This document shows, piece by piece, positions 1 through 64,000 of a stretch of DNA of 64,000 nt (within the stretch, counting starts at the first letter, position 1; every line of letters starts with the position of its first letter). The stretch is from Bacteroidales bacterium (GTDB lineage: Bacteria > Bacteroidota > Bacteroidia > Bacteroidales > P3): the NCBI GenBank assembly GCA_017439185.1, contig JAFRTM010000014.1:88580-152579 (forward strand), read 5' to 3'. The notes under the pieces were generated by a model. It was not told the DNA's origin. It was given only the letters and a program-made list of their open reading frames with translations, and ran no database searches. A program made the position numbers and the translations under genes.

Positions 1-1035
1 GGAATACCGCTGAACCCAAACGGAACATTCGGAGTTACTGCAAGCGTAGCTTTGACGGCTCAGCAGATTATGGGAAGTGTTATCGGCAAGATAAGCGAAG
101 AGATGAGCGATATCACACGCAGACAGACAGAGCAGAACACTCGTGCAAACGTGAAGAGTGTTTATGTGAGCATCTTGGTGATGGAAGACGTTGTGAAGTT
201 GCTGGACTCAAGCCTTGCAAATCTTGAGTCTATAGAAGAGACCACCCAGTCTGCCGTTGACGCCGGCGCCAGCGAGCAGATAAGTGCCGACAAAGTAAGC
301 GTACAGGTAGCCAGCCTGAAAAGCACCATAAACTCGAACAAGAGGAGCCTGCAGATGCTGTACAACTCGCTGCTCTTGCAACTGGGAGCCGACGTAAACA
401 CCAAAATATCTCTAACCACTCCATTGGACGACATCCTGAATGTTGACGAGGCTGCCCAACTGACGATGGGAGGGTTTGACATGGAGCGCAACTACGACTA
501 CCAGACACTCGTTCAAAGCGAGAAGCTTGCAAAGAACCAGGTGACGCTGGCTTGGCTGGACTTCACCCCTACCCTATCGGCATACTACCAATATAGCTAC
601 AAGACCTATTTCGGCAAAGACGAAGGAATGAATATGACCCCGCCGAACGTGATAGGAGCCAGCGTAAAGCTGCCTATATGGAAATCAGGTACGCGTGCGG
701 CAAGCATAAAGAAGGCAAAAATCGCCCTGCAACAGATGGAAAACACAAAAAAACAGGCTGAAGACGGCCTGCAGGTGCAGTACAAACAGCTGTGCTACGA
801 CCTGGTGACTGCCCTGGAAACCTATAATATTCAGAAGAAGAACCTCGATGTTACGATGAGGGTGATGAAGAACACATCGGAGAAGTTCAAATATGGACAC
901 GCCTCGAACCTTGACATAACAACGGCATCCACCGACATCATCACAGCACAGAGCAATTATATACAGGCCGTGATGAGCGTGTTGAGCGCACAGGTGTCGC
1001 TGGAAAACCTTATGGGCGAAGCGGAAGAAGATTAA
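1..1035 (+). CDS. TolC-family outer membrane efflux protein, 5' end cut by window
   Basis: Partial gene: the frame is open from base 1, so the true start and signal peptide lie outside the window. The visible 344 residues are rich in long amphipathic helices with heptad-like spacing and end in a short acidic tail, as in TolC/OprM outer-membrane channel proteins (OEP family), in which two helical repeats build the periplasmic tunnel. It is followed 33 bp later by a periplasmic adaptor and then by an RND pump. It is therefore very likely the outer-membrane exit duct of this tripartite exporter. The substrate cannot be read from the sequence. Confidence 0.88.
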   Translation, partial: GIPLNPNGTFGVTASVALTAQQIMGSVIGKISEEMSDITRRQTEQNTRANVKSVYVSILVMEDVVKLLDSSLANLESIEETTQSAVDAGASEQISADKVSVQVASLKSTINSNKRSLQMLYNSLLLQLGADVNTKISLTTPLDDILNVDEAAQLTMGGFDMERNYDYQTLVQSEKLAKNQVTLAWLDFTPTLSAYYQYSYKTYFGKDEGMNMTPPNVIGASVKLPIWKSGTRAASIKKAKIALQQMENTKKQAEDGLQVQYKQLCYDLVTALETYNIQKKNLDVTMRVMKNTSEKFKYGHASNLDITTASTDIITAQSNYIQAVMSVLSAQVSLENLMGEAEED

Positions 1036-1068
1036 AATGAAATTTCAAGAATAAAAACACTACACTAT

Positions 1069-2094
1069 ATGAACAGATTAACGAAAGTAAGCGTGCTGGC
1101 ATTGGCGACGATAGTGCTGATGTCCTGCAACGGAAAGAAAGAAGTCAAACAGGAGGTAGAGAAAGCCCCTGAAAAGGTAAAAGTACAGGTACTCCAGAGC
1201 GAGAAAATCGCAAAGAGCATAGAACTCTCGACCACCCTGGAAGGCTATGAGACGATGAACGTGTCGCCTTCAATCACAGGCCATATCGAACACATCTATG
1301 TAGAGGTCGGAAGCCGCGTGAGTGCCGGCCAGATGCTTGTCAGGATGGACCAGACCCAGCTGAACACTACACGCATAAACCTCAACAGCACAAAAGTAGA
1401 GCTCGACCGGGTGGAGGCACTGAAAGCGAGCGGAAGCATCTCGCAACAAGTGTACGACCAAACCAAAGCCGGATACGACCAGTTGGTGGAAGCCGAGAAA
1501 TTCCAAAGCCAGAACACATTTGTCAGAGCTAAATTTTCAGGCGTAATCAGTGCAAAGAATTTCGAGGACGGCGAGATGTACACCGGGGCTCCGATACTGA
1601 CCCTCACTCAGATAAACCACCTGAAAGCCATCATCAACATACCCGAAAGTTACTATCCTATGGTCACGAAAGGTATGAAGGTAGATGTGGTGAGCGAAAT
1701 ATACCCCGACGAGGTATTCCCAGCCACTATAGAAATCGTATATCCCACCATAGACCGCGCCTCCCACACATTCCAGGCCAAGCTTAACATCCCCAACGCA
1801 AAAGAAAAGATACGTCCGGGAATGTATGTGAAGACCACACTGGCCGTAGGCGAGGTTGACGCCATCGTGGTGCCCTACCAGAGCGTGCTGAAACTCACCG
1901 GAGCCAACGACCGCTACGTGTTCACCAACAAAAACGGCATAGCACACCGTGTGCCTGTGACGCTCGGTCAGCGTTTCGACGACCGTATAGAGATTATTCC
2001 CACTATCCCCGATGACATAAAAGAGGGCGATGAGCTGATAGTGACCGGCCAGGCGAGACTGGTGGACCAGTGCAAACTGGAAATTGTCAAGTAA
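1069..2094 (+). CDS. RND efflux periplasmic adaptor subunit (MFP/HlyD family lipoprotein)
   Basis: 341 residues. A lipoprotein signal ends in the lipobox LMSC with Cys20, so the protein should be anchored to the inner membrane and span the periplasm. The order is typical of AcrA/MexA adaptors: a lipoyl/biotinyl half motif near residues 60-90 (GHIEHIYVEVGSRVSAGQ), a short helical hairpin at about 95-150, the second lipoyl half (FVRAKFSGVISAKNFEDG), then the beta-barrel and membrane-proximal domains. It connects the pump encoded 48 bp downstream to the TolC-like channel encoded upstream. The ATG start is chosen because the lipobox falls at the normal distance from it. Confidence 0.93.
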   Translation: MNRLTKVSVLALATIVLMSCNGKKEVKQEVEKAPEKVKVQVLQSEKIAKSIELSTTLEGYETMNVSPSITGHIEHIYVEVGSRVSAGQMLVRMDQTQLNTTRINLNSTKVELDRVEALKASGSISQQVYDQTKAGYDQLVEAEKFQSQNTFVRAKFSGVISAKNFEDGEMYTGAPILTLTQINHLKAIINIPESYYPMVTKGMKVDVVSEIYPDEVFPATIEIVYPTIDRASHTFQAKLNIPNAKEKIRPGMYVKTTLAVGEVDAIVVPYQSVLKLTGANDRYVFTNKNGIAHRVPVTLGQRFDDRIEIIPTIPDDIKEGDELIVTGQARLVDQCKLEIVK

Positions 2095-2142
2095 CTTAAA
2101 GATTGAAGACTAACAGTAGCACAAAACCTTAAAACAGAGAAT

Positions 2143-5100
2143 ATGGCAATCTACAAAACAGCTATCAACAAGCCCATAACCACCGGCTTGGTCTTTGTTG
2201 CCGTCATCATACTCGGACTTTTCTCTCTCTCGCGTCTGCCCATCGACCAGATGCCCGAAGTGGACCCGCCCTACATCACCGTGATGACCACCTATGCTGG
2301 TGCCAACGGTTCGGAAATCGAGACCAATATCACCAAGATAATAGAAAACTCCCTGAACTCGGTTGACGGTCTGAAAAACATCACCTCTAGTTCGAGAGAC
2401 AACATTTCGGTTATCACACTGGAATTTGAATGGGGGTCCAATCTCGATGAGAGTATGAACGACATAAGGTCATACATCGACCTTATCTATGACAACCTGC
2501 CCAGCGGCGTGAGCCGTCCAATGATATTGAAGATCAACTCTTCGTCGTTCCCCATCATTCAGTATGGATTTACCGCCAACGAGAGTTATCCCGGACTGGA
2601 CAAAATTATCGACGACCAAGTCACCAACGAACTCAAACGCATTGACGGCATCGGCAACATCACCGTCAGCGGAGCCCCCGAACGATACATTTACATAGAC
2701 CTCGACGCCAAGCAGCTCGATGCCTATAACCTCAGCGTGGAGGCCGTCGGCAACGCCATAAGCACCAACAACCTCGATTTGGCGAGCGGCACGGTGAAGA
2801 TGGGCAAGGAGCAATACCAGATGCGCGTTAAAGGAGAATATGTGGAGAGTTCGGACATCAACGACATAGTGGTCGCCACCACGCCGACCGGCAAACAGAT
2901 ATTCGTCCGCGACCTGGCAACAGTCAAAGACACCATCAAAGACCTCTCCCTCGACGAGAAGATCAACGGCCGCGACGGTGCTCGTCTCATCATCACAAAA
3001 CAAACTGGAGCCAACACCGTAGCCATTGCACGCGAGGTAAGGAAAAAGATGGCCGAAATCCAGAAACACCTGCCTCCCGACATCGAGACCACCCTCATTT
3101 ATGACGGAAGCGACGGAATACAGAATTCCATCAACGGACTGTCGGAGTCCATCTTCTACGCCCTCCTCTTCGTAGTGCTGGTGGTGTTCATCTTCCTGGG
3201 AGAATGGCGCAGCACCATCATCATAGGTCTTACCATACCTATCTCGCTGGTCACCTCGTTCATCTACCTGCTCGTCACCGACAGTTCCCTCAACATCGTG
3301 TCTATGGCCTCGCTGACCATCGCCATCGGAATGGTGGTGGACGACGCCATCGTGGTATTGGAGAACATTTCCAAACATATAGAACGCGGCGAGAATCCAC
3401 GAGAAGCAGCCATCTACGCCACCAACGAGGTGTGGATATCGGTAATAGCCACCACCTTGGTCATCGTGGCAGTGTTTGTGCCGCTTACCATGCTGAGCGG
3501 AATGGCAGGTATCATGTTCAAGCAGTTGGGCTGGATTGTGACCATCGTGGTATGCGTCTCCACCACCACGGCAATCACGCTGATACCGATGCTGGCAAGC
3601 AAGATGCTGAAGGAGAAGAAATTCTTTGTCAACAAAGCCGAGGAAGAGGCCTACCTGCAGAAACGGGCGAAACGCAAACTCACCTTCGACAAGACCTTCG
3701 GCCGACTCTTCAGCAAGACAGAACATGCCTACGCCAACCTGCTGCGCTGGTGTCTGAAACACAAGGCAATCACACTGATATTCTTCTTTGCTCTGTTCGT
3801 TGCCTCCATGATACCGTTTGCTGTCGGTATGATCGGTATGGACTTTATGAAGGAGCAGGACAACGGACGTATGAGCATTGCCGTGGAGCTTCAACGCGGC
3901 ACGCGAATCGAGGAGACCCTCAAAACCGCCCGTCAGATAGAGCAAGACCTGCGCGACACCCTCGGCGACGACCTGCTTGTCTATTCGACCAGTGCTGGCT
4001 CCAACGACGACGCAGGCTTTGCCGCCCTCTTCAATTCCACCACCAACAACAAGATAAGCATCACGGTGCGAACCACCAAGAAGTACGAGCGCAAATGGAC
4101 GCTCGACCAGATGCAAGAAGCCGTGCGACTTAAACTGGCCAAATACCCCGAAATCATCACCTATCAGGTGACCCGTGGTAATTCGGGAGGAGGGATGTCC
4201 AACGAGTTGAGCGTGGAAATCTTCGGTTACGACTTCGACGAGACCAACATCTTTGCCCATGAGCTGAAGAAACGCATCGACGACAATGTGAAAGGAGCGC
4301 GCGACACCAAGATCAGTCGCGACGAAGACCGTGCCGAGTTGAAGATCACTTTTGACAAGCAGAAGCTGGCTCTCCATGGCCTCAACGACGCCACTGTGGC
4401 GGCCTACGTCCGCTACCGCATCAACGGCATGACGTGCGGCTACCTCAAGGAGGACGGTGAGGAATACGACATCGTGTGCCGTCTGAAAGAGGAATACCGC
4501 AACTCCATCACCGACATCGAAGAGCTCTCCATTACGACCGCTACCGGTCAAATAGTGAAGCTCAATGAACTCGCCAAGATTGAGGAATATTGGTGTCCGC
4601 CCAACATCGAACGCAAAAACCGCCAACGTTACCTCACCATTACAGTAATGCCCTACAAAACCTCCCTGAAAGACCTTGCCGAAGGAGTTCAAGCCCAAAT
4701 CGACGAAATGGGGGCCCCTCAGGATATACACATACACCTTGGAGGTTCCTATGAGGACCAGCAGGACACTTTCGGAGACATGGGGCTTCTGGGTGCACTC
4801 ATTCTGATACTGGTCTATATCGTAATGGCCTCCCAGTTTGAGAGTTTCTCCAAGCCGTTCATCATTATGATGTCCATACCGTTCGCCCTCACCGGAGTAA
4901 TTGCCGCCTTGCTAGTGACCCACACCAATCTTGACATGATTGGCGCACTCGGTGTGATATTGCTTATCGGTATAGTGGTAAAGAACGGTATAGTATTGGT
5001 GGACTATATCAACCTGATGCGCGAGCGCGGCTATCCGCTCTACGAAGCCATTGCGCTGTCTGGCGAGAGTCGTATGCGTCCCGTTATGATGACCGCACTC

Positions 5101-5385
5101 ACCACCATCCTCGGTATGATTCCTATGGCCACCTCCACCTCCGAAGGCTCTGAGATGTGGACCACTATGGGTATCGTCGTTATCGGCGGTCTGCTCATCT
5201 CCACCCTCGTAACCCTTATCGTGGTACCCGTACTCTACGGCATCATGGAGCGTAAGGGCGACATCGAGAAGCAGGCCAAACTCCGCAAGAAGTTCGTATT
5301 TATGAACATCGACCTCGACAACGCCGCCGAGAACAGTCAACAAAAATCCTCTACTAACCCAATTAACACATCTGAAGAACAATGA
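2143..5385 (+). CDS. RND-family efflux pump permease (AcrB/HAE1-like)
   Basis: 1080 residues, the usual length for an AcrB/MexB-type inner-membrane proton antiporter. The N-terminus (YKTAINKPITT) and the first membrane helix are typical. TM4 carries the paired acidic proton-relay residues in GMVVDDAIVVLEN, which suits the HAE1 (hydrophobic/amphiphilic drug) group rather than heavy-metal pumps. Two large periplasmic loops flank the two six-helix halves. The C-terminus is a polar cytoplasmic tail. The stop overlaps the start of the next gene (ATGA), so the two are translationally coupled. The role is drug or lipid export; no substrate is evident. Confidence 0.95.
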   Translation: MAIYKTAINKPITTGLVFVAVIILGLFSLSRLPIDQMPEVDPPYITVMTTYAGANGSEIETNITKIIENSLNSVDGLKNITSSSRDNISVITLEFEWGSNLDESMNDIRSYIDLIYDNLPSGVSRPMILKINSSSFPIIQYGFTANESYPGLDKIIDDQVTNELKRIDGIGNITVSGAPERYIYIDLDAKQLDAYNLSVEAVGNAISTNNLDLASGTVKMGKEQYQMRVKGEYVESSDINDIVVATTPTGKQIFVRDLATVKDTIKDLSLDEKINGRDGARLIITKQTGANTVAIAREVRKKMAEIQKHLPPDIETTLIYDGSDGIQNSINGLSESIFYALLFVVLVVFIFLGEWRSTIIIGLTIPISLVTSFIYLLVTDSSLNIVSMASLTIAIGMVVDDAIVVLENISKHIERGENPREAAIYATNEVWISVIATTLVIVAVFVPLTMLSGMAGIMFKQLGWIVTIVVCVSTTTAITLIPMLASKMLKEKKFFVNKAEEEAYLQKRAKRKLTFDKTFGRLFSKTEHAYANLLRWCLKHKAITLIFFFALFVASMIPFAVGMIGMDFMKEQDNGRMSIAVELQRGTRIEETLKTARQIEQDLRDTLGDDLLVYSTSAGSNDDAGFAALFNSTTNNKISITVRTTKKYERKWTLDQMQEAVRLKLAKYPEIITYQVTRGNSGGGMSNELSVEIFGYDFDETNIFAHELKKRIDDNVKGARDTKISRDEDRAELKITFDKQKLALHGLNDATVAAYVRYRINGMTCGYLKEDGEEYDIVCRLKEEYRNSITDIEELSITTATGQIVKLNELAKIEEYWCPPNIERKNRQRYLTITVMPYKTSLKDLAEGVQAQIDEMGAPQDIHIHLGGSYEDQQDTFGDMGLLGALILILVYIVMASQFESFSKPFIIMMSIPFALTGVIAALLVTHTNLDMIGALGVILLIGIVVKNGIVLVDYINLMRERGYPLYEAIALSGESRMRPVMMTALTTILGMIPMATSTSEGSEMWTTMGIVVIGGLLISTLVTLIVVPVLYGIMERKGDIEKQAKLRKKFVFMNIDLDNAAENSQQKSSTNPINTSEEQ

Positions 5386-5675
5386 AATCAGTAATGATAG
5401 TATTTAATCAGGCCAATACCGAACGCGTGGAATATATGCTCGACACCCTTGAAGTACGTGGCTTCACCTTCTGGGAGAACGTGCAAGGACGCGGCACCGT
5501 CGACGGCCAGCCCCACCGCGGCACCCACACATGGCCCGAGATGAACAATGCGGTTCTCTGCGTCGTCCCCGACGAGAAGGTTGAACCCATCCTGACCACC
5601 GTGCGCAAGCTCGACCTCCGCAACAAGGAGGTCGGCGTCAAAGCCTTCGTCTGGAACATAGAGCAAATGGTGTAA
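5382..5675 (+). CDS. Small PII-like (ferredoxin-fold) protein coupled to the RND pump
   Basis: 97 residues with the length and pattern of a PII/GlnB-like or CutA-like trimeric ferredoxin-fold protein: an N-terminal beta strand (KSVMIVFNQ), a helix with acidic residues, a Gly-rich segment in the position of the T-loop, then beta-alpha-beta. Its ATG overlaps the RND stop codon by four bases, so it is made with the pump. Small PII-like proteins (for example DUF3240) are known beside RND exporters, which suggests a sensory or regulatory subunit. I see no clear nucleotide-binding motif, so the ligand is unknown. Confidence 0.6.
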   Translation: MKSVMIVFNQANTERVEYMLDTLEVRGFTFWENVQGRGTVDGQPHRGTHTWPEMNNAVLCVVPDEKVEPILTTVRKLDLRNKEVGVKAFVWNIEQMV

Positions 5676-5696
5676 AACTCTTACACCTCCAATAAA

Positions 5697-5734
5697 CGAC
5701 AAGCCCCTCGCCGTTGGCGAGGGGCTTGTCGTTT
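5697..5734. terminator. Bidirectional intrinsic terminator
   Basis: A perfect 16-bp stem (5697-5712 with 5716-5731) and a 3-base loop, followed by TTT. It lies 21 bp after the RND operon and faces the convergent lipoprotein gene that ends at 5890. Confidence 0.85.
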
Positions 5735-5784
5735 GTCATGCACTCATCTGATACCCTTATAACATATATCAATGTCAGCCACAC

Positions 5785-5858
5785 CCAAAACGGGAACAAT
5801 ACGGGAGCAATAGGGGAGCAAAACCAATAGACTACTATCTGACCATCTATCAATAATA
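5785..5858. repeat. 11-bp phased array, copy 1 of a dispersed cassette
   Basis: Six consecutive 11-bp blocks from 5790: acgggaacaat, acgggagcaat, aggggagcaaa, accaatagact, actatctgacc, atctatcaata. The first three are near-identical. The whole segment is repeated with about seven differences at 63104-63178. It sits between convergent genes, so it is not simply a promoter. Confidence 0.75.
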
Positions 5859-5889
5859 TAGCTCTGGCTGGGAAGCGGTAAGCAACGTT

Positions 5890-7137
5890 CTAATCAGCAT
5901 CCATAACCAATCGCACCGACTGTCCCATGTATCTGTAGTTATATGTCACATACAAATCGTTGTTGAGGAAATACAAGTACCACGCCCCATTAGATGTGGT
6001 ATAGGTGGAAGACCAATAGTGTGCGGCAGTCCCTGCGTTGCGCACGGAAGTGCCTTGACGGTAGCCAGACGCCGGAAGGAACATGCAGCCAGCATTCTGC
6101 AACATTGCCCATTGTTCTAAAGTATAGACATTTGTACTGAAACCCAATCTTATATCATTCACGCCTGTCGGAGCGGTAATACTCGCCGGATGAGTGTAGT
6201 TGTCAGGGAATATCACAAGTCCTGCTGTTCCATTTACTGTCACTTTCACAAATCTTACAGAATCGTAACCCAACGTACTAACCGTATTACGGCTGAACAA
6301 CAGATAATTCCACTCCGCTTTCGTCAAAGTACGCCACATTCCCGCCTGATTACCTCCGTTAGATATAGGATTATATACACCCCAATCGCAATTGGCATAC
6401 TCGCCAGTCAAGTTACTACCTGGATAGTAATCGCTATTTGTTGTACTTGAGGACCATGGTTGATAAGCGGGCCTTCCAAAGTAACAACCACTCGTCCCCC
6501 AACCGAAGAGGTCTATCCAACCGCTATATTCGGAAGAAATATTGGCATTGTCAGCACCAATATAGTCATATTGATGTTCAGCAAAACGCCATGTGCCGGA
6601 AGAAGCCTGATATTGCAAATTCCCTCGAGAAAAACGCACAGTATGACTTGCGGCCACCGTAAACACCGCGTTGGATGCCCCGTTTAGGTCGAATCCGTCA
6701 GCACTGTCGCCACCGCCTGGATTGTCAGGATCATCAGGATTGTCGGGGTCTTGAGGATCGTCCGGATCGTCTGGGTCATCTGGATCTTGTGGATCGTCTG
6801 GATTATCCGGGTCGCTACTTCTTTCGACTACCGTCACTCTGCACATGTCACTCCTGCTACCTGCAAACACTGTAATTATACAATCCCCCACCGCCACGGC
6901 CGTTACCAAGCCATTACCACTGACCGTAGCAACCGACGTGTTGTTGCTTTTCCATACCAAATCTTGCGGCGCAGCATCTGGCGTCACCACGGCAGAAAGT
7001 TTATAAGTATTCCCTACCACAATCACCGCTTCCGACGAATTCATTTTCACGTTTTCCACTTCCACAGCATCGGGCTTACAACTCCACACCATCATGGCCA
7101 ATAGCCCAACGGCCACCATTGCAAATACGCTTCTCAT
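5890..7137 (-). CDS. Lipoprotein: Big_2 Ig-like domain plus C-type-lectin-like domain (paralogue 1 of 3)
   Basis: 415 residues. The signal peptide ends in a lipobox-like VWSC with Cys20. Residues about 28-105 form a bacterial Ig-like (Big_2) domain with the hallmark SVATVSGNGLVTAVAVG. A long Asp-Pro-rich linker (about 110-150) is encoded by a 9-bp tandem repeat. The C-terminal 260 residues contain RFSRGNLQYQAS, GMWRTLTKAEW, YWSSTY and GQSVRLV motifs. These resemble the FISUMP/formylglycine-generating-enzyme-like C-type-lectin fold used for binding at cell surfaces. It is the last gene of a tandem array of three. The function is probably surface binding; the ligand is unknown. Confidence 0.8.
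   Translation of the reverse strand: MRSVFAMVAVGLLAMMVWSCKPDAVEVENVKMNSSEAVIVVGNTYKLSAVVTPDAAPQDLVWKSNNTSVATVSGNGLVTAVAVGDCIITVFAGSRSDMCRVTVVERSSDPDNPDDPQDPDDPDDPDDPQDPDNPDDPDNPGGGDSADGFDLNGASNAVFTVAASHTVRFSRGNLQYQASSGTWRFAEHQYDYIGADNANISSEYSGWIDLFGWGTSGCYFGRPAYQPWSSSTTNSDYYPGSNLTGEYANCDWGVYNPISNGGNQAGMWRTLTKAEWNYLLFSRNTVSTLGYDSVRFVKVTVNGTAGLVIFPDNYTHPASITAPTGVNDIRLGFSTNVYTLEQWAMLQNAGCMFLPASGYRQGTSVRNAGTAAHYWSSTYTTSNGAWYLYFLNNDLYVTYNYRYMGQSVRLVMDAD
6719..6808. repeat. 9-bp tandem repeat encoding the Asp-Pro linker
   Basis: Ten 9-bp units of the form ggatcgtct / ggattgtca encode DPD/DPQ/NPD tripeptides in the lipoprotein linker on the minus strand. The third lipoprotein (8340-9542) has about five such units (9163-9207) and the middle one none, so the tract changes length in frame. 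Confidence 0.85.
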
Positions 7138-7164
7138 TTTTATATTTATAATCTTTATATTATT

Positions 7165-8319
7165 TTAATCAGCATCCATAACCAGTCGCACCGACTGCCC
7201 ACGATTACGTACAAATCCTATAATATCCGTTCTGTAGGAATCATCAATGGCCAGTCCCCATGCGCCAGTTGAATTGGTATATGTAGATGACCAATAGGCC
7301 CCTTCAGCAGCAATACTGGTCACTTCTGTGCCTAATCGGTAACCCACAGCAGGCAGAAAGACACAGCCGGCATCCTGCAACAGCGACCACTGCTCATAAG
7401 TGTAAGCGTTTGCACTATAGCTGGAATTGCTCTCATTCATTCCCGTAGGAGCGGCAAGACTCGACGGATGTGTGTAGTTGTCAGGGAATATCACAAGTCC
7501 TGCGCGGGCATTTATGGTCGCCTTTACAAATCTTACCGCATCGGAACCCAGCGTGTTGTCAGTATTACGGCTAAACAGCAGATAGTTCCACTCATCTTTC
7601 GTCAATGTCCGCCACATTCCTGCCCGGTTGCCTCCGTTGGAGATGGCGTTATTCACTCCCCAGTCAGCATTGGCATACGTTCCCGTGAGATTATTCTCGC
7701 CTGGGCCATAATCTCCAGACATAACACCCGAACACCATGGCTGGTAGTTGCTGGCTCCCGAGTTCCGCCCACTTGTGCCCCAGCCGAAAAGGTCTATCCA
7801 ACCACTATATGACTCCGAGATATTGTTGTTGTCGGTCACGAAATCATATTGGGTCATGGCAAAGCGCCAGGTACCTGTAGAGGCTTGATACTGCAGGTTG
7901 CCGCGCGAGAACCGCACCCTGGAGGATTCTCCCACGGAGAACAAAGCATTGGATGCTCCGTCGCTGTTGAAGCCATCGAGTGATTGATTGCCTCCCCTTT
8001 CGACCACCGTCACCTTGCACACATCGTTCTTGTCGCCCGCCGTCACCGTTATATTGCACTCGCCTATCGCCACTGCAGTCACCAGACCGGTGCCGCTAAC
8101 CGTCGCCACCGACTGATTGCTGCTTGTCCACTGAAATTCCTTCGGCGCATCAAGCGGCATCACCACCGCCGTCAACTGATAGGTGCCACCAACCTCTATC
8201 CGTGCCTCCGACGGGTTCACCGTCACATTTTCCACTTCCTCATTCTCCGGCTTGCAGCTCCACGCCCCAAACGCCAACACTCCCACGACTACCATTGCAA
8301 ATAATCTTCCTGTTTTCAT
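7165..8319 (-). CDS. Lipoprotein: Big_2 plus C-type-lectin-like domain (paralogue 2 of 3)
   Basis: 384 residues with a lipobox-like AWSC at Cys22. The layout is the same as its neighbours, but without the Asp-Pro linker: Big_2 (about 30-108), then GGNQSLDGFN, then the lectin-like module with FSRGNLQYQAS, GMWRTLTKDEW, FLPAVGYR, YWSSTY and GQSVRLV. The first 331 bp are almost identical to the next upstream paralogue (about eight differences between 7991-8321 and 9214-9544). The C-terminal lectin region, by contrast, has diverged strongly. It lies 20 bp after the stop of the upstream copy, so co-transcription is likely. Confidence 0.8.
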   Translation of the reverse strand: MKTGRLFAMVVVGVLAFGAWSCKPENEEVENVTVNPSEARIEVGGTYQLTAVVMPLDAPKEFQWTSSNQSVATVSGTGLVTAVAIGECNITVTAGDKNDVCKVTVVERGGNQSLDGFNSDGASNALFSVGESSRVRFSRGNLQYQASTGTWRFAMTQYDFVTDNNNISESYSGWIDLFGWGTSGRNSGASNYQPWCSGVMSGDYGPGENNLTGTYANADWGVNNAISNGGNRAGMWRTLTKDEWNYLLFSRNTDNTLGSDAVRFVKATINARAGLVIFPDNYTHPSSLAAPTGMNESNSSYSANAYTYEQWSLLQDAGCVFLPAVGYRLGTEVTSIAAEGAYWSSTYTNSTGAWGLAIDDSYRTDIIGFVRNRGQSVRLVMDAD

Positions 8320-8321
8320 AG
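7991..8321. repeat. Duplicated 5' gene half (copy in paralogue 2)
   Basis: 331 bp that align without gaps to 9214-9544 (offset 1223) with about eight mismatches by eye. The segment covers the signal peptide and Ig-like domain. The identity ends abruptly at the linker, which suggests recent duplication or gene conversion confined to the N-terminal half. Confidence 0.9.
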
Positions 8322-8339
8322 CTTTATATTTTTATTGTT

Positions 8340-9542
8340 TTAATCTACATCTTGTACAAGGCGGACAGACAATCCTTTACTACGCCCAAGATCATACATC
8401 TGAAACCCACAAGAAACGAATAGATACCACGCAGCATAATACATGTAACATGAAGACGTCCAATAGTAGGCACTCGTACCTGCATAACTAACATCAGTGC
8501 CGATGCGGAGGCCTGCTGCAGGCAGAAATATGCAACCGGCTTCCTTCAACGCATTCCACTGGGTAAGGTTTATCGTATTTGCTCCAATTCCAAGCATTGT
8601 GGTTATGTTTATACTAAAGAATGTTATTCCTGCCGGCATAGTGAAGTCGTCGGGAAACACTATCAGTCCATCTGTTCCATTTAACGTAGCCTTAACATGA
8701 CGATAAGGGACGTCGCGGTCATATAGAAGGTATTCCCATTCCGCCTTAGTCAAGGTTCGCCACATTCCTGCCTGATTGCCTCCATTTGATATGGCATTAT
8801 ATACACCCCAATCCGCGTTGGCATAGGCATCGGTGAGGTTAGCTACATTATCGCCACCTGGGAAATAATCGCCATATTCGGTACTTGTGCTCCAAGGCTC
8901 ATAAGCTGTGGCTCCAGAATTCTTCCATCCAGAGGTTCCCCAGCCGAAGAGATCTATCCAACCGTTGTAGGATGACGAGATATTACTATTGCCATTGCCT
9001 ATATAGTCATACTGCCTTTCGGCAAAACGCCAGGTATCGGTACTCGCCTGGTACTGCAAGTTACCGCGTGAAAAACGCACAGTACGGCCGTCTGCCACAG
9101 AAAATACCGCGATAGACGCACCATTGGCATCGAAGCCTATTGTATCCACACTGCCACCTTCAGGATTATCTGGGCCATTAGGATTGTCGGGACCTTGTGG
9201 GTCATCAGCTCCCCCTCCCCTTTCGACCACCGTCACCCTGCACACATCGCTCTTGTCGCCCGCCGTCACCGTTATATTGCACTCTCCTATCGCCACTGCA
9301 GTCACCAGACCGGTGCCGCTAACCGTCGCCACCAACGAATTGCTGCTTGTCCACTGAAATTCCTTCGGCGCATCAAGCGGCATCACCACCGCCATCAACT
9401 GATAGGTGCCACCAACCTCTATCCGTGCCTCCGACGGGTTCACCGTCACATTTTCCACTTCCTCATTCTCCGGCTTGCAGCTCCACGCCGCAAACGCCAA
9501 CACTCCCACGACTACCATTGCAAATAATCTTCCTGTTTTCAT
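8340..9542 (-). CDS. Lipoprotein: Big_2 plus C-type-lectin-like domain (paralogue 3 of 3, first transcribed)
   Basis: 400 residues from the chosen start. The open frame extends 90 bp further upstream, but the start at 9542 matches the paralogue's MKTGRLFAM signal peptide and places the lipobox AWSC at Cys22. The order is Big_2, an Asn/Asp-Pro-Gly linker of about five repeats, then the lectin-like module. The last 45 residues (YWTSSCYMYYAAWYLF onward) differ from both paralogues at most surface-type positions, while GLSVRLVQD keeps the fold motif. The role is presumably recognition of a sugar or protein at the cell surface. No reverse transcriptase or template repeat is present nearby. Confidence 0.8.
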   Translation of the reverse strand: MKTGRLFAMVVVGVLAFAAWSCKPENEEVENVTVNPSEARIEVGGTYQLMAVVMPLDAPKEFQWTSSNSLVATVSGTGLVTAVAIGECNITVTAGDKSDVCRVTVVERGGGADDPQGPDNPNGPDNPEGGSVDTIGFDANGASIAVFSVADGRTVRFSRGNLQYQASTDTWRFAERQYDYIGNGNSNISSSYNGWIDLFGWGTSGWKNSGATAYEPWSTSTEYGDYFPGGDNVANLTDAYANADWGVYNAISNGGNQAGMWRTLTKAEWEYLLYDRDVPYRHVKATLNGTDGLIVFPDDFTMPAGITFFSINITTMLGIGANTINLTQWNALKEAGCIFLPAAGLRIGTDVSYAGTSAYYWTSSCYMYYAAWYLFVSCGFQMYDLGRSKGLSVRLVQDVD

Positions 9543-9544
9543 AG
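9214..9544. repeat. Duplicated 5' gene half (copy in paralogue 3)
   Basis: Partner of 7991-8321. It is about 97-98 percent identical, while the downstream lectin halves of the two genes are clearly diverged. Confidence 0.9.
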
Positions 9545-9639
9545 GCATTATTTCTTTTATATTTTTGCCTATATTAGACGTGCGTTTTCGGAAATTTATT
9601 ACACGAAGGTGAATATTTTTTTGAAACGTCAATATCTAA

Positions 9640-9727
9640 ACATGGAGCAAACACGGAGCAACCTTGGAGCAAAGTCCTACCAATGTCCTATTTGACTCCT
9701 ATGTGCCTACTACTTGCCTACTTATTC
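9640..9727. repeat. 11-bp phased array next to giant adhesin stop codon
   Basis: Eight 11-bp blocks: acatggagcaa, acacggagcaa, ccttggagcaa, agtcctaccaa, tgtcctatttg, actcctatgtg, cctactacttg, cctacttattc. The last block runs into the stop codon (9718-9720) of the adhesin gene. The array lies between the adhesin's 3' end and the upstream region of the lipoprotein array. Confidence 0.75.
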
Positions 9728-12700
9728 TCCTTCAGTATTTCGAACGAACCCCTACGCTCCACTTTCGCGTCGAAGCCTATGCCGTCGAAACGGTAGAAGT
9801 AGGTGCCTGCCGGCATATCCTGCGGGTCCCAGAAGTCCTCGTCGGACTTGATGTCGGTCTTCTCGTAGAGGAGGAAGCCCCATCGGTTGTATATACTGAG
9901 TTTGTTCTTCGGATAGCAGTTCTGCTCCACAAGATTGATAATGACAAACCGGTCGTTGATGCCGTCGCCGTTGGGTGTCACCACCGTCGGGAACTGCAGG
10001 AACTTCTCACACTTCCACACCGTCTCCAGGAAATAGTGCACCGTCGAGTCGCATCCGTATATGTTCTTCAACTCAAAGAGGTCGTCCTTTATGGCATAGT
10101 CGTAGCTTCGGTCGTTATACGTCCACGGCAGGTCGTTGTACGAGCATGTGTCATAGACATACACATGGTTAGTGTCGTTGACCACAAACGGGAGAATCGC
10201 CACACTGTCGCATCCGGCAACCCTCGACACTATGTAGGTATAAGTCCCCGAAGTGTCATATACCGTTCCGTTCCAGGTGTAGGTCTCGCCTTGACAGACT
10301 ATCACCGTGTCATCGACAATCGTGTCGTTATGAATAACAGTGAGGTGGAGCGTCACCGTCGAGTCGCACCCGCCGGCATTGCCGTTCGGCAACACCACCG
10401 TAGGTTCATCGGTGGAAACCGTATAAGTGGTGTCGGGAGTGTGGGGCCATACATAGCTGTTGCAAGCCTCCTGCTCGTCAAAACCCTGTGTGCTTTCACT
10501 TATGGTAAGATGCAGCGCCACCGTTGAGTCACAGCCTACAGAGTTTCCTCCCGGTATTGTGGAGAAAGGCTCGTCGGTCGAGGCGGTGTAGGTCTGGTTG
10601 GTCACCGGCCAGAAATAACTGCCGCACCCGCTCTCCTCGTCAATTCCTATTGTGCTATAGTTTATGGTCAAGTGGAGCGTCATCACCGAGTCGCACCCCA
10701 CCGTGTTCGCATTGGGGAAGGTGACCGCAGGCTCGTCGGTCGAAGCATAGTACACAACCCCGTTGCCGTTTGCCCAGCGCACCGAGTCGCATGCCTCAAT
10801 GACGTCAACGCTCTGCGAACTGTGCTTGATGGTAAGGTGGAGCGTGGTCACAGAGTCGCACCCTGACACATTGGTGGAATGATATTGCACGCTATTGTTG
10901 CTTATCGACGATGTATAGGTCTGGCCGTTGCCGTCTGTCCATGTGAAGGAGTCGCAAGCCTCCGTCTCTAACACCGCACTGTTGCTGTGGTTGAGGGTAA
11001 GGTGCAGATACACCACCGAGTCGCATCCTGCCGCATTGCCGTTAGGGATAACCGCCGACGAGGTGGTCGTGCTGGAGGTGTACCACAAGTGGTTCAAACT
11101 CCATTCAAATCCGTCGCAAGCCACTTGGGTGTCAACTCCCGTGGTCTCAGTTGCCACCCTGACGGTCACACTGTCCTTCTCGCTGCACAGGTTCGCATCG
11201 CTCACCGTCGCGACATATACCGTCGTGTTCATCGGCGTAACATTCTGCGTATTGTTGCTGTTGCCGTTACTCCAAGAATAGGTATATGGTCCCATTCCCC
11301 CTTCCGCTGTCACCCACACACTCGCCGAGTTGTAACGGCATATAGTGGTGTCGTTGGCCATAGTGAGCCTGAGTCCTTCGGGCTCATAGATGGTCAGCAT
11401 CATCTGCCCCGTACATCCGTTATCGTCTATGGCGGTGATATAATAGTCATCAGCCGAGAGGTTGGGGAACACTCCCGTGGTGTTGGTGTCTCCGCCAAGT
11501 GCAAACGAATAGGGAGCCGTGCCGCCCGACACCGAACTCACATCTACGGTCACCGTGGCATCGTCGCCTCCGTGGCAGGTCACCGAGTCGAAAACGTATG
11601 TGAAAGTTATCGGGTGAGGCACCGAGAGCGTCACCTGGCGCTCCAGGAAGTTGCCGCACTTGTCAAATGCCGTCACCACCACAACGGTCTGGCCGGTAAT
11701 GGTGTCGAATGCCGGCACACTCTGTTCCACTCGGTCTATAGCGCAGTTGTCGTGTGCGTCCATCAGGGTCACTAGGTCGGGCACCAGATATTTGCAGTCC
11801 TTGTCCGTAGGCAAAGCGGAAGTCACCGTGAGGTCGTTGTTGAACGTAGGATTCACACCGTCCTGCGAGGCAAACGTAGCTGTAGCCGAAGCTGTACATC
11901 CGTTCTGGTCAGTCACCTCCGCCGCCAGCGAGAACGTCTGGCACTTTCCGTTGCTCACTCCGTAAACCGCAGCATTGGAACCGCTGACATCTCCACTCCA
12001 GTGGTAAGTATAGGGAGCTTCGCCTCCTGTTACGTTGGCCGAAAAGTCATAATGTTCACCCGAAGCCAACGGACAAGTCCCGGTGGTCGGTGTCGTTATC
12101 GTGACCGACAGGGCGCCCGGTTCTCCCACCGTGGCAGTGGCAGTGGCAGTACATCCGCCCTGTTCCGTAACTGTGAGATTATATGTTCCTCCAGCCAGGT
12201 TTTCTATGTCCTCCTGGGTGTAGGCTCCGCTGTTCCAGTCGTAGGTAAAATTGCCCGACGCGCTGCCGGTTACCGTAATATACACAGCCCCGTCGCCAGT
12301 GGAATTGCACGAGACATTATGAATACTGTCCACCGTCACCACCGGCAACGGCTGGTCGGTCACCGTCAGCGTGACTGTGCTGTCGCACCCCTCCGCTGTC
12401 GTAAAGGTCTGGGTCTGGGTGCCTGCCGCTGTGAAACTGGCGTTGTAGAAATCGAAAGGATATGCACCGGGACAAACCGCCGTGTCCTTGGTAATATTCA
12501 ACGACTGCTGAATCAGCAGCACCAAGGTAACGGTGCTGTCGCACCCGCTCGACGACGTGGTGGTCCAGTCCACCGTGGTGCTCTCGGTATAGGTCTGGCC
12601 GTTGCCGTTGGTCCAGGTGAAACTCTGGCACTGCTGCTCATATATGGTGTCGTGCGTCGCCTGCTTTACCACAAGAATCAAAGTGTCGCGGTCGGGACAG

Positions 12701-15700
12701 CCATACTCCGTAAGTCTCAAGTCCACGATGGTGTCGCTCTCGGTGTAGGTCTGGCCGGTACGTGCCCAGGTGTAGGGGTTGCAGCTCGGCGTGGGTTGTT
12801 CGGTATGCCCCACCGCATCGTGCATCGTAACGGACACTATGTCGTCATATTTTGTCGTGCAACCGTATTCGTCTCTCAGGTAGAGGTCGCAGGAGGCGGT
12901 GCCGGTAAAGTCGGTCGGCGGAGTTATCTCCATATAGACTCCAGCCTTGGTCGAAGACCAGTTGCAGTCCACCCACGACGAGTCGAGGTCCACCGTGTAG
13001 GTCCAGTTGTCGGGCAGCAGCTCCTCGTTGAGTCCCAACTCCCAGCTGAAGATATATCCGTTGTCCACGCTCCATCCGTCAACCACTTCTATTGTCCACG
13101 TACCGTTCAGGTGGCACCCTATGAGGTTGTCGAACGACTCGTGGGGATGGTAAATCTGTGACATCGTAGAATAGCTGGAGGAGTCAATGGATTTCCTCGA
13201 GATGTTACCCACGTTGACATACTCGTAAACATATCCGTAAGTGCCGCCGGCATAGGTATAACCGCGTGTGGTGTTGTTGGACCATATATAGTTCCAGCCC
13301 ATTCCGGGTGCGTTAGCGGCCAAAGACGGGTCACAGTTGGAGGAATAGTTGTCGTCTGGCACACCAAAATATATAAACCGGTCGTCCGTTGTTGCCCAGT
13401 TGTCATAACCCGACGGTATTGCGTTGTGGCATGTCGATTCTCCACTACCCGACTGGGGCAGTATTACCGAGCGCTGACCGTCAGGACAGGTGAGGGCAAT
13501 ATATATGTCACCCACCCATGAGTGCTCGATATTGAGCATTACATAGAGCAGGTCGTTGGCGTCTCTTATGGTGTCCTCGGCGGCGAAGTCGGTGAAAGTC
13601 ACCGAGGAACTGTAGAAGCAGGTTCCGCTGCAAGGCTCGCCGTCGGGCAGCAGCACCGTGTCGGTAACCCCGAGCACCGTAGCGGCACTTCCCTGGGGTC
13701 TTACCACATCGATAGCACCGATGCCGTCAGGGGAGACATATATGCTGAACGGCTCTCCCTTGCAGATATTAAACTGCGGGTTGGAGGTAACGCGGAAAGC
13801 GCCTGCCACCCTTACCCTGACCGGCAACGTCACGCTGCATTCGCCAGGATTCCCCTTCGCTATACTGAGCGTGAGGTTGTGGCCCATCGCTTGGTCATAG
13901 GTGTGGGTAAAGCTGTCGCCTGTCTGTTCGGTGATGAGGCCGCCGGTGCTGGACGAGAGGCTCCAGGTGTAGGTGTAGCCCGAGCAGTTGGCAAGGGGCG
14001 AGACGCTAAGGGTCACCGGTTCGTTATAGCAGACGTCGGCATAGTAGTAGCCGTCGCTTGCCTTGCGGAGGGGCGAAGTCTTGCCCGACTGGAAGACATA
14101 GAAAGCTTCGGGGTCGCAGCATTCGAGGTCGTTGGCCGTAACGGTCCACTGTATGGTGACCGTCTTGGTGCAGCTGCCATTGGTGGCGGTGATGGTGAAC
14201 GAGCCGCTACCGGTAGCTGTCGGTGTGCCGCTGAACGAGCCGTCGGAATTCAGCGTAAGCCACGCAGGAATATCCGTAGAGGCAAACGTGGTACCCGAGT
14301 GGTCCCCTTCGGGAGCCGCTCCGTACATCTCCACACCCACATAGCCGGATATGTTCTGTGTGGAAGGATCGTAATTGACGTCATAGACGTGGGCGACCGA
14401 CGGCACCCGCGACGAGAGGCAGTCGTAGGTGGAATTGTAATTGCCGACATAATAGGTGGTGGTGGCCGTCACTGTAGGCGAATAGGTGTTGCCCGTCGCC
14501 ACCGGAGTAGTGGCGTCCACCGCGTCGAACCATTGCAATTGGCCTTCGTCCGACACCGTGGCCGTCAGGTCAACCTGCTGTCCGGCGCATACCGACACGC
14601 TTGTGGCCGTCGGAACCTGCGAGGGGCATATTATCTGCAGGTCGTATGAAGCCTGGGTGGGACAATAATTGCCGTCCACAGGCACTGTGGCCGTGATGGT
14701 AACCGAGCCGGTAGCCAGAGAGGTCACGGCTCCCGTGTTCTCATCGACTGAAGCTATCGTGGGGTCGGAGGAGGAATATTGTATGGCTCCGGTGGAATTG
14801 GTGGTCGCCGTAAGGCCGCAACTGGAACCGAGATAACACATCGCCGAGCTGTTGCTGAACTGGCAGGTGGAGGCTATCGTACAATGGTCTATACAAATCT
14901 TTGTGTCGGGCCGTAACGTCGTGGTGCTGGTGGTGCCCTGGTAGGAGTCTATCGTGGCCGGCACTGCATCGTAAGTGGTGGAATAGGCATATATGACGCT
15001 GTTGCCCGTGGTGTTGGTGCCGTAGAAACTGGTGGCGCTATAGCTGGCCGAGCCGCAATCCACAGCGATCACCAGGTTGCGGGTGCCGGAATATGTGAAG
15101 TCAACCGGGATAGTGTTCCATCCGGCATTTATGGTCCAGGAAGTGTTGGAATAGACCCGTGTGAGCTCACTATAGTCGACCCAGTTGCCGGAGCTGTTGA
15201 AGGTGTTCTGATCGGTCTCGCCGATATAGATGTCGATGCGGCGGGCAATCGCGTTGGCCGACGCCGCGTTGAAGGCTATCTGGGTTATGTGACCGGCACC
15301 GCCCAGCTCGGCGGCAGTGTAGAGCATCTGGGCATAGGAATTCTCGAAATAGCCATAGAGGGGAGCCGAGGAAGTTGTGGTTTCGGAAGTGCCGATAACG
15401 GGGCAGCCGTCGTTGACGTTGATGGTATAGGAAGCCGACTCGTTGCAATAGCCGGCGACGGTGGAGGTCGCCGTGATGGTCACCAGGCCATAGGTGCCGG
15501 TGAAGGAGACCTGGCCGTTGGACTCGACAGTGGCTATGGACTCGTCCGAGGAGCTGTAGGTAACGGTTCCGGGCAGGAGGTTAAAGGTCGTGGGGTTTAC
15601 CAGCGCGTTGACCAGCGAGGGCTCCGTGAAATCGCCGCTGCCAACCACATAGCTGTAGGCTCCCGAACCGGAAAACTCGATAACGCCGGCACGATGGGTA

Positions 15701-16371
15701 CAGTTCTGCCTTATGCAGAAACGGGTGTTGGGACGGTCGGTGTCCATGGCCCCCGTCTGGCTCGAGACGGGATAGGAGCCGGAGAGGGAATAGTGCCTGG
15801 TGCCACTCTGTGTGCGTAGCACCATGTTGCCAGAAGTTGCCGTACGGTAGAATGTGCGACTGTAGCCGCCACCTTCACTGTTAGAGTTGTCGTCGATGAC
15901 CACCAGAAGGTTGCCGCCAGTGTAGGCGAAGGGGGCGGTGAGCGAGAAGTCGTTCCAGCCCTGATGGGAGCAATCCAATGTGCCGTTATAGACTTGGGTC
16001 AGGCCTGTGACGACCCAGTCGGTGTCGTTATTGAAGGAGCTTTTGACCGTGTTGGCCATATATATGGTAACGTTGTCCTTGCCGTTCATGCCTGTAGTGC
16101 TGGCATAATGGAACTCAATCTTCTCAATGGTGCCTTCGCCAGAACCGATTTCGTCGGCGGTGTATAGGATCTCGGTGAACGAGTAATTGTAATCGGTGTT
16201 CACAGGTGCCACGTAACTGGTGTTTTCGGTGCCCATGCTCACGGTGTAGGGGTTGCAGTTACCGCTTTGTCCCATTGCCAGGTTGCACACCGACAGCACC
16301 GCCAACAATATGGAGACTTTCCATATTGCCCGCATTGATGCCTTATATATCATTTTTGCCTCTTTTTTCAT
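9718..16371 (-). CDS. Giant T9SS-secreted surface adhesin with type B sorting domain
   Basis: About 2217 residues from the chosen start at 16371 (MKKEAK...). An upstream in-frame ATG at 16449 would give a non-signal extension. The signal peptide ends near AMGQ. Domains in order: two related beta-sandwich modules (about 40-240 and 330-510), each followed by a Big_2-like module; Ig/PKD-like modules; a proprotein-convertase P-like domain with LNGTWTIEVVDGW; SprB-like and HYR-like repeats; and five or more about 50-residue modules with CDSxxW...GCDSxxxLHLTI. It ends in a gliding-motility-type CHU_C domain (VVTPNGDGINDRF ... AGTYFYRFDG), which directs T9SS export and surface attachment. It is paralogous to 38402-45931. 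It is probably an adhesin; no enzyme motif is seen. Confidence 0.9.
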   Translation of the reverse strand: MKKEAKMIYKASMRAIWKVSILLAVLSVCNLAMGQSGNCNPYTVSMGTENTSYVAPVNTDYNYSFTEILYTADEIGSGEGTIEKIEFHYASTTGMNGKDNVTIYMANTVKSSFNNDTDWVVTGLTQVYNGTLDCSHQGWNDFSLTAPFAYTGGNLLVVIDDNSNSEGGGYSRTFYRTATSGNMVLRTQSGTRHYSLSGSYPVSSQTGAMDTDRPNTRFCIRQNCTHRAGVIEFSGSGAYSYVVGSGDFTEPSLVNALVNPTTFNLLPGTVTYSSSDESIATVESNGQVSFTGTYGLVTITATSTVAGYCNESASYTINVNDGCPVIGTSETTTSSAPLYGYFENSYAQMLYTAAELGGAGHITQIAFNAASANAIARRIDIYIGETDQNTFNSSGNWVDYSELTRVYSNTSWTINAGWNTIPVDFTYSGTRNLVIAVDCGSASYSATSFYGTNTTGNSVIYAYSTTYDAVPATIDSYQGTTSTTTLRPDTKICIDHCTIASTCQFSNSSAMCYLGSSCGLTATTNSTGAIQYSSSDPTIASVDENTGAVTSLATGSVTITATVPVDGNYCPTQASYDLQIICPSQVPTATSVSVCAGQQVDLTATVSDEGQLQWFDAVDATTPVATGNTYSPTVTATTTYYVGNYNSTYDCLSSRVPSVAHVYDVNYDPSTQNISGYVGVEMYGAAPEGDHSGTTFASTDIPAWLTLNSDGSFSGTPTATGSGSFTITATNGSCTKTVTIQWTVTANDLECCDPEAFYVFQSGKTSPLRKASDGYYYADVCYNEPVTLSVSPLANCSGYTYTWSLSSSTGGLITEQTGDSFTHTYDQAMGHNLTLSIAKGNPGECSVTLPVRVRVAGAFRVTSNPQFNICKGEPFSIYVSPDGIGAIDVVRPQGSAATVLGVTDTVLLPDGEPCSGTCFYSSSVTFTDFAAEDTIRDANDLLYVMLNIEHSWVGDIYIALTCPDGQRSVILPQSGSGESTCHNAIPSGYDNWATTDDRFIYFGVPDDNYSSNCDPSLAANAPGMGWNYIWSNNTTRGYTYAGGTYGYVYEYVNVGNISRKSIDSSSYSTMSQIYHPHESFDNLIGCHLNGTWTIEVVDGWSVDNGYIFSWELGLNEELLPDNWTYTVDLDSSWVDCNWSSTKAGVYMEITPPTDFTGTASCDLYLRDEYGCTTKYDDIVSVTMHDAVGHTEQPTPSCNPYTWARTGQTYTESDTIVDLRLTEYGCPDRDTLILVVKQATHDTIYEQQCQSFTWTNGNGQTYTESTTVDWTTTSSSGCDSTVTLVLLIQQSLNITKDTAVCPGAYPFDFYNASFTAAGTQTQTFTTAEGCDSTVTLTVTDQPLPVVTVDSIHNVSCNSTGDGAVYITVTGSASGNFTYDWNSGAYTQEDIENLAGGTYNLTVTEQGGCTATATATVGEPGALSVTITTPTTGTCPLASGEHYDFSANVTGGEAPYTYHWSGDVSGSNAAVYGVSNGKCQTFSLAAEVTDQNGCTASATATFASQDGVNPTFNNDLTVTSALPTDKDCKYLVPDLVTLMDAHDNCAIDRVEQSVPAFDTITGQTVVVVTAFDKCGNFLERQVTLSVPHPITFTYVFDSVTCHGGDDATVTVDVSSVSGGTAPYSFALGGDTNTTGVFPNLSADDYYITAIDDNGCTGQMMLTIYEPEGLRLTMANDTTICRYNSASVWVTAEGGMGPYTYSWSNGNSNNTQNVTPMNTTVYVATVSDANLCSEKDSVTVRVATETTGVDTQVACDGFEWSLNHLWYTSSTTTSSAVIPNGNAAGCDSVVYLHLTLNHSNSAVLETEACDSFTWTDGNGQTYTSSISNNSVQYHSTNVSGCDSVTTLHLTIKHSSQSVDVIEACDSVRWANGNGVVYYASTDEPAVTFPNANTVGCDSVMTLHLTINYSTIGIDEESGCGSYFWPVTNQTYTASTDEPFSTIPGGNSVGCDSTVALHLTISESTQGFDEQEACNSYVWPHTPDTTYTVSTDEPTVVLPNGNAGGCDSTVTLHLTVIHNDTIVDDTVIVCQGETYTWNGTVYDTSGTYTYIVSRVAGCDSVAILPFVVNDTNHVYVYDTCSYNDLPWTYNDRSYDYAIKDDLFELKNIYGCDSTVHYFLETVWKCEKFLQFPTVVTPNGDGINDRFVIINLVEQNCYPKNKLSIYNRWGFLLYEKTDIKSDEDFWDPQDMPAGTYFYRFDGIGFDAKVERRGSFEILKENK

Positions 16372-16492
16372 CTGTTTTCGATTCTTTGGGGTCAATCGTA
16401 ACCGACGGCTTATGCCAAACACAGCAACAGAACATTGATATACAACCAATTATTCTTGTATTCGCACTTTTCGGGCACAATTTAACCGATTA

Positions 16493-16523
16493 CAAAGATA
16501 CGCAAAATTTTTATAATAGCAAT
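16493..16523 (-). promoter_or_regulatory. Bacteroidales promoter of the giant adhesin
   Basis: On the minus strand, TATCTTTG (16493-16500) lies 18 bp from a TTGC box (16519-16522). This leaves a leader of about 115 nt before the ATG at 16371. Confidence 0.8.
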
Positions 16524-16669
16524 TTTTCGCTTGCGACATTTCCGGATTTTATGAATTTTTAACAGTTGCGTTTTTATTGCCTTGGGTGCTTCCGAGTGAG
16601 GAAAAACGGGAAGCCGGACGGTGACAGGACAGAGGGAAAAAACTTAGAGATTATTTATAATTTCACTCT

Positions 16670-16708
16670 GGTTCCCTCCTCTCTCTTCATAAGAGAGGAG
16701 GGGGAACC
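16670..16708. other. Imperfect inverted repeat
   Basis: ggttccc at 16670-16676 pairs with gggaacc at 16702-16708. An inner tcctct/agagga stem adds to it, with one unpaired G. There is no clear T-run, so it may be a transcript stabiliser or a relic rather than a terminator. Confidence 0.5.
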
Positions 16709-16750
16709 GACGTGAGATATAATTTCAGGTCCTATAAAAGTAGGTCAAAA

Positions 16751-16882
16751 CATTAATCAACCATTAATGTGACCTTAATGTATAACGGCAAAAACGGCTG
16801 TTAAAATTTTTAACACTTAGGAGCCGATTTTGGCCCGTGGCAAAGTAAGGGTAAGTTAAGGGCAAAGTAAGGGCAAATTCGA
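16751..16882. repeat. 11-bp phased tract upstream of giant adhesin
   Basis: Two repeat blocks share one 11-bp register. At 16751-16783: cattaatcaac, cattaatgtga, ccttaatgtat. At 16839-16882: ggcaaagtaag, ggtaagttaag, ggcaaagtaag, ggcaaattcga. The 55 bp between them is exactly five periods. Read on the adhesin's strand, the second block becomes CTTTGCCCTTA-like units, close to CTTTACCCTTA upstream of the other adhesin. Confidence 0.7.
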
Positions 16883-16983
16883 GAACGGCCTGAGTGAAGA
16901 CAGAAAGTTAAAAATCGTTAAATTTTAAGAATTTTGTCCTGATTTTTGCCTTCAAAACCATCTATCGGTAGAGGGAGAAAAAA

Positions 16984-17020
16984 TGCCGTTCGTCGATAAA
17001 AACGTGCCGTTTGTCGATAA
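16984..17020 (+). promoter_or_regulatory. Candidate operator: direct repeat spaced 21 bp
   Basis: TGCCGTTCGTCGATAA at 16984 and TGCCGTTTGTCGATAA at 17005 differ at one base. They are spaced 21 bp, two helical turns, and end about 37 bp before the -7 box of the aryl-polyene-type operon. This is the geometry of an activator binding cooperatively upstream of a promoter. Confidence 0.55.
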
Positions 17021-17057
17021 TTCGCGTGCGAATATATAAGGTGTAAAATATTTTGCG

Positions 17058-17065
17058 TACTTTTG
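17058..17065 (+). promoter_or_regulatory. Probable -7 box of the aryl-polyene-type operon
   Basis: TACTTTTG matches TAnnTTTG, 80 bp before the ketosynthase ATG. No good TTTG box is seen at -33, which fits activator dependence. Confidence 0.6.
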
Positions 17066-17144
17066 CACTTTCTTTCGGAGACGCAAGTTCTGCGGTAAAC
17101 AATTAAAAGTCAATAAAATAGAAACAAAATACAAAACATTGAAT

Positions 17145-18416
17145 ATGGAAGAAAAAGATCGTAAAGTAGTGATTACCGGTATGGGAATATGGTCGTGCCT
17201 GGGCACGAGCCTGAAAGAGGTACGCCAGTCGCTGTACGACGGGAAGAGCGGAATCGTGTTTGCCCCCGAGCGCAAGGAGATGGGATTCCAGAGCGGACTG
17301 ACCGCCCACGTGCCGATGCCGGAGCTGAAGGGCAAGGTGGACAGGGCTCACAGGGTGTTCATGCCCGAAGAGGCCCAGTATGCCTATATGGCTACGGTGG
17401 ATGCGCTGAACATGGCAATGATTGACGAGGAATATATGGAGCACCACGACGTGGGACTGCTCTACGGCAACGACTCGAGCGCCGACGCGGTGGTGAAGAG
17501 CGTGGACACGATGAGGAACAAGAAGAGCACCCATTTGGTGGGCTCGGGCGCGATATTCCAGAGCATGAACTCGACGGTGACGATGAACCTGGGATGCCTG
17601 TTCAAGCTGAGGGGCATTAACATGACGGTGAGCGCCGCCTGTGCCAGCGGAAGCCACGCCATTGGACTGGGCTCGCTGCTGATAAAGATGGGCCTGCAGG
17701 ACTGCATAGTGTGCGGCGGAGCCCAGGAGGTCAACCCCTTCTCGATAGGCAGTTTCGACGGTATCGGAGCTTTCTCGAAGAGGGAAGACGAGCCGGAGAA
17801 GGCGTCGAGGCCGTTCGACATCAACCGCGACGGTCTGGTGCCGGGAGGCGGAGCCGCTACAGTGATTATCGAGAGCGAGGAGAGCGCCAAGAGAAGAGGT
17901 GCCCCGATCATCGCCGAGGTGCTGGGCTACGGTTTCTCGGCCAACGGCGACCATATCTCGGCTCCTAACGTGGAAGGGCCAAAGAAATCGCTGCAGATGG
18001 CACTGAAACAGGCCATGATAAGGAAAGACCAGATCGGTTACATCAACGCACACGCCACTTCGACCCATGTGGGCGACACCAACGAGGCCAAGGCCATCTA
18101 CTCGGTGTTCGGCAAGGAGATGCCTCCGGTGACTTCCACCAAAGGCCAGACAGGCCACGAGATGTGGATGGCCGGCGCCAGCGAGATCATCTACTCCATC
18201 CTGATGATGAAGAGCCACTTCATCGGCGCCAACCTCAACTTTGAGCAGGGCGACGAGGACACTTGCAAGCTCAACATACCGGCGAAGAGACTGGACAACC
18301 AGAACTTCGACATATTCCTGAGCAACTCGTTCGGCTTCGGCGGCACCAACTCGACACTGGTCATCAAGAACCGCGAAGACAACTGGGAGGCTACCGGCGA
18401 AGAGGAGGAAAACTAA
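17145..18416 (+). CDS. Beta-ketoacyl-ACP synthase (FabF-like, aryl-polyene type)
   Basis: 423 residues from the ATG at 17145 (a TTG lies two codons upstream). Decarboxylative Claisen condensation enzyme of the thiolase fold. The catalytic triad is present: Cys166 in SAACASG, His303 in NAHATSTHVGD and His338 after Lys333 in STKGQTGH. GFGGTNS lies near the C-terminus. It is the first gene of a six-gene run with its own ACP, two dehydratases, a thioesterase and an oxidoreductase. That content points to a dedicated polyene-type product, not housekeeping fatty acids. No chain-length-factor partner is encoded in the window. Confidence 0.9.
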   Translation: MEEKDRKVVITGMGIWSCLGTSLKEVRQSLYDGKSGIVFAPERKEMGFQSGLTAHVPMPELKGKVDRAHRVFMPEEAQYAYMATVDALNMAMIDEEYMEHHDVGLLYGNDSSADAVVKSVDTMRNKKSTHLVGSGAIFQSMNSTVTMNLGCLFKLRGINMTVSAACASGSHAIGLGSLLIKMGLQDCIVCGGAQEVNPFSIGSFDGIGAFSKREDEPEKASRPFDINRDGLVPGGGAATVIIESEESAKRRGAPIIAEVLGYGFSANGDHISAPNVEGPKKSLQMALKQAMIRKDQIGYINAHATSTHVGDTNEAKAIYSVFGKEMPPVTSTKGQTGHEMWMAGASEIIYSILMMKSHFIGANLNFEQGDEDTCKLNIPAKRLDNQNFDIFLSNSFGFGGTNSTLVIKNREDNWEATGEEEEN

Positions 18417-18485
18417 AGTTGTGAGTTGAAAGTTGTAAGTTAAAAGTTAAAAATAAAAACTAATCTAACTAAAAAAATAAAGACA

Positions 18486-18725
18486 ATGAACAAAGACGAA
18501 ATGATCAAGAAGATGGTGTCGATACTGGCATCTGAATTCGAAGTGGAAGAAGAGGTGATAGTGCCCGAGGCCAACATCAAAGAGACGATGCACCTCGATA
18601 GCCTGAGCCTGGTGGATATGGTAGGACTGGTGGAAGAGGAGTTCGGAGTGGAAATCAAGACCGCCGACCTTCCCACTATCAAAACCTTTGCCGACCTCTA
18701 CGACTATGTCTACAGCAGACAATAA
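18486..18725 (+). CDS. Acyl carrier protein
   Basis: 79 residues, acidic and helical. The phosphopantetheine attachment serine is Ser39 in HLDSLSLVDM (the DSL motif). It carries the growing acyl chain for the ketosynthase 69 bp upstream and overlaps the following dehydratase start. Its pairing with a private ketosynthase and dehydratases indicates a pathway-specific ACP. Confidence 0.92.
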   Translation: MNKDEMIKKMVSILASEFEVEEEVIVPEANIKETMHLDSLSLVDMVGLVEEEFGVEIKTADLPTIKTFADLYDYVYSRQ

Positions 18726-19131
18726 AGAGTTCGCAATAGAAGAGCTGATACCCCAGCGTCCCCCGATAAAGATGGTTGAGACCTTCGACTACAGAGGGGA
18801 CGAGGGGTGCCACACTTCGATAGCGGTGGCGGCGGACAACATCTTCGTCGACGACGGAGCGCTGGCGTGCGAAGGCATACTGGAGCATATAGCCCAGTCG
18901 GCAGCCTCCTACGTAGGCTACCGCCGAAAGATGAAAGGCGAAGAGGTATCGCTGGGTTACATCGGCGACATCAAACAGTGCCAGATGAGTTACCCGATGC
19001 CACAGGTGGGCGAACGGGTGGAGACTACGATGGCGGTGGTGTCGGAAATCGGCAACATCACCATGATAAAGGCCGAAAGCCAGGTAGAGGGACGCCAAGT
19101 GGTGTGCTGTACCATGAAACTGGCCACCTGA
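18706..19131 (+). CDS. Hotdog-fold 3-hydroxyacyl-ACP dehydratase-like protein (ApeP/COG4706 type)
   Basis: 141 residues from the ATG at 18706, which overlaps the ACP gene by 20 bp (an upstream ATG at 18688 would lengthen the overlap). A LIPQRPPIKMVE segment replaces the FabZ LLPHRPPFLLVD motif. An EHIAQSAA helix holds the likely catalytic Glu. The HFPG loop of FabZ is absent, as in the ApeP-like family of aryl polyene clusters. It probably dehydrates or positions 3-hydroxyacyl-ACP intermediates together with the second hotdog protein encoded at 19617-19976. Confidence 0.75.
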   Translation: MSTADNKEFAIEELIPQRPPIKMVETFDYRGDEGCHTSIAVAADNIFVDDGALACEGILEHIAQSAASYVGYRRKMKGEEVSLGYIGDIKQCQMSYPMPQVGERVETTMAVVSEIGNITMIKAESQVEGRQVVCCTMKLAT

Positions 19132-19160
19132 AAAAGAAAAACAACCGAAAAGAAAAACAG

Positions 19161-19604
19161 ATGGCGATACTCAAAGCGACATACGAAAAACACGTACCCT
19201 TCCACGATCTCGACCCGATGAGCGTGGTGTGGCACGGAAACTATGTGGCATATATGGAGGAAGCCCGCGAGGTATTCCTGGCGAAATATGCTATGAGGAA
19301 CTTCCAGGCCGGCGGCTCGGGATACATCACGCCAGTGACCCACCTCGACATAAAATACATCAAATCGTTCACCTACGACGACACGGTAGTGGTGGAGGTT
19401 ACCTACAAGCCCTGCCGCGCGGCCAGGATTGAGCTGGAATACCGCTTCTACCGCAAAAGCGACGGAGCCCTGATGACCGAGGCTACATCGTCGCACCACT
19501 TTGTGGACACCGCGACCGGCGAGCTGCAATACAGCCGCCCGCCTCTCTACAAAGAATGGCAAGAGAAATGGAAGGTGTTCGAAACCGAAGAAAACGCAAA
19601 CTAA
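19161..19604 (+). CDS. Acyl thioesterase, 4HBT hotdog family
   Basis: 147 residues. The start is taken at ATG 19161; the frame stays open far upstream, inside the dehydratase, without a plausible start. HDLDPMSVVWHGNYVAYMEEARE is the 4-hydroxybenzoyl-CoA thioesterase signature; the second Asp is the usual catalytic residue. It likely hydrolyses acyl-ACP or acyl-CoA thioesters in the same pathway, for release or editing. It is followed by the second dehydratase 12 bp later. Confidence 0.85.
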   Translation: MAILKATYEKHVPFHDLDPMSVVWHGNYVAYMEEAREVFLAKYAMRNFQAGGSGYITPVTHLDIKYIKSFTYDDTVVVEVTYKPCRAARIELEYRFYRKSDGALMTEATSSHHFVDTATGELQYSRPPLYKEWQEKWKVFETEENAN

Positions 19605-19616
19605 GGAGACCAACCA

Positions 19617-19976
19617 ATGAAAGAAAACGGACGACTGTACGAGATAGCCGAAGCCAACGGACAGACGATGAGGGTAAAAATGCTGACGAGCCACCCTGTC
19701 TATGAAGGGCATTTCCCCGGCAATCCCATAACGCCAGGGGTGATGAGCCTGAGGATGATAAGGGAATGCGCCGGCACGATGCTCGGCAAAGAGCTGCGCT
19801 ACGCTGCCGTAAAGAGCTGCCGGTTCCTCTCGCTGATAAAGCCCGGCGAAACTCTCGACATAGAGATGGAGACCATCGCCGACGAGCAAGGGCTGAGGCT
19901 GAAAGCCAAGATAAAAGACTGTAACGACGGAAGCGCCAAGATGAACCTCGACGCAACGATGGAGGTGATGCAATGA
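19617..19976 (+). CDS. FabZ/ApeI-like 3-hydroxyacyl-ACP dehydratase
   Basis: 119 residues, a single hotdog domain. The dehydratase loop GHFPGNPITPGV contains the catalytic His. The Glu position of classic FabZ is shifted (LRMIRECAG), as in ApeI-like proteins. CRFLSLIKPGETL is the conserved substrate-tunnel strand. It completes the dehydration step with the ketosynthase and ACP of the operon. The stop overlaps the next start (ATGA). Confidence 0.82.
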   Translation: MKENGRLYEIAEANGQTMRVKMLTSHPVYEGHFPGNPITPGVMSLRMIRECAGTMLGKELRYAAVKSCRFLSLIKPGETLDIEMETIADEQGLRLKAKIKDCNDGSAKMNLDATMEVMQ

Positions 19977-21430
19977 GCCAGACTTACGACGTGGCAATCA
20001 TCGGCGGAGGCTATGCCGGACTGACCTGCGGCATAACCCTTGCCAAAGAGGGCTACAAGGTGGTGGTTGTGGAGAAAAACCGCACCGCCGGCGGAGCTTT
20101 CCAGCCGTTCAAACGCAAAGGAGTCCAGCTGGACACCGGCTTCCACTACGTGGGCGGAGTGGGAAAAGGCGAGATAATGAACCCGCTGATGAGGCAGTTC
20201 GGGATTGAGGACCTGCCGTGGGTAAGAATGGACAGCGACTGGCTCCACGTGATCACCCACGGAAAAGAATACACCCTGTGCAGCGGCTACGAACGTTTTA
20301 CCAAAGTTTTGGGAAGCTGCTTCCCTAAAGACTTGAAGCACCTGAGCGAGATGGCACGGCACGTGCAAACCCTCAACGCAGGGCTCTACAAGACGGTGTC
20401 GATAGAGAACAACTCGCTCGGCAACGAGCTGATGGGCATTCCCGCCAAGAAATATTTCGAAGAGCGACTCGACTCGCCCGAGCTGAGAAACCTACTGTGT
20501 GCCCACACCCTGACCACCGACCTTACCGACGAACTCCCGCTCTACTCGTTCCTGCAGTCGCTCAACTCGTTCATACAAGGCTCCTACCGACTGCAAGGCG
20601 GAGGACAGGTCCTTATAGACCGGCTGGTGGAGAACCTGAGAAGCCTTGGCGGCGAACTGGTCACCGGCAGAAAGATTGTGAAGATGGAAGACGACGGCGA
20701 GGGCAACATCGCCAAGATAACGGACGACAACGGAGAGGAATACAAGGCTGCAAAATACATATCCACGATGCACCCACGCCTGACGGTGGACCTGTTCCCC
20801 GACTGTCCCCAGGTGCGAAACATCTACCGCCGACGCTTCAGAAATATGCCCAACTCGAGGGGAATATTCACCGTGCAGCTGATAATGAAACCCCAGAGCG
20901 TAAAATACGTAAACCACAGCATCTCGATAATGAACTGCCAAGACCCCTGGAATCCCGACCTGAGCCGCTTCGAGAATATGCTGATAAACTATAACGTGCC
21001 TGCCGACGGAGGAGAATATGTTCGAAACATAGACTTGCTGGCACATCTGGACTACGAAGACCTGAGGCAATGGGAGGAGAGCAGCGTAGGCCACCGTCCG
21101 GCTGAATACTACGCCTACAAAGAGCGCAGAGCCCAAGAGGCCATAGCCCTCGCAAAAAAATATGTGCCCGAGCTGGAGGGCAACATCGAGGAATACTACA
21201 CCTCCACTCCCCTCACCTACCAATGCTATACCGGCACCCCCGAAGGAAGTGCCTACGGAGTACGCAAAAGTGCCAACAACCTGCTTGGCAGCGTGCTTTC
21301 ACCGCTAACGCCGTTCGGAAACATGTTTCTCGCAGGACAAAGTCTCATTCTGCACGGGATGCTCGGAGTGGGAATGACCACGATGCTGACATGCAACATA
21401 ATGACGGGCAAAGACCTTCTGAAAATATAG
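19973..21430 (+). CDS. FAD/NAD(P)-dependent oxidoreductase, phytoene-desaturase/retinol-saturase-like
   Basis: 485 residues. The N-terminal Rossmann motif IIGGGYAGLTCGITLAKEG and the following VVVEKNRTAGG (E for the ribose, then GG) define an FAD-binding amine-oxidase/CrtI-like enzyme. The C-terminal end has GQSLILHGMLGVGMT, the second FAD contact of this family. It is coupled to the dehydratase by a 4-bp overlap. In polyene clusters such an enzyme could desaturate or saturate the chain, so it is a candidate tailoring step; the reaction is inferred only. An intrinsic terminator follows. Confidence 0.82.
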   Translation: MSQTYDVAIIGGGYAGLTCGITLAKEGYKVVVVEKNRTAGGAFQPFKRKGVQLDTGFHYVGGVGKGEIMNPLMRQFGIEDLPWVRMDSDWLHVITHGKEYTLCSGYERFTKVLGSCFPKDLKHLSEMARHVQTLNAGLYKTVSIENNSLGNELMGIPAKKYFEERLDSPELRNLLCAHTLTTDLTDELPLYSFLQSLNSFIQGSYRLQGGGQVLIDRLVENLRSLGGELVTGRKIVKMEDDGEGNIAKITDDNGEEYKAAKYISTMHPRLTVDLFPDCPQVRNIYRRRFRNMPNSRGIFTVQLIMKPQSVKYVNHSISIMNCQDPWNPDLSRFENMLINYNVPADGGEYVRNIDLLAHLDYEDLRQWEESSVGHRPAEYYAYKERRAQEAIALAKKYVPELEGNIEEYYTSTPLTYQCYTGTPEGSAYGVRKSANNLLGSVLSPLTPFGNMFLAGQSLILHGMLGVGMTTMLTCNIMTGKDLLKI

Positions 21431-21457
21431 CCGCTAAAAGAAGTACGACAAAAAAGA

Positions 21458-21492
21458 GGGAGAACCCGATATAAGGTCCTCCCCTATTTTTA
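21458..21492 (+). terminator. Intrinsic terminator of the aryl-polyene-type operon
   Basis: The stem gggag-a-acc pairs with ggt-c-ctccc (21458-21483) and is followed by ctattttta. It lies 28 bp after the oxidoreductase stop. Confidence 0.8.
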
Positions 21493-21544
21493 TGTACTAC
21501 CACAGTGCAACCAATGTGCTACTTGAGTGCAAGGGAGTACTACC
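21490..21544. repeat. 11-bp phased array between convergent genes
   Basis: Five blocks: ttatgtactac, cacagtgcaac, caatgtgctac, ttgagtgcaag, ggagtactacc. It starts at the T-run of the operon terminator and ends 16 bp before the trigger-factor stop codon. Confidence 0.65.
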
Positions 21545-21559
21545 TGATTAGGCCGAGGG

Positions 21560-22933
21560 TTATTCCTGCTCCTTGTCAGCCTTCACGCGCTCATTGAACT
21601 CCTTGAGGGAAATCTTCTCCACCTCAGGTTTGAGCTGCTCCTTGAAGAGGTCGAAAGTCTTGTCGAGAGCTATACGGTCAACAATCTGACGAGTATTGTT
21701 GTTGTCGCTTGCAATGGAGCTGGCGGCCTCCTCGAGGCGTTTCTCCTTGTCCTCTGCCGACTCGCCATCCTCGAGATGGTTGTCATTCTTGCGCAGAATA
21801 TCTTTTATGTAGTCCACTATCTCGTTGCGAGTGGGGTTGATGTCCTTAATCTTATTGAGAGCACCATCGATAAGTTCCCACTTGATGCCGGGGATGTAGG
21901 TCTCCTGCCACTTGGCGTCAAGTTCCTCGGCGGTGAGTTCCTTCTTGTCCTGCGAGAGGATCCAGCGTTTGAGGAAAGCCTCGGGGATAGTAGCGTCGAA
22001 ATTGTCGAGGAGCTGCTTGCGCACCTGATTGACGAAGAGGATGCGGCTCTGCTCGTCGTTGACTTTCTCAAGTTCCTTGGCTACAGCCTTGCGGAACTTG
22101 TCGGCGGCAGTAATCTTCTGGTCGGGGAACACCTGGTTGAAGAGTTCCTCGTCTAGCTCATGGGGAGTGATGCGCGAGCAACCGCTCACCGAAAACTCCA
22201 CATTGGACTTAAACTTCTTGGCAGCGGCATTCTCCATGTGGAAGTTCTTCTCTATGAAAGCAGAACCGAAAGCCTTGAATGCGTTGAACACCACCTTGTC
22301 GTCCTTCTTGAGTCCGATGATCTGGGCACGTATTTCCTCGTCCTTCACCTCTTTGGTCTCGAACGAGAGGAACACACTCACGCCACCCTCTTTGGGATTG
22401 CCGCTCTTGTCTAGTTCCACTGCCTTACCATAGACGTGGTCACCGTCGGCAACCGTTTCGGGAGTCTCGAACTTGCCGTAGCGTTTCTGAATCTCTTCCA
22501 CCTGTGCATCCACATCCTTGGTGGGAACCTTGATCTGCGTGAGAGTAGCAGAAATCTTGGTCCAGTCAATATTAACCTCAGGGGTGAGGGCTGCGTCGAA
22601 ATAGAAAGCGAAATCCTTCTGACCGGCAAAGTCGATAGTACCGGTAAGTTCGTCGTTGGCGAGAGGCGATCCGAGAATGTTGAGTTTCTCGTCGTCGAGA
22701 TATTTGTAGAGGTTCTGACCGATAATATTGTTGACCTCGTCGGCCATAATGGAAGGCTTATAGAGACGCTGAATCATAGCCATCGGAGCCATACCCTTAC
22801 GGAAACCGGGTACAGTTGCCTGATGCTGATAGCGCTTGAGTTGCTTGGTTACATTTTCAGCATAGTCGTTTTCGTTGATTTCAACCTTGATTCTGAGTTC
22901 CAAATCGCTCAAATTCTCACGTGTAATGTTCAT
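21560..22933 (-). CDS. tig: Trigger factor, ribosome-associated chaperone
   Basis: 457 residues. The N-terminal ribosome-binding domain carries a variant of the signature loop, VPGFRKGMAP (classically GFRxGxxP), at about residues 41-50. The middle region takes the place of the PPIase domain but lacks clear FKBP active-site residues, as in many Bacteroidota homologues. A long helical C-terminal chaperone domain rich in Glu/Lys/Asp follows. It binds ribosomal protein uL23 and nascent chains at the exit tunnel. It is monocistronic, with its own promoter at 22988-23018. Confidence 0.92.
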   Translation of the reverse strand: MNITRENLSDLELRIKVEINENDYAENVTKQLKRYQHQATVPGFRKGMAPMAMIQRLYKPSIMADEVNNIIGQNLYKYLDDEKLNILGSPLANDELTGTIDFAGQKDFAFYFDAALTPEVNIDWTKISATLTQIKVPTKDVDAQVEEIQKRYGKFETPETVADGDHVYGKAVELDKSGNPKEGGVSVFLSFETKEVKDEEIRAQIIGLKKDDKVVFNAFKAFGSAFIEKNFHMENAAAKKFKSNVEFSVSGCSRITPHELDEELFNQVFPDQKITAADKFRKAVAKELEKVNDEQSRILFVNQVRKQLLDNFDATIPEAFLKRWILSQDKKELTAEELDAKWQETYIPGIKWELIDGALNKIKDINPTRNEIVDYIKDILRKNDNHLEDGESAEDKEKRLEEAASSIASDNNNTRQIVDRIALDKTFDLFKEQLKPEVEKISLKEFNERVKADKEQE

Positions 22934-22987
22934 TTTTAGAGTATATTTTATTGATTGACAATATTATTAATTCGCAATAAGAAAATG

Positions 22988-23018
22988 CAAAGATACACAT
23001 TTTTTTTTACATACAAAC
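22988..23018 (-). promoter_or_regulatory. Promoter of tig
   Basis: On the minus strand, TATCTTTG (22988-22995) lies 18 bp from TTTG (23014-23017), 55 bp before the tig ATG. Confidence 0.85.
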
Positions 23019-23112
23019 TTTTGCCCGTTATTTTTTTATAATAACGACCTCAACAAAGCAAATTGCAAAAGTCTCAGCTTTTTATAACACTGCAAGAGAA
23101 GGCTGGCGGAAG

Positions 23113-24243
23113 TTAGAATCCCACGTTGAGCTGTTTGAGTTTGTCGTGGTAAGTATTGGGGCCGGTCTGCAGGTCGGTTGGGATGCGGAAGCAGAAATGG
23201 GTGCGGCGGGAAGCAAAGATACCGACTCCCCCGTTGATATTGGTATAGATCACACGGTCTTGCACGATAGAGGAAGTGGGCTGGGTGGAAGCCATATAGG
23301 CATTGAGGTCCTCGTTGCATACAGTGAGGAATATATCGACGGTGTCGCAGAAACCCTTTTTGGAACTGAAGTCTTTCTGGGTTATCTGGTCCTTGACGGA
23401 AGCGAGGAAAGTGGACTCGTAGATTTTGGAAGACTCTTCGAATGTGGAGGAAGTGCGGCGGGTGTAGGGAGCCTTGACATCAACGAAATAGAGTTGTGTG
23501 GTGTCGTTGTAGTATTCGTTGTTGTTGTCGAGAGCCTGATGATAATAGAAGAAGCGGATAACGGGCTGATAGAGACGACCACGGGCTATGGTGTTCCACT
23601 TGATTTCGCTGAGCTTGGGATTGCCATAGAAGTGGAACATACGGTACGACGGGTTAGTAATATTGGGTTGTATCAGTGCGGTAAGTTCACGATCGTCGGG
23701 ACGGTAATCACCATATTTTTGGCCTATGAGGGAGGTGGTGGCCCAGGCAAGCGTATCGAGAGACGGGGTTTTGAGAATCACAAGTTTATAGACATAGCCG
23801 TTGACGAGCCAGCCTTTGGAGGGGAAGCAGTAGAGCGGTTGGGAGCCCGAAGCGAAAAGTCCGGTATCCTTGTTGAAGTTCTCGGTATATTCGAGAGTCT
23901 TGGAGTCGATCGGAGCCTCTCCCTTGATAGAAAGGACCGAGTCGGTGCCGCGGTCGGCAGCCCACTTCTCGATGATGACCTGAATGGCGCCTTGGGGATA
24001 GTTGATAGAATCGGTCACCTGGGTATAGTTGTAGAGGTTGTCGTTGGAGAGGTAGGAGCGCTGAACCCTGACCCAAGTGGTGTCGTCGTCCTGGTCGAGG
24101 ACGCACCATACGGCAGGAGTCTCTTTCCATTCGGCATTCGGCGAAAAGTCCACTTTGCAAGAAGAGAGCAAGAAGAGCGGGAGAAGGAGGAGCGAGAAGC
24201 TTATGAAACGGACTGAATCTTGAATATGTTTTGTCATGGTCAT
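23113..24243 (-). CDS. DUF4249 family lipoprotein
   Basis: 376 residues. A long hydrophobic signal ends in the lipobox LSSC with Cys29. The body is predicted beta-rich, and the C-terminal motif YTNINGGVGIFASRR is the hallmark of DUF4249 proteins. Members are Bacteroidota outer-membrane lipoproteins usually found with TonB-dependent transporters, but none is present here. It follows tcdA by 36 bp on the same strand, so it is probably the last gene of a five-cistron unit. Molecular function is unknown. Confidence 0.85.
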   Translation of the reverse strand: MTMTKHIQDSVRFISFSLLLLPLFLLSSCKVDFSPNAEWKETPAVWCVLDQDDDTTWVRVQRSYLSNDNLYNYTQVTDSINYPQGAIQVIIEKWAADRGTDSVLSIKGEAPIDSKTLEYTENFNKDTGLFASGSQPLYCFPSKGWLVNGYVYKLVILKTPSLDTLAWATTSLIGQKYGDYRPDDRELTALIQPNITNPSYRMFHFYGNPKLSEIKWNTIARGRLYQPVIRFFYYHQALDNNNEYYNDTTQLYFVDVKAPYTRRTSSTFEESSKIYESTFLASVKDQITQKDFSSKKGFCDTVDIFLTVCNEDLNAYMASTQPTSSIVQDRVIYTNINGGVGIFASRRTHFCFRIPTDLQTGPNTYHDKLKQLNVGF

Positions 24244-24279
24244 ATATATGGTTGAGATATGGTTGAGACGTGTTTTATA

Positions 24280-25011
24280 TTACTTTGCATTATTGTCTAT
24301 CAAGTCGCGGATTACCACCGAGGCACAATGGCATCCGAAGAGAGCCGGCATATAAGATATGGTACCTATGGTGGTGCGGTGGTTCTGCGAGGGGTCTTCG
24401 TACATAACCGACGGACTTACCTTCTCGGGGGAGAAGACGGCTTTGAAGCCGGTGTAGAGTCCGAGTTTGTGGAGATGTTTGCGGACCATAGTGGCAAGCG
24501 GGCAGTTGTAGGTCTTGGCGATGTCGGTCACCTGAACGAGCGCAGGGTCGAGTTTTCCTCCGCTTCCCATGGCCGACACTACAGGAATATGGAGGCGAGT
24601 GGAGTGATAGAGCAAGAAGACCTTGGGAGAGAGTGTGTCGATGGCATCGACGACATAGTCGAAATGGTTGTCCTCGAGGAGGGAGATCATCTCGTCGTCT
24701 CGGAGGAATGTATTGAGCGGAGTGATATTGACCGAAGGGTTGATGTCGCGGAAACGCTGACAGAAGAGGTCCACCTTGGAATGTCCCACCGTGGAGTTGA
24801 GAGCGATGAGCTGGCGGTTGAGGTTGGAGTGGGACACCGTGTCGGAATCGACGATGGTAAGGTTGCCCACGCCTGCACGGCAGAGCATCTCGGCAGCATA
24901 GCCCCCTACTCCGCCCAATCCCACGACGAGGACGCTGGCTCGTTGGAGCAGATCCTGAGCCTCATCGCCTAACAGGAGGGTTGTACGGGAATAGAACGGG
25001 TCTTGCTGCAT
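24280..25011 (-). CDS. tcdA: tRNA threonylcarbamoyladenosine dehydratase
   Basis: 243 residues of the E1-like/ThiF superfamily. The ATP-binding glycine loop VVGLGGVGGYAAEML follows the typical N-terminus with RTTLLLGDEA. Then come IVDSDTVSHSNLNRQ, the adenylation residues, and AIDTLSPK. TcdA (CsdL) cyclises t6A37 to ct6A in ANN-decoding tRNAs. It lies 13 bp after the GH2-family gene; that operon position looks incidental. Confidence 0.9.
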   Translation of the reverse strand: MQQDPFYSRTTLLLGDEAQDLLQRASVLVVGLGGVGGYAAEMLCRAGVGNLTIVDSDTVSHSNLNRQLIALNSTVGHSKVDLFCQRFRDINPSVNITPLNTFLRDDEMISLLEDNHFDYVVDAIDTLSPKVFLLYHSTRLHIPVVSAMGSGGKLDPALVQVTDIAKTYNCPLATMVRKHLHKLGLYTGFKAVFSPEKVSPSVMYEDPSQNHRTTIGTISYMPALFGCHCASVVIRDLIDNNAK

Positions 25012-25024
25012 AGATGTACACTGA

Positions 25025-28000
25025 TTAATGCCGTTGAAGAGACTCGTTGAGCTTGATCTCGTCAGCCATAAGCCACGAACGGAGGCCGCGGGCTTTGTGC
25101 CAGGTAGGAATCTTGCCCATATTCTTGGCTTCCACCTTAACGTAGCGTACGTTAGGTTCGTCGCACACCACCCGGATATTGACCAGTTGGGAAGCGTTCA
25201 TCGCCTCGGAGGTTGGGTCGTAGGTAATCTTGGCGTTATGCGGAGCTGAGAACTTGGTGCCGTCAGCCGACACAGAGACCTTGACCTCGGAGGGGGCGAA
25301 AGTCCAGGCATCGGGATTGTGGGCAAAACGGAGTTCCACATCCTCGAGGGATATCTCCTTGGAGAGTTCCAGCAGCACCGAGAGGTCGGAACCCGAGAAA
25401 CCGATCCAGCCGTTGGAGAGGTCGTTGGGAGAGCCAGTCTCGCCATCGTAGAGAGCCGTGAGATAGTCGCGGTTGTATGGAGTGTTGGGCTTGTGGTCGA
25501 AGGAAGCCGCTATGATGTAGTCGTAGGAATAATGCTGCCGAGCTACAAACGAGGGAGTAAAGCCCTGCTTGTAAGTGCGGGCCTGAACGATAGAAGAGGC
25601 ATCGATGACGAACGGTTTGGTATAGACCGGCGAGGATTCGTTAGGTTCAGATCCGTCGGTAGTATAGTGAGTCGTGCCGCCCTCCACCGGGGATGTGATG
25701 GTGATGTTCATCGGAGCGTTGAAACGGTCGCGGTCTTTGTCGATGGCAGGCATCTGCAACACACCCGACACCACCTGAGGATAGGCGATACGGCGGAAGT
25801 CTTCAGGATTGGCTTCGCTATAGAGGAATGGGCGCAGATGGAGATGGAATGTAAGTTTCTTCTCTTTTATAAGAGCATTGTCTATGATGTTATAACCCGA
25901 AAGGGTGCTTCCAACGCCCGCCTCGCGGAAATCGACATGCAGCACGTTGTAAGGATTTGCCTTCAGCGAGCTGTACGACTGAGCCGACGACAGCTGGTCA
26001 ACCGTGTATGGAGCCACCGAGAAATTGAAGGTAGTGTCAATCATATCGATGAAGAGCCCTTGGTTAGCGGCTTTGAGCGCGAGCCAACGCACATTGGTGT
26101 GGTTGCCCGACTCCTGGGGTCTGTCGTAACGATAATGGAGTTTCGATACGGCAGCCTTATGAGTGCCTATGTCGCCGAAGGAGCAACGGTCGATATAAGT
26201 CTCGTGCCCCATACCGAACCAGGAGACCGAATCGACAGAAGTGGGAATCTTCAAGCAATAGCCCACGCGGGCCACATTTTTCACCGACTGGTCTATTATC
26301 ACCTCATTGTCGATGAGAATGTCGGCAGAAGAGAGGATGGCCATAGTCTGTTTGATATCGAAAAGGGGCAATCCGGCGAGGTCATTGTAACGTACCATAA
26401 TGTCAAGGACCAGCTCCGATGGGTTGTTGAGCCTGTAGTTCACCGCCACCACCTGACGCTGCAGCGACTGTTCCGAAAGGTGCATCCATGAGCGTTGCCC
26501 GTTGCGGTCCTCGCGGTCGTTGTCGGTTGCCGCGCGGGAAAATGCCATACGCAGAGGAGCCTTGAGCAGTTCGTTGTTATGGTATTTGAACGAGTTGATA
26601 TCTGCGTTGTTCAGGTCAAAAAGGATGGAGAAGTCGGGACCATTGATTTGCAGTTTGCCCGAAGGCTGCTCGCTGACCGAGAGGGAGCCGTCCGGCTGGT
26701 AAGGAAGGCGGGCAAGGGTCTTGGTCGGCAACGACATCTCGGTAGAAGCCAACACCGTTCCCTGCTGGAGTGCCGCAGTCTTGACACGCTGCTTGATGGA
26801 GAACCTCACGAAGAGTTCCTCGCCGATGTAGAGGTTGAGCACCGGCATCTTGAGCTTGAAAGTCTTGGAACCTCCGCCACTCATATCGAGGTCAATCTCG
26901 CCGCCGACGATATGCGGTTTGAGGTTGGAAAACATATTATACTCCAACACATAATTGCCGAGCGACTGCGACGGGTCGAGACTTGAGATGGAAAACTCAC
27001 AGGCGTCGGGAGTAGTCTTTATAAGCCTTACGTCGAAGGTGCGGTAAAGGTTGGCGATTTCTTGCATATAAGGCACCTGCCCGTCGGCACTGACGAGACT
27101 CGGAGTAGTCTCTTCGGCATCGCTGAGCGGGTTGTGCATAGCGGTGGAGGTCCACCCGTCAATGAAACCGCCGATAAAACGGCTATTGTCCGCCACGTAG
27201 CGCCATACCCTCTCCATAGAACCGAAGTTGTTGCCCTTGAGGGAGCCGAAAGAGTAGAGCAGCAGAGGACGCGACTGTTTTTTTACGGCGTGGGTCTTGA
27301 GCGTCTCCGGATCCGTATCGAAGAGTGCCACGATGTCGGTATTCTCGGCATAGCCTGCACCGGGGAAAATCACAGGACGCTGTTTGTCTTTCTGCTTAAG
27401 AGCGGCATAGGCACGCTCCATACAGACTCCGTTGTCTTGACACCGGCCCAGCGACCACGCTATGATGGAAGCGTTGTTCTTGAGAGGTTCGTACATATTC
27501 TGCACCCTGCTCACAAAAAGGTTCTCATAGTCGCCATCAACCGCTATAGCCTTTTTCTGAGTGGAATAGGGGCTGATGTTGGCTTCGCACACGACGTAGA
27601 AGCCCAACTCGTCGCATAGGTCGTAGAAGTCCTGCGAGGCCGGGGAATAGACGGTGGTGAGTATTGCGTTGATATTGTAGCGCTTCATCAAAGAGAGATC
27701 TTTGCGCATCTTGACGAGAGAGGGGTGAGTGGCCGTGGCAGGGTCGTAGTTGCCATAGGCCACGCCGCGCAATTTTACAGCGGTGCCGTTTACGAGCAGC
27801 TGCCCACGGTCGAGCTGCACGGTGCGGAAGCCGAAGCGACGGCCGGTGGTCTCAATGAGATTCATCTTGTTGTCGCGCAGACGGATTACGAGAGTGTAGA
27901 GATTGGGATTGTCGGCGGTCCAAGCCTGCAGGTTGGCGAGGTCACGCTGAAGGGTAACGTCCACTTCGGCACGGTTGTCGAAGGCCACCCATTTGGCCAT

Positions 28001-28858
28001 TTTCTCCAACTGCTTACCTTGGGGAGTCCATATCTCGACCTCGAGGTAATAAAGTCCCTTGCGTGCCTTGTTGGCCACCGAGGTGGTGAGCTTTATCTCT
28101 CCGGTCTTGGTCTTGGGGTCTATGTCGGTCAGGATGGTGTAGTCGCTGATGTTCACGTGCGATTTGAGCACTATGGCCACTTCGTTGGTGATGCCGAGCA
28201 GCGAATGGGACCGGTTCTGCTCGAGGAGGGTTCCGTCGGAGGTGGCGATAACCTGTATTGCAATGGAGTTGACCTTGCCGTAGTTGAGGTGTTTGGTGAT
28301 ATTGAACTCGCTGAGGGCCCGAGAGTCCTCGCTATAGCCCACAAACTGTTTGTTGATCCAGATATAGTAAGCCGAGGCTGCCTGAAGTTGGAGGTAGGCC
28401 TCGTAGCTTTTCCACGAGTTATCGGGGGTGAACTCGCGGTAATAGGTTGCAATGTAGTTGTCCTTCTCCGGCATGTCGAGCACGTTGGCAATCGACGGGG
28501 CCGACACCGGCTGGTTGGACAGGAGCCACGGGTCGCCCGGAACCAGGGCACGTCCCCAGGAGTTGAGGTTGAGTTTTTTCTGTTCCATATCGGGCCTATG
28601 GGATATCCCTTTGGTAATGTTGCAGGCCCATTTGCCGGCGAGTGGGACATAGTATGCCGAGTTTCGCCAGCCGTTCTTTTCTATATCGTTCTCGTTGTCG
28701 TAGGCTACTACGTTGACTCGTGGGTAGATCTTGTTCTGCTCGAAGATGTCGATGTCGTTCCATTCTTCGAGGAGAGGAGCCTGGGTGGGCTGGTTTTTCT
28801 GAGCCACAGCCAGGAATGCGCCTATCGTGAGTATTGTTGCAACGAGTATTTTTTTCAT
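25025..28858 (-). CDS. GH2 beta-galactosidase-fold secreted protein, probable pseudoenzyme
   Basis: 1277 residues with a signal peptide ending AVAQ. LacZ-type order: a sugar-binding jelly-roll with NSWGRALVPGDPW near residue 100, the immunoglobulin-like domain, a TIM barrel (about 355-610), a second beta domain, a C-terminal galactosidase-type domain (about 750-1040), and then a chitobiase/CHB_HEX_C-like module (HYTTDGSEPNESSP) and a discoidin-like end. Catalytic residues are missing. The acid/base position (SLGNE in LacZ) reads SLGRC, with Cys473. The nucleophile position (LCEY) reads LYSF, with Ser536. The RGVNRHEH motif reads RGVAYGNY. It is the second gene after an OMP gene. It may bind carbohydrate without cleaving it. 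Confidence 0.85.
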   Translation of the reverse strand: MKKILVATILTIGAFLAVAQKNQPTQAPLLEEWNDIDIFEQNKIYPRVNVVAYDNENDIEKNGWRNSAYYVPLAGKWACNITKGISHRPDMEQKKLNLNSWGRALVPGDPWLLSNQPVSAPSIANVLDMPEKDNYIATYYREFTPDNSWKSYEAYLQLQAASAYYIWINKQFVGYSEDSRALSEFNITKHLNYGKVNSIAIQVIATSDGTLLEQNRSHSLLGITNEVAIVLKSHVNISDYTILTDIDPKTKTGEIKLTTSVANKARKGLYYLEVEIWTPQGKQLEKMAKWVAFDNRAEVDVTLQRDLANLQAWTADNPNLYTLVIRLRDNKMNLIETTGRRFGFRTVQLDRGQLLVNGTAVKLRGVAYGNYDPATATHPSLVKMRKDLSLMKRYNINAILTTVYSPASQDFYDLCDELGFYVVCEANISPYSTQKKAIAVDGDYENLFVSRVQNMYEPLKNNASIIAWSLGRCQDNGVCMERAYAALKQKDKQRPVIFPGAGYAENTDIVALFDTDPETLKTHAVKKQSRPLLLYSFGSLKGNNFGSMERVWRYVADNSRFIGGFIDGWTSTAMHNPLSDAEETTPSLVSADGQVPYMQEIANLYRTFDVRLIKTTPDACEFSISSLDPSQSLGNYVLEYNMFSNLKPHIVGGEIDLDMSGGGSKTFKLKMPVLNLYIGEELFVRFSIKQRVKTAALQQGTVLASTEMSLPTKTLARLPYQPDGSLSVSEQPSGKLQINGPDFSILFDLNNADINSFKYHNNELLKAPLRMAFSRAATDNDREDRNGQRSWMHLSEQSLQRQVVAVNYRLNNPSELVLDIMVRYNDLAGLPLFDIKQTMAILSSADILIDNEVIIDQSVKNVARVGYCLKIPTSVDSVSWFGMGHETYIDRCSFGDIGTHKAAVSKLHYRYDRPQESGNHTNVRWLALKAANQGLFIDMIDTTFNFSVAPYTVDQLSSAQSYSSLKANPYNVLHVDFREAGVGSTLSGYNIIDNALIKEKKLTFHLHLRPFLYSEANPEDFRRIAYPQVVSGVLQMPAIDKDRDRFNAPMNITITSPVEGGTTHYTTDGSEPNESSPVYTKPFVIDASSIVQARTYKQGFTPSFVARQHYSYDYIIAASFDHKPNTPYNRDYLTALYDGETGSPNDLSNGWIGFSGSDLSVLLELSKEISLEDVELRFAHNPDAWTFAPSEVKVSVSADGTKFSAPHNAKITYDPTSEAMNASQLVNIRVVCDEPNVRYVKVEAKNMGKIPTWHKARGLRSWLMADEIKLNESLQRH

Positions 28859-28888
28859 CTTTGGTATGTTTTGCTTGTTGGGTGTTTA

Positions 28889-29482
28889 TTAGAACATTGC
28901 GCCGAGTCCGAAGCGGAAGTTGTGTGCGAGCCAACTGCCCTCTGCAATAGGTAGTTTGTTGGCGTCGTAGATGGTGTAATAGTTGTTCATGTAGAGATTC
29001 CAGCCCACGTAGAGGTTGAGACAGAAACGGCGCGTCACGGTGTAGCGTGCGCCAATATTGAGTCCAGCTGTCACTCCCATAGTGTTGACCTTCATCGTTG
29101 TTGCTTCATTGGTAGTGGGGCCTGTTTTTTTGAGAGGGATGGCGTAACCGACATAGAGTTCGGTAAATGGTGTTATGCGACGGTCGAGGTAATGGGTACG
29201 GAGACCGATGGTGATAGGAACCTGGGTGAAGGTGTTGCGGTTGTGGGCAAGGAAGGCCACTCCCAATTCAACACACGTCTGGCGCCTTATCTGGAATCCG
29301 CCGGTCAGCTGCACTCCGTTGAGTGTTACCGTGGGATGGCCTATTTTGTAGCTGGTGAAGCTGGTCATCATAGTGTAAGAGGCTGTGCCGTAGAAGCCCC
29401 ACTCGCGGAAATGGGGATACTGGGCCATCAGCGCAGGGGTCAGAAGTGATAGAAGTGCCAGGATGGAGAGTAATCGCTTCAT
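28889..29482 (-). CDS. Outer-membrane beta-barrel protein of unknown function
   Basis: 197 residues. The signal peptide ends ALMAQ. The rest alternates short amphipathic strands rich in Tyr, Thr and Gly, and the chain ends in a C-terminal Phe (LGAMF), as outer-membrane barrels recognised by BamA do. It is the size of an 8-stranded barrel (OmpX/OMP_b-brl-like). It heads the minus-strand group that includes the degenerate GH2 protein, tcdA and the DUF4249 lipoprotein. The ligand or role is not evident. Confidence 0.65.
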   Translation of the reverse strand: MKRLLSILALLSLLTPALMAQYPHFREWGFYGTASYTMMTSFTSYKIGHPTVTLNGVQLTGGFQIRRQTCVELGVAFLAHNRNTFTQVPITIGLRTHYLDRRITPFTELYVGYAIPLKKTGPTTNEATTMKVNTMGVTAGLNIGARYTVTRRFCLNLYVGWNLYMNNYYTIYDANKLPIAEGSWLAHNFRFGLGAMF

Positions 29483-29507
29483 GTGTTTCGGGTATTGATT
29501 CCTGTTA

Positions 29508-29551
29508 AAGGTTCCTTAAAGGTTGATTAATATTTCCTTAATGGTTGATTA
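29508..29551. repeat. 11-bp phased array upstream of OMP gene
   Basis: Four blocks alternate in two types: aaggttcctta, aaggttgatta, atatttcctta, atggttgatta. The 22-bp super-period (block 1 resembles 3, block 2 resembles 4) sits inside the 11-bp period. The array lies 26 bp upstream of the OMP start codon. Confidence 0.75.
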
Positions 29552-29586
29552 ATGTTTTGTTCGAGTGGAGGTCTCGCATAAGAGAG

Positions 29587-29625
29587 CGGCTGGCGCCCTC
29601 AAGGGAAGTGCGCCAGCCGTCTGTC
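29587..29625. terminator. Hairpin after the lysine-fermentation genes
   Basis: cggctggcgc (29587-29596) pairs perfectly with gcgccagccg (29610-29619). A T-run follows on the plus strand and a weaker ctctctta tract on the minus strand. It probably ends the minus-strand kam/CoA-transferase transcript. Confidence 0.6.
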
Positions 29626-29628
29626 TTT

Positions 29629-30285
29629 TTATTCCATGTTTTTGAGGTTGGGTGACACGATGAGAGTTGCCTCGGTGGCAGCCTGAACCTGTTCAACGGT
29701 GAACTCGGGGTTGATCTCGGTCAGCACGATTCCTTCTTTGGTGATTTCCATCACGCCCATCTCGGTGATGATCATGTTCACCTGGCCTTTGGCGGTGAGG
29801 GGAAGGGTGCATTTCTTGAGGATCTTGGGGTTGCCCTTGGCGGTGTGCTCCATGGCGAGGATAACCTTCTTGGCTCCTACAAGGAGGTCCATAGCGCCTC
29901 CCATTCCCGGGGTTTTCTTGCCGGGGATCATCCAGTTGGCGAGGTCGCCTTCTTCATCGACCTGCATGGCACCGAGGACGCTGACGTCGACGTGGCCACC
30001 ACGAATGATGCCGAACGAGGTAGCAGAGTCAAAGGTCGAGGCTCCGGGAACATGGGTGATATATCCACCGCCTGCGTTGATGAACCAAGGGTCTTCTTTT
30101 CCCTCTTCAGGGGTGGGGCCCATTCCTATCATTCCGTTCTCGGACTGCAGCACCACGTGCACGCCTTCGGGAAGGAAGTTCGGAATAAGTGTCGGCAAAC
30201 CGATACCAAGGTTGACTACATCGCCGTCTTTCAGCTCTTTGGCTGCTCTTTTGGCGATAAAGGGTTTAATCTGTTCTTTTTCCAT
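29629..30285 (-). CDS. 3-oxoacid/butyrate-acetoacetate CoA-transferase subunit B
   Basis: 218 residues, a full-length beta subunit of a family I CoA-transferase. The catalytic Glu is in LQSENGMIGMGP near residue 52; GIGLPTLIPNFLP and GGAMDLLVGAKK are family motifs. Downstream of kamD/kamE it fits the last step of lysine fermentation, where CoA moves between butyryl-CoA and acetoacetate (AtoA/AtoD type). The partner alpha subunit, normally adjacent, is not present on either side. It must be encoded elsewhere if this enzyme is functional. Confidence 0.87.
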   Translation of the reverse strand: MEKEQIKPFIAKRAAKELKDGDVVNLGIGLPTLIPNFLPEGVHVVLQSENGMIGMGPTPEEGKEDPWFINAGGGYITHVPGASTFDSATSFGIIRGGHVDVSVLGAMQVDEEGDLANWMIPGKKTPGMGGAMDLLVGAKKVILAMEHTAKGNPKILKKCTLPLTAKGQVNMIITEMGVMEITKEGIVLTEINPEFTVEQVQAATEATLIVSPNLKNME

Positions 30286-30323
30286 TGTTTTTATTTTTTA
30301 GTATTTTGTATCACGTTTAATGA

Positions 30324-31112
30324 CTATTTCCATCCGCGCTTCACCATCTCCTGGGCTATGTAGGAGGCCTCGTCGTCGGCATAGGTGTTGGGGCCGAAGC
30401 CGGCATCGTAGCCTAGCTCTTTGGCAAGTTCGTGACTGATACGCGGGCCGCCACAAATGAGTATCACCTTGTCGCGCAGGCCTTCGGCCTCGAGCATCTC
30501 CACCAGCTCGGTGAGGTTCTTGATGTGGACATCTTTCTGTGTGACGGTCTGGCTCACGATGAGTGCGTCGGCATGGAGTTCGATGCCTTTGGCTATAAAC
30601 TCTTCGTTGGGTACCTGGCTTCCCAGGTTGTAGGCGTCAATCATGTCGTAGCGCTCCAGCCCGTAGTGGCCGGCATAGCCTTTCATGTTCATGATGGCGT
30701 CGATTCCCACGGTGTGGGCGTCGGTTCCAGTGGAAGCTCCCACTATCACTATCTTGCGGCCGATGTTCTGCCTTATGTACTCGTCGCACTCGTGCATGTC
30801 CATCTTGTCGCTCTCCACTTTGGGCACGTGAATGGAGGAGTAGTCCACGGTGTGGGTGAGGCTGCCGTAGCAGTTCATGAAGCAGAAACCCTCGGTGAGC
30901 TGCTGCTGGAACACGACCATAGGATTATTGAATCCCATCTTCTTCAGCAACTGCTTGGCGGCTTCTTCCGCTTCGGGACCGGCGGGGACCGGCAGGGTGA
31001 AGCTCAGCTGCACTTTCCCGTCGTTCATTGTGTCGCCGTAGGGCTTTATCTTGGTGAGGTCTAAGGTTTTGTCGTAATCCTTTGCCTCCATTGAATACAA
31101 TCCTTCGCTCAT
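30324..31112 (-). CDS. kamE: Lysine 5,6-aminomutase beta subunit
   Basis: 262 residues. A PLP-binding N-terminal part is followed by a Rossmann-like B12 domain. The adenosylcobalamin motif DxHxxG is present as DAHTVG with His133. Lys144 in NMKGYAG is the expected PLP Schiff-base lysine, at the same spacing from the His as in Clostridium sticklandii KamE. GGPRISHELAKELG completes the B12 domain. With KamD it moves the terminal amino group of (beta-)lysine by a radical mechanism. It lies 48 bp after kamD and 38 bp before the CoA-transferase gene. Confidence 0.95.
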   Translation of the reverse strand: MSEGLYSMEAKDYDKTLDLTKIKPYGDTMNDGKVQLSFTLPVPAGPEAEEAAKQLLKKMGFNNPMVVFQQQLTEGFCFMNCYGSLTHTVDYSSIHVPKVESDKMDMHECDEYIRQNIGRKIVIVGASTGTDAHTVGIDAIMNMKGYAGHYGLERYDMIDAYNLGSQVPNEEFIAKGIELHADALIVSQTVTQKDVHIKNLTELVEMLEAEGLRDKVILICGGPRISHELAKELGYDAGFGPNTYADDEASYIAQEMVKRGWK

Positions 31113-31160
31113 ATCTTTAATGTGTTTTGTTTTTCAAATTACTACATTTTCTATTTAATC

Positions 31161-32735
31161 TCATTTCTTGCCTTTCAGCAGTTCAATGAACGGGTTGAAA
31201 TAGTGCTGGCCTTTCAGCGTGACTCCGTCAAGACCCTTACCTCCGTTCTTCGGCCTCTTCACGTCGGCGAATATGCCTTTCTCAAGAGCCTGGAACAATC
31301 CTTCGTTCTCCATGTTCTCCAGCAACTGCGTGGCCTTGCCGAGAACCTCTTTGGCGCGGTTCTTGATAATTCCGTTATCCTTGAACTCCACCTCCTCTCC
31401 GATATCGCGCATATTGTTGAATATGTATTTCGCGTTCTCTATCGAGAGATATCGGTCGCTCATAAACGGCGTGTGGATTGCCTCGGTCGGCATTCCGAGC
31501 AGCTGCAGTCCCTGGTGTGTCCATTGTCCGATGACGTTGAAGAGGGCGTCCTGCAGGTGTCCGCGGAATATGTTGCCGGTCATAAACTTGGTAGGCGGCA
31601 TATATTTCAGCGGGGCGTTGGGGAATATCTCCCTCAGCATCTGAGCCTGCGCCAACTCGTAGAGAAAACCGTTGGTAAGCATCGGATCCATCTCGAAGGC
31701 GTGTCCCAGTCCCATCTGCTCCTCGGGCAGACCGGCGGCGAAGGCCAGCTGCTCGTTGATAAAGTCGCTCGCGAGTACCGTGTGGGCCTCTTCGTAGGCG
31801 TCGGCGGTGGTGAGGTAGTTGTCCTCTCCGGTATTGATGATAACTCCGGCAAAGCCGTTGATGATTCTCGACATGTACTGGTCAATCAGCGTACGCTGCA
31901 TATTGATATCGCGGAACAATATTCCGTAAAGCGCATCGTTGAGCATCACGTCCAATCCTTCCAGCGCTCCCATTGCGGCGATCTCAGGCATACACAATCC
32001 CGAGCAGTAGTTGCACAGCCTTATGTAACGGCCCACCTCCTCGCCCACCTCGTCGAGAGCTTTCCTCATTATGCGGAAGTTCTCCTGAGTGGCGTATGTG
32101 CCACCGAATCCCTCGGTGGTCGCACCGTAAGGAACGTAGTCGAGCAAGCTCTGGCCCGTGGTACGTATCACAGCTATGATGTCGGCTCCCTGTCGGGCAC
32201 CAGCCTGTGCCTGCACCACATCTTCGTATATATTACCCGTGGCAACGATGATGTAGAGGTACGGCTTGCTTCCCTCGCCTATGGTCGCTATATACTCTTC
32301 CCTTCTCTGGCGACGGGCGCGTATCTTGGCCACCGTCTCGTTGATATACTTGTCCAACGCAGTCCTTATCTTCTCCTCCGGGTGCATCGGCAACTGGGTG
32401 ATGTCGATCTTTCCGTCGGCAATATCCTGTGCTATCTCCTGCGGGCTCTTGCCGGTTTCCAGCACCGCATTGCCCATGAAATACATCACGCCCTCGCCCA
32501 ACAATCCTTTTCCTTTCAGGGAATCCACCACCACGTTGGGCAACGGCACCTCGTTACTGTCTATACCGTCGATTCCCAACAAACGGCAGATGGTGCGCTC
32601 TACCGCCACTGTCGTGTACCCTTCTACAAAATCCTGCACCTGCTGGGCTATCCTTCCCGCCACTTCTCTTGCGTGGTCCACTTGCGCGAAATCCAGCCCT
32701 ACTTTTGATACTCTTTTTTCCATTTTATATTCCAT
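31161..32735 (-). CDS. kamD: Lysine 5,6-aminomutase alpha subunit
   Basis: 524 residues, matching the family's length (about 515-520). The N-terminus KVGLDFAQVDHAREVA and the central motifs fit the TIM-barrel alpha subunit that binds substrate and PLP phosphate. A second in-frame ATG at 32723 is also possible. It is first in a short operon with kamE and a CoA-transferase subunit. Other lysine-fermentation genes (kamA, kdd, kce, kal) are not in the window. A -7 box TATATTTG lies at 32800-32807. Confidence 0.93.
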   Translation of the reverse strand: MEYKMEKRVSKVGLDFAQVDHAREVAGRIAQQVQDFVEGYTTVAVERTICRLLGIDGIDSNEVPLPNVVVDSLKGKGLLGEGVMYFMGNAVLETGKSPQEIAQDIADGKIDITQLPMHPEEKIRTALDKYINETVAKIRARRQRREEYIATIGEGSKPYLYIIVATGNIYEDVVQAQAGARQGADIIAVIRTTGQSLLDYVPYGATTEGFGGTYATQENFRIMRKALDEVGEEVGRYIRLCNYCSGLCMPEIAAMGALEGLDVMLNDALYGILFRDINMQRTLIDQYMSRIINGFAGVIINTGEDNYLTTADAYEEAHTVLASDFINEQLAFAAGLPEEQMGLGHAFEMDPMLTNGFLYELAQAQMLREIFPNAPLKYMPPTKFMTGNIFRGHLQDALFNVIGQWTHQGLQLLGMPTEAIHTPFMSDRYLSIENAKYIFNNMRDIGEEVEFKDNGIIKNRAKEVLGKATQLLENMENEGLFQALEKGIFADVKRPKNGGKGLDGVTLKGQHYFNPFIELLKGKK

Positions 32736-32799
32736 TTTATACTTGTTTTACCTAACAATCAATCATTTGCACCCATTTAGGGCACAATAATACAAAATG

Positions 32800-32807
32800 C
32801 AAATATA
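32800..32807 (-). promoter_or_regulatory. Probable -7 box of kamD operon
   Basis: TATATTTG on the minus strand, about 65 bp before the kamD ATG. The -33 region is A/T-rich without a clear TTTG. No cobalamin-riboswitch fold was seen in this leader. Confidence 0.55.
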
Positions 32808-32888
32808 CAAAATGTTTTTTATATGGAATACATTTTATATAATTTTTTTCAACAAAAAAAAATATATTCCTCCGGCACAGTTCTCTCG

Positions 32889-32932
32889 AACTTGCCTCCT
32901 ATGTGCCTCCTACTTGCCTCCTATCTGCTAAC
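32889..32932. repeat. 11-bp phased array overlapping a stop codon
   Basis: Four blocks: aacttgcctcc, tatgtgcctcc, tacttgcctcc, tatctgctaac. The last block includes the GH25 gene stop (32928-32930). The units resemble blocks at 9695-9716. Confidence 0.75.
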
Positions 32933-33572
32933 TCTTTTTCTTCTTCGGCATCTTTATGTCCACCAGACTGTGGCTCGAAGCAAACTTGCTCCTGTCCACC
33001 GCCCCTTTCACGCCTGACACTGTCCCCTTCTCGGTATATTGCCACAAAGTGTAGCGGCAGCGCGGCTTCCGCCGGTAATTTGCTATAAAGAAATGGTAAG
33101 GCCGATATTTCTTGCCCGAGAAATGAGTGAAATAGACCTTCTCCGAAGTGTATATCACCGGTTTCACCCCATATTCCTTCTCCATCAGTTCCAGCAGCTT
33201 GTCCACCCTCGTCATATAAAGCCCTTTCGAATGCTTCTCCTCTATGTCGAGCACCGGCACCAAGTCCTGTTTCTTCTTCTTGATCGTTTTCCTGATGTTG
33301 GCCATCTGCTGGTAAGCCGTGGTGCGTGGACTGTACATGTGGTACGAGCCGGCCAGTATTCCTGCCGCCCTCGCGCTGTCCAGGTTCTTGGTATAGCAGT
33401 CGTCCTTGAACGAAGCCCCTTCGGTGGCTTTTATATACACAAAGCTCACCTTGCCCGAAGCCTTTACCTTGCGCCAGTTTATCGTGCCCTGATGATGACT
33501 CACGTCAAGCCCTTGCCCCTGCACCGCAAAGGCAAAAATCATAACGGCAAACAACAAGACAAGTTTTCTCAT
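32928..33572 (-). CDS. Secreted GH25 lysozyme-like muramidase
   Basis: 214 residues from ATG 33572, chosen because it gives a normal signal peptide (MRKLVLLFAVMIFAFAVQGQ) and starts 4 bp after the rng stop; an earlier ATG at 33605 overlaps rng. GH25 motifs: LDVSHHQGTINW (first catalytic Asp), YIKATEG, PVLDIEE (catalytic D-x-E), and the C-terminal WQY with VDRSKF. It should cleave the beta-1,4 bond of peptidoglycan in the periplasm or outside the cell. A lysine-rich tail ends the protein. Confidence 0.9.
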   Translation of the reverse strand: MRKLVLLFAVMIFAFAVQGQGLDVSHHQGTINWRKVKASGKVSFVYIKATEGASFKDDCYTKNLDSARAAGILAGSYHMYSPRTTAYQQMANIRKTIKKKKQDLVPVLDIEEKHSKGLYMTRVDKLLELMEKEYGVKPVIYTSEKVYFTHFSGKKYRPYHFFIANYRRKPRCRYTLWQYTEKGTVSGVKGAVDRSKFASSHSLVDIKMPKKKKS

Positions 33573-33576
33573 TGCG

Positions 33577-35205
33577 TCAAGAGTCAACTTGCTGTTTCTT
33601 TTCACTTTTCTGCTGCGACTGCTTCGTCTCGGTGGGAATGGTCTCCACTGCCGCCTGAATCTGCTCCGGCGCCACCGACTCCCCTACCCTGTATTCCAGC
33701 AGCGGCATGGTCTCCTGAGGATGTATCGCGATTAAGCGCTTATATTTCAGCTGCCACTTCATCCTCCGCGAAAAAACGCCTTTTGCCAGATAAGCCGCAA
33801 TATAGGAATGAGCTGTGAGGTGCACCTTTCTCACCTTCGGATGCTCCTCTATGAAGTGCCTGATGTCCGACTCTATGTCGTCCACCACCACTATGCTCTG
33901 CTTTATCGTCCCTTCTCCGTTGCAGAGAGGACATTTCTCCTGCACGTTCACTTCCAGCGCCGGCCTTACCCTCTGCCTCGTTATCTGCATCAGGCCGAAC
34001 TTGCTCAGCGGCAGTATGGTATGTCTCGCCTTGTCTTTCTTCATCTCCTCTCTCATCACCTCCAACAGCTTGTTGCGGTGCTCCCCTTTCGCCATGTCCA
34101 CAAAATCCACAATCACTATTCCGCCCATATCCCTGAGCCTCAGCTGGCGCGCTATCTCTTTGGCACTTTCTATGTTCACCTGCAACGCCGTGTCCTCTTG
34201 GCCGGTGCCGCTCTTTATGTGGTTGCCGCTGTTCACGTCTATCACGTGCATCGCCTCGGTGTGCTCGATGTACAGATATACTCCCGACCTTATGGTCACT
34301 ATCTTTCCGAAGGCTCTCCTGATGTCGCGGCTGATGCCGAACTGGTCGAAGATGGGCGTCGCCATCTTGTAGTGCCTCACAATGCTCTCCTTCTCAGGCG
34401 CTATCGTCTTGATATACTGCTTGATGTCGTTGCAAACCTGTTCCTCGTCAACATATATCGCGCTCAAGTCGTCGGTAAGCAACTCCCTTATAGCCGATGT
34501 TGTGGCTCCCAGTTCGCTCAAAACCTTCTGCGGACCGTTGATTCGCTTCAGTTTCTCGGTCATCTGGGCCCACTTCCCCATGAGGTCTCTCAGGTCGGTG
34601 TCCAGCTCCTGCACCGACTTCCCTTGGGCGTTAGTCCTCACTATCACCCCGAAGTTGGCGGGTTTTATGCTCTGCATCAGCCTCTTCAGGCGGTTCTTCT
34701 CTTCCCCGTTCTTTATCTTTGCGCTGATGCTTATGTTGTTCTGGAACGGCGTGAGCACCAGGAAATGTCCCGCCAGCGAGATATCCCCGGTCAGTTTTGG
34801 TCCCTTGGTGCTTATAGGCTCTTTGCTCACCTGCACTATCACCAACTGTCCTGTCCTAAGAGTCCCGTTCATGTTGCCCTTCTTCTCGAGGATGGGCTCT
34901 ATCTTGAAATTTTGCAGCGTCCTCATCGACTGGTCCCCGTTCACCGCCTGTCTCAGGTACTTCGACACCGACAGGTAGTTGGGGCCCAAATCCAGATAGT
35001 GCATAAATCCGTCCTTCTCGTCACCCAGCTCCACGAAGGCGGCATTCAATCCCGCCATCAACTTCTTCACCTTGCCAACATATATGTCCCCGACCGTATA
35101 TTGGCTGCTGAGGTTCTCCGTGTGGAGTTCCACCAGCTGCTTGTCCTCGGTGAGGGCTATCTGGATCTTCTCGGTTCTCGCCGCTATGATTAGTTCTTTG
35201 TTCAC
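33577..35205 (-). CDS. rng: Ribonuclease G (Rne/Rng family)
   Basis: 542 residues from a GTG start at 35205 (VNKELII), preceded by a purine-rich gagaaagagaa; the frame stays open to 35238. S1-like domain with TVGDIYVGKVKKLMAGLNAAFVELG (about 40-120). DNase I-like catalytic core with the metal-binding Asp residues in VIDVNSG and IVDFVDM. Zn-link Cys pair in CPLCNGEG. It lacks the long C-terminal scaffold of RNase E. It processes rRNA and mRNA at A/U-rich single-stranded sites. A hairpin in its leader (35231-35276) may control it. Confidence 0.93.
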   Translation of the reverse strand: MNKELIIAARTEKIQIALTEDKQLVELHTENLSSQYTVGDIYVGKVKKLMAGLNAAFVELGDEKDGFMHYLDLGPNYLSVSKYLRQAVNGDQSMRTLQNFKIEPILEKKGNMNGTLRTGQLVIVQVSKEPISTKGPKLTGDISLAGHFLVLTPFQNNISISAKIKNGEEKNRLKRLMQSIKPANFGVIVRTNAQGKSVQELDTDLRDLMGKWAQMTEKLKRINGPQKVLSELGATTSAIRELLTDDLSAIYVDEEQVCNDIKQYIKTIAPEKESIVRHYKMATPIFDQFGISRDIRRAFGKIVTIRSGVYLYIEHTEAMHVIDVNSGNHIKSGTGQEDTALQVNIESAKEIARQLRLRDMGGIVIVDFVDMAKGEHRNKLLEVMREEMKKDKARHTILPLSKFGLMQITRQRVRPALEVNVQEKCPLCNGEGTIKQSIVVVDDIESDIRHFIEEHPKVRKVHLTAHSYIAAYLAKGVFSRRMKWQLKYKRLIAIHPQETMPLLEYRVGESVAPEQIQAAVETIPTETKQSQQKSEKKQQVDS

Positions 35206-35227
35206 TTCTCTTTCTCTTGCGTAGGTA

Positions 35228-35278
35228 TAAAAAGACAAACTACACTTCCCCTTTCGGAGCGGTGCAATTTGTCTTTAG
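35228..35278 (-). terminator. Hairpin with U-run in the rng leader (terminator or attenuator)
   Basis: On the minus strand aaagacaaa (35276-35268) pairs with tttgtcttt (35239-35231) around an inner ctcc-gaaa-gggg stem. TTTTTAT follows, 23 bp before the rng GTG. It could end the HU transcript or act as an attenuator for rng. Confidence 0.6.
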
Positions 35279-35375
35279 AATTAGCTCTGGACGCAGTGTC
35301 TCCCTTTCTAAGTCTGATCGTTAAGAAAGAGTTTAGTCATTGCCTCCCACACGTCAATTTTCGTGCGGTCAGCGA

Positions 35376-35465
35376 CTATCTCTTCTTATGACGATTCTTG
35401 CGCAGACGTTTTTTGCGCTTGTGGGTCGACATCTTGTGCCTCTTGTGTTTCTTTCCGTTAGGCAT
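35376..35465 (-). CDS. 29-residue basic protein, AURKAIP1/COX24 (mS38-like) type
   Basis: A very short gene read directly from the minus strand: ATG at 35465, TAG at 35376-35378. The product is 29 residues with 18 Lys/Arg/His; it begins MPNGKKHKRHKMSTHKRKK and ends RKNRHKKR. This matches the small basic proteins conserved across Bacteroidota and annotated as AURKAIP1/COX24 (DUF1713) domain proteins, relatives of mitoribosomal mS38. It is probably bound to the small ribosomal subunit. It lies 32 bp after the HU gene and upstream of rng. I am confident of the gene, less so of the function. Confidence 0.75.
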   Translation of the reverse strand: MPNGKKHKRHKMSTHKRKKRLRKNRHKKR

Positions 35466-35497
35466 AGTTTCTATTATTTATTTGTTATACTTATTTC

Positions 35498-35797
35498 TTA
35501 TTTGTTGTCTTCGGGCTTCACATTGGCCTTCACCTCGTCCATGAACACTTTCGCGGGTTTGAAAGCGGGGATTTTGTGCCTCGGGATTATGATGGTCTGC
35601 TGGGCGCTGATGTTACGGCCAGTCTTCTCTGCTCTCTCTTTATTTACAAACGAGCCAAATCCTCTCAGATACACATTTTCTCCTTCTGCGAGGCTGCTTT
35701 TCACAACGCTCATGAATTCTTCTACGGTGATCTGTATCGCACCTTTCTCTATGCCGGTCTTCTGTGCTATCTCGGCAACGATCTCTGCTTTGGTCAT
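35498..35797 (-). CDS. HU-family nucleoid DNA-binding protein
   Basis: 99 residues. The N-terminal helix-turn-helix MTKAEIVAEIAQKTG and the signature GFGSFVNKERAEKTGRN are typical of HU/IHF. The basic arm includes IPRHKIPAFKPAK, with the Pro that intercalates DNA. It forms dimers that bend and compact DNA. It is expressed from its own promoter at 35848-35877, probably together with the 29-residue basic protein. Confidence 0.95.
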   Translation of the reverse strand: MTKAEIVAEIAQKTGIEKGAIQITVEEFMSVVKSSLAEGENVYLRGFGSFVNKERAEKTGRNISAQQTIIIPRHKIPAFKPAKVFMDEVKANVKPEDNK

Positions 35798-35847
35798 AGT
35801 GTGTAATGTGTTTATTTTGTTTCTATTCTTTTTAATTTTTGAGGGTG

Positions 35848-35877
35848 CAAAGGTACAAAGATTTTTCTTTTCTGCAA
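35848..35877 (-). promoter_or_regulatory. Promoter of the HU gene
   Basis: On the minus strand, TACCTTTG (35848-35855) lies 18 bp from TTGC (35874-35877), about 50 bp before the HU ATG. Confidence 0.8.
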
Positions 35878-36029
35878 CCTTTTTTTTCTTTTTTTACTCC
35901 ACTTTTTTCACTCTCCGCTGATTTACAGCAGATTACAATACCACTTTTTTTTCTCCCCTCTCGCCTTTTACGCCTTTTTTGCAGTCCTCTTTATGGCTGA
36001 TTTTTAGCAATTTTACGTTTTGCCGGCTG

Positions 36030-36629
36030 CTATTTTTTGTACAGTTCGGGATTGAGGCTCGGGTCGTTGTACATCTTCATCTGCCTATAGGTCTTCATCT
36101 TCTTCCTTCCCTCTCGTATATCGTTCAGCAACAAGTCTATAGCCTCCGTGAGGTCGCTTCGCTGGCTCAGCAGCACGGCCAATTTCTGCCGGCATCGTTC
36201 CAGATGCTCGTCGCCCGCCTGCGCCCGGTCGGCCTCTATGGTGAAATGATAGATTTTCAGCGCCAGTATCGACAGGCGGTCTATTGCCCAGCCGGGAGTC
36301 TCCGTGTTCAGCGTCGCGTCCGCCTGGGGTTTTACCCCTGCGAACTCTTCCACATAGTGGTCGTCAATCTTCTCCACCAGCTGTGTCCTCTGCTGGTTCA
36401 GCGCGTCAATCCTCCTCTTCAGCCCCAACGCCTCCACCGGGTCTATGTCCGCTGGCCTTATCAGGTCCTCGAGGTGCCACTGCACCGTGTCTATCCAGTT
36501 TTTCTCCCACAGCAGAGACTCGTAGCTACCGTCCCCGTAGGGATTCTTTGTCGCCGCGTCGATGTCGTCCTTCTTGTGGTAGTCTTCCACCTGCCTCTCG
36601 AACAGGCTGTATATTTCTTTTGCTGTCAT
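36030..36629 (-). CDS. DUF4254 family protein
   Basis: 199 residues, all-helical and highly charged, without signal or membrane segment. The pattern NPYGDGSYESLLWEKNWIDTVQWHLEDLIRPADIDP is characteristic of DUF4254, a Bacteroidota cytoplasmic family often near LPS glycosyltransferase genes. Its biochemical role is unknown. It begins 10 bp after the histidine kinase gene and is probably co-transcribed with it. Confidence 0.8.
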   Translation of the reverse strand: MTAKEIYSLFERQVEDYHKKDDIDAATKNPYGDGSYESLLWEKNWIDTVQWHLEDLIRPADIDPVEALGLKRRIDALNQQRTQLVEKIDDHYVEEFAGVKPQADATLNTETPGWAIDRLSILALKIYHFTIEADRAQAGDEHLERCRQKLAVLLSQRSDLTEAIDLLLNDIREGRKKMKTYRQMKMYNDPSLNPELYKK

Positions 36630-36639
36630 CGTGTATTCT

Positions 36640-37869
36640 TTATTTATTGTTAATAGCCGCTACCGGCAACTTTATCGTAAACGTGGAACCCTCGCCCAGC
36701 TTCGACCCTATCTCCAACTTCCCGTGGTGCGCCTTCACCACCTGCTGCACATACGACAGGCCGATTCCGAATCCTTTCACGTCGTGTCTGTCGCCCGTCC
36801 CCACCCTGTAGAACGTCTCCGTGATGTGCTTCAGGTCCTCCTTCGAGATTCCCAATCCTTTGTCGCTGATGCTTATGCACACCCACTTCCCGTCCACTCG
36901 CGTCCTCGCCGTTATCGTAGGATGTTCGGGCGAATATTTTATTGCATTGTCAATCAAGTTGCTCACCGCATTGGTCAGGTGCTCCACATCCGCCACCACC
37001 GCCGGCAGTCCGCTCCCGAGTTCCAGGCTCTGGCTTCCTCCTGCCTTCTCCACCCTCACCTCGGCTCTTCTCATCTCCTTCTCAACCAGCTGGTTCACGT
37101 CAACCTCGCTGTATCTCAGCGTAAACTTCTTCCTCGCCATCCGCGAATTCCTCAACACACTCTCCACCAGCTGCAGCATCCGCTCGTTCTCCGAGTGTAT
37201 CACCTGCAGGTGTTGCTGCTGCTGCTCGCTGTCGAGGTCGCGGCACTCCTGCAGGAACGAACTTTCCAGCCTTATCGTCGTGATCGGCGTCTTCAGCTCG
37301 TGCGTCATATTGTTTATGAAATTCTGCCTCATCGCCTCTACCTTTCTCTGGTTCTGCAGCGTCCGCGCCGTGATCACATACGAGATGCTGATTATCACAA
37401 TCAGCAGTATCGACATATAAATGAATATGTTGGAGTTCTTCAGCAGGAACAGCGCCCTGTCCGAGAAATGCAATATCAGGTAATACTCCACCGGGTCGTC
37501 GGGCAGCGAGAACGAATACTTGTACGGCGAGTCCTCCATCTTCCGCTCCAGCCCCGGCGCCGACAGGTAGTAATACTCGCTGAAATCGGTAGGGCACACC
37601 CCCAGCGCCGGCTTCACGTCCAGTCCCGTCGATAGCAGCGCCTGGTCTATCGTCGAATCCAGCTGCGGAAAGTCTATATCCGTCACAAAATCCGGCTTGT
37701 CGTTCTCCATCGCCACTATCACCTCGTCCATCGCATTCGTCACCGACGTGTTGAACAGCGAGTCGCTGATTGCCACGCTCCTCTGTATCTGCCATATCTG
37801 TATTATCACCAACCCCGTGGCGGCGATAAAGAACAGCGTAGCGGCAAGCGTTGTAAACCAGCGTTTCAT
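36640..37869 (-). CDS. Membrane sensor histidine kinase without an adjacent response regulator
   Basis: 409 residues. TM1 (about 8-27), a periplasmic sensor segment (about 28-145), TM2 (about 147-168). The HisKA domain has the phospho-acceptor His in NMTHELKTPITT; the ATPase domain has N-box NLIDNAIKYS, G1 DKGLGIS and G2 GFGIGLSYVQQVVKAH. It resembles the Bacteroidota kinases usually paired with an OmpR-type regulator (RprX/RprY-like). No regulator gene lies within 5 kb, so the partner must be elsewhere. Confidence 0.92.
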   Translation of the reverse strand: MKRWFTTLAATLFFIAATGLVIIQIWQIQRSVAISDSLFNTSVTNAMDEVIVAMENDKPDFVTDIDFPQLDSTIDQALLSTGLDVKPALGVCPTDFSEYYYLSAPGLERKMEDSPYKYSFSLPDDPVEYYLILHFSDRALFLLKNSNIFIYMSILLIVIISISYVITARTLQNQRKVEAMRQNFINNMTHELKTPITTIRLESSFLQECRDLDSEQQQQHLQVIHSENERMLQLVESVLRNSRMARKKFTLRYSEVDVNQLVEKEMRRAEVRVEKAGGSQSLELGSGLPAVVADVEHLTNAVSNLIDNAIKYSPEHPTITARTRVDGKWVCISISDKGLGISKEDLKHITETFYRVGTGDRHDVKGFGIGLSYVQQVVKAHHGKLEIGSKLGEGSTFTIKLPVAAINNK

Positions 37870-37962
37870 CTCCTTATATTCTCAAAAACATTTATATTAA
37901 CGCAACTTCCGACAATATATTGCATCCCGGACAACATTTTTTCTTTTTTTTACCTCCACTTT

Positions 37963-38105
37963 GGTTAAAGGTTGGTTAATATTTGATTCGTGTTTCAATT
38001 AACATTGCTTTACCCTTGCTTTACCCTTACTTTACCCTTACTTTGCTACAGACATAAAACATGGAGTTGATATGGAGGGGATATGGAGGAGAGTCCTACC
38101 TGAAA
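37963..38105. repeat. Long 11-bp phased tract (13 blocks)
   Basis: Blocks in register: ggttaaaggtt, ggttaatattt, gattcgtgttt, caattaacatt, gctttaccctt (twice), actttaccctt, actttgctaca, gacataaaaca, tggagttgata, tggaggggata, tggaggagagt, cctacctgaaa. Three different unit families (ggttaa, ctttaccctt, tggag) follow one another without loss of the 11-bp phase. Confidence 0.8.
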
Positions 38106-38260
38106 AACGAAAAATCCAAATCCATAAGAAAACATATATAAATAGTACCCATATATAATAAGTACAACGACAACGGAAAAAATTGCACCCTTTGTAATAA
38201 TTTTTTCAGGGGCTCTCTAATATAAATTTGAAAAAAAATATAAAAAAAGTTGCAAAAAAA

Positions 38261-38292
38261 TTTGGTAGTTATAAAAAATGTTCGTATCTTTG
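38261..38292 (+). promoter_or_regulatory. Promoter of second giant adhesin
   Basis: TTTG (38261-38264) and TATCTTTG (38285-38292) are separated by 20 bp. The ATG at 38402 lies about 110 bp downstream. Confidence 0.8.
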
Positions 38293-38401
38293 GGGCGTCT
38301 TTTTATAGTATTAAAAAAGGCGCAAAATGCGCACAACATATTAATATACAGCACAATACATTGAAATAGCAAACACATTACGAAAACTAAAACAGCGATA
38401 T

Positions 38402-41400
38402 ATGGACCATAATAGTATGATTTATCGTAATTTAACAAAAGTCAGCCTCCTCTCAGTAGTCCTGATAACACTCGTGTCGGGTCTCAGAGGAACACTGAAC
38501 GCCCAAACAACCATCACTTGCGGCACGGGAACATCGTCGTCGTATAATACTCCGTTCAACGATTACTACAAAAACTCGTGGAACGAAGCCATTTACACAC
38601 AGGCGGAAATGTCGGCAGCAGCTGGGTGCAACATCACAAAAATTGCATACCAGAGCGACGCATCAAACTCCACAACGTTAACTGCCACCACTTTGAAAAT
38701 TTATATGGGCGAGCGTGCCACCTCCGACCACAGTACGACTTCGGACTGGACAGGCGCCGGCTCCCTGCAGCTGGTATATAGCGGAACCAATGTAACGCTC
38801 GGAAATGTTGCTGCAGGCAGCTGGCAGACATTTACCCTCAACACCCCGTTCAGCTATACCGGAGAAGGCAACCTGGTAGTAGTCGTAGCAAAAACCACAA
38901 GTACCTACAACTCCAGCTGCGTATGGCGCTATTCTACCGTTTCCGGAGTAAACTACCCTGTACTCTACCGCCAAAACGACAGTTATACTGATTATGCAGA
39001 ACATCCCGGTTCCAACACTGGCACCCAATACTCCAACCGCGCCAACACGAAATTTACCTATAGCAACTGCTGTTCCGTCCAACGTACTGGCACTTTCGAA
39101 TTCCAACTCAACGGAAGTGCAGTGACCTCCTGCAACTACACTGTCGGCAATCCTCTCAACCTACCTACTCTTGTAAACAACCTTACACCCGCTGGCACCC
39201 CATCATTCTCATCCTCCAACACTGCAGTTGCAACTGTCAATGCCACCACGGGACAAGTATCTATCGCCAACCCTCCTATCGAAGGCTCCACTGTTATATC
39301 CGCTTACATTCCGGTGAGCGGTAGTACCTGCGCAAAATTTGTCTCCTATATCCTCAACGTTAACGACGGTTGCCTCGTCATAGGTACGGGAACCTCAACT
39401 ACAGAATCCGCACCACTTATGACAGGATGGAAAAACTCCTACGAACAGATGATTTACACAACCGCTGAAGTAGGCATCGGCATGATTCACTCCATCGGTT
39501 TCCAAGCCGCCGCTTCCAACTCCACTCCTCGACAGGTGGACATCTATATGGGAGAAGTGGACCGCGCCACATTTGCCAGCTCAACCGACTGGGTACCCGT
39601 ATCTCAACTTGAGCACGTCTATACCGGCACTTGGAACATCGCAGCTGGATGGAATATGTTCCCCGTCGATTTTCTCTACACCGGTGTAGGCAATCTCGTT
39701 ATCGCCGTTGACTGCGGAGCTCCCAGCTACACATATTCCAACTTCTACTATACCACAACCTCAGGCACAACCACCATCTACGCATACTCTGACGACTACG
39801 ACGCAGTACCAGCCAACATCAACAATTACCAAGGCTATACTTATTCCCTCACATACCGGCCAAATACCAAGATATGCATCGACGCATGCAGCATCCGCCC
39901 CACCTTCGAATTCGAGAACTCTATGGCCATGTGCTACCTCGGCAACAACTGCCCCATGCTTCCGCTCGACAACACCAGCAGTGGAGCACTCTCCTTCACA
40001 TCCAGCGACGAAAGCGTTGCCACGGTTGACGATATGGGCAACATAACCACCTACACCATGGGCGAAACCACCATCGAAGCCATGGTCCAGATGGACGGCC
40101 AGACCTGCCCGGCCAAAGCCTCCTACGTCCTCCAAGTCATCTGCCCGGCCCTTATTCCTTCCGCCCAGAGCGTATCACTCTGCGAAGGAGGACAAGTAAC
40201 ACTTACTGCCTCCACTCCCGGAGGCGGCACACTACAATGGTTCGACGCAGTCGATGCAACAACCCCCATCGCCTCTGGAGATTCTTACACCACCAACGCC
40301 CAACACTCCACAACATACTACGTCGCCACCTATAACGCCGACTACGACTGCTACTCATCCCGAGTACCCGCCTACGTCAACATCTTTGACTTTGGCTACG
40401 CCTCCTCCTCTCAAAACATTAGCGGCTATGTTGGCGTAACCATGTACGGCTATCCGCCCGAAGGCACAACACCAGGCGCCACCTTCACTGCCACAGGAAT
40501 GCCCGCCTGGATGACTCTCAACTCATCCGACGGTTCCTTCTCGGGCACTCCAACAGCCGCCGGCAGCGGGACCTTTACCATCACCGCCTCCAACGGCACA
40601 TGCTCAGCCAGCGTCACCATCCACTGGACCGTCGTCGCCAACAACCTCACCTGCTGCGACCCCTCGGCCTTCTACATCTTCAAGCAGGGCGAACCGCGCC
40701 CCATACAGATGGAAGCCGACGGCTATTATTATATTAATGTATGTAAGGACGAGGCTGCCACCTTCCGTGTCCAGCCCATCGCCAACTGCACCGGCTACAC
40801 CTACAACTGGCGTCTCGCCAGCTCCACCGGCGGACTCCTCGAGATTGGAACAAACCAAACATTTACCTACACCTACGACCGCGCCATGGGTTACAATATG
40901 ACCCTAACAATTAGAAAAGGCACTCAGTGCAGCACCTCTATACCCATAAGAATCCGCGTAGCTGGTGCTTTCCAAGTGGCCACACGCCCAAGCTTCGACC
41001 TCTGTAAAGGAGAACCTTTTAATATATATGTGTCATCAGACGGTATCGGCTCGGTCGATGTTGTACGCCCATACGGAGGTTCCGCTACCACCTTGGGCGT
41101 AACCGATACCGTATGGCTTCCCGACGGAGTCCCCTGCAACGGCAGTTGCTTCTTCCGCTCTTGCGTTACTTTCTCCGACTTTCCTGAAACAGCCACCATC
41201 CGAGACGAAAATGACCTTCTTTACGTACTTCTCAATATTGAACACTCTTTCATTGGAGACATCTATATAGCTCTTACCTGCCCCGACAACCATAGATCGG
41301 TAATTCTCCCTCAGTCGGGTAACGGAGCATCTGACTGCCGCAGTGAAATTCCATCTGGATATGACTCCTGGCCAGGCGGCTCCACCAATACATCATACGA

Positions 41401-44400
41401 CTTCGGCATTTCAGGTTCCGGATATTCTTCCGACTGCGACACTCCAGGAACCATTGGTACTGGCTGGAATTACATCTGGTCCAACAACACAAACCCCGCC
41501 CTCGGTTACCAATATGCAGGCGGCACCTATGGATATGTCTATGAAACCGCTAACGTTGGCCACGACAATACTTCTTCTGTCGACTCTTCCCACTTCTCTG
41601 ACATGTCGCAAATCTACCATCCAATGGAATCATTTAGCAATATGATTGGATGTCACTTGAACGGCACATGGTGCATTGAGGTAGTTGACGGATGGGGAAT
41701 AGACGATGGTCACATATTCCATTGGGAGCTGGGTCTTAATCCCGAACTCCTCCCCGACTCTTGGGACTACTCCGTCGATATCGACTCCGCTTGGGTCGAT
41801 TGCGGCTGGCCCTCCTCTAAATCTGGTGTATATATGGAAATCACACCGCCGAACGACTTCGTCGGAACCACCGGATGCGACCTTTACCTCCGCGACGAGT
41901 ACGGCTGCATAAGCCACTACAACAACATCGTGACGGTTACCATGTACGACTCCGAGGGTAGCACCACACACGTCGGTCCTCAGTGTGAGCCTTACTACTG
42001 GAACATAAGCGGCGAAACCTACGACACGTCCGGCACCTACGTCGAGCAGGGACTTACAGCCCACGGATGTCCCAACCGCGACACACTTATCCTTGTCGTA
42101 TCCGGTGCAAAATACGACACAGTAACAGCCCAAGGCTGCCAATCCTACGACTGGCGCGGCCACACCTACACCTCCTCGGGCTCCTACAACGACACCCTCA
42201 CCTCCGCGATGGGCTGCGACTCCATCACAACTCTCATCCTCGAGATACTACCCGAACTGACCACCCAGAAGGATACTGCCGTATGCCCAATCACCTATCC
42301 CTTCGACTTCTACAACTCACACTTCACCGCGGCGGGCACTCAAACACAAAACCTGCAGACAACCGACGGATGCGACAGTATAGTAACCATTACGGTAACC
42401 ACACTCCCCAAGCCTGAAGTGACCCTCAGCACTATTGCCGACGACTGCCCGATTCCGACTTCCTCCAACTATACGGTCACCCCAACCGTTACCGGTGGCA
42501 CCTCTCCGTTTACCTATGCTTGGACTGGCGACTACACTGGCACGGACCAAAACGCCACGATTCCCGGCACTAACACCTGCGGAGACTTCTCCGTCGAAGT
42601 GATCGTGACAGACCAAAACGGATGCATGGACACCGCCAATACCTCATGGCATGCTGTTGACACAGAGCTGCCGAACATCGACAACCTCACCGAGACTCCG
42701 GCACTGCTCACAAACAACAACTGCGAATACAAGGTTCCCGACCTCCTCACGATGCTTAACATCAGCGACAACTGCCAGGTGAAGACCCAGACGCAAGACC
42801 CGCCGGCCAACGACATCATCACCGCCGAGACCGATGTGATTGTTACCGTTGAAGACCTCTGCGGCAACATATCCACCCAGACCGTACACCTCACCATCCC
42901 CGATCCTCTCACTGCCGACATCGACAACACTAACGTGGCTTGCAACGGCGGGCACAACGGCACGGTGACCCTCTCCAACATACAGGGCGGCACCACACCG
43001 TACACCTTCAGCTGGAACACCGGCGCAACCACACAGAACCTCACAGGCCAGACCGCCGGCGACTACTCCGTGACCATCAGCGACGCCAACGGCTGCACCC
43101 TCGTGAAGAACGCCACCATCAGCGAAAGCGGCGACCTCGTCTCGACACTTACCCCGACTCCCGTAACCTGCTATCAGACTGCTACCGGTAGCATCGTCAT
43201 AGACTCTGTGGTGGGAGGGACCCAACCCTACGCCTCCTACCAATGGAGCAACGGCAGCACAAGCTCCACCGGCATCGACAACCTCATGCCGGGCGAATAC
43301 TCCCTCACCATCACCGACGCACAAGGATGCTCCATAACCGTTAGCGCCACCGTCGCAGACCGCGCACAACTTACCATAGAAGAAAACACCGCCGCACACC
43401 AAAACATCGACTGTAATGGCAACAGCACCGGCCAACTGGGCGCCATAGCCCATGGCGGCACTGGAGCTTACACCTACACCCTCAACGGCACCGACAACAA
43501 CACTGGCATATTCACAGGCCTTGCGGCTGGTCCCTATACCGTTACCGTCACCGACTCGCTGACCTGCACCAATACCGTGGACATCACACTCACCGAGCCC
43601 GATCCACTGCAGGTAGTCCACTCGAGCACTCCTGCCAACTGCTTCGGCGAGAGCAACGGTTCCCTCACCGTAACCGCGTCTCACGGAACCTCCCCATTCA
43701 CATACACACTTACAGCAACCGGCGCAAGCAATAACACCGGAATATTCAACGGCCTCGCCGCCGGTACCTATACTATTAATATAGTGGACGCAAATGGATG
43801 TCCTATATCCGACGTAGTAACAGTTGACGAACCTACAAAATTGCTTATCGACGAAATTGACGCCACCCACATTGACATTGCTTGCTCGGGTGAAGCGACA
43901 GGACGATTCCAGGTGGAAGCAACACAAGGCTCACCCGCCTACACCTATACCATGGGCACAACGACCAACAGCACCGGTATCTTCACAGGTCTCCATGCTG
44001 GCACCTATCCAGTTACCGCAAGCGACTCTCACGGATGCACACACGACACCACTATCGTCATTACCGAGCTCTCGCCCATCTCCATACAAGAGACCGCTCA
44101 CCAAGACGTGAACTGTAACGGCGAGAACAACGGATCGTTCACCGTGGTGGCTTCGGGTGGTGCCGAGGGCTTCTCCTACGTCATCAACGGTGGCATAGCC
44201 CAAAGCACTGGAACTGTCCCCAACGCCACTGCCGGCACTTACTATATCACCGCTACCGATGCCAACGGATGTTTCATTAAAGACACCGTTATCATCACCC
44301 AACCCACACTGCTTACCATAAGCGAGAACACCAACGCCCACCAGAACGTGCGGTGCTTCGGCACAAGCACAGCCTCAGTGACGGTCTATGGCTCGGGCGG

Positions 44401-45931
44401 AACCTCCCCATATACCTACTACCTTGATGCCCAACAGAACACCTCTGGCGTATTTGCAAGCCAAATCATGGGAGACTACACTGCCCGCGTGGTAGATAAC
44501 CACGGCTGCGAAGCCACTATGCCTATCAACATCACCGAGCCTCCTGCTTTGACCCTTGGCATCGTCGGAACCAACCTGCGCTGCAAACTCGACGGCACAG
44601 GAGCCATCGACCTCTCCGTCAATGGCGGCACTCCGGTTTACACTTACCTCTGGAACAACAACGCCACAACCCAAGACCTGCAGAACCTGCAGGCTGGCAC
44701 ATACTCTGTAACTGTCACTGACCGCAACAGCTGCACTCACGACACCTCCATTGTGATTACAGAGCCCGAAGGTATGATTCTAACCATGAGTCCAGACCAG
44801 ACCATCTGTAACCACGAGAGCGTTAATATATGGGCTACCGTGCAGCAAGGCACCCGCCCCTACCGTTTCCGCTGGAACAACGGCTCCACCGACTCGGCCC
44901 AAACTGTGACCCCATCTGCCACCACCACCTATCAGTTCCAGGTTACCGACCAGAACGACTGCTCACTCACCGACAATGTAACCATCACAGTGAACTACCA
45001 ATCCACCGGCATCGACGAGCAAAACCACTGCGACACATACACCTGGCCGGCCAACGGCGCCACCTACACCGAGAGCACCAACGCTCCTCAAGTGACTGGC
45101 CTTACCAACGCTGCCGGATGTGACTCTACCGCTATCCTCCACCTCACCATCCGCTACAGCACCGAAGGCACCGACATCCAGACTGGTTGCGACGTCTTCC
45201 GCTGGGGCCACAACGGGCAGTCCTACACCACCTCCACCACCGATCCTCAAGTGACAATACATAACGCCAACCGCGCAGGTTGCGACTCAACCATCCACCT
45301 CGACCTCACAATTAACCATTCCATCACGGTACACGACACCACAGCCCACATCTGCGAGAATGCCGAGCCATTCATCTGGAACGGCATGGCATACCACCAG
45401 TCGGGTACCTTCTCTGCACTGCTCCACACGTATTTAGGCTGCGACTCCACGGTGACAATGACCCTCCTCGTTCACGACACCAACCACTCCTACGTCTACG
45501 ACACCTGCTTCGTAAAAGAACTGCCGTGGTCATACAACGGACGGGAATACCCGACTCCCGTTTACGACGACCTCTTCACTCTCGAGAACCGCTGGGGCTG
45601 CGACTCCATAGTCCACTACAATCTCGAAGCCATATTCGACTGCTCCGAGTTCCTGCAGTTCCCGAGCGTCGTGACGCCCAATGGCGACGGCATCAACGAC
45701 ATCTTCCAAGTGGTAGGTCTCCTCGAGCAGGAATGCTACCCCCTCAACCGTCTCACCATATACAACCGTTGGGGTGCCAAGATATACGAAGTCAACAACA
45801 TCGACGAGATTGAAGACTTCTGGGATCCCGAGAAAGAACGCACACCGGCGGGCACCTACTACTACCGCTTCGACGGCGACGGCTTCCGTGGCCACGTAGA
45901 ACGCAAAGGTGTGATAGAGGTTGTAAGATAA
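38402..45931 (+). CDS. Giant T9SS-secreted surface adhesin with eight SprB-type repeats
   Basis: 2509 residues from ATG 38402 (an in-frame ATG at 38417, MIYRN, matches the paralogue's MIYKAS). The signal peptide ends LNAQ. The order parallels 9718-16371: two N-terminal beta-sandwich modules, Big_2/Ig modules, a P-domain-like segment (LNGTWCIEVVDGW), and HYR-like modules. Then come eight about 72-residue SprB-type repeats (roughly 1490-2070; core GTSPYTY...AGTYTVTVTDANGC). PKD-like and CDxxxW/GCDST modules follow, and a CHU_C type B sorting domain (VVTPNGDGINDIF ... AGTYYYRFDGDGF). It is probably exported by T9SS and displayed as an adhesin. An intrinsic terminator follows at once. Confidence 0.92.
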   Translation: MDHNSMIYRNLTKVSLLSVVLITLVSGLRGTLNAQTTITCGTGTSSSYNTPFNDYYKNSWNEAIYTQAEMSAAAGCNITKIAYQSDASNSTTLTATTLKIYMGERATSDHSTTSDWTGAGSLQLVYSGTNVTLGNVAAGSWQTFTLNTPFSYTGEGNLVVVVAKTTSTYNSSCVWRYSTVSGVNYPVLYRQNDSYTDYAEHPGSNTGTQYSNRANTKFTYSNCCSVQRTGTFEFQLNGSAVTSCNYTVGNPLNLPTLVNNLTPAGTPSFSSSNTAVATVNATTGQVSIANPPIEGSTVISAYIPVSGSTCAKFVSYILNVNDGCLVIGTGTSTTESAPLMTGWKNSYEQMIYTTAEVGIGMIHSIGFQAAASNSTPRQVDIYMGEVDRATFASSTDWVPVSQLEHVYTGTWNIAAGWNMFPVDFLYTGVGNLVIAVDCGAPSYTYSNFYYTTTSGTTTIYAYSDDYDAVPANINNYQGYTYSLTYRPNTKICIDACSIRPTFEFENSMAMCYLGNNCPMLPLDNTSSGALSFTSSDESVATVDDMGNITTYTMGETTIEAMVQMDGQTCPAKASYVLQVICPALIPSAQSVSLCEGGQVTLTASTPGGGTLQWFDAVDATTPIASGDSYTTNAQHSTTYYVATYNADYDCYSSRVPAYVNIFDFGYASSSQNISGYVGVTMYGYPPEGTTPGATFTATGMPAWMTLNSSDGSFSGTPTAAGSGTFTITASNGTCSASVTIHWTVVANNLTCCDPSAFYIFKQGEPRPIQMEADGYYYINVCKDEAATFRVQPIANCTGYTYNWRLASSTGGLLEIGTNQTFTYTYDRAMGYNMTLTIRKGTQCSTSIPIRIRVAGAFQVATRPSFDLCKGEPFNIYVSSDGIGSVDVVRPYGGSATTLGVTDTVWLPDGVPCNGSCFFRSCVTFSDFPETATIRDENDLLYVLLNIEHSFIGDIYIALTCPDNHRSVILPQSGNGASDCRSEIPSGYDSWPGGSTNTSYDFGISGSGYSSDCDTPGTIGTGWNYIWSNNTNPALGYQYAGGTYGYVYETANVGHDNTSSVDSSHFSDMSQIYHPMESFSNMIGCHLNGTWCIEVVDGWGIDDGHIFHWELGLNPELLPDSWDYSVDIDSAWVDCGWPSSKSGVYMEITPPNDFVGTTGCDLYLRDEYGCISHYNNIVTVTMYDSEGSTTHVGPQCEPYYWNISGETYDTSGTYVEQGLTAHGCPNRDTLILVVSGAKYDTVTAQGCQSYDWRGHTYTSSGSYNDTLTSAMGCDSITTLILEILPELTTQKDTAVCPITYPFDFYNSHFTAAGTQTQNLQTTDGCDSIVTITVTTLPKPEVTLSTIADDCPIPTSSNYTVTPTVTGGTSPFTYAWTGDYTGTDQNATIPGTNTCGDFSVEVIVTDQNGCMDTANTSWHAVDTELPNIDNLTETPALLTNNNCEYKVPDLLTMLNISDNCQVKTQTQDPPANDIITAETDVIVTVEDLCGNISTQTVHLTIPDPLTADIDNTNVACNGGHNGTVTLSNIQGGTTPYTFSWNTGATTQNLTGQTAGDYSVTISDANGCTLVKNATISESGDLVSTLTPTPVTCYQTATGSIVIDSVVGGTQPYASYQWSNGSTSSTGIDNLMPGEYSLTITDAQGCSITVSATVADRAQLTIEENTAAHQNIDCNGNSTGQLGAIAHGGTGAYTYTLNGTDNNTGIFTGLAAGPYTVTVTDSLTCTNTVDITLTEPDPLQVVHSSTPANCFGESNGSLTVTASHGTSPFTYTLTATGASNNTGIFNGLAAGTYTINIVDANGCPISDVVTVDEPTKLLIDEIDATHIDIACSGEATGRFQVEATQGSPAYTYTMGTTTNSTGIFTGLHAGTYPVTASDSHGCTHDTTIVITELSPISIQETAHQDVNCNGENNGSFTVVASGGAEGFSYVINGGIAQSTGTVPNATAGTYYITATDANGCFIKDTVIITQPTLLTISENTNAHQNVRCFGTSTASVTVYGSGGTSPYTYYLDAQQNTSGVFASQIMGDYTARVVDNHGCEATMPINITEPPALTLGIVGTNLRCKLDGTGAIDLSVNGGTPVYTYLWNNNATTQDLQNLQAGTYSVTVTDRNSCTHDTSIVITEPEGMILTMSPDQTICNHESVNIWATVQQGTRPYRFRWNNGSTDSAQTVTPSATTTYQFQVTDQNDCSLTDNVTITVNYQSTGIDEQNHCDTYTWPANGATYTESTNAPQVTGLTNAAGCDSTAILHLTIRYSTEGTDIQTGCDVFRWGHNGQSYTTSTTDPQVTIHNANRAGCDSTIHLDLTINHSITVHDTTAHICENAEPFIWNGMAYHQSGTFSALLHTYLGCDSTVTMTLLVHDTNHSYVYDTCFVKELPWSYNGREYPTPVYDDLFTLENRWGCDSIVHYNLEAIFDCSEFLQFPSVVTPNGDGINDIFQVVGLLEQECYPLNRLTIYNRWGAKIYEVNNIDEIEDFWDPEKERTPAGTYYYRFDGDGFRGHVERKGVIEVVR

Positions 45932-45945
45932 CCCAATACAGACAG

Positions 45946-45988
45946 AAAAGAGCAAGCCCCTCTCCTACCCCAGGGGCTTGCTCTTTTT
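45946..45988. terminator. Intrinsic terminator after giant adhesin
   Basis: aaaagagcaagcccct pairs perfectly with aggggcttgctctttt around a 10-base loop, with a further T-run. It lies 15 bp after the adhesin stop. Confidence 0.9.
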
Positions 45989-46008
45989 ATATAATGATAC
46001 ATGTGGTA

Positions 46009-46052
46009 TATATTAAGGAAACATTAAGGAACTATTAAGTTGAGTTTAAGGA
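46009..46052. repeat. 11-bp phased array before GT9 gene
   Basis: Four blocks: tatattaagga, aacattaagga, actattaagtt, gagtttaagga. It ends 50 bp before the glycosyltransferase start. Confidence 0.7.
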
Positions 46053-46102
46053 AATACTTTTTTCTTTACAGACAATAAAAACACCCGCCTTACGTTATAA
46101 TA

Positions 46103-47095
46103 ATGGTGAAACACAAGAGACATATACTCGTCGTGCGGCTCTCGGCTTTGGGTGACGCGGCAATGGTGTGGCCCGTACTAAAATGCTACGCCCTAAGCCA
46201 TCCCGACACCCTCTTCACCTTTGCCGGACCGCCATTATTGGCACCTCTGTTTTCGGGAGTGGAGAACATCGAATACCTCCCCACAAAAAAAAGACAGAAA
46301 GCGACAACGCTGTTCCGTCAACTCCACACATGCCACCCCGACTACGTGGTGGACCTCCATCGGGTATTGCGCACGCTTGTCTGCGACCTGATGTTCGTCC
46401 TTTCCGGCGTAAAGGTTGCCATTGTAAAAAAAGACAGGAAAGGAAGACGGTCTCTGATTGCCCACCGCAGCAACATTCCCCTGACTCCCATACAGCAACG
46501 CTACAGTGACGCACTAGCAAAGATACTCGGCAACCAACCATTGCAACTGCCCGAGATCAAAGCCAACGAACGCCTCGACAGCAACGAACATCCTTCGGTA
46601 GGCATTGCCCCATTTGCCGCCCACAAAGGAAAGGAATGGGGCGACGACCGTATCGCATCGGTGATAAAAGAGCTCACTCTCCGCGACGTAGACATCAGAC
46701 TCTTCTACGGTGCCAACGAGCGAAGCCACATAGACCAAATATTGCACAAAGCACTCGAACAGATCGACGAAAAAAAAATACATCTTGAAGGAGCAAAACC
46801 ATTCGACGAGCAACTTTCCGATATGACACGCTGCCAAGTATTACTTACAATGGACTCTGCCAATTTGCATATAGCCACATGCTTGGGAGTACCGGTGATA
46901 AGCCTATGGGGCGCCACCCATACAAACCTCGGCTTCTACCCACAGAACCAAGACATCAGCCGGGCCATCGGCAAAGACATCCCCTGCCGTCCCTGCTCGG
47001 CATTCGGACAGAAGCCATGCAAATGGAGCGACTACCGTTGCATGGCAGCAATAGGAGTCAACGAGATAATCGATAAAATTGTAACATATATATAG
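46103..47095 (+). CDS. Glycosyltransferase family 9 (heptosyltransferase-like)
   Basis: 330 residues of GT-B fold. The N-terminal ILVVRLSALGDAAMVWPVL is the RfaF/WaaC-type motif; the C-terminal nucleotide-sugar motif is MDSANLHIATCLGVPVISLWGATH, where family members usually have DSGxxHIAxAxGxPxxxLFG. A Cys cluster (CRPCSAFGQKPC) near the end is common in Bacteroidota GT9 proteins. It probably adds a sugar to the lipopolysaccharide core on the inner face of the inner membrane. It is followed 3 bp later by mtnN. Confidence 0.88.
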   Translation: MVKHKRHILVVRLSALGDAAMVWPVLKCYALSHPDTLFTFAGPPLLAPLFSGVENIEYLPTKKRQKATTLFRQLHTCHPDYVVDLHRVLRTLVCDLMFVLSGVKVAIVKKDRKGRRSLIAHRSNIPLTPIQQRYSDALAKILGNQPLQLPEIKANERLDSNEHPSVGIAPFAAHKGKEWGDDRIASVIKELTLRDVDIRLFYGANERSHIDQILHKALEQIDEKKIHLEGAKPFDEQLSDMTRCQVLLTMDSANLHIATCLGVPVISLWGATHTNLGFYPQNQDISRAIGKDIPCRPCSAFGQKPCKWSDYRCMAAIGVNEIIDKIVTYI

Positions 47096-47098
47096 GAT

Positions 47099-47743
47099 AT
47101 GAAGATTGCAGTTATAGTGGCCATGGACAGCGAGTATAAGCGTCTCAAGCAATTAGGCGACACGATTGGAGGCCACACCGTCATATTAGAGAAAGGTGGA
47201 ATCGGTAAAGTGAACGCCGCGATAAAGACACTTGAACTCATCGAGCACCACCATCCCGACTGTATAATAAGCAGCGGAGTGGCCGGTGGTCTGGACACCG
47301 CCGTAAAAGTAATGGACATAGTTGTCGCCGAGGAAGTCTGTTATCACGACGTGTGGTGCGGCGAAGGCAACGCCATAGGTCAGGTACAAGGACTTCCGCC
47401 CCGGTTCAACTGCAATCCCTCACTGCTTAGCAACATACAACCTTCTACAAATATTCATAAAGGACTTATATGCACCGGAGACCGGTTCATAACCAACGAC
47501 GATGAGAAAACAATCATCAAGAACCACTTCCCCGATGCCTTAGCCGTAGATATGGAAAGTGCAGCAATAGCACAAGTATGCCATCTGAAAGGAGTTCCGT
47601 TTATGGCCCTGCGTATTGTGAGTGACACTCCGGGCGACACCGAGGATCACAGCAGACAATATGCCGACTTCTGGGGAGAGATGGCAGAGAAAAGTTTTTC
47701 TTCGGTTGCCAACCTGCTGAAAATCATACCCACGCAACTCTAA
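47099..47743 (+). CDS. mtnN: 5'-methylthioadenosine/S-adenosylhomocysteine nucleosidase
   Basis: 214 residues, close to the family's 230. Motifs: IAVIVAMDSE at the N-terminus, SGVAGGL, VDMESAAIAQVC with the ribose-binding Met-Glu, and RIVSDTPGD with the catalytic Asp that protonates adenine N7. It releases adenine from MTA and SAH, which relieves methyltransferase inhibition. It is transcribed with the upstream GT9 gene (3-bp gap). Confidence 0.93.
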   Translation: MKIAVIVAMDSEYKRLKQLGDTIGGHTVILEKGGIGKVNAAIKTLELIEHHHPDCIISSGVAGGLDTAVKVMDIVVAEEVCYHDVWCGEGNAIGQVQGLPPRFNCNPSLLSNIQPSTNIHKGLICTGDRFITNDDEKTIIKNHFPDALAVDMESAAIAQVCHLKGVPFMALRIVSDTPGDTEDHSRQYADFWGEMAEKSFSSVANLLKIIPTQL

Positions 47744-47827
47744 CAACAAAAAAAGAGCCACTACAATACAATAAAACACATAACAGTTGCGTTATATATA
47801 ATGCTTTTATAGAAAGCAAAAACACTT

Positions 47828-47901
47828 GGCCCTGTAGCTTAGCTGAATAGAGCGTCGGATTCCGGTTCCGAAGGTCGTGGGTTTGAATCCCTCCAGGGTC
47901 A
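47828..47901 (+). tRNA. tRNA-Arg (anticodon CCG)
   Basis: Cloverleaf read by eye: acceptor GGCCCTG/CAGGGTC, D-arm with AGCTGAATAGAGC, anticodon stem TCGGA/TCCGA around the loop TTCCGGT (anticodon CCG, reads CGG), and T-loop TTTGAAT. The T-stem has one T-T mismatch. CCA is not encoded. A protease gene starts 16 bp downstream on the same strand. Confidence 0.93.
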
Positions 47902-47917
47902 CACAAACAAGAAAACT

Positions 47918-48766
47918 ATGTTAGAGTCTTTGAGAAATATGAAGCCGTGGGCGAAAGTACTTTGCCTGTTCGGTCTGTGGATGCTAATTGGCGGACTGGT
48001 AATAGCCTTTACTGCGGCAGGAATGCTCACCGGGGCAGATGCCGAAAGCAAGACAATGCAAGCCGTGAGCCAGCTGATAATGTTTTTGGGAACAGCTGTA
48101 TTATATGTCTGGCTTTTCGAAGGGCAGCCTCTCTCCCATTTGAAAGTGGCCGTCCAAGGACGCCAATGGCTCAATATCTTAACGGCTCTCGTTATCATGG
48201 TTTTACTGCTACCCGTAATAGATATCGTGGCCCAGTGGAACGACAGTTGGAATCTCGGCATGTTGGAAGGAAAACTGAGAATGATAACCGACATGAGCAA
48301 GCAACTGATGGAAGGATGGATGAGCGACACCACGGTATGGGGATTTGTGAGCAACCTAATAGTGATGGCTGTGGTTCCGGCAATATGCGAAGAGGTATTT
48401 TTCCGCGGAGCACTGCAGCAGAGCCTTGGCAAATGGTTCCGCAACAGCCATGTGGCAATCATTGTTACAGCTCTCATATTCTCACTAGTCCACGGCGACA
48501 TTTATGGTTTTGTTCCAAGGGTAATAATGGGAGTAGTGCTTGGATACCTCTTCCACTACGGCGACAGTATATGGGTCAATATCGCCGCCCACTGCCTTAA
48601 CAACGCCATTATTGTTGTCATCTACTTCCTTAACGGTAAAGGAGTCTGTGACATCGACCCAGAGCATCTGCCCGAAGTCGGTACATTTTGGGCTTTAGCC
48701 ATGACCGGTGCCGCTGTATTGGTATTCTACGTAACGATGTTGATGAGGCGCAAGGCCAAAAATTAG
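47918..48766 (+). CDS. CPBP-family intramembrane metalloprotease (CAAX protease-like)
   Basis: 282 residues with about seven hydrophobic segments. The CPBP/Abi active-site motifs are present: ICEEVFFRG (motif 1, EExxxR), a downstream motif 2 with FSLVHGD (His), and HCLNNAI near the end. Eukaryotic relatives cleave prenylated CaaX proteins; bacterial members act in bacteriocin immunity, processing or anchoring, and their substrates are mostly unknown. It starts 16 bp after tRNA-Arg, so it may be transcribed with it. Confidence 0.87.
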   Translation: MLESLRNMKPWAKVLCLFGLWMLIGGLVIAFTAAGMLTGADAESKTMQAVSQLIMFLGTAVLYVWLFEGQPLSHLKVAVQGRQWLNILTALVIMVLLLPVIDIVAQWNDSWNLGMLEGKLRMITDMSKQLMEGWMSDTTVWGFVSNLIVMAVVPAICEEVFFRGALQQSLGKWFRNSHVAIIVTALIFSLVHGDIYGFVPRVIMGVVLGYLFHYGDSIWVNIAAHCLNNAIIVVIYFLNGKGVCDIDPEHLPEVGTFWALAMTGAAVLVFYVTMLMRRKAKN

Positions 48767-48827
48767 ACAGTTTATAAATTGTTGAAAAAAAACGCCCCAA
48801 AATTCTATATATAAAGATTATATATAG

Positions 48828-48835
48828 TATCTTTG
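48828..48835 (+). promoter_or_regulatory. Promoter -7 box of the PurF-like gene
   Basis: TATCTTTG, 54 bp before the ATG at 48889. The upstream region is A/T-rich (tatata); no clean TTTG box is seen. Confidence 0.7.
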
Positions 48836-48888
48836 CATTTTTAATTCAATTCATATGATATAATTATCATCTTAAAAAACAATTAATT

Positions 48889-50298
48889 ATGAGCGGACTA
48901 TTCGGCATTGTAAGCAACAAACCATGTATTACGGACTTGTTTTACGGTACAGACTATCACAGCCATCTTGGCACCAAACGCGCGGGACTGAGTACCGTAG
49001 AAGAGTCTGGCAAATTTCACCGAAACATCCACAACATCCAGCACACCTCCTTCCGTAGCAAATTTGACGGAGACCTCCACGAAATGCTTGGGAACGTTGG
49101 CATCGGCGTTATCAGCGACACCGACGCACAGCCAATCGTTGTAAACTCTCACCTGGGGAGATTTGCCATTGTAACAGTGTCAAAAATTAACAACGTCGAA
49201 GAATTAGAGAAAGAGTGCCTAAATGCCGGCCAGCAATTTACCGAACTAAGTATGGGCACCACCAACCCAACCGAGTTGGTTGCTCTCCTCGTCACCCAAG
49301 GAGCCACCTTCAAAGAGGGTATTGAAAACGTTTTCCACAAGGTCAAAGGCAGTGTAAGCATGCTAATCCTCACTCAAGATGGCATCATTGCGGCAAGAGA
49401 TTTCCTCGGCCGCACCCCTCTCGTCATAGGAAGAAAGGGTGGTAGTTATGCCGTGGCAAGCGAGAGCCATTCGTATGTAAACCTAGACTACACCACAACC
49501 AGATTTCTTGGTGCCGGCGAAATTGTAAAGATAACACCAGACGGTCTAGAACAGATAAAAGAGCCCGAGCAAAAAATGCAGATATGCTCGTTCCTCTGGA
49601 TTTATTACGGTTACCCCTGTGTTGAATATGAAGGAATCAATGTTGAGGAAGTCAGATATGAGATGGGTTATCGCATGGGCAAGAGCGATGATGTAGAAGC
49701 AGACTATGTGAGTGCTATCCCCGACAGCGGTATCGGCATGGCTCTCGGCTACAGCACCGGTAAGGGCATACCCTACAAACGCGGCATCCTTAAATATACT
49801 CCCACTTGGGCTCGCTCCTTTATGCCCGTCAACCAGGAGGCCAGGGCTCTTGTTGCCAAGATGAAACTGATACCTTCCAAGAAAGTGCTGGAAGGCAAAG
49901 AAGTTGTATTCTGTGATGATTCTATAGTGCGTGGCACACAATTAAGAGACCAGGTAAAAATGCTCTATGATTGTGGAGTAAAGCGCGTTCACGTACGTAT
50001 TAGCTGTCCTCCTCTGGTTCACGGATGCCAGTTCCTCAACTTCAGCGCAAGCAAAACCGATATGGAGCTCATCACGCGCCGTTGTATTGAAGAACTCGAA
50101 GGCGGCACAATCAAAAACCTTGAGGCATACCGCGACGACACTTCTCAGGAATATGCCCGTATGGTAGAGATGATAAGGCAACGCGTAGGCGTAGACACAC
50201 TTAAGTTCAACTCCCTTTCTACGGTTATTGAGGCCATCGGACTTCCAAGAGAACAGGTTTGCCTCCATTGTTTCGATGGCAACAGCTATACTGTTTAA
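48889..50298 (+). CDS. PurF-like phosphoribosyltransferase lacking the glutaminase nucleophile
   Basis: 469 residues with the two-domain layout of amidophosphoribosyltransferase. The PRPP loop VVFCDDSIVRGTQLR is intact in the C-terminal domain. The N-terminal Ntn-type glutaminase domain begins MSGLFGIVS: residue 2 is Ser (codon agc), not the catalytic Cys of MCGI. The Arg-Tyr (GHxRY) and HNG motifs are replaced by GNVGIGVIS and SHLGRF. Paralogues with DLFYGTDYHSHLGTKR near the N-terminus are widespread in Bacteroidota. It may use free ammonia or be regulatory. No other pur gene is adjacent. Confidence 0.82.
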   Translation: MSGLFGIVSNKPCITDLFYGTDYHSHLGTKRAGLSTVEESGKFHRNIHNIQHTSFRSKFDGDLHEMLGNVGIGVISDTDAQPIVVNSHLGRFAIVTVSKINNVEELEKECLNAGQQFTELSMGTTNPTELVALLVTQGATFKEGIENVFHKVKGSVSMLILTQDGIIAARDFLGRTPLVIGRKGGSYAVASESHSYVNLDYTTTRFLGAGEIVKITPDGLEQIKEPEQKMQICSFLWIYYGYPCVEYEGINVEEVRYEMGYRMGKSDDVEADYVSAIPDSGIGMALGYSTGKGIPYKRGILKYTPTWARSFMPVNQEARALVAKMKLIPSKKVLEGKEVVFCDDSIVRGTQLRDQVKMLYDCGVKRVHVRISCPPLVHGCQFLNFSASKTDMELITRRCIEELEGGTIKNLEAYRDDTSQEYARMVEMIRQRVGVDTLKFNSLSTVIEAIGLPREQVCLHCFDGNSYTV

Positions 50299-50307
50299 CC
50301 TCTTACC

Positions 50308-51672
50308 ATGAAGCTCTTTTCTAAAATAATATTATTCATAATCACAGCCTGTGCCGTAGTCTCTTCAGCTACGGCACAGGATTCTGATTCGCTTCTGAGG
50401 CAGCAGATACGGGAACAGCACTTGCTCATATCACGGCAATGCAACCCCGAAGGTATAGCTGACAAAGAGCGGGCTCGCCTTGTAAAAAACATCTTCTACA
50501 GCTACCTTGCCATATTCAACCGCAGCAACAACGGCAATACCAACGAACTCGAACAGCTACTGCAGTTTCAAAAACACTTGCGAGACAGTGTTCTCTCCAT
50601 TAGTGGATATCAGGCACATATCGACAATTTCAAGAACACCCTCAAACTCCGTTGCGGCAAAGAGCAAATAGATATTTACAAAAATTACTGCCGCATATAT
50701 CAAGTGCCTGCCATCGCTGCCAACTTTACCAACTATGAGGAATACGCCAATTATGTTGCGCGTCTCCGCGAAGTGGTGGACATTCAAGATGCCTACATTG
50801 CCGCCGTTGACATTAATCAGCAGATTTCTGCCTCCTCCGGTTCTATCCTTGCACAATACACTAAGCCTGCTCAAAGTAGCGCCTACAAGAACATGATGGC
50901 AAGCATAAACCTTATGCCCCAGTTTACCACACTGCAAGGTGCAGAGGAGTATATAGTAAAGATGCTTGAGCTTAACACCACACAGCAAACCTATATAGAC
51001 AACTATCCTCGGCTCCAGGCCACAAATCAGCGCAGCGACTATATATACTCACTCGGTCGCCGATACAGCGACATCACGGCTGCTTTCCGCCTTGTGGATC
51101 AGGGTACCAACCTTAACCCCGACTACTGTTCGATGGATGGTTATCGCGAGTTTCTCACCAAGATGTCTATTTTTGAGGAAGTCCAACAGCACTATCTACA
51201 CAGCATATTCCTCCGCGACACTCTAAATTCCAATGAATACACCATAGAGCACGCGAACCTAAAAATCCTCAGAGAAGGATACCAACACCTCAAAAACTAC
51301 TACCCTCGCACCCCTGACTTCAACACCCCACAAGGTGGCAGAGATTACATCTCCCGACAACATTTCCTACTGCAGATTCAACAGCAATGTCTCTCCATAA
51401 TCGAAGAAGTTATTACTTCCGATGCACTGGAAAAGGATGTACTTGCCGCAACAAAAAAATACTCCTACGTCCGCAGGCTCTACAATAACCAACTTGCCGA
51501 CTATAACTACCGTTCGGCGATTGCCTCAAAAGAAGACCTGCAATTATACCAACTGTTATGGCAGAAAAAAATACAGTTTCAAAGGAAACTGATACAAGAA
51601 GCAGAAAAACGTGGAGAAGAACTCGACAAAGCCGTAAAACGAGGAGAGATTAAACGATTGGAAATAGAGTAA
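50308..51672 (+). CDS. Secreted helical protein of unknown function
   Basis: 454 residues. Signal peptide ending SSATAQ. The mature part is almost entirely predicted helix, rich in Gln, Tyr and Arg, with recurring Y-x-x-Y and LxxLR patterns. It resembles a coiled-coil or TPR-like scaffold but I see no recognised family motif. It starts 9 bp after the PurF-like gene and ends 68 bp before tpiA, so it belongs to the same transcription unit. It is probably periplasmic; the role is unknown. Confidence 0.6.
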   Translation: MKLFSKIILFIITACAVVSSATAQDSDSLLRQQIREQHLLISRQCNPEGIADKERARLVKNIFYSYLAIFNRSNNGNTNELEQLLQFQKHLRDSVLSISGYQAHIDNFKNTLKLRCGKEQIDIYKNYCRIYQVPAIAANFTNYEEYANYVARLREVVDIQDAYIAAVDINQQISASSGSILAQYTKPAQSSAYKNMMASINLMPQFTTLQGAEEYIVKMLELNTTQQTYIDNYPRLQATNQRSDYIYSLGRRYSDITAAFRLVDQGTNLNPDYCSMDGYREFLTKMSIFEEVQQHYLHSIFLRDTLNSNEYTIEHANLKILREGYQHLKNYYPRTPDFNTPQGGRDYISRQHFLLQIQQQCLSIIEEVITSDALEKDVLAATKKYSYVRRLYNNQLADYNYRSAIASKEDLQLYQLLWQKKIQFQRKLIQEAEKRGEELDKAVKRGEIKRLEIE

Positions 51673-51740
51673 AAGCCATCTTTGGCCAATATCAGCAAGC
51701 AACTGACTAATCATTAAATATTAATATAAATTACAAAACG

Positions 51741-52502
51741 ATGAGAAAACACATAGTAGCAGGCAACTGGAAAATGAACAAGACATTCGAACAGGCCGAC
51801 GACCTGATCAATGAGATAGTTGAGAAACTCGAGACAACCGAACTCGATAGAAACACCCTTCTTATCCTTTGTCCTCCATTCCCCTACCTGGAGATGACCT
51901 CAGACTATGCCAACGACTCCTATTTTATGGTAGGCGCACAAGATGTAAGCAGCCACAAAGAAGGTGCCTACACTGGCGAAATAAGTGCAGCAATGCTCGA
52001 CTCTATGGACCTTGACTATTGTATTGTCGGTCACTCTGAGCGCAGACAATACCACGGGGAGAGCAATGCTATGGTTGCCGCAAAAGTGGACCAACTTCTT
52101 AAGCATGACATCAAACCTATAGTATGCTGCGGAGAGGTACTTGCCGAACGGGAAAGCGAAAAACAGTTTGACGTGGTGAAACAACAGATTGTAGAAGGTC
52201 TTTTCCACCTATCCGCCGAACAGTTCTCCAACATAGTGATTGCCTACGAACCCGTATGGGCCATTGGAACAGGCAAAACCGCCACTCCCGAGCAAGCTCA
52301 GGAAATCCATGCGTTCATTCGTAACCTCATTGCCGAAAAATATGGCAAAGAGGTTGCCGACAATACATCCATACTCTATGGTGGCAGCTGCAAACCCTCC
52401 AATGCAAAAGAGATATTTGCACAAGCAGATGTTGATGGGGGACTTATTGGCGGCGCATGCCTAAAAGCCGTTGATTTCCTTGCCATAGCCACAAGTTTCT
52501 AA
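51741..52502 (+). CDS. tpiA: Triosephosphate isomerase
   Basis: 253 residues, the standard length. N-terminal AGNWKMNK with the substrate-binding Asn and Lys; VGHSERR with the electrophilic His; AYEPVWAIGTGKTAT with the catalytic Glu and flexible loop 6; and GGSCKPSNA plus DGGLIGGACL for phosphate binding. It interconverts dihydroxyacetone phosphate and glyceraldehyde 3-phosphate. It is followed 4 bp later by the permease gene. Confidence 0.97.
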   Translation: MRKHIVAGNWKMNKTFEQADDLINEIVEKLETTELDRNTLLILCPPFPYLEMTSDYANDSYFMVGAQDVSSHKEGAYTGEISAAMLDSMDLDYCIVGHSERRQYHGESNAMVAAKVDQLLKHDIKPIVCCGEVLAERESEKQFDVVKQQIVEGLFHLSAEQFSNIVIAYEPVWAIGTGKTATPEQAQEIHAFIRNLIAEKYGKEVADNTSILYGGSCKPSNAKEIFAQADVDGGLIGGACLKAVDFLAIATSF

Positions 52503-52506
52503 CGCT

Positions 52507-53730
52507 GTGCGATTTGAGCGGTTCATAGCAAAGAGATTTCTCTCCAAACGGAGAGGCAGTTTTGCTGCCCCTTTGGTAAAAATAGCAGTTGCAAGCATCG
52601 CTTTAGGGGTTCTTGTAATGATAATGAGCGTAAGCATTCTTCGCGGTTTCCAAAAGACGATAAGCGAGAAAGTTGTTGGCTTTGGCAGCCATATTATAGT
52701 ACGTAACCTTGCATCTGGAAACTCTATATACCAAGACGAACCGTTTGACACCACTTGTGCCGAAGTCGCCAAGATTCGGCAAATCATAGGTGTGCGCAAA
52801 GTGCAGTTTTTCGCCGAGAAAGGCGGTATGGTAAAAACTGCCAACCAAATCCACGGCATACTATTCAAAGGCATTAGTCACGACTACGACACCTCATTTT
52901 TCTCATCCAATATGGTGGAGGGGGTACTGCCTTCTTTCACCGACTCTACCGCATCTAACGAGGTGATAATTTCCCACACTATTGCTCGAAAACTGGGTCT
53001 CGGTGTAGGCGACAAACTTCGTACTTATTTTTGGTCAGGAGACAACTATAGAGCCAGAGCCTTTAAAATAAGTGGCATCTATAACACTGATCTTAACGAA
53101 TTCGACGAACACTACATCGTTGGCGACCTTCGACAAGTGGTTCGACTCAATGAATGGGAACCCCAGATGGCCGGCGGTTGCGAAATTCTGGTAAAAGACT
53201 TCAACAAACTCTCCTCCATCACCAACGATGTTCACGAAGTCATAGGTTATGATCTTGAGGCAGTGTCTATCATCGACAAGAACCAAACACTCTTTGCGTG
53301 GCTGGGCCTACTAAACTCAAACATTGTGCTTATTATCGTCATCATGGCTCTTGTATGCATCGTATCAATCATCTCAGCTTTGCTGATAATGATTTTCGAG
53401 AAGACCTCTATGATTGGCATCCTCAAAACGCTCGGTTCTCAAAATTGGTCCATACAGCAGATTTTCCTCATAAAATCAGCGCAGATAGTAGGGCTCGGCA
53501 TCGTAATCGGCTCTGCCATAGCTCTCGTCTTAGGCCTTATTCAGCAACACTTTCACATATTGCACCTCGACCCGGAAAGTTACTCTGTCGGTTATGTTCC
53601 GATAGATCTGAACCCTACAATATTCATTGTCATTGCTGCAGGAACAATAATATCATGCCTGTTTGCATTACTTTTACCGACAGCATATATTTCCACCATA
53701 AAACCTGCTAAAACAATTCGCTTTGAATAA
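52507..53730 (+). CDS. LolC/LolE-like ABC transporter permease
   Basis: 407 residues from a GTG start 4 bp after tpiA. FtsX/MacB_PCD architecture: N-terminal FIAKRFLSKR, TM1 (about 25-47), a long periplasmic domain, and three C-terminal helices (about 275-300, 320-350, 365-395). In this layout such permeases move lipoproteins from the inner membrane to the Lol carrier. The cognate ATPase gene (lolD) is not adjacent. The histidine kinase gene downstream overlaps its last codons. Confidence 0.85.
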   Translation: MRFERFIAKRFLSKRRGSFAAPLVKIAVASIALGVLVMIMSVSILRGFQKTISEKVVGFGSHIIVRNLASGNSIYQDEPFDTTCAEVAKIRQIIGVRKVQFFAEKGGMVKTANQIHGILFKGISHDYDTSFFSSNMVEGVLPSFTDSTASNEVIISHTIARKLGLGVGDKLRTYFWSGDNYRARAFKISGIYNTDLNEFDEHYIVGDLRQVVRLNEWEPQMAGGCEILVKDFNKLSSITNDVHEVIGYDLEAVSIIDKNQTLFAWLGLLNSNIVLIIVIMALVCIVSIISALLIMIFEKTSMIGILKTLGSQNWSIQQIFLIKSAQIVGLGIVIGSAIALVLGLIQQHFHILHLDPESYSVGYVPIDLNPTIFIVIAAGTIISCLFALLLPTAYISTIKPAKTIRFE

Positions 53731-55228
53731 AACCCGCACATCACTCTCTCGTAGCCCACGCCTTCGGTGGACACTGCTAATCATTACCATAGCCCTCTCG
53801 GTATTTGCGCTATGGGAAATAAACAATCTTTCCAATCAAATAAGACACAGCGAGAAGCAGAAGGTTCAAATCTGGGCTCAAGCCATCACCCAAAAAGCCC
53901 AGCTTATAAGTTATTCTGATGAATTTTTCCGGCAAGTGGCATCCGACGAACACCGTAAGATGCAGATGTACACTGACATTCTCCAAAGTTTTAACACATC
54001 AGATAACAGCCCTGACCTTAACTTCAGTTTGCGCTATGTAAACTATATCGTAGACAGTAGCCACACCGACATCATAATCACTGACAAAGACGGCATCATC
54101 ACAGTGCCACAGGAACTCAGCGGCCAGCCTCTCGAAGGTTCTCTGCTTGAGGAATTCTCCCAAAATCCACCTTTCCACTACGATATATGGGGTATGCCCA
54201 TGACCCTATATTACAAAGAGAGTCACATATACAGCGAATTGCGAAACGTACTTAACGGCCTCACTCAGTCTTTTCTCAACGAAATTACAAACAACTCTGT
54301 ATTCGTCCCCGTTATTATCACAGACACCACTCTACAGCACGTCATAACTTACGGTAACCTCAACGAGAACGAATTCAACACACCCAAGAAACTCCAAGCA
54401 AAGCTCCACACAATGGAGCGTAACAATACCCCTATCACAATTTCTCTCTCCTGGGCAGGCAAAGCCTTTGTGTTTTACGAGAGCACTCCTCTGCTAAAAG
54501 CTCTCAATTGGGTTCCCTTGCTATATGTATTTATTCTTTTCTCTCTCATCCTTATAAGTTACTATCTTTTCCGCACTGCCCGTTCTATGGAACAAAACCG
54601 TATATGGGTCGGTATGGCCAAAGAAACGGCACACCAGCTTGGCACACCTATCTCCTCACTCATCGCATGGACCGATTACCTTGAGGGTAAAAACTTTTCT
54701 AAGGAATATGCCAACGAAATACACAAAGACCTCGCACGGCTCGAGACTATCACTCACCGTTTTTCTAAAATAGGATCACAGCCCGAACTACATGAGGAGA
54801 AATTGTGCGAAACCATACAGAATGCCATCAACTATCTGCAGAGCCGGACCTCAAAGAAAATCACATTCCAAACCAACTTCCCCGAAGAAGATATACTTGT
54901 ACCCCTAAACCGATACCTCTTTGAGTGGGTAATAGAAAACCTCTGCAAAAACGCCATCGACGCAATGGAAGGTGAAGGAATTTTCTCCATAATAGTGTCT
55001 GATGACGCTAAACATATCTATATTGACGTATCCGACACAGGTAAAGGTATTCCTCAAAACATTCAGAAACACATCTTCGAGAGTGGATTCTCCACTAAAC
55101 AGCGGGGCTGGGGATTAGGACTAAGTCTTGCCAAACGTATCATCAACGAATACCACCGTGGCAAAATCTTCCTTAAGTATTCAGTAGTGGGTCAAGGCAC
55201 GGTTTTTCGCATTATCCTAAATAAGTAG
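53723..55228 (+). CDS. Membrane sensor histidine kinase, Bacteroidota AHQLGTP type
   Basis: 501 residues if the TTG at 53723 is the start (8-bp overlap with the permease gene); no ATG fits before TM1. TM1 is about 15-34, the periplasmic sensor about 35-265, and TM2 about 266-286. The phospho-acceptor region is AKETAHQLGTPISSL, a variant H-box common in Bacteroidota. The ATPase domain has NLCKNAIDAM, DTGKGIP and GWGLGLSLAKRI. No response regulator is adjacent. It converges on the threonine aldolase gene with a 6-bp gap. Confidence 0.9.
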   Translation: MNKTRTSLSRSPRLRWTLLIITIALSVFALWEINNLSNQIRHSEKQKVQIWAQAITQKAQLISYSDEFFRQVASDEHRKMQMYTDILQSFNTSDNSPDLNFSLRYVNYIVDSSHTDIIITDKDGIITVPQELSGQPLEGSLLEEFSQNPPFHYDIWGMPMTLYYKESHIYSELRNVLNGLTQSFLNEITNNSVFVPVIITDTTLQHVITYGNLNENEFNTPKKLQAKLHTMERNNTPITISLSWAGKAFVFYESTPLLKALNWVPLLYVFILFSLILISYYLFRTARSMEQNRIWVGMAKETAHQLGTPISSLIAWTDYLEGKNFSKEYANEIHKDLARLETITHRFSKIGSQPELHEEKLCETIQNAINYLQSRTSKKITFQTNFPEEDILVPLNRYLFEWVIENLCKNAIDAMEGEGIFSIIVSDDAKHIYIDVSDTGKGIPQNIQKHIFESGFSTKQRGWGLGLSLAKRIINEYHRGKIFLKYSVVGQGTVFRIILNK

Positions 55229-55234
55229 CAATAC

Positions 55235-56272
55235 CTATTCTGCAATAGCTGCCATCCTCCGTTTCAATGCCGCCACAAATGCCATTATGTCATCTTCCGT
55301 AGTGTCAAACGAGCACATCCACCGCACCTCATCGTTGTCTTCGTTCCAATCATAGAAGAAATAATCTTTCTGCAACCCCTGCCACACCTTTCTCGGTAGC
55401 TTGGCAAAAACGCTGTTCGCCTCTACCTTGTAGAGGACATCCACGCCTTTTACTTTACGTACCTCCTGGTATAATTTCTGTGCCATTGCATTGGAATGAA
55501 CCGCATTACGACGCCATGTGCCTTTCTCCAAATATCCAATAAACTGAGCCGCCATAAAGCGCATCTTGCTGCACAATTGTCCCATCTGCTTTCTACGGTA
55601 CTTCGCAGCCTCGCCGAGCCTGTCGTTCAACACAACACAACTTTCCCCCATAAGCAGTCCGTTCTTGGTGCCTCCAAATGAGACGACGTCAACTCCCAAA
55701 TCTGTAGTCAACTCCTTGAAACTGCATTCCATTGCCACTGCTGCATTAGCCAATCTTGCTCCGTCAATGTGCAGATACATACCATAGGAATGCGCCAATT
55801 CCGCCAACGCCTTTATCTCGTCTTTAGTGTATAATGTTCCCAACTCGGTGGGTTGCGATATGCTTATCGCTTTAGGCTGTGAGTGATGTTCAAAGCCGAA
55901 ACCGTGCAATTGCGTCTTTACCCCTTCGGGAGTTAATTTACCGTCAACCGTCTTCACTGTGAGCAAACGGCAACCAGTTATTCGCTGTGGTGCCCCACAC
56001 TCATCAACATTGATATGTGCCGTTTCTGCACACACCACTGCCTCGTGACTTCTACACATCAAGTCTATACTCAAAACATTGGCTCCCGTACCATTAAAAA
56101 CAAAATAGACTTTCGCCGACTCCCCAAATTCTTTTTTGAATAGTTCTTCTGCACGTTTACACCATTCGTCGTCACCATAAGCAAGTGCATGGTCTCTATT
56201 TGCATCTATTATAGATTCCAGTATTTCTGGACTGATTCCCGAATGGTTATCGCTGCCAAATCCTCGTTTCAT
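55235..56272 (-). CDS. Low-specificity threonine aldolase (PLP fold type I)
   Basis: 345 residues, the family's usual length. N-terminal GSDNHSGISPEI; VFNGTGANVLSI binds the PLP phosphate; HIDGARLANAA has the Asp that contacts the pyridine N; SFGGTKNGLL has the Schiff-base Lys. It splits L-threonine/allo-threonine into glycine and acetaldehyde. It is next to rho with an 11-bp gap on the same strand and may be read from the rho promoter. The glycine cleavage H-protein gene is 2.3 kb away, divergently transcribed. Confidence 0.92.
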   Translation of the reverse strand: MKRGFGSDNHSGISPEILESIIDANRDHALAYGDDEWCKRAEELFKKEFGESAKVYFVFNGTGANVLSIDLMCRSHEAVVCAETAHINVDECGAPQRITGCRLLTVKTVDGKLTPEGVKTQLHGFGFEHHSQPKAISISQPTELGTLYTKDEIKALAELAHSYGMYLHIDGARLANAAVAMECSFKELTTDLGVDVVSFGGTKNGLLMGESCVVLNDRLGEAAKYRRKQMGQLCSKMRFMAAQFIGYLEKGTWRRNAVHSNAMAQKLYQEVRKVKGVDVLYKVEANSVFAKLPRKVWQGLQKDYFFYDWNEDNDEVRWMCSFDTTEDDIMAFVAALKRRMAAIAE

Positions 56273-56283
56273 CGTATTTTCTT

Positions 56284-58317
56284 CTACTTATCCATTGTCA
56301 TAAGGAACTCTTCATTGTTGCGAGTTCTAAGCATATTTTTCTGCAGGAACTCCATCGCCTCCACCGGATTCAAGTCAGTGAACTGATTGCGCAAGATCAA
56401 AGTCCTGTTGAGCAGTCCCTGTGGTACCAAGAGATCGTCCCTTCTCGTACTTGAACTCACCAAATCTATGGCAGGGTATATGCGTTTGTTGGCCAATTTG
56501 CGATCCAATTGCAACTCCATATTACCTGTGCCTTTAAATTCCTCGAATATCACATCATCCATCTTACTACCGGTCTCGGTGAGTGCGGTGGCTATGATTG
56601 TCAGAGAACCTCCATTTTCTATGTTACGGGCGGCTCCAAAGAATCGTTTGGGTTTCTGAAGTGCATTGGCTTCCACTCCTCCCGAAAGAACCTTACCGCT
56701 TGCTGGCTGCACCGTGTTATAGGCTCTCGCCAATCGCGTAATGGAATCAAGCACTATCATCACGTCGTGCCCACACTCTGTCATCCTCTTAGCCTTCTCG
56801 AGCACTATGTTGGCTATCCTCACATGGCGTTCTGCCGGTTCGTCAAAGGTACTTGCTATTACCTCGGCTTTCACACTCCTCTGCATATCGGTAACCTCTT
56901 CCGGACGCTCATCGATAAGCAACACTATAAGATAAACCTCGGGGTGATTGTATGCTATAGCATTGGCAACCTCTTTGAGAAGTGTTGTTTTTCCTGTCTT
57001 AGGCTGTGCCACTATCAGTCCCCTCTGACCTTTTCCTATAGGTGTGAACATATCTATTATGCGAGTGGAAAGCGTCTCCTGCGGATGTCCTGTGAGTTTG
57101 AACTTGTTGTCCGGAAACAGTGGCGTCAGCGACTCGAACGGTATGCGGTCTCTTACCTTATCTGGTTTAAGTCCATTAATTTCCAATACCTTTACCATTG
57201 GGAAATATTTCTCGCCGTTACGTGCCGGGCGTATGGTGCATCGCACTGTGTCTCCACTCTTAAGGCCATGTCCTCTTACCTGCTGCTGTGCCACAAACAC
57301 GTCATCTGGACTCGGCAGGTAGTTGTAGTCGCTCGAACGCAGGAACCCAAAACCTTCTGGCATAACCTCCAACACACCTTCCATCTCCACTGCTCCTTCT
57401 GCTTCGAATGGAAACTCTATACGGCTCATGGGCTTTTGCGAAAACATAGACTGCACCGGAAATGGCATCTGCTGTTTCTTGTCTTTGTTTTTCTTGTTGT
57501 TTTTGTTCTTCTCCTCGGGTTCGTATGCCACTCTCGCCGGCTGAGGCTGAGGAGGCAGATTGCGTGTCCCTTGGGGAGCTTGCTGACTCTGTTTGACTGG
57601 TTGTTCTGCTTTTGGAGCATCCTCTTGTTGTGCAACCTGTTGGGACTCTGCTTTTTTATTTGTTGCCGTCTCGGCCACTTTCTGCAACAATGCCGCCTCG
57701 GCTTTTGCGTCTTCTTCCTGCTGCTGCACATATCGACGTTTCGCTTCTTCTGCAGCCTCTATGTCTTCTTTCTTGGGGCGACCTCTGCCTCTCTTCTTCT
57801 GCACCGGCATCACATCTTCTAGTTTAATCTCCATCATATGACTCTTTGGAGCCTCCGGTTTCGCCTCCTCCACTTCTGGTGTATCCTTCTTTATTGCTAT
57901 TGTGGGAGCCACCACCTCGGGAATACTCGGTATGGAGGGGACCTCCATACCGGCTATATCCAAGTGTTCCACTGCTGTTTTCTCTTCCGGTTTTCCTGCT
58001 TCATCCTTTTCCTGTTGCGGTTTGGTTGCAGTACGTACATTTTTTTGTGCCGTCATTTTCGTAGGCTTTCTCACTCGATTCAATGCACTCCCCTCCTCGG
58101 TACCTGCTCCTGCTATCAATTCGGGTTTCAGTCGTGTACGTTTCTGCCTTTGTGTCCCCTCTCCGTCTGCTGGCTGGGGATTTGATGCCTGCATGTCAAG
58201 AATCTTATAAACCAATTCCTCTGCAGTGTAGTTTGCCGCACGCGACACTCCCATTTCTTTTGCAAGGTTTATCAACTCAATGTGCGCCTTGCCTGTTAGT
58301 TCATCTTTTGTGTACAT
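56284..58317 (-). CDS. rho: Transcription termination factor Rho with a long disordered insert
   Basis: 677 residues against about 420 for E. coli Rho. Rho_N helical domain (about 1-45). A low-complexity, Lys/Glu/Gln/Pro-rich region (about 50-295) contains an AT-hook-like [10 protein letters not shown] (174-183). Cold-shock RNA-binding domain (about 310-375, EGFGFLRSS). RecA-type ATPase with Walker [10 protein letters not shown] (437-445), [10 protein letters not shown] and [11 protein letters not shown]. Such inserts are typical of Bacteroidota Rho and have been linked to phase separation in Bacteroides. Leader of about 135 nt from a promoter divergent to gcvH. Confidence 0.96.
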
Positions 58318-58450
58318 AGTTATGTATAGTATAATATATAATTTTCTTCTTTTTCTTTATTTGATCTGCTCCGTAATATTTGATGGAAAACTCTCAGACT
58401 CAGTCTCCTGAACACCTTTAGAGACTCTTTCTCTCTCTCGTTTCAAAAAG

Positions 58451-58481
58451 CAAAATTACATTTTTTTTTCAAATTGACAAA
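58451..58481 (-). promoter_or_regulatory. Promoter of rho
   Basis: On the minus strand, TAATTTTG (58451-58458) lies 19 bp from TTTG (58478-58481). It is back to back with the gcvH promoter, leaving a long purine-rich leader before rho. Confidence 0.65.
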
Positions 58482-58487
58482 AAAAAA

Positions 58488-58517
58488 TTGCAATTTCAAT
58501 GATTTTTTGTATCTTTG
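58488..58517 (+). promoter_or_regulatory. Promoter of gcvH
   Basis: TTGC (58488-58491), an 18-bp spacer, and TATCTTTG (58510-58517), about 45 bp before the gcvH ATG. Confidence 0.85.
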
Positions 58518-58562
58518 CACTCGAATTCATAACACAAAATATTAATCTAAAACGCTTATACA

Positions 58563-58940
58563 ATGAACATTCCCAACAATTTACGTTACACCCAAGACGA
58601 CGAATGGGTACGTCTCGAAGGAGAATTTGCCTATGTAGGCATCACCGACTATGCTCAGCACGAACTGGGCGACATCGTTTACGTAGACGTCACCTCTGAA
58701 GGTGAGAAATTTGCCGCTGGAGAAGTTTTCGGAACCATCGAGGCTGTCAAGACCGTCGCCGACCTCCTTATGCCCGTCAATGGCGAAGTTGTAGAGTTCA
58801 ATGCCAATCTCGAAGGCTCTGCTCTCGTAAACAACGACCCCTACGGTGAAGGCTGGATCATAAAGATCCGTCCCGACAATGCCGCCGACATCGAGACTCT
58901 CCTCGACGCTGAAGCATACACCGCCAAGATTGCAAAATAA
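58563..58940 (+). CDS. gcvH: Glycine cleavage system H protein
   Basis: 125 residues. N-terminal [25 protein letters not shown] and GDIVYVDV are H-protein signatures. The lipoyl attachment site is Lys63 in [15 protein letters not shown]. It shuttles the aminomethyl group between the P, T and L proteins of glycine oxidation. It is monocistronic between its own promoter and a bidirectional terminator; gcvP and gcvT are not nearby. Confidence 0.95.
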
Positions 58941-58966
58941 CAATTCTGTTGTTTGTTTATAAAACA

Positions 58967-59000
58967 AAGACGGCAGGCTCTACAGTCTGCCGTCTTCATT
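58967..59000. terminator. Bidirectional terminator between convergent genes
   Basis: aagacggcag (58967-58976) pairs with ctgccgtctt (58987-58996), loop of 10 bases, followed by cattttc. It serves gcvH and the convergent gene ending at 59008. Confidence 0.8.
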
Positions 59001-59007
59001 TTCTCTT

Positions 59008-60513
59008 CTACCGCACTCCTATTGGCGACTGCATCTGCCAAAACGAGGGTTGCCTATCCTTTTGTTCAGGATGTTGCTTTTCATATTGTTCTATGAACGG
59101 TAGCAGCGACGCAGCAGGAATGGTCTTGTTCATTATTATTTGACGATCGGCGTTGAGTATTATCATCGTCGGCGCTCCGTGCACATTATAGGCCTCCTGA
59201 TAGTCTATGTTCACGTTGGGGCCTCCCACATTGACAAATGGCAGGTTATGGTCTTTCACATATCGTTTCCATTTCGCCACATCTGCTTCATAACCTACAG
59301 CGTACACCTCAAAGTTTCTCGTCCCCTCTTTGTCCAAACGGTTATAAAGTTCTATGAGTGCAGCCGTCTGCTCTTGGCAATGGTGGCAGTCGGGATCCCA
59401 GAACCACAGTATCACATATTTATACGGCATCCTATGCGACGAAAACTGTCGCGACGGCAATTGGGTCGTGTCGCTCATTATCAATTCTTGTCCGTAGGCC
59501 CCTATCAGGCTCTTCTCCAGGAATGCCGCGGTCTGCCTTTTGTTGCTTATGTCTCCCTCCGTAGCCCACGGACAACGTCCTTTCAAGTAGTAGTTCCTCA
59601 CCAGATAGCACCATACGGCATCCCATCCTATGTTTTTCGTCGAACGATAGTATCTTGGCATTATGAAGTCAAAAACATACCTCATCATTACCGTGTCTCC
59701 TTCCATCCGATCCATTAGCAGGTCGGTATATCGGCTTATAGTATCGCTGTCTGCGTGATACAATATGCCATAGAAGTAGTAGTTCATCTTATTGAACAGG
59801 TCGGGCGTGTATATCAAGCTGTGGTCCTTCAAATCCACTCCATCCCAATAGTGCGTGCGGTAATATACGGGCTTGTTTTCCACTCCCTCCGGCACTTCTG
59901 GCCCGGACATCTGTTTTACCAATTGGAAAAACCTATAGTTGCCGTTCTCCGCAAGCATTCTTTTTTCGTATGCAACCATCGCCTCTGACAGCGAATCCTG
60001 CTGCCTGCGGGCTGCCACAGAATCGGCACTTTTTATTCTCGCTCCGAGTTCTTTCGACAATGCCCTTGCCTCGCTCAACGTCCCCAAATACTCATACATC
60101 AGCTTGTTTGCCTTGCTTCCTGTCACTCTCATCTTTGACGCCCCAAATGTGCTGTCTGCCGCTATCGTGAATTTCTGACTGTCGTCTATTGTAAAATCGG
60201 TGAGACTCACCAGTTTTCTGTCTTTCTTTTTCTTGTTTACCTCATAGCGCATCAGGCTGTATATTCCCTTCGGCCACTCGCCTTTGCCTTTGAATTCGCA
60301 TTTCCCTTGTACCACCGTCGCCGAATCCAGCACTATCAGCTCATCTCTGAAATGAACTCCCATATACAATACCGAATCACTACTCTTCGTCAACGTGAAC
60401 ACTATGTCATGGCTTCCCTTCTTCCCCAGTTGAGGGACTCCTTCGGCATTGCCACACCACGATGCCACAACCGTCATCACCGCCACAATCACTATTGCCT
60501 TTATCTTTTTCAT
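59008..60513 (-). CDS. Thioredoxin-fold thiol-disulfide oxidoreductase (DUF4369/DUF5106-TlpA type)
   Basis: 501 residues with an N-terminal signal segment. An N-terminal beta domain of DUF4369 type (about 30-130) is followed by a helical middle (DUF5106-like) and a C-terminal thioredoxin fold with LWFWDPDCHHCQEQ. The redox pair is Cys-His-His-Cys. The cis-Pro is in HGAPTMIILN. It should act in the periplasm or on the cell surface in disulfide reduction or oxidation. Bacteroidota carry many paralogues; the partner is unknown. It ends in MQSPIGVR. Confidence 0.85.
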   Translation of the reverse strand: MKKIKAIVIVAVMTVVASWCGNAEGVPQLGKKGSHDIVFTLTKSSDSVLYMGVHFRDELIVLDSATVVQGKCEFKGKGEWPKGIYSLMRYEVNKKKKDRKLVSLTDFTIDDSQKFTIAADSTFGASKMRVTGSKANKLMYEYLGTLSEARALSKELGARIKSADSVAARRQQDSLSEAMVAYEKRMLAENGNYRFFQLVKQMSGPEVPEGVENKPVYYRTHYWDGVDLKDHSLIYTPDLFNKMNYYFYGILYHADSDTISRYTDLLMDRMEGDTVMMRYVFDFIMPRYYRSTKNIGWDAVWCYLVRNYYLKGRCPWATEGDISNKRQTAAFLEKSLIGAYGQELIMSDTTQLPSRQFSSHRMPYKYVILWFWDPDCHHCQEQTAALIELYNRLDKEGTRNFEVYAVGYEADVAKWKRYVKDHNLPFVNVGGPNVNIDYQEAYNVHGAPTMIILNADRQIIMNKTIPAASLLPFIEQYEKQHPEQKDRQPSFWQMQSPIGVR

Positions 60514-60599
60514 ATTATAATTATCATATATTATTCAATATTATATAACGGCTCTCATTGATTTTTATTGTATCTAAACGTTAAAAATAACACAAAATG

Positions 60600-60629
60600 T
60601 TGCGGATAACAAAAAACTTTGTATCTTTG
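60600..60629 (+). promoter_or_regulatory. Promoter of the Big_2 lipoprotein gene
   Basis: TTGC (60600-60603), an 18-bp spacer, TATCTTTG (60622-60629), 27 bp before the ATG. Confidence 0.85.
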
Positions 60630-60655
60630 CCTTTTGAATCATAAAGCACAAAAAC

Positions 60656-61162
60656 ATGAAAAACATTGCAAAAGTAACTGTATTAGCGTTAGTTATCATG
60701 CTAACTGCCATCGGATGCAAAAAGAATAGTAGCTATTCCTCTGTCGGTTCTATCACCATGTTACCCGACCAACTCTCCCTGATCGAAGGCGAAAGCTACC
60801 AGCTCCTTCTCATCGCCGAAGAAGACGATGACGATATCTGGGATTGGAAAGGCCGTGGCGACACCACCGCCAACGAAAGCTCCACCTATAGCCCCACCAT
60901 GTCCGACAACGGCGTCGTGTGGATTACCTCCTGCCCCTCTGTTGCTTCGGTTTCCTCCAAAGGTCTGGTCAAAGCCCTCAAAGCCGGAAAAGCAACCATC
61001 ACTGCCTACTACTACGGCCACCAGGCCACCTGCCGCCTCACCGTGACTGCTCCCGACCCTACTCCTCAAACTCCTACCACCGACACCACCTCAGTAACTC
61101 CCACTGACACCACTTCCGTGCCTCCTGCCGACACCACCTCCTCCGGAAAATGGAGAAGATAA
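60656..61162 (+). CDS. Small lipoprotein with one Big_2 Ig-like domain and Thr/Pro-rich tail
   Basis: 168 residues. Lipobox AIGC with Cys21. Residues about 31-130 form a Big_2-type domain (LIEGESYQLLL ... VASVSSKGLVKALKAGKATITAYYYG). The tail (about 131-165) is built of repeated PTDTTSV-like units and may span the cell-surface polymer layer. It is related in domain type, not in sequence, to the lipoproteins at 5890-9542. It is flanked by a strong promoter and terminator, so it is monocistronic. The function is unknown. Confidence 0.8.
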   Translation: MKNIAKVTVLALVIMLTAIGCKKNSSYSSVGSITMLPDQLSLIEGESYQLLLIAEEDDDDIWDWKGRGDTTANESSTYSPTMSDNGVVWITSCPSVASVSSKGLVKALKAGKATITAYYYGHQATCRLTVTAPDPTPQTPTTDTTSVTPTDTTSVPPADTTSSGKWRR

Positions 61163-61176
61163 ATCCTTAATACAAT

Positions 61177-61217
61177 AAAAATAGCAGGACTTCAAAGGAA
61201 GTCCTGCTATTTTTTTT
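61177..61217. terminator. Bidirectional intrinsic terminator
   Basis: aaaatagcaggactt pairs with aagtcctgctatttt around a loop of about six bases, with a T-run on the plus strand. It lies between convergent lipoprotein genes. Confidence 0.88.
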
Positions 61218-61234
61218 ATTTCTAAACTCATCTT

Positions 61235-62764
61235 CTATTTCAACGACTTCCACTCCATATACTCCTCATTCATCTCCCACTCATTTCCAAGCCTGCTCTT
61301 CAGCGCCTGAAACTCCTCGTCACCAATCTCCTTGCCTCCCTTCGTGTAGCTAAACTCCTTCTTCCCGCCAGGACCCGACTTCTCCACCACTCCGAACTTC
61401 TCCGCAGCCCTGTCGTCTTCCACTATACAAAACTCGTTTTTCATGCATCCCGAACCACAGCTCACCACCGATCCCACTCCCCTCTCGTAGAACACAATCG
61501 ACGCACCGCCAAACGCACTCGCCAACAGCTCCACCTTTCCGTCTGCTATCGAATACACCGCTCTCAATCCCAACTTCTTGTTCCTCGCATAAACCTCCCT
61601 GTAGCTGCCGTAACCCGCATGAATCAGCGCATACTCGTCAAACGCAGCCTCCTTCGGCGTCATCACCAAAGCCTTCGCCGCCTGCTTCTTCATCTCCGGC
61701 ACATACTTCATCACCTCGCTCTTCCATATCGGCAACTCCTCGTCGATCATCACATGATAGCACTCATACTCCACCTGCACCAGCTTGTCACCATCCTCCG
61801 GCATGTAGAACATTCCCGTCGTCGCACTCTCCGGCGCATAACGCTTATAGCATATCTCCAGTCCCCACTTCCCCTCAAACGCAGCCTCTATAGTACAAGG
61901 GATATACTCCCCGTCGTCATCCGCATTCCATCCGCAATCCCCGTCGCTAAAATAATAGCCCAGCACCTCATTCACATAAACATTCTCACCGTCAATCAGC
62001 ACATCCAGCGCCAGCGCATACTTCCTGTCCTTGTCATACGGGTCCTTCGGTCCGTCCTTGTATTCTCCCTTGAACTGCAGCGAACCGAACACATACCTCC
62101 CGTCAATCTCACACACCTTTATCGACTTCGCCGCCTTCATGCCATACTTCTTCTCCAATCCCTTCACCACCTCCGACGGCAACTTCTGCGAATTCAACCT
62201 CACGCCCTCGTTCGATCCCTTCTCCTTCACACTCAACAGCTTGTGAGCCTCCAGATAACTGTCCGTCACAACCACCTGGCCACCCCACAACTTGCCGTTG
62301 TCCTTCTTGTTCTCTGCTTTATACCTCGCACCCATCGCAGGAATCCCCTCCCTGCCGTGAATTTCTCCCAAACTCGCCCACTCCCCGTCAGGGTCCTTCA
62401 ACACCTCGTCAACATACTTCACCTTCACCACTTTCCCCTCCGCTATCAGATTCGTGTACCTCTCCCTGTTCTTCCTGAAACCCTCCTGCATAGCCCAATT
62501 GTCATACGCCGCCAGATAATACTCCTCTCCCGTCTCCTTCCTGTTAGGTTCCTCTACACCCGTCCAATACAACATCTCCAACACACCATCACCCACCTCC
62601 ATCAGGAACATAGGCCTCGGCGTAGTGTCCCTCATATTCTCCTCCACCGCCACACTGTCACCGCTCACCACACTGTCCGTCTCCCCCTCCGACTTCTCTC
62701 CCTTGTGCTTGCAAGCCACCATCACCACGGCAGCCGCCATCATAAAAACAAGAAACTTCTTCAT
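61235..62764 (-). CDS. Large lipoprotein of unknown function
   Basis: 509 residues from ATG 62764 (an ATG two codons earlier is also possible). Lipobox VVAC-like (VMVAC) with Cys18. After an acidic linker, the mature part is soluble, rich in Lys, Glu and Tyr, with no transmembrane segment. The patterns GEIHGREGIPAMGARYKAE and LDVLIDGENVYVNEVLGYYFSDGD suggest a mixed alpha/beta fold. I recognise no family. It converges on the small Big_2 lipoprotein gene and has an intergenic region of about 600 bp upstream. Confidence 0.65.
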   Translation of the reverse strand: MKKFLVFMMAAAVVMVACKHKGEKSEGETDSVVSGDSVAVEENMRDTTPRPMFLMEVGDGVLEMLYWTGVEEPNRKETGEEYYLAAYDNWAMQEGFRKNRERYTNLIAEGKVVKVKYVDEVLKDPDGEWASLGEIHGREGIPAMGARYKAENKKDNGKLWGGQVVVTDSYLEAHKLLSVKEKGSNEGVRLNSQKLPSEVVKGLEKKYGMKAAKSIKVCEIDGRYVFGSLQFKGEYKDGPKDPYDKDRKYALALDVLIDGENVYVNEVLGYYFSDGDCGWNADDDGEYIPCTIEAAFEGKWGLEICYKRYAPESATTGMFYMPEDGDKLVQVEYECYHVMIDEELPIWKSEVMKYVPEMKKQAAKALVMTPKEAAFDEYALIHAGYGSYREVYARNKKLGLRAVYSIADGKVELLASAFGGASIVFYERGVGSVVSCGSGCMKNEFCIVEDDRAAEKFGVVEKSGPGGKKEFSYTKGGKEIGDEEFQALKSRLGNEWEMNEEYMEWKSLK

Positions 62765-62884
62765 ATCCATAAATATTACATTTCCCTAAATAACGCCAAT
62801 CACCCCAAATTATTGCCCCTCCCACCTAAAAAAAAACATTCCAAACCGCCACACACCCGACCCAGCCCAATATCAAACTTGACT

Positions 62885-62994
62885 CGAATGTATATCGAAT
62901 CAGTATCGAATGTAACACGAACGTGACACAGACATGCCATAGACTTACCATAGAGTTGATACCTATTTACCATTAATTTACAAGCACTTACAAA
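62885..62994. repeat. 11-bp phased array, ten blocks
   Basis: Blocks: cgaatgtatat, cgaatcagtat, cgaatgtaaca, cgaacgtgaca, cagacatgcca, tagacttacca, tagagttgata, cctatttacca, ttaatttacaa, gcacttacaaa. Neighbouring blocks are similar while distant ones are not, so the unit drifts along the tract at constant phase. Confidence 0.8.
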
Positions 62995-63103
62995 CAGCCC
63001 CAAATCCACTCCAGCACCATTTTCAACAAAAAAAACGCACAACTATTCCCGTACTCAATAACAGAGGTATTTTACACATAACCCATAGTTACCGTATCTA
63101 TAT

Positions 63104-63178
63104 CCAAAACGGGAACACTACGGGAGCAAAAGGGGAGCAAAACCAATAGACTACTATATGCCAATCTATCAAGAACAT
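63104..63178. repeat. 11-bp phased array, copy 2 of a dispersed cassette
   Basis: Near-duplicate of 5785-5858. Blocks: acgggaacact, acgggagcaaa, aggggagcaaa, accaatagact, actatatgcca, atctatcaaga. Here it lies upstream of a gene, whereas copy 1 lies between convergent genes. Confidence 0.75.
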
Positions 63179-63311
63179 ACCGCCTAACTTGTCACTGAAT
63201 AAAAACATTGGACAAGATCTAAAAAATGCCTCGAAGATGCATACTCTCTATAACACTACACAAGTAGGGAGGTAACATTGATAGGTAGAAATGCGCTTTT
63301 TTCTTAAAAAA

Positions 63312-63341
63312 TTGCTTAATTAAAAATTATTCGTATCTTTG
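63312..63341 (+). promoter_or_regulatory. Promoter of small lipoprotein gene
   Basis: TTGC (63312-63315), an 18-bp spacer, TATCTTTG (63334-63341), 28 bp before the ATG at 63370. Confidence 0.85.
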
Positions 63342-63369
63342 CACTCAATTTTCAACATTGTTAATAAAT

Positions 63370-63600
63370 ATGAAACAGACAAGGTTTTTCATCGGATCGT
63401 TTATCGCTATGTTAGTTTGCTTGCTCGCTACGAGTTGCGAACATACTTGTTTATGTGACTTTGGATACGAAACAATTGAGTTTGATACCAAGTCAAGGTG
63501 CAAGAAGTTTAATACAAGCGACGATGGTGCAAGATTCCGTTCCTATGCCACTTACCCAGACCGACTATACCCTATTGTAAACAATTGTACGAAAATATAG
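63370..63600 (+). CDS. Small lipoprotein of unknown function
   Basis: 76 residues from ATG 63370 (the frame can be read from a TTG at 63358). Signal peptide with lipobox ATSC at Cys23. The mature part of 54 residues has four further Cys residues (HTCLCDFGY, RCKK, NNCTK), so disulfides are possible. No homologous family is recognised. It has a strong own promoter and no downstream partner. Confidence 0.65.
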   Translation: MKQTRFFIGSFIAMLVCLLATSCEHTCLCDFGYETIEFDTKSRCKKFNTSDDGARFRSYATYPDRLYPIVNNCTKI

Positions 63601-63690
63601 CAATTGTTAACGAATGTTAAACTCATACGCTAAAGTACTGATGTATGTCACAACCCACGCAGTTTGTGGATTGCCAATAAAATAGCAAAA

Positions 63691-63707
63691 GCGTCTCGAA
63701 GAGACGC
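63691..63707. other. Short perfect palindrome
   Basis: gcgtctc-gaa-gagacgc. It has no T-run on either side. It lies 91 bp after the small lipoprotein and 30 bp before the rRNA terminator. It may be a transcript-end hairpin. Confidence 0.4.
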
Positions 63708-63737
63708 GCACTCAAACACATTTCATACCATAACAAA

Positions 63738-63771
63738 AAAAACGGGAACTCCCTTTCGGAAATTCCCGTTA
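63738..63771 (-). terminator. Intrinsic terminator of the rRNA operon
   Basis: On the minus strand aacgggaa pairs with ttcccgtt around an inner tccgaaaggga stem-loop, followed by eight T residues. It lies 8 bp after the 5S 3' end, a classic rrn terminator, so the 5S gene is transcribed from the right. Confidence 0.9.
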
Positions 63772-63778
63772 TAAAAAT

Positions 63779-63981
63779 GGGCGGCGACTTACTTTTCCAC
63801 AAACTAGTGCAGTATCATCAGCGAGGACGGGCTTCTGCCTGGCTCCGCAGGAGACACGACCTGTGACTTCATGTCACAAACTTCTCTGTTGTCGGCATAG
63901 CCGACGCCTACGGCTCGGAATGGGAAGAGGTGAGCTGTGGCCTGTGCCCTTGCGGCACAAACACCGACTCTATAACCATCC
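63779..63981 (-). rRNA. 5S rRNA with three insertions
   Basis: On the minus strand the canonical blocks occur in order: GGATGGTTATAGAGTCGGTG, CTCACCTCTTCCCATTCCG, AACAGAGAAGTT, AAGCCCGTCC, then TGATGATACTGCAC and GTAAGTCGCCGCCC. Between them lie extra segments, in plus-strand coordinates about 63934-63960, 63891-63915 and 63835-63878. Each contains a hairpin (TGTGCC/GGCACA, GTCGGC/GCCGAC, TGTGAC/GTCACA). Without them the gene would be about 108 nt, normal for 5S. It is the last gene of an rrn operon whose 16S and 23S genes lie beyond 64000. Confidence 0.85.
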
Positions 63982-64000
63982 AAAACAAAAAAAAGAGCAC

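What the first reader, a model, noticed from the sequence alone, without database searches (positions are those of the whole stretch)
63779..63981. 5S rRNA gene interrupted by three hairpin-forming expansion or intervening segments
Seen directly: Bacteroidales 5S core sequence on the minus strand is split by about 27, 25 and 44 extra bases, each holding a perfect 6-bp stem. Removing them leaves about 108 nt. In the E. coli 5S fold, the first and third sit on the two strands of internal loop B and the second in hairpin loop C, near the uL5 contact. The first segment and the first part of the third look alike (TTGTGnC-loop-GnCACAGG), so they may descend from one inserted element. Expansions of 5S are known only in a few lineages, for example Halococcus morrhuae; three in one bacterial 5S would be exceptional. 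They may be kept in the ribosome, or cut out and leave a fragmented 5S. A good rrn terminator follows, so the gene looks expressed.
Basis: partly seen in the sequence, partly recalled or inferred. Interest (0 to 1): 0.9.

Follow-up and report, generated by a model that had tools for sequence, protein, structure and literature searches.

The report
Hairpin-riddled spare 5S rRNA gene
A gut bacterium carries, at the end of a ribosomal RNA operon, what is most likely a spare 5S rRNA gene broken up by hairpin inserts, at least one of which comes from a short repeat that a relative also carries inside ordinary protein genes; spare 5S copies of this kind are known from other bacteria, but the repeat hints at where such extra pieces come from.

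Summary
A Bacteroidales-type 5S core (107 nt, 4 substitutions from a relative's intact 5S) is split by 28, 24 and 44 nt. A second copy in the same genome has the same inserts plus a fourth (68 nt). The window ends at a contig end, and the 19 bases just upstream of the 5S look like an rrn-type terminator tail. In four same-genus genomes a decorated 5S visibly lies behind a first 5S and its terminator. So this is most likely a distal second copy, not the primary 5S. Stepanov & Fox 2021 describe such insert-bearing, terminator-preceded 5S remnants, and expanded 5S with up to three segments, in other taxa. Insert 3 ends in 29 nt of a palindromic repeat (107 matches in 33 of 120 genus genomes, control 0). 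In a relative this repeat sits in frame inside protein genes, including RimO, as Rickettsia palindromic elements do. The decorated copies I read share four loop sites in varying combinations. Two relatives carry a loop-C insert in the first 5S behind the 23S, so expanded 5S in ribosomes is not excluded. New taxon and a likely source for one insert; known kind.

The parts
63779..63981 (-). decorated 5S gene (107-nt core plus three inserts)
63934..63961 (-). insert 1 (28 nt), site A: 5' strand of loop B; stem TGTGCC/GGCACA
63891..63914 (-). insert 2 (24 nt), site B: loop C; stem GTCGGC/GCCGAC; its pattern gives 19 matches in 14 of 120 genus genomes, 9 of the 19 being 5S copies
63835..63878 (-). 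insert 3 (44 nt), site C: 3' strand of loop B (GAAGTT^AAGCC)
63835..63863 (-). right-hand 29 nt of insert 3 = right part of a dispersed palindromic repeat of the genus
63982..64000 (-). tail of an rrn-type terminator just upstream of the decorated 5S (GTGCTCTTTTTTTTGTTTT); its hairpin is cut off by the contig end
   Evidence: a near-identical tail follows the 5S on C22 and lies between first and decorated 5S in G085
63735..63770 (-). intrinsic terminator downstream of the decorated 5S
   Evidence: by reading

Best explanation
It is a second, distal 5S gene at the end of an rRNA operon, lying behind the operon's primary 5S and that gene's terminator. Short palindromic sequences, at least one of them a repeat that circulates in this genus, have inserted into its loops. 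Shown: the decorated core, two such copies in the genome, the terminator tail upstream, the arrangement in four relatives, and the identity of part of insert 3 with a dispersed repeat. Inferred: that an intact primary 5S lies upstream in this genome (not assembled), that the copy arose by tandem duplication of [5S + terminator], that it is little transcribed and not needed in ribosomes, and that it gains and loses hairpins at four loop sites because selection on it is weak. Such copies could pass an insert to primary 5S genes by gene conversion, which would explain the loop-C inserts in the primary 5S of two relatives.
For: The window ends at the contig end; both contig ends of this genome that carry the gene (C26, C22) start with GTGCTCTTTTTTTTGTTTTGG and share exactly 141 nt, then differ. 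That leader differs from the primary 5S leaders I read but resembles the terminator tail after the C22 5S and the one between the first and the decorated 5S in G085. G079, G074, G085 and G023 show first 5S - terminator - decorated 5S. Repeat of insert 3: 107 matches in 33 of 120 genus genomes at <=3 mismatches, reversed-pattern control 0. G110 and G076 carry longer forms of it at the same 5S site with the same right boundary. Helix I has 1 of 8 pairs broken in C26 and 2 of 8 in C22; in the distal copies of G079, G023 and G074 helix II keeps 5, 4 and 5 of 7 pairs. Published precedent: PMC7812874 Results.
Against: The upstream primary 5S of this genome is not in the assembly. The core is well kept (4 substitutions from G079's intact 5S; helix II as paired as in that 5S and helix III intact in C26 and C22), so it could still fold as a 5S, and unlike the published remnants it keeps both ends. 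It has its own terminator. Two relatives have a loop-C insert in the first 5S behind the 23S. Only insert 3's right part is clearly a dispersed repeat; for insert 2 about half of the matches are 5S copies, and insert 1 was not found dispersed. Read-through of the upstream terminator is not excluded.
Confidence: 0.74

Rival explanations
1. Functional expanded 5S: the gene is transcribed, the three hairpins stay in and project from the ribosome.
For: Inserts sit only in loops (placed by hand); core differs from G079's intact 5S by 4 substitutions; the first 5S behind the 23S in G058 and G081 carries a loop-C insert. Positions 34-37 of loop C are among the least obstructed in the bacterial ribosome according to PMC7812874.
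Against: Terminator tail upstream; the same paper holds sites 29-30, 42-43 and 57-58 blocked by uL18 or uL5, and I did not place our sites A and C in that numbering; helix I mismatches; helix III of the G058 primary copy keeps only 2 of 4 pairs counted.
Confidence: 0.13
2. Intervening sequences: inserts are cut out (for example by RNase III), leaving a fragmented 5S, as in many 23S genes.
For: Hairpin inserts in loops, the form known for 23S intervening sequences (recalled); PMC7812874 also raises excision.
Against: Stems of 6-7 bp are short for RNase III (recalled); no transcript data; terminator tail upstream.
Confidence: 0.04
3. The decorated distal 5S units have become a structured RNA of their own (5S-derived RNA with its own terminator).
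For: Decorated copies recur in several species, some with terminator and away from a visible first 5S in what looks like a shared neighbourhood (G009, G076, G110).
Against: Insert content differs between species in presence, length and sequence; no promoter was tested; the 203-nt fold is no better than shuffles (z -0.82), though an intact 5S is no better either (z 0.17).
Confidence: 0.05
4. Assembly or binning artefact.
For: Both copies lie at contig ends with a 141-nt overlap, where assemblers stop at repeats.
Against: Two distinguishable copies with different sequence downstream, and same-site inserts in other assemblies of the genus.
Confidence: 0.02

Closest known systems
5S remnants with large insertions at distal rrn ends (Stepanov & Fox 2021, PMC7812874; Peptococcaceae, Pseudoalteromonas)
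   Same: Usually behind the normal 5S at the distal operon end, each preceded by a putative terminator, large insertions in a 5S-like core, some inserts nearly identical to those of expanded 5S genes
   Different: Bacteroidales ('Bacteroid' occurs 0 times in that main text); both ends of the core kept here; a dispersed repeat of the genus matches part of one insert
Expanded 5S rRNAs (Halococcus, Thermoanaerobacterium and others; same paper)
   Same: 1-3 base-paired expansion segments of 13-109 nt
   Different: Here no evidence of expression; terminator tail upstream; four recurrent sites in different combinations
Rickettsia palindromic elements (passages of review PMC2229807; original papers not seen)
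   Same: Short palindromic repeats in frame inside protein genes and inside RNA genes (tmRNA, M1 RNA)
   Different: Sequence homology not tested; other phylum; shorter (about 47 bp against 105-146 bp); in 5S genes
CGTC/GTAG-tagged REPs (passages of PMC3733652)
   Same: Short palindromes; CGTC type reported in Bacteroidetes and some REPs inside ORFs; insert 2 contains CGTCGGC...GCCGAC
   Different: Membership not tested; no RAYT transposase looked for

Membership tests
5S rRNA (RF00001) | Matches the covariance model | tested here: not met
   No hit at gathering score or at E<=10 with inserts in place; the core without inserts was not run through Infernal
5S rRNA (RF00001) | Core helices I, II, III form | tested here: met
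   7/8, 6/7, 4/4 pairs in C26 against 8/8, 6/7, 4/4 in G079's intact 5S (strands set by hand, helix III counted over 4 pairs, helices IV and V not counted)
Distal 5S pseudogene with insertions (Stepanov & Fox) | Preceded by a terminator | tested here: met
   Terminator tail at 63982-64000 by likeness to two full terminators; its hairpin is cut off by the contig end
Distal 5S pseudogene with insertions (Stepanov & Fox) | Lies downstream of a normal 5S | tested here: inconclusive
   Not assembled in this genome; seen in G079, and in G074, G085, G023 with the first 5S cut or shortened at its 5' end
Distal 5S pseudogene with insertions (Stepanov & Fox) | Lacks one or both terminal parts of 5S | tested here: not met
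   Both terminal parts present, with 1-2 mismatches in helix I
Expanded functional 5S | Expressed and found in ribosomes | not testable with these tools
   No RNA data
Rickettsia palindromic elements | Sequence homology to an RPE family | not tested
   Only the way of life is compared
Rickettsia palindromic elements | In-frame insertion in conserved protein genes | tested here: met
   G002 RimO has in-frame stretches that 21 other RimO proteins lack (G009 has shorter insertions at two of the places); two carry the repeat. This is in a relative, not in the window's genome

The most novel reading that the evidence does not exclude
In this Bacteroidales genus, selfish coding palindromes invade 5S rRNA loops, and the expanded 5S are expressed and built into ribosomes, so that cells hold a mixed population of ribosomes with plain and multi-hairpin 5S; distal 5S copies serve as the nursery from which inserts pass to primary genes by gene conversion.
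Probability: 0.12. Interest if true: 0.82.

Novelty: new member of a known kind. Interest (0 to 1): 0.45.

Why it matters
How expansion segments get into rRNA is open. Here a mobile-looking palindromic repeat, its copies in protein genes, its copy in spare 5S genes and insert-bearing primary 5S genes can be seen within one genus, so the route from selfish repeat to rRNA expansion can be tested. It also warns that the standard 5S model misses such genes.

Tried and rejected
Absence of an intact 5S as evidence that this is the only 5S: rejected, because the search found no 23S in the assembly either. Pattern for a site-D insert with an 18-48 nt gap found 0 of 119 genomes; the gap was too short for the known copies, so this says nothing. 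Minimum-free-energy folding as a test of the core: uninformative, since the intact 5S of G079 does no better than shuffles; a 70-nt stretch meant for insert 4 only partly covered it and gave z -0.31. Scan of genome contigs for loop-C inserts: of 16 stretches, by my reading, 4 are Bacteroidales decorated 5S, 1 is a Cyclobacteriaceae 5S-like copy, and 11 are not inserts of this kind (4 Nitrosomonas 5S variants, 3 Ignavibacteria with a normal or N-bearing 5S, 4 matches outside 5S). A weak 5S hit in G081:C9 (32 bits) did not look like a 5S when read. An open frame through the repeat is weak evidence by itself, since the repeat is open in several frames; hence the RimO comparison. Literature: word searches for 5S with pseudogene, insertion or intervening sequence and Bacteroidetes/Bacteroidales, and for palindromic repeats with Bacteroidales/Bacteroidetes, showed no report of this case in their listings; most subscription papers are not held.

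Full report
WHAT IS THERE. On the minus strand at 63981-63779 lies a 5S gene whose core of 107 nt is split by three inserts of 28, 24 and 44 nt. The nearest intact 5S that I compared, the first 5S of same-genus genome G079, differs from the core by four substitutions, plus two single-base gaps that depend on where the insert borders are drawn. Rfam's 5S model does not find the gene.

CONTIG ENDS. The window's end is the end of contig C26. A second contig, C22, also ends with a copy: the same three inserts, two base differences in the 5S, and a fourth insert of 68 nt at GTT^TGTGG in loop D. The two contig ends are identical for exactly 141 nt and then differ. 141 is a usual largest word length of a metagenome assembler (recalled), so both contigs probably stop at a stretch shared by both copies. 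The searches found no 23S and no intact 5S in the assembly.

WHAT LIES UPSTREAM. Both contigs begin GTGCTCTTTTTTTTGTTTTGG, the last two bases being the start of the core. The primary 5S leaders that I read in the genus look different. But the terminator after the C22 5S ends GTGCTCTTTTTTTGTTTTGGGTGG, and in G085 the terminator between the first and the decorated 5S ends GTGCTCTTTTTTTTATTTTTGGTGG. So a terminator, and by inference a first 5S, most likely precedes.

RELATIVES. In G079 the whole order is visible: intact 5S, terminator, decorated 5S with inserts at sites A and B, terminator. In G074 and G085 the first 5S is cut by the contig start; in G023 the first 5S lacks its 5' end. Site combinations read: G079 A+B; G074 A+D; G023 and G043 A+B+D; G076 A+B+C; G110 A+B+C+D; this genome A+B+C (C26) and A+B+C+D (C22). 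G085, G096 and G075 carry further decorated copies, and G009, G022 and G044 pieces of them. I read only a selection of the matches (103 of 120 genomes matched; its list was cut), so I give no total. Exact loop-C pattern: 5 of 120 genus genomes; this undercounts, as it needs unmutated flanks. In two of these five, G058 and G081, the insert sits in the first 5S behind the 23S 3' end, by reading, and intact 5S genes exist beside it (one found in G058, two in G081). Of four helix III pairs counted, G058 keeps 2 and G081 keeps 3. By position and contig length, G079, G023, G058 and G081 are the records RGIG9971 (yak reticulum), RUG061, RGIG3228 (goat reticulum) and RGIG10259 (yak rumen), all titled Bacteroidales.

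WHERE THE INSERTS COME FROM. The last 29 nt of insert 3 match a palindromic repeat with 107 matches in 33 of 120 genus genomes at up to 3 mismatches, none for the reversed pattern (this genome has 3, two of them the 5S copies). Insert 2's pattern gives 19 matches in 14 of 120 genomes, control none; 9 of the 19 are 5S copies that I read, 2 (G008) lie outside 5S at contig ends, 8 were not read, so its dispersal is less sure. Insert 1's hairpin motif was found, in the loci in hand, only in the two 5S copies of this genome (there also as the start of insert 3) and in a few loose matches that share no flanks. The fuller repeat is about 47 bp (TTTGCTCC...CAGGCAG) and in G002 often lies between short direct repeats. 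In G110 and G076 longer forms sit at site C of a decorated 5S with the same right boundary as insert 3.

THE SAME REPEAT IN PROTEINS. In G002 the repeat lies inside long open frames. The six frames that I scanned (five of G002 and one of G022) each have a Pfam domain: RimO-like radical SAM, glycosyltransferase, methyltransferase, helicase/HRDC, TonB receptor, DUF58. The repeat is open in several frames, so the frames alone prove little. RimO was compared with 21 others: 22 of the 25 genomes searched had a match at E<=1e-30; 18 others were aligned (two I had left out, one the script dropped), and these three. The first and second extra stretches of G002 RimO are absent from these 21, apart from a short insertion in G009 at the first place; the third, near the C terminus, is absent too, G009 again having a shorter insertion there. 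The first and third carry the repeat. The T. maritima RimO structure also lacks the first stretch. G009, G010 and G001 have small insertions of their own elsewhere in RimO. This is how Rickettsia palindromic elements behave, which are also known from tmRNA and M1 RNA genes (passages of PMC2229807). REPs inside ORFs, and CGTC-type REPs in Bacteroidetes, are also in print (passages of PMC3733652).

WHAT IS KNOWN. Stepanov & Fox 2021 (PMC7812874; abstract, Results and Discussion read; its table and supplements not seen) list 89 expanded 5S with 1-3 segments, and describe 5S-like sequences with large insertions, usually behind normal 5S genes at distal operon ends, each preceded by a putative terminator, likely not transcribed. 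Those lack one or both ends; ours does not. 'Bacteroid' does not occur in the main text. So the kind is known and the taxon is new against that paper. The link to a repeat that also sits in proteins did not turn up in my searches.

VERDICT. A real, likely silent, distal 5S copy decorated by hairpins, at least one of them from a dispersed palindromic repeat; ordinary as a kind, useful as a case. The two insert-bearing primary 5S genes keep the stronger claim, expanded 5S in ribosomes, open.

Noticed in passing
L070:519-2198 minus (G002:C17); also L062, L063, L066, L068 (G002) and L075 (G022): A ~47-bp palindromic repeat lies in frame inside protein genes of same-genus genomes (RimO, glycosyltransferase, TonB receptor and others), as Rickettsia palindromic elements do; RimO of G002 carries three extra in-frame stretches.
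   Followed up: partly
L061-L077, e.g. L063:640-740: The repeat is often flanked by short direct or tandem repeats (GAGAATT, GCGTTAGT, GATTGCTT), which look like target duplications or preferred landing sites.
   Followed up: no
L096 (Cyclobacteriaceae MAG PL23a_bin.46), about 7067-7107 minus: A 5S-like copy with extra bases in loop C lies directly upstream of an intact 5S, the reverse order of the Bacteroidales case.
   Followed up: no
L046 / G023:C22:142628-142737: The first 5S behind the 23S lacks its 5' helix I strand, while the decorated second copy keeps both helix I strands.
   Followed up: partly
G009:C12:61394, G076:C31:48013, G110:C51:9778: Decorated 5S copies lie in what looks like one shared neighbourhood (similar sequence just upstream) rather than visibly behind a first 5S.
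   Followed up: no
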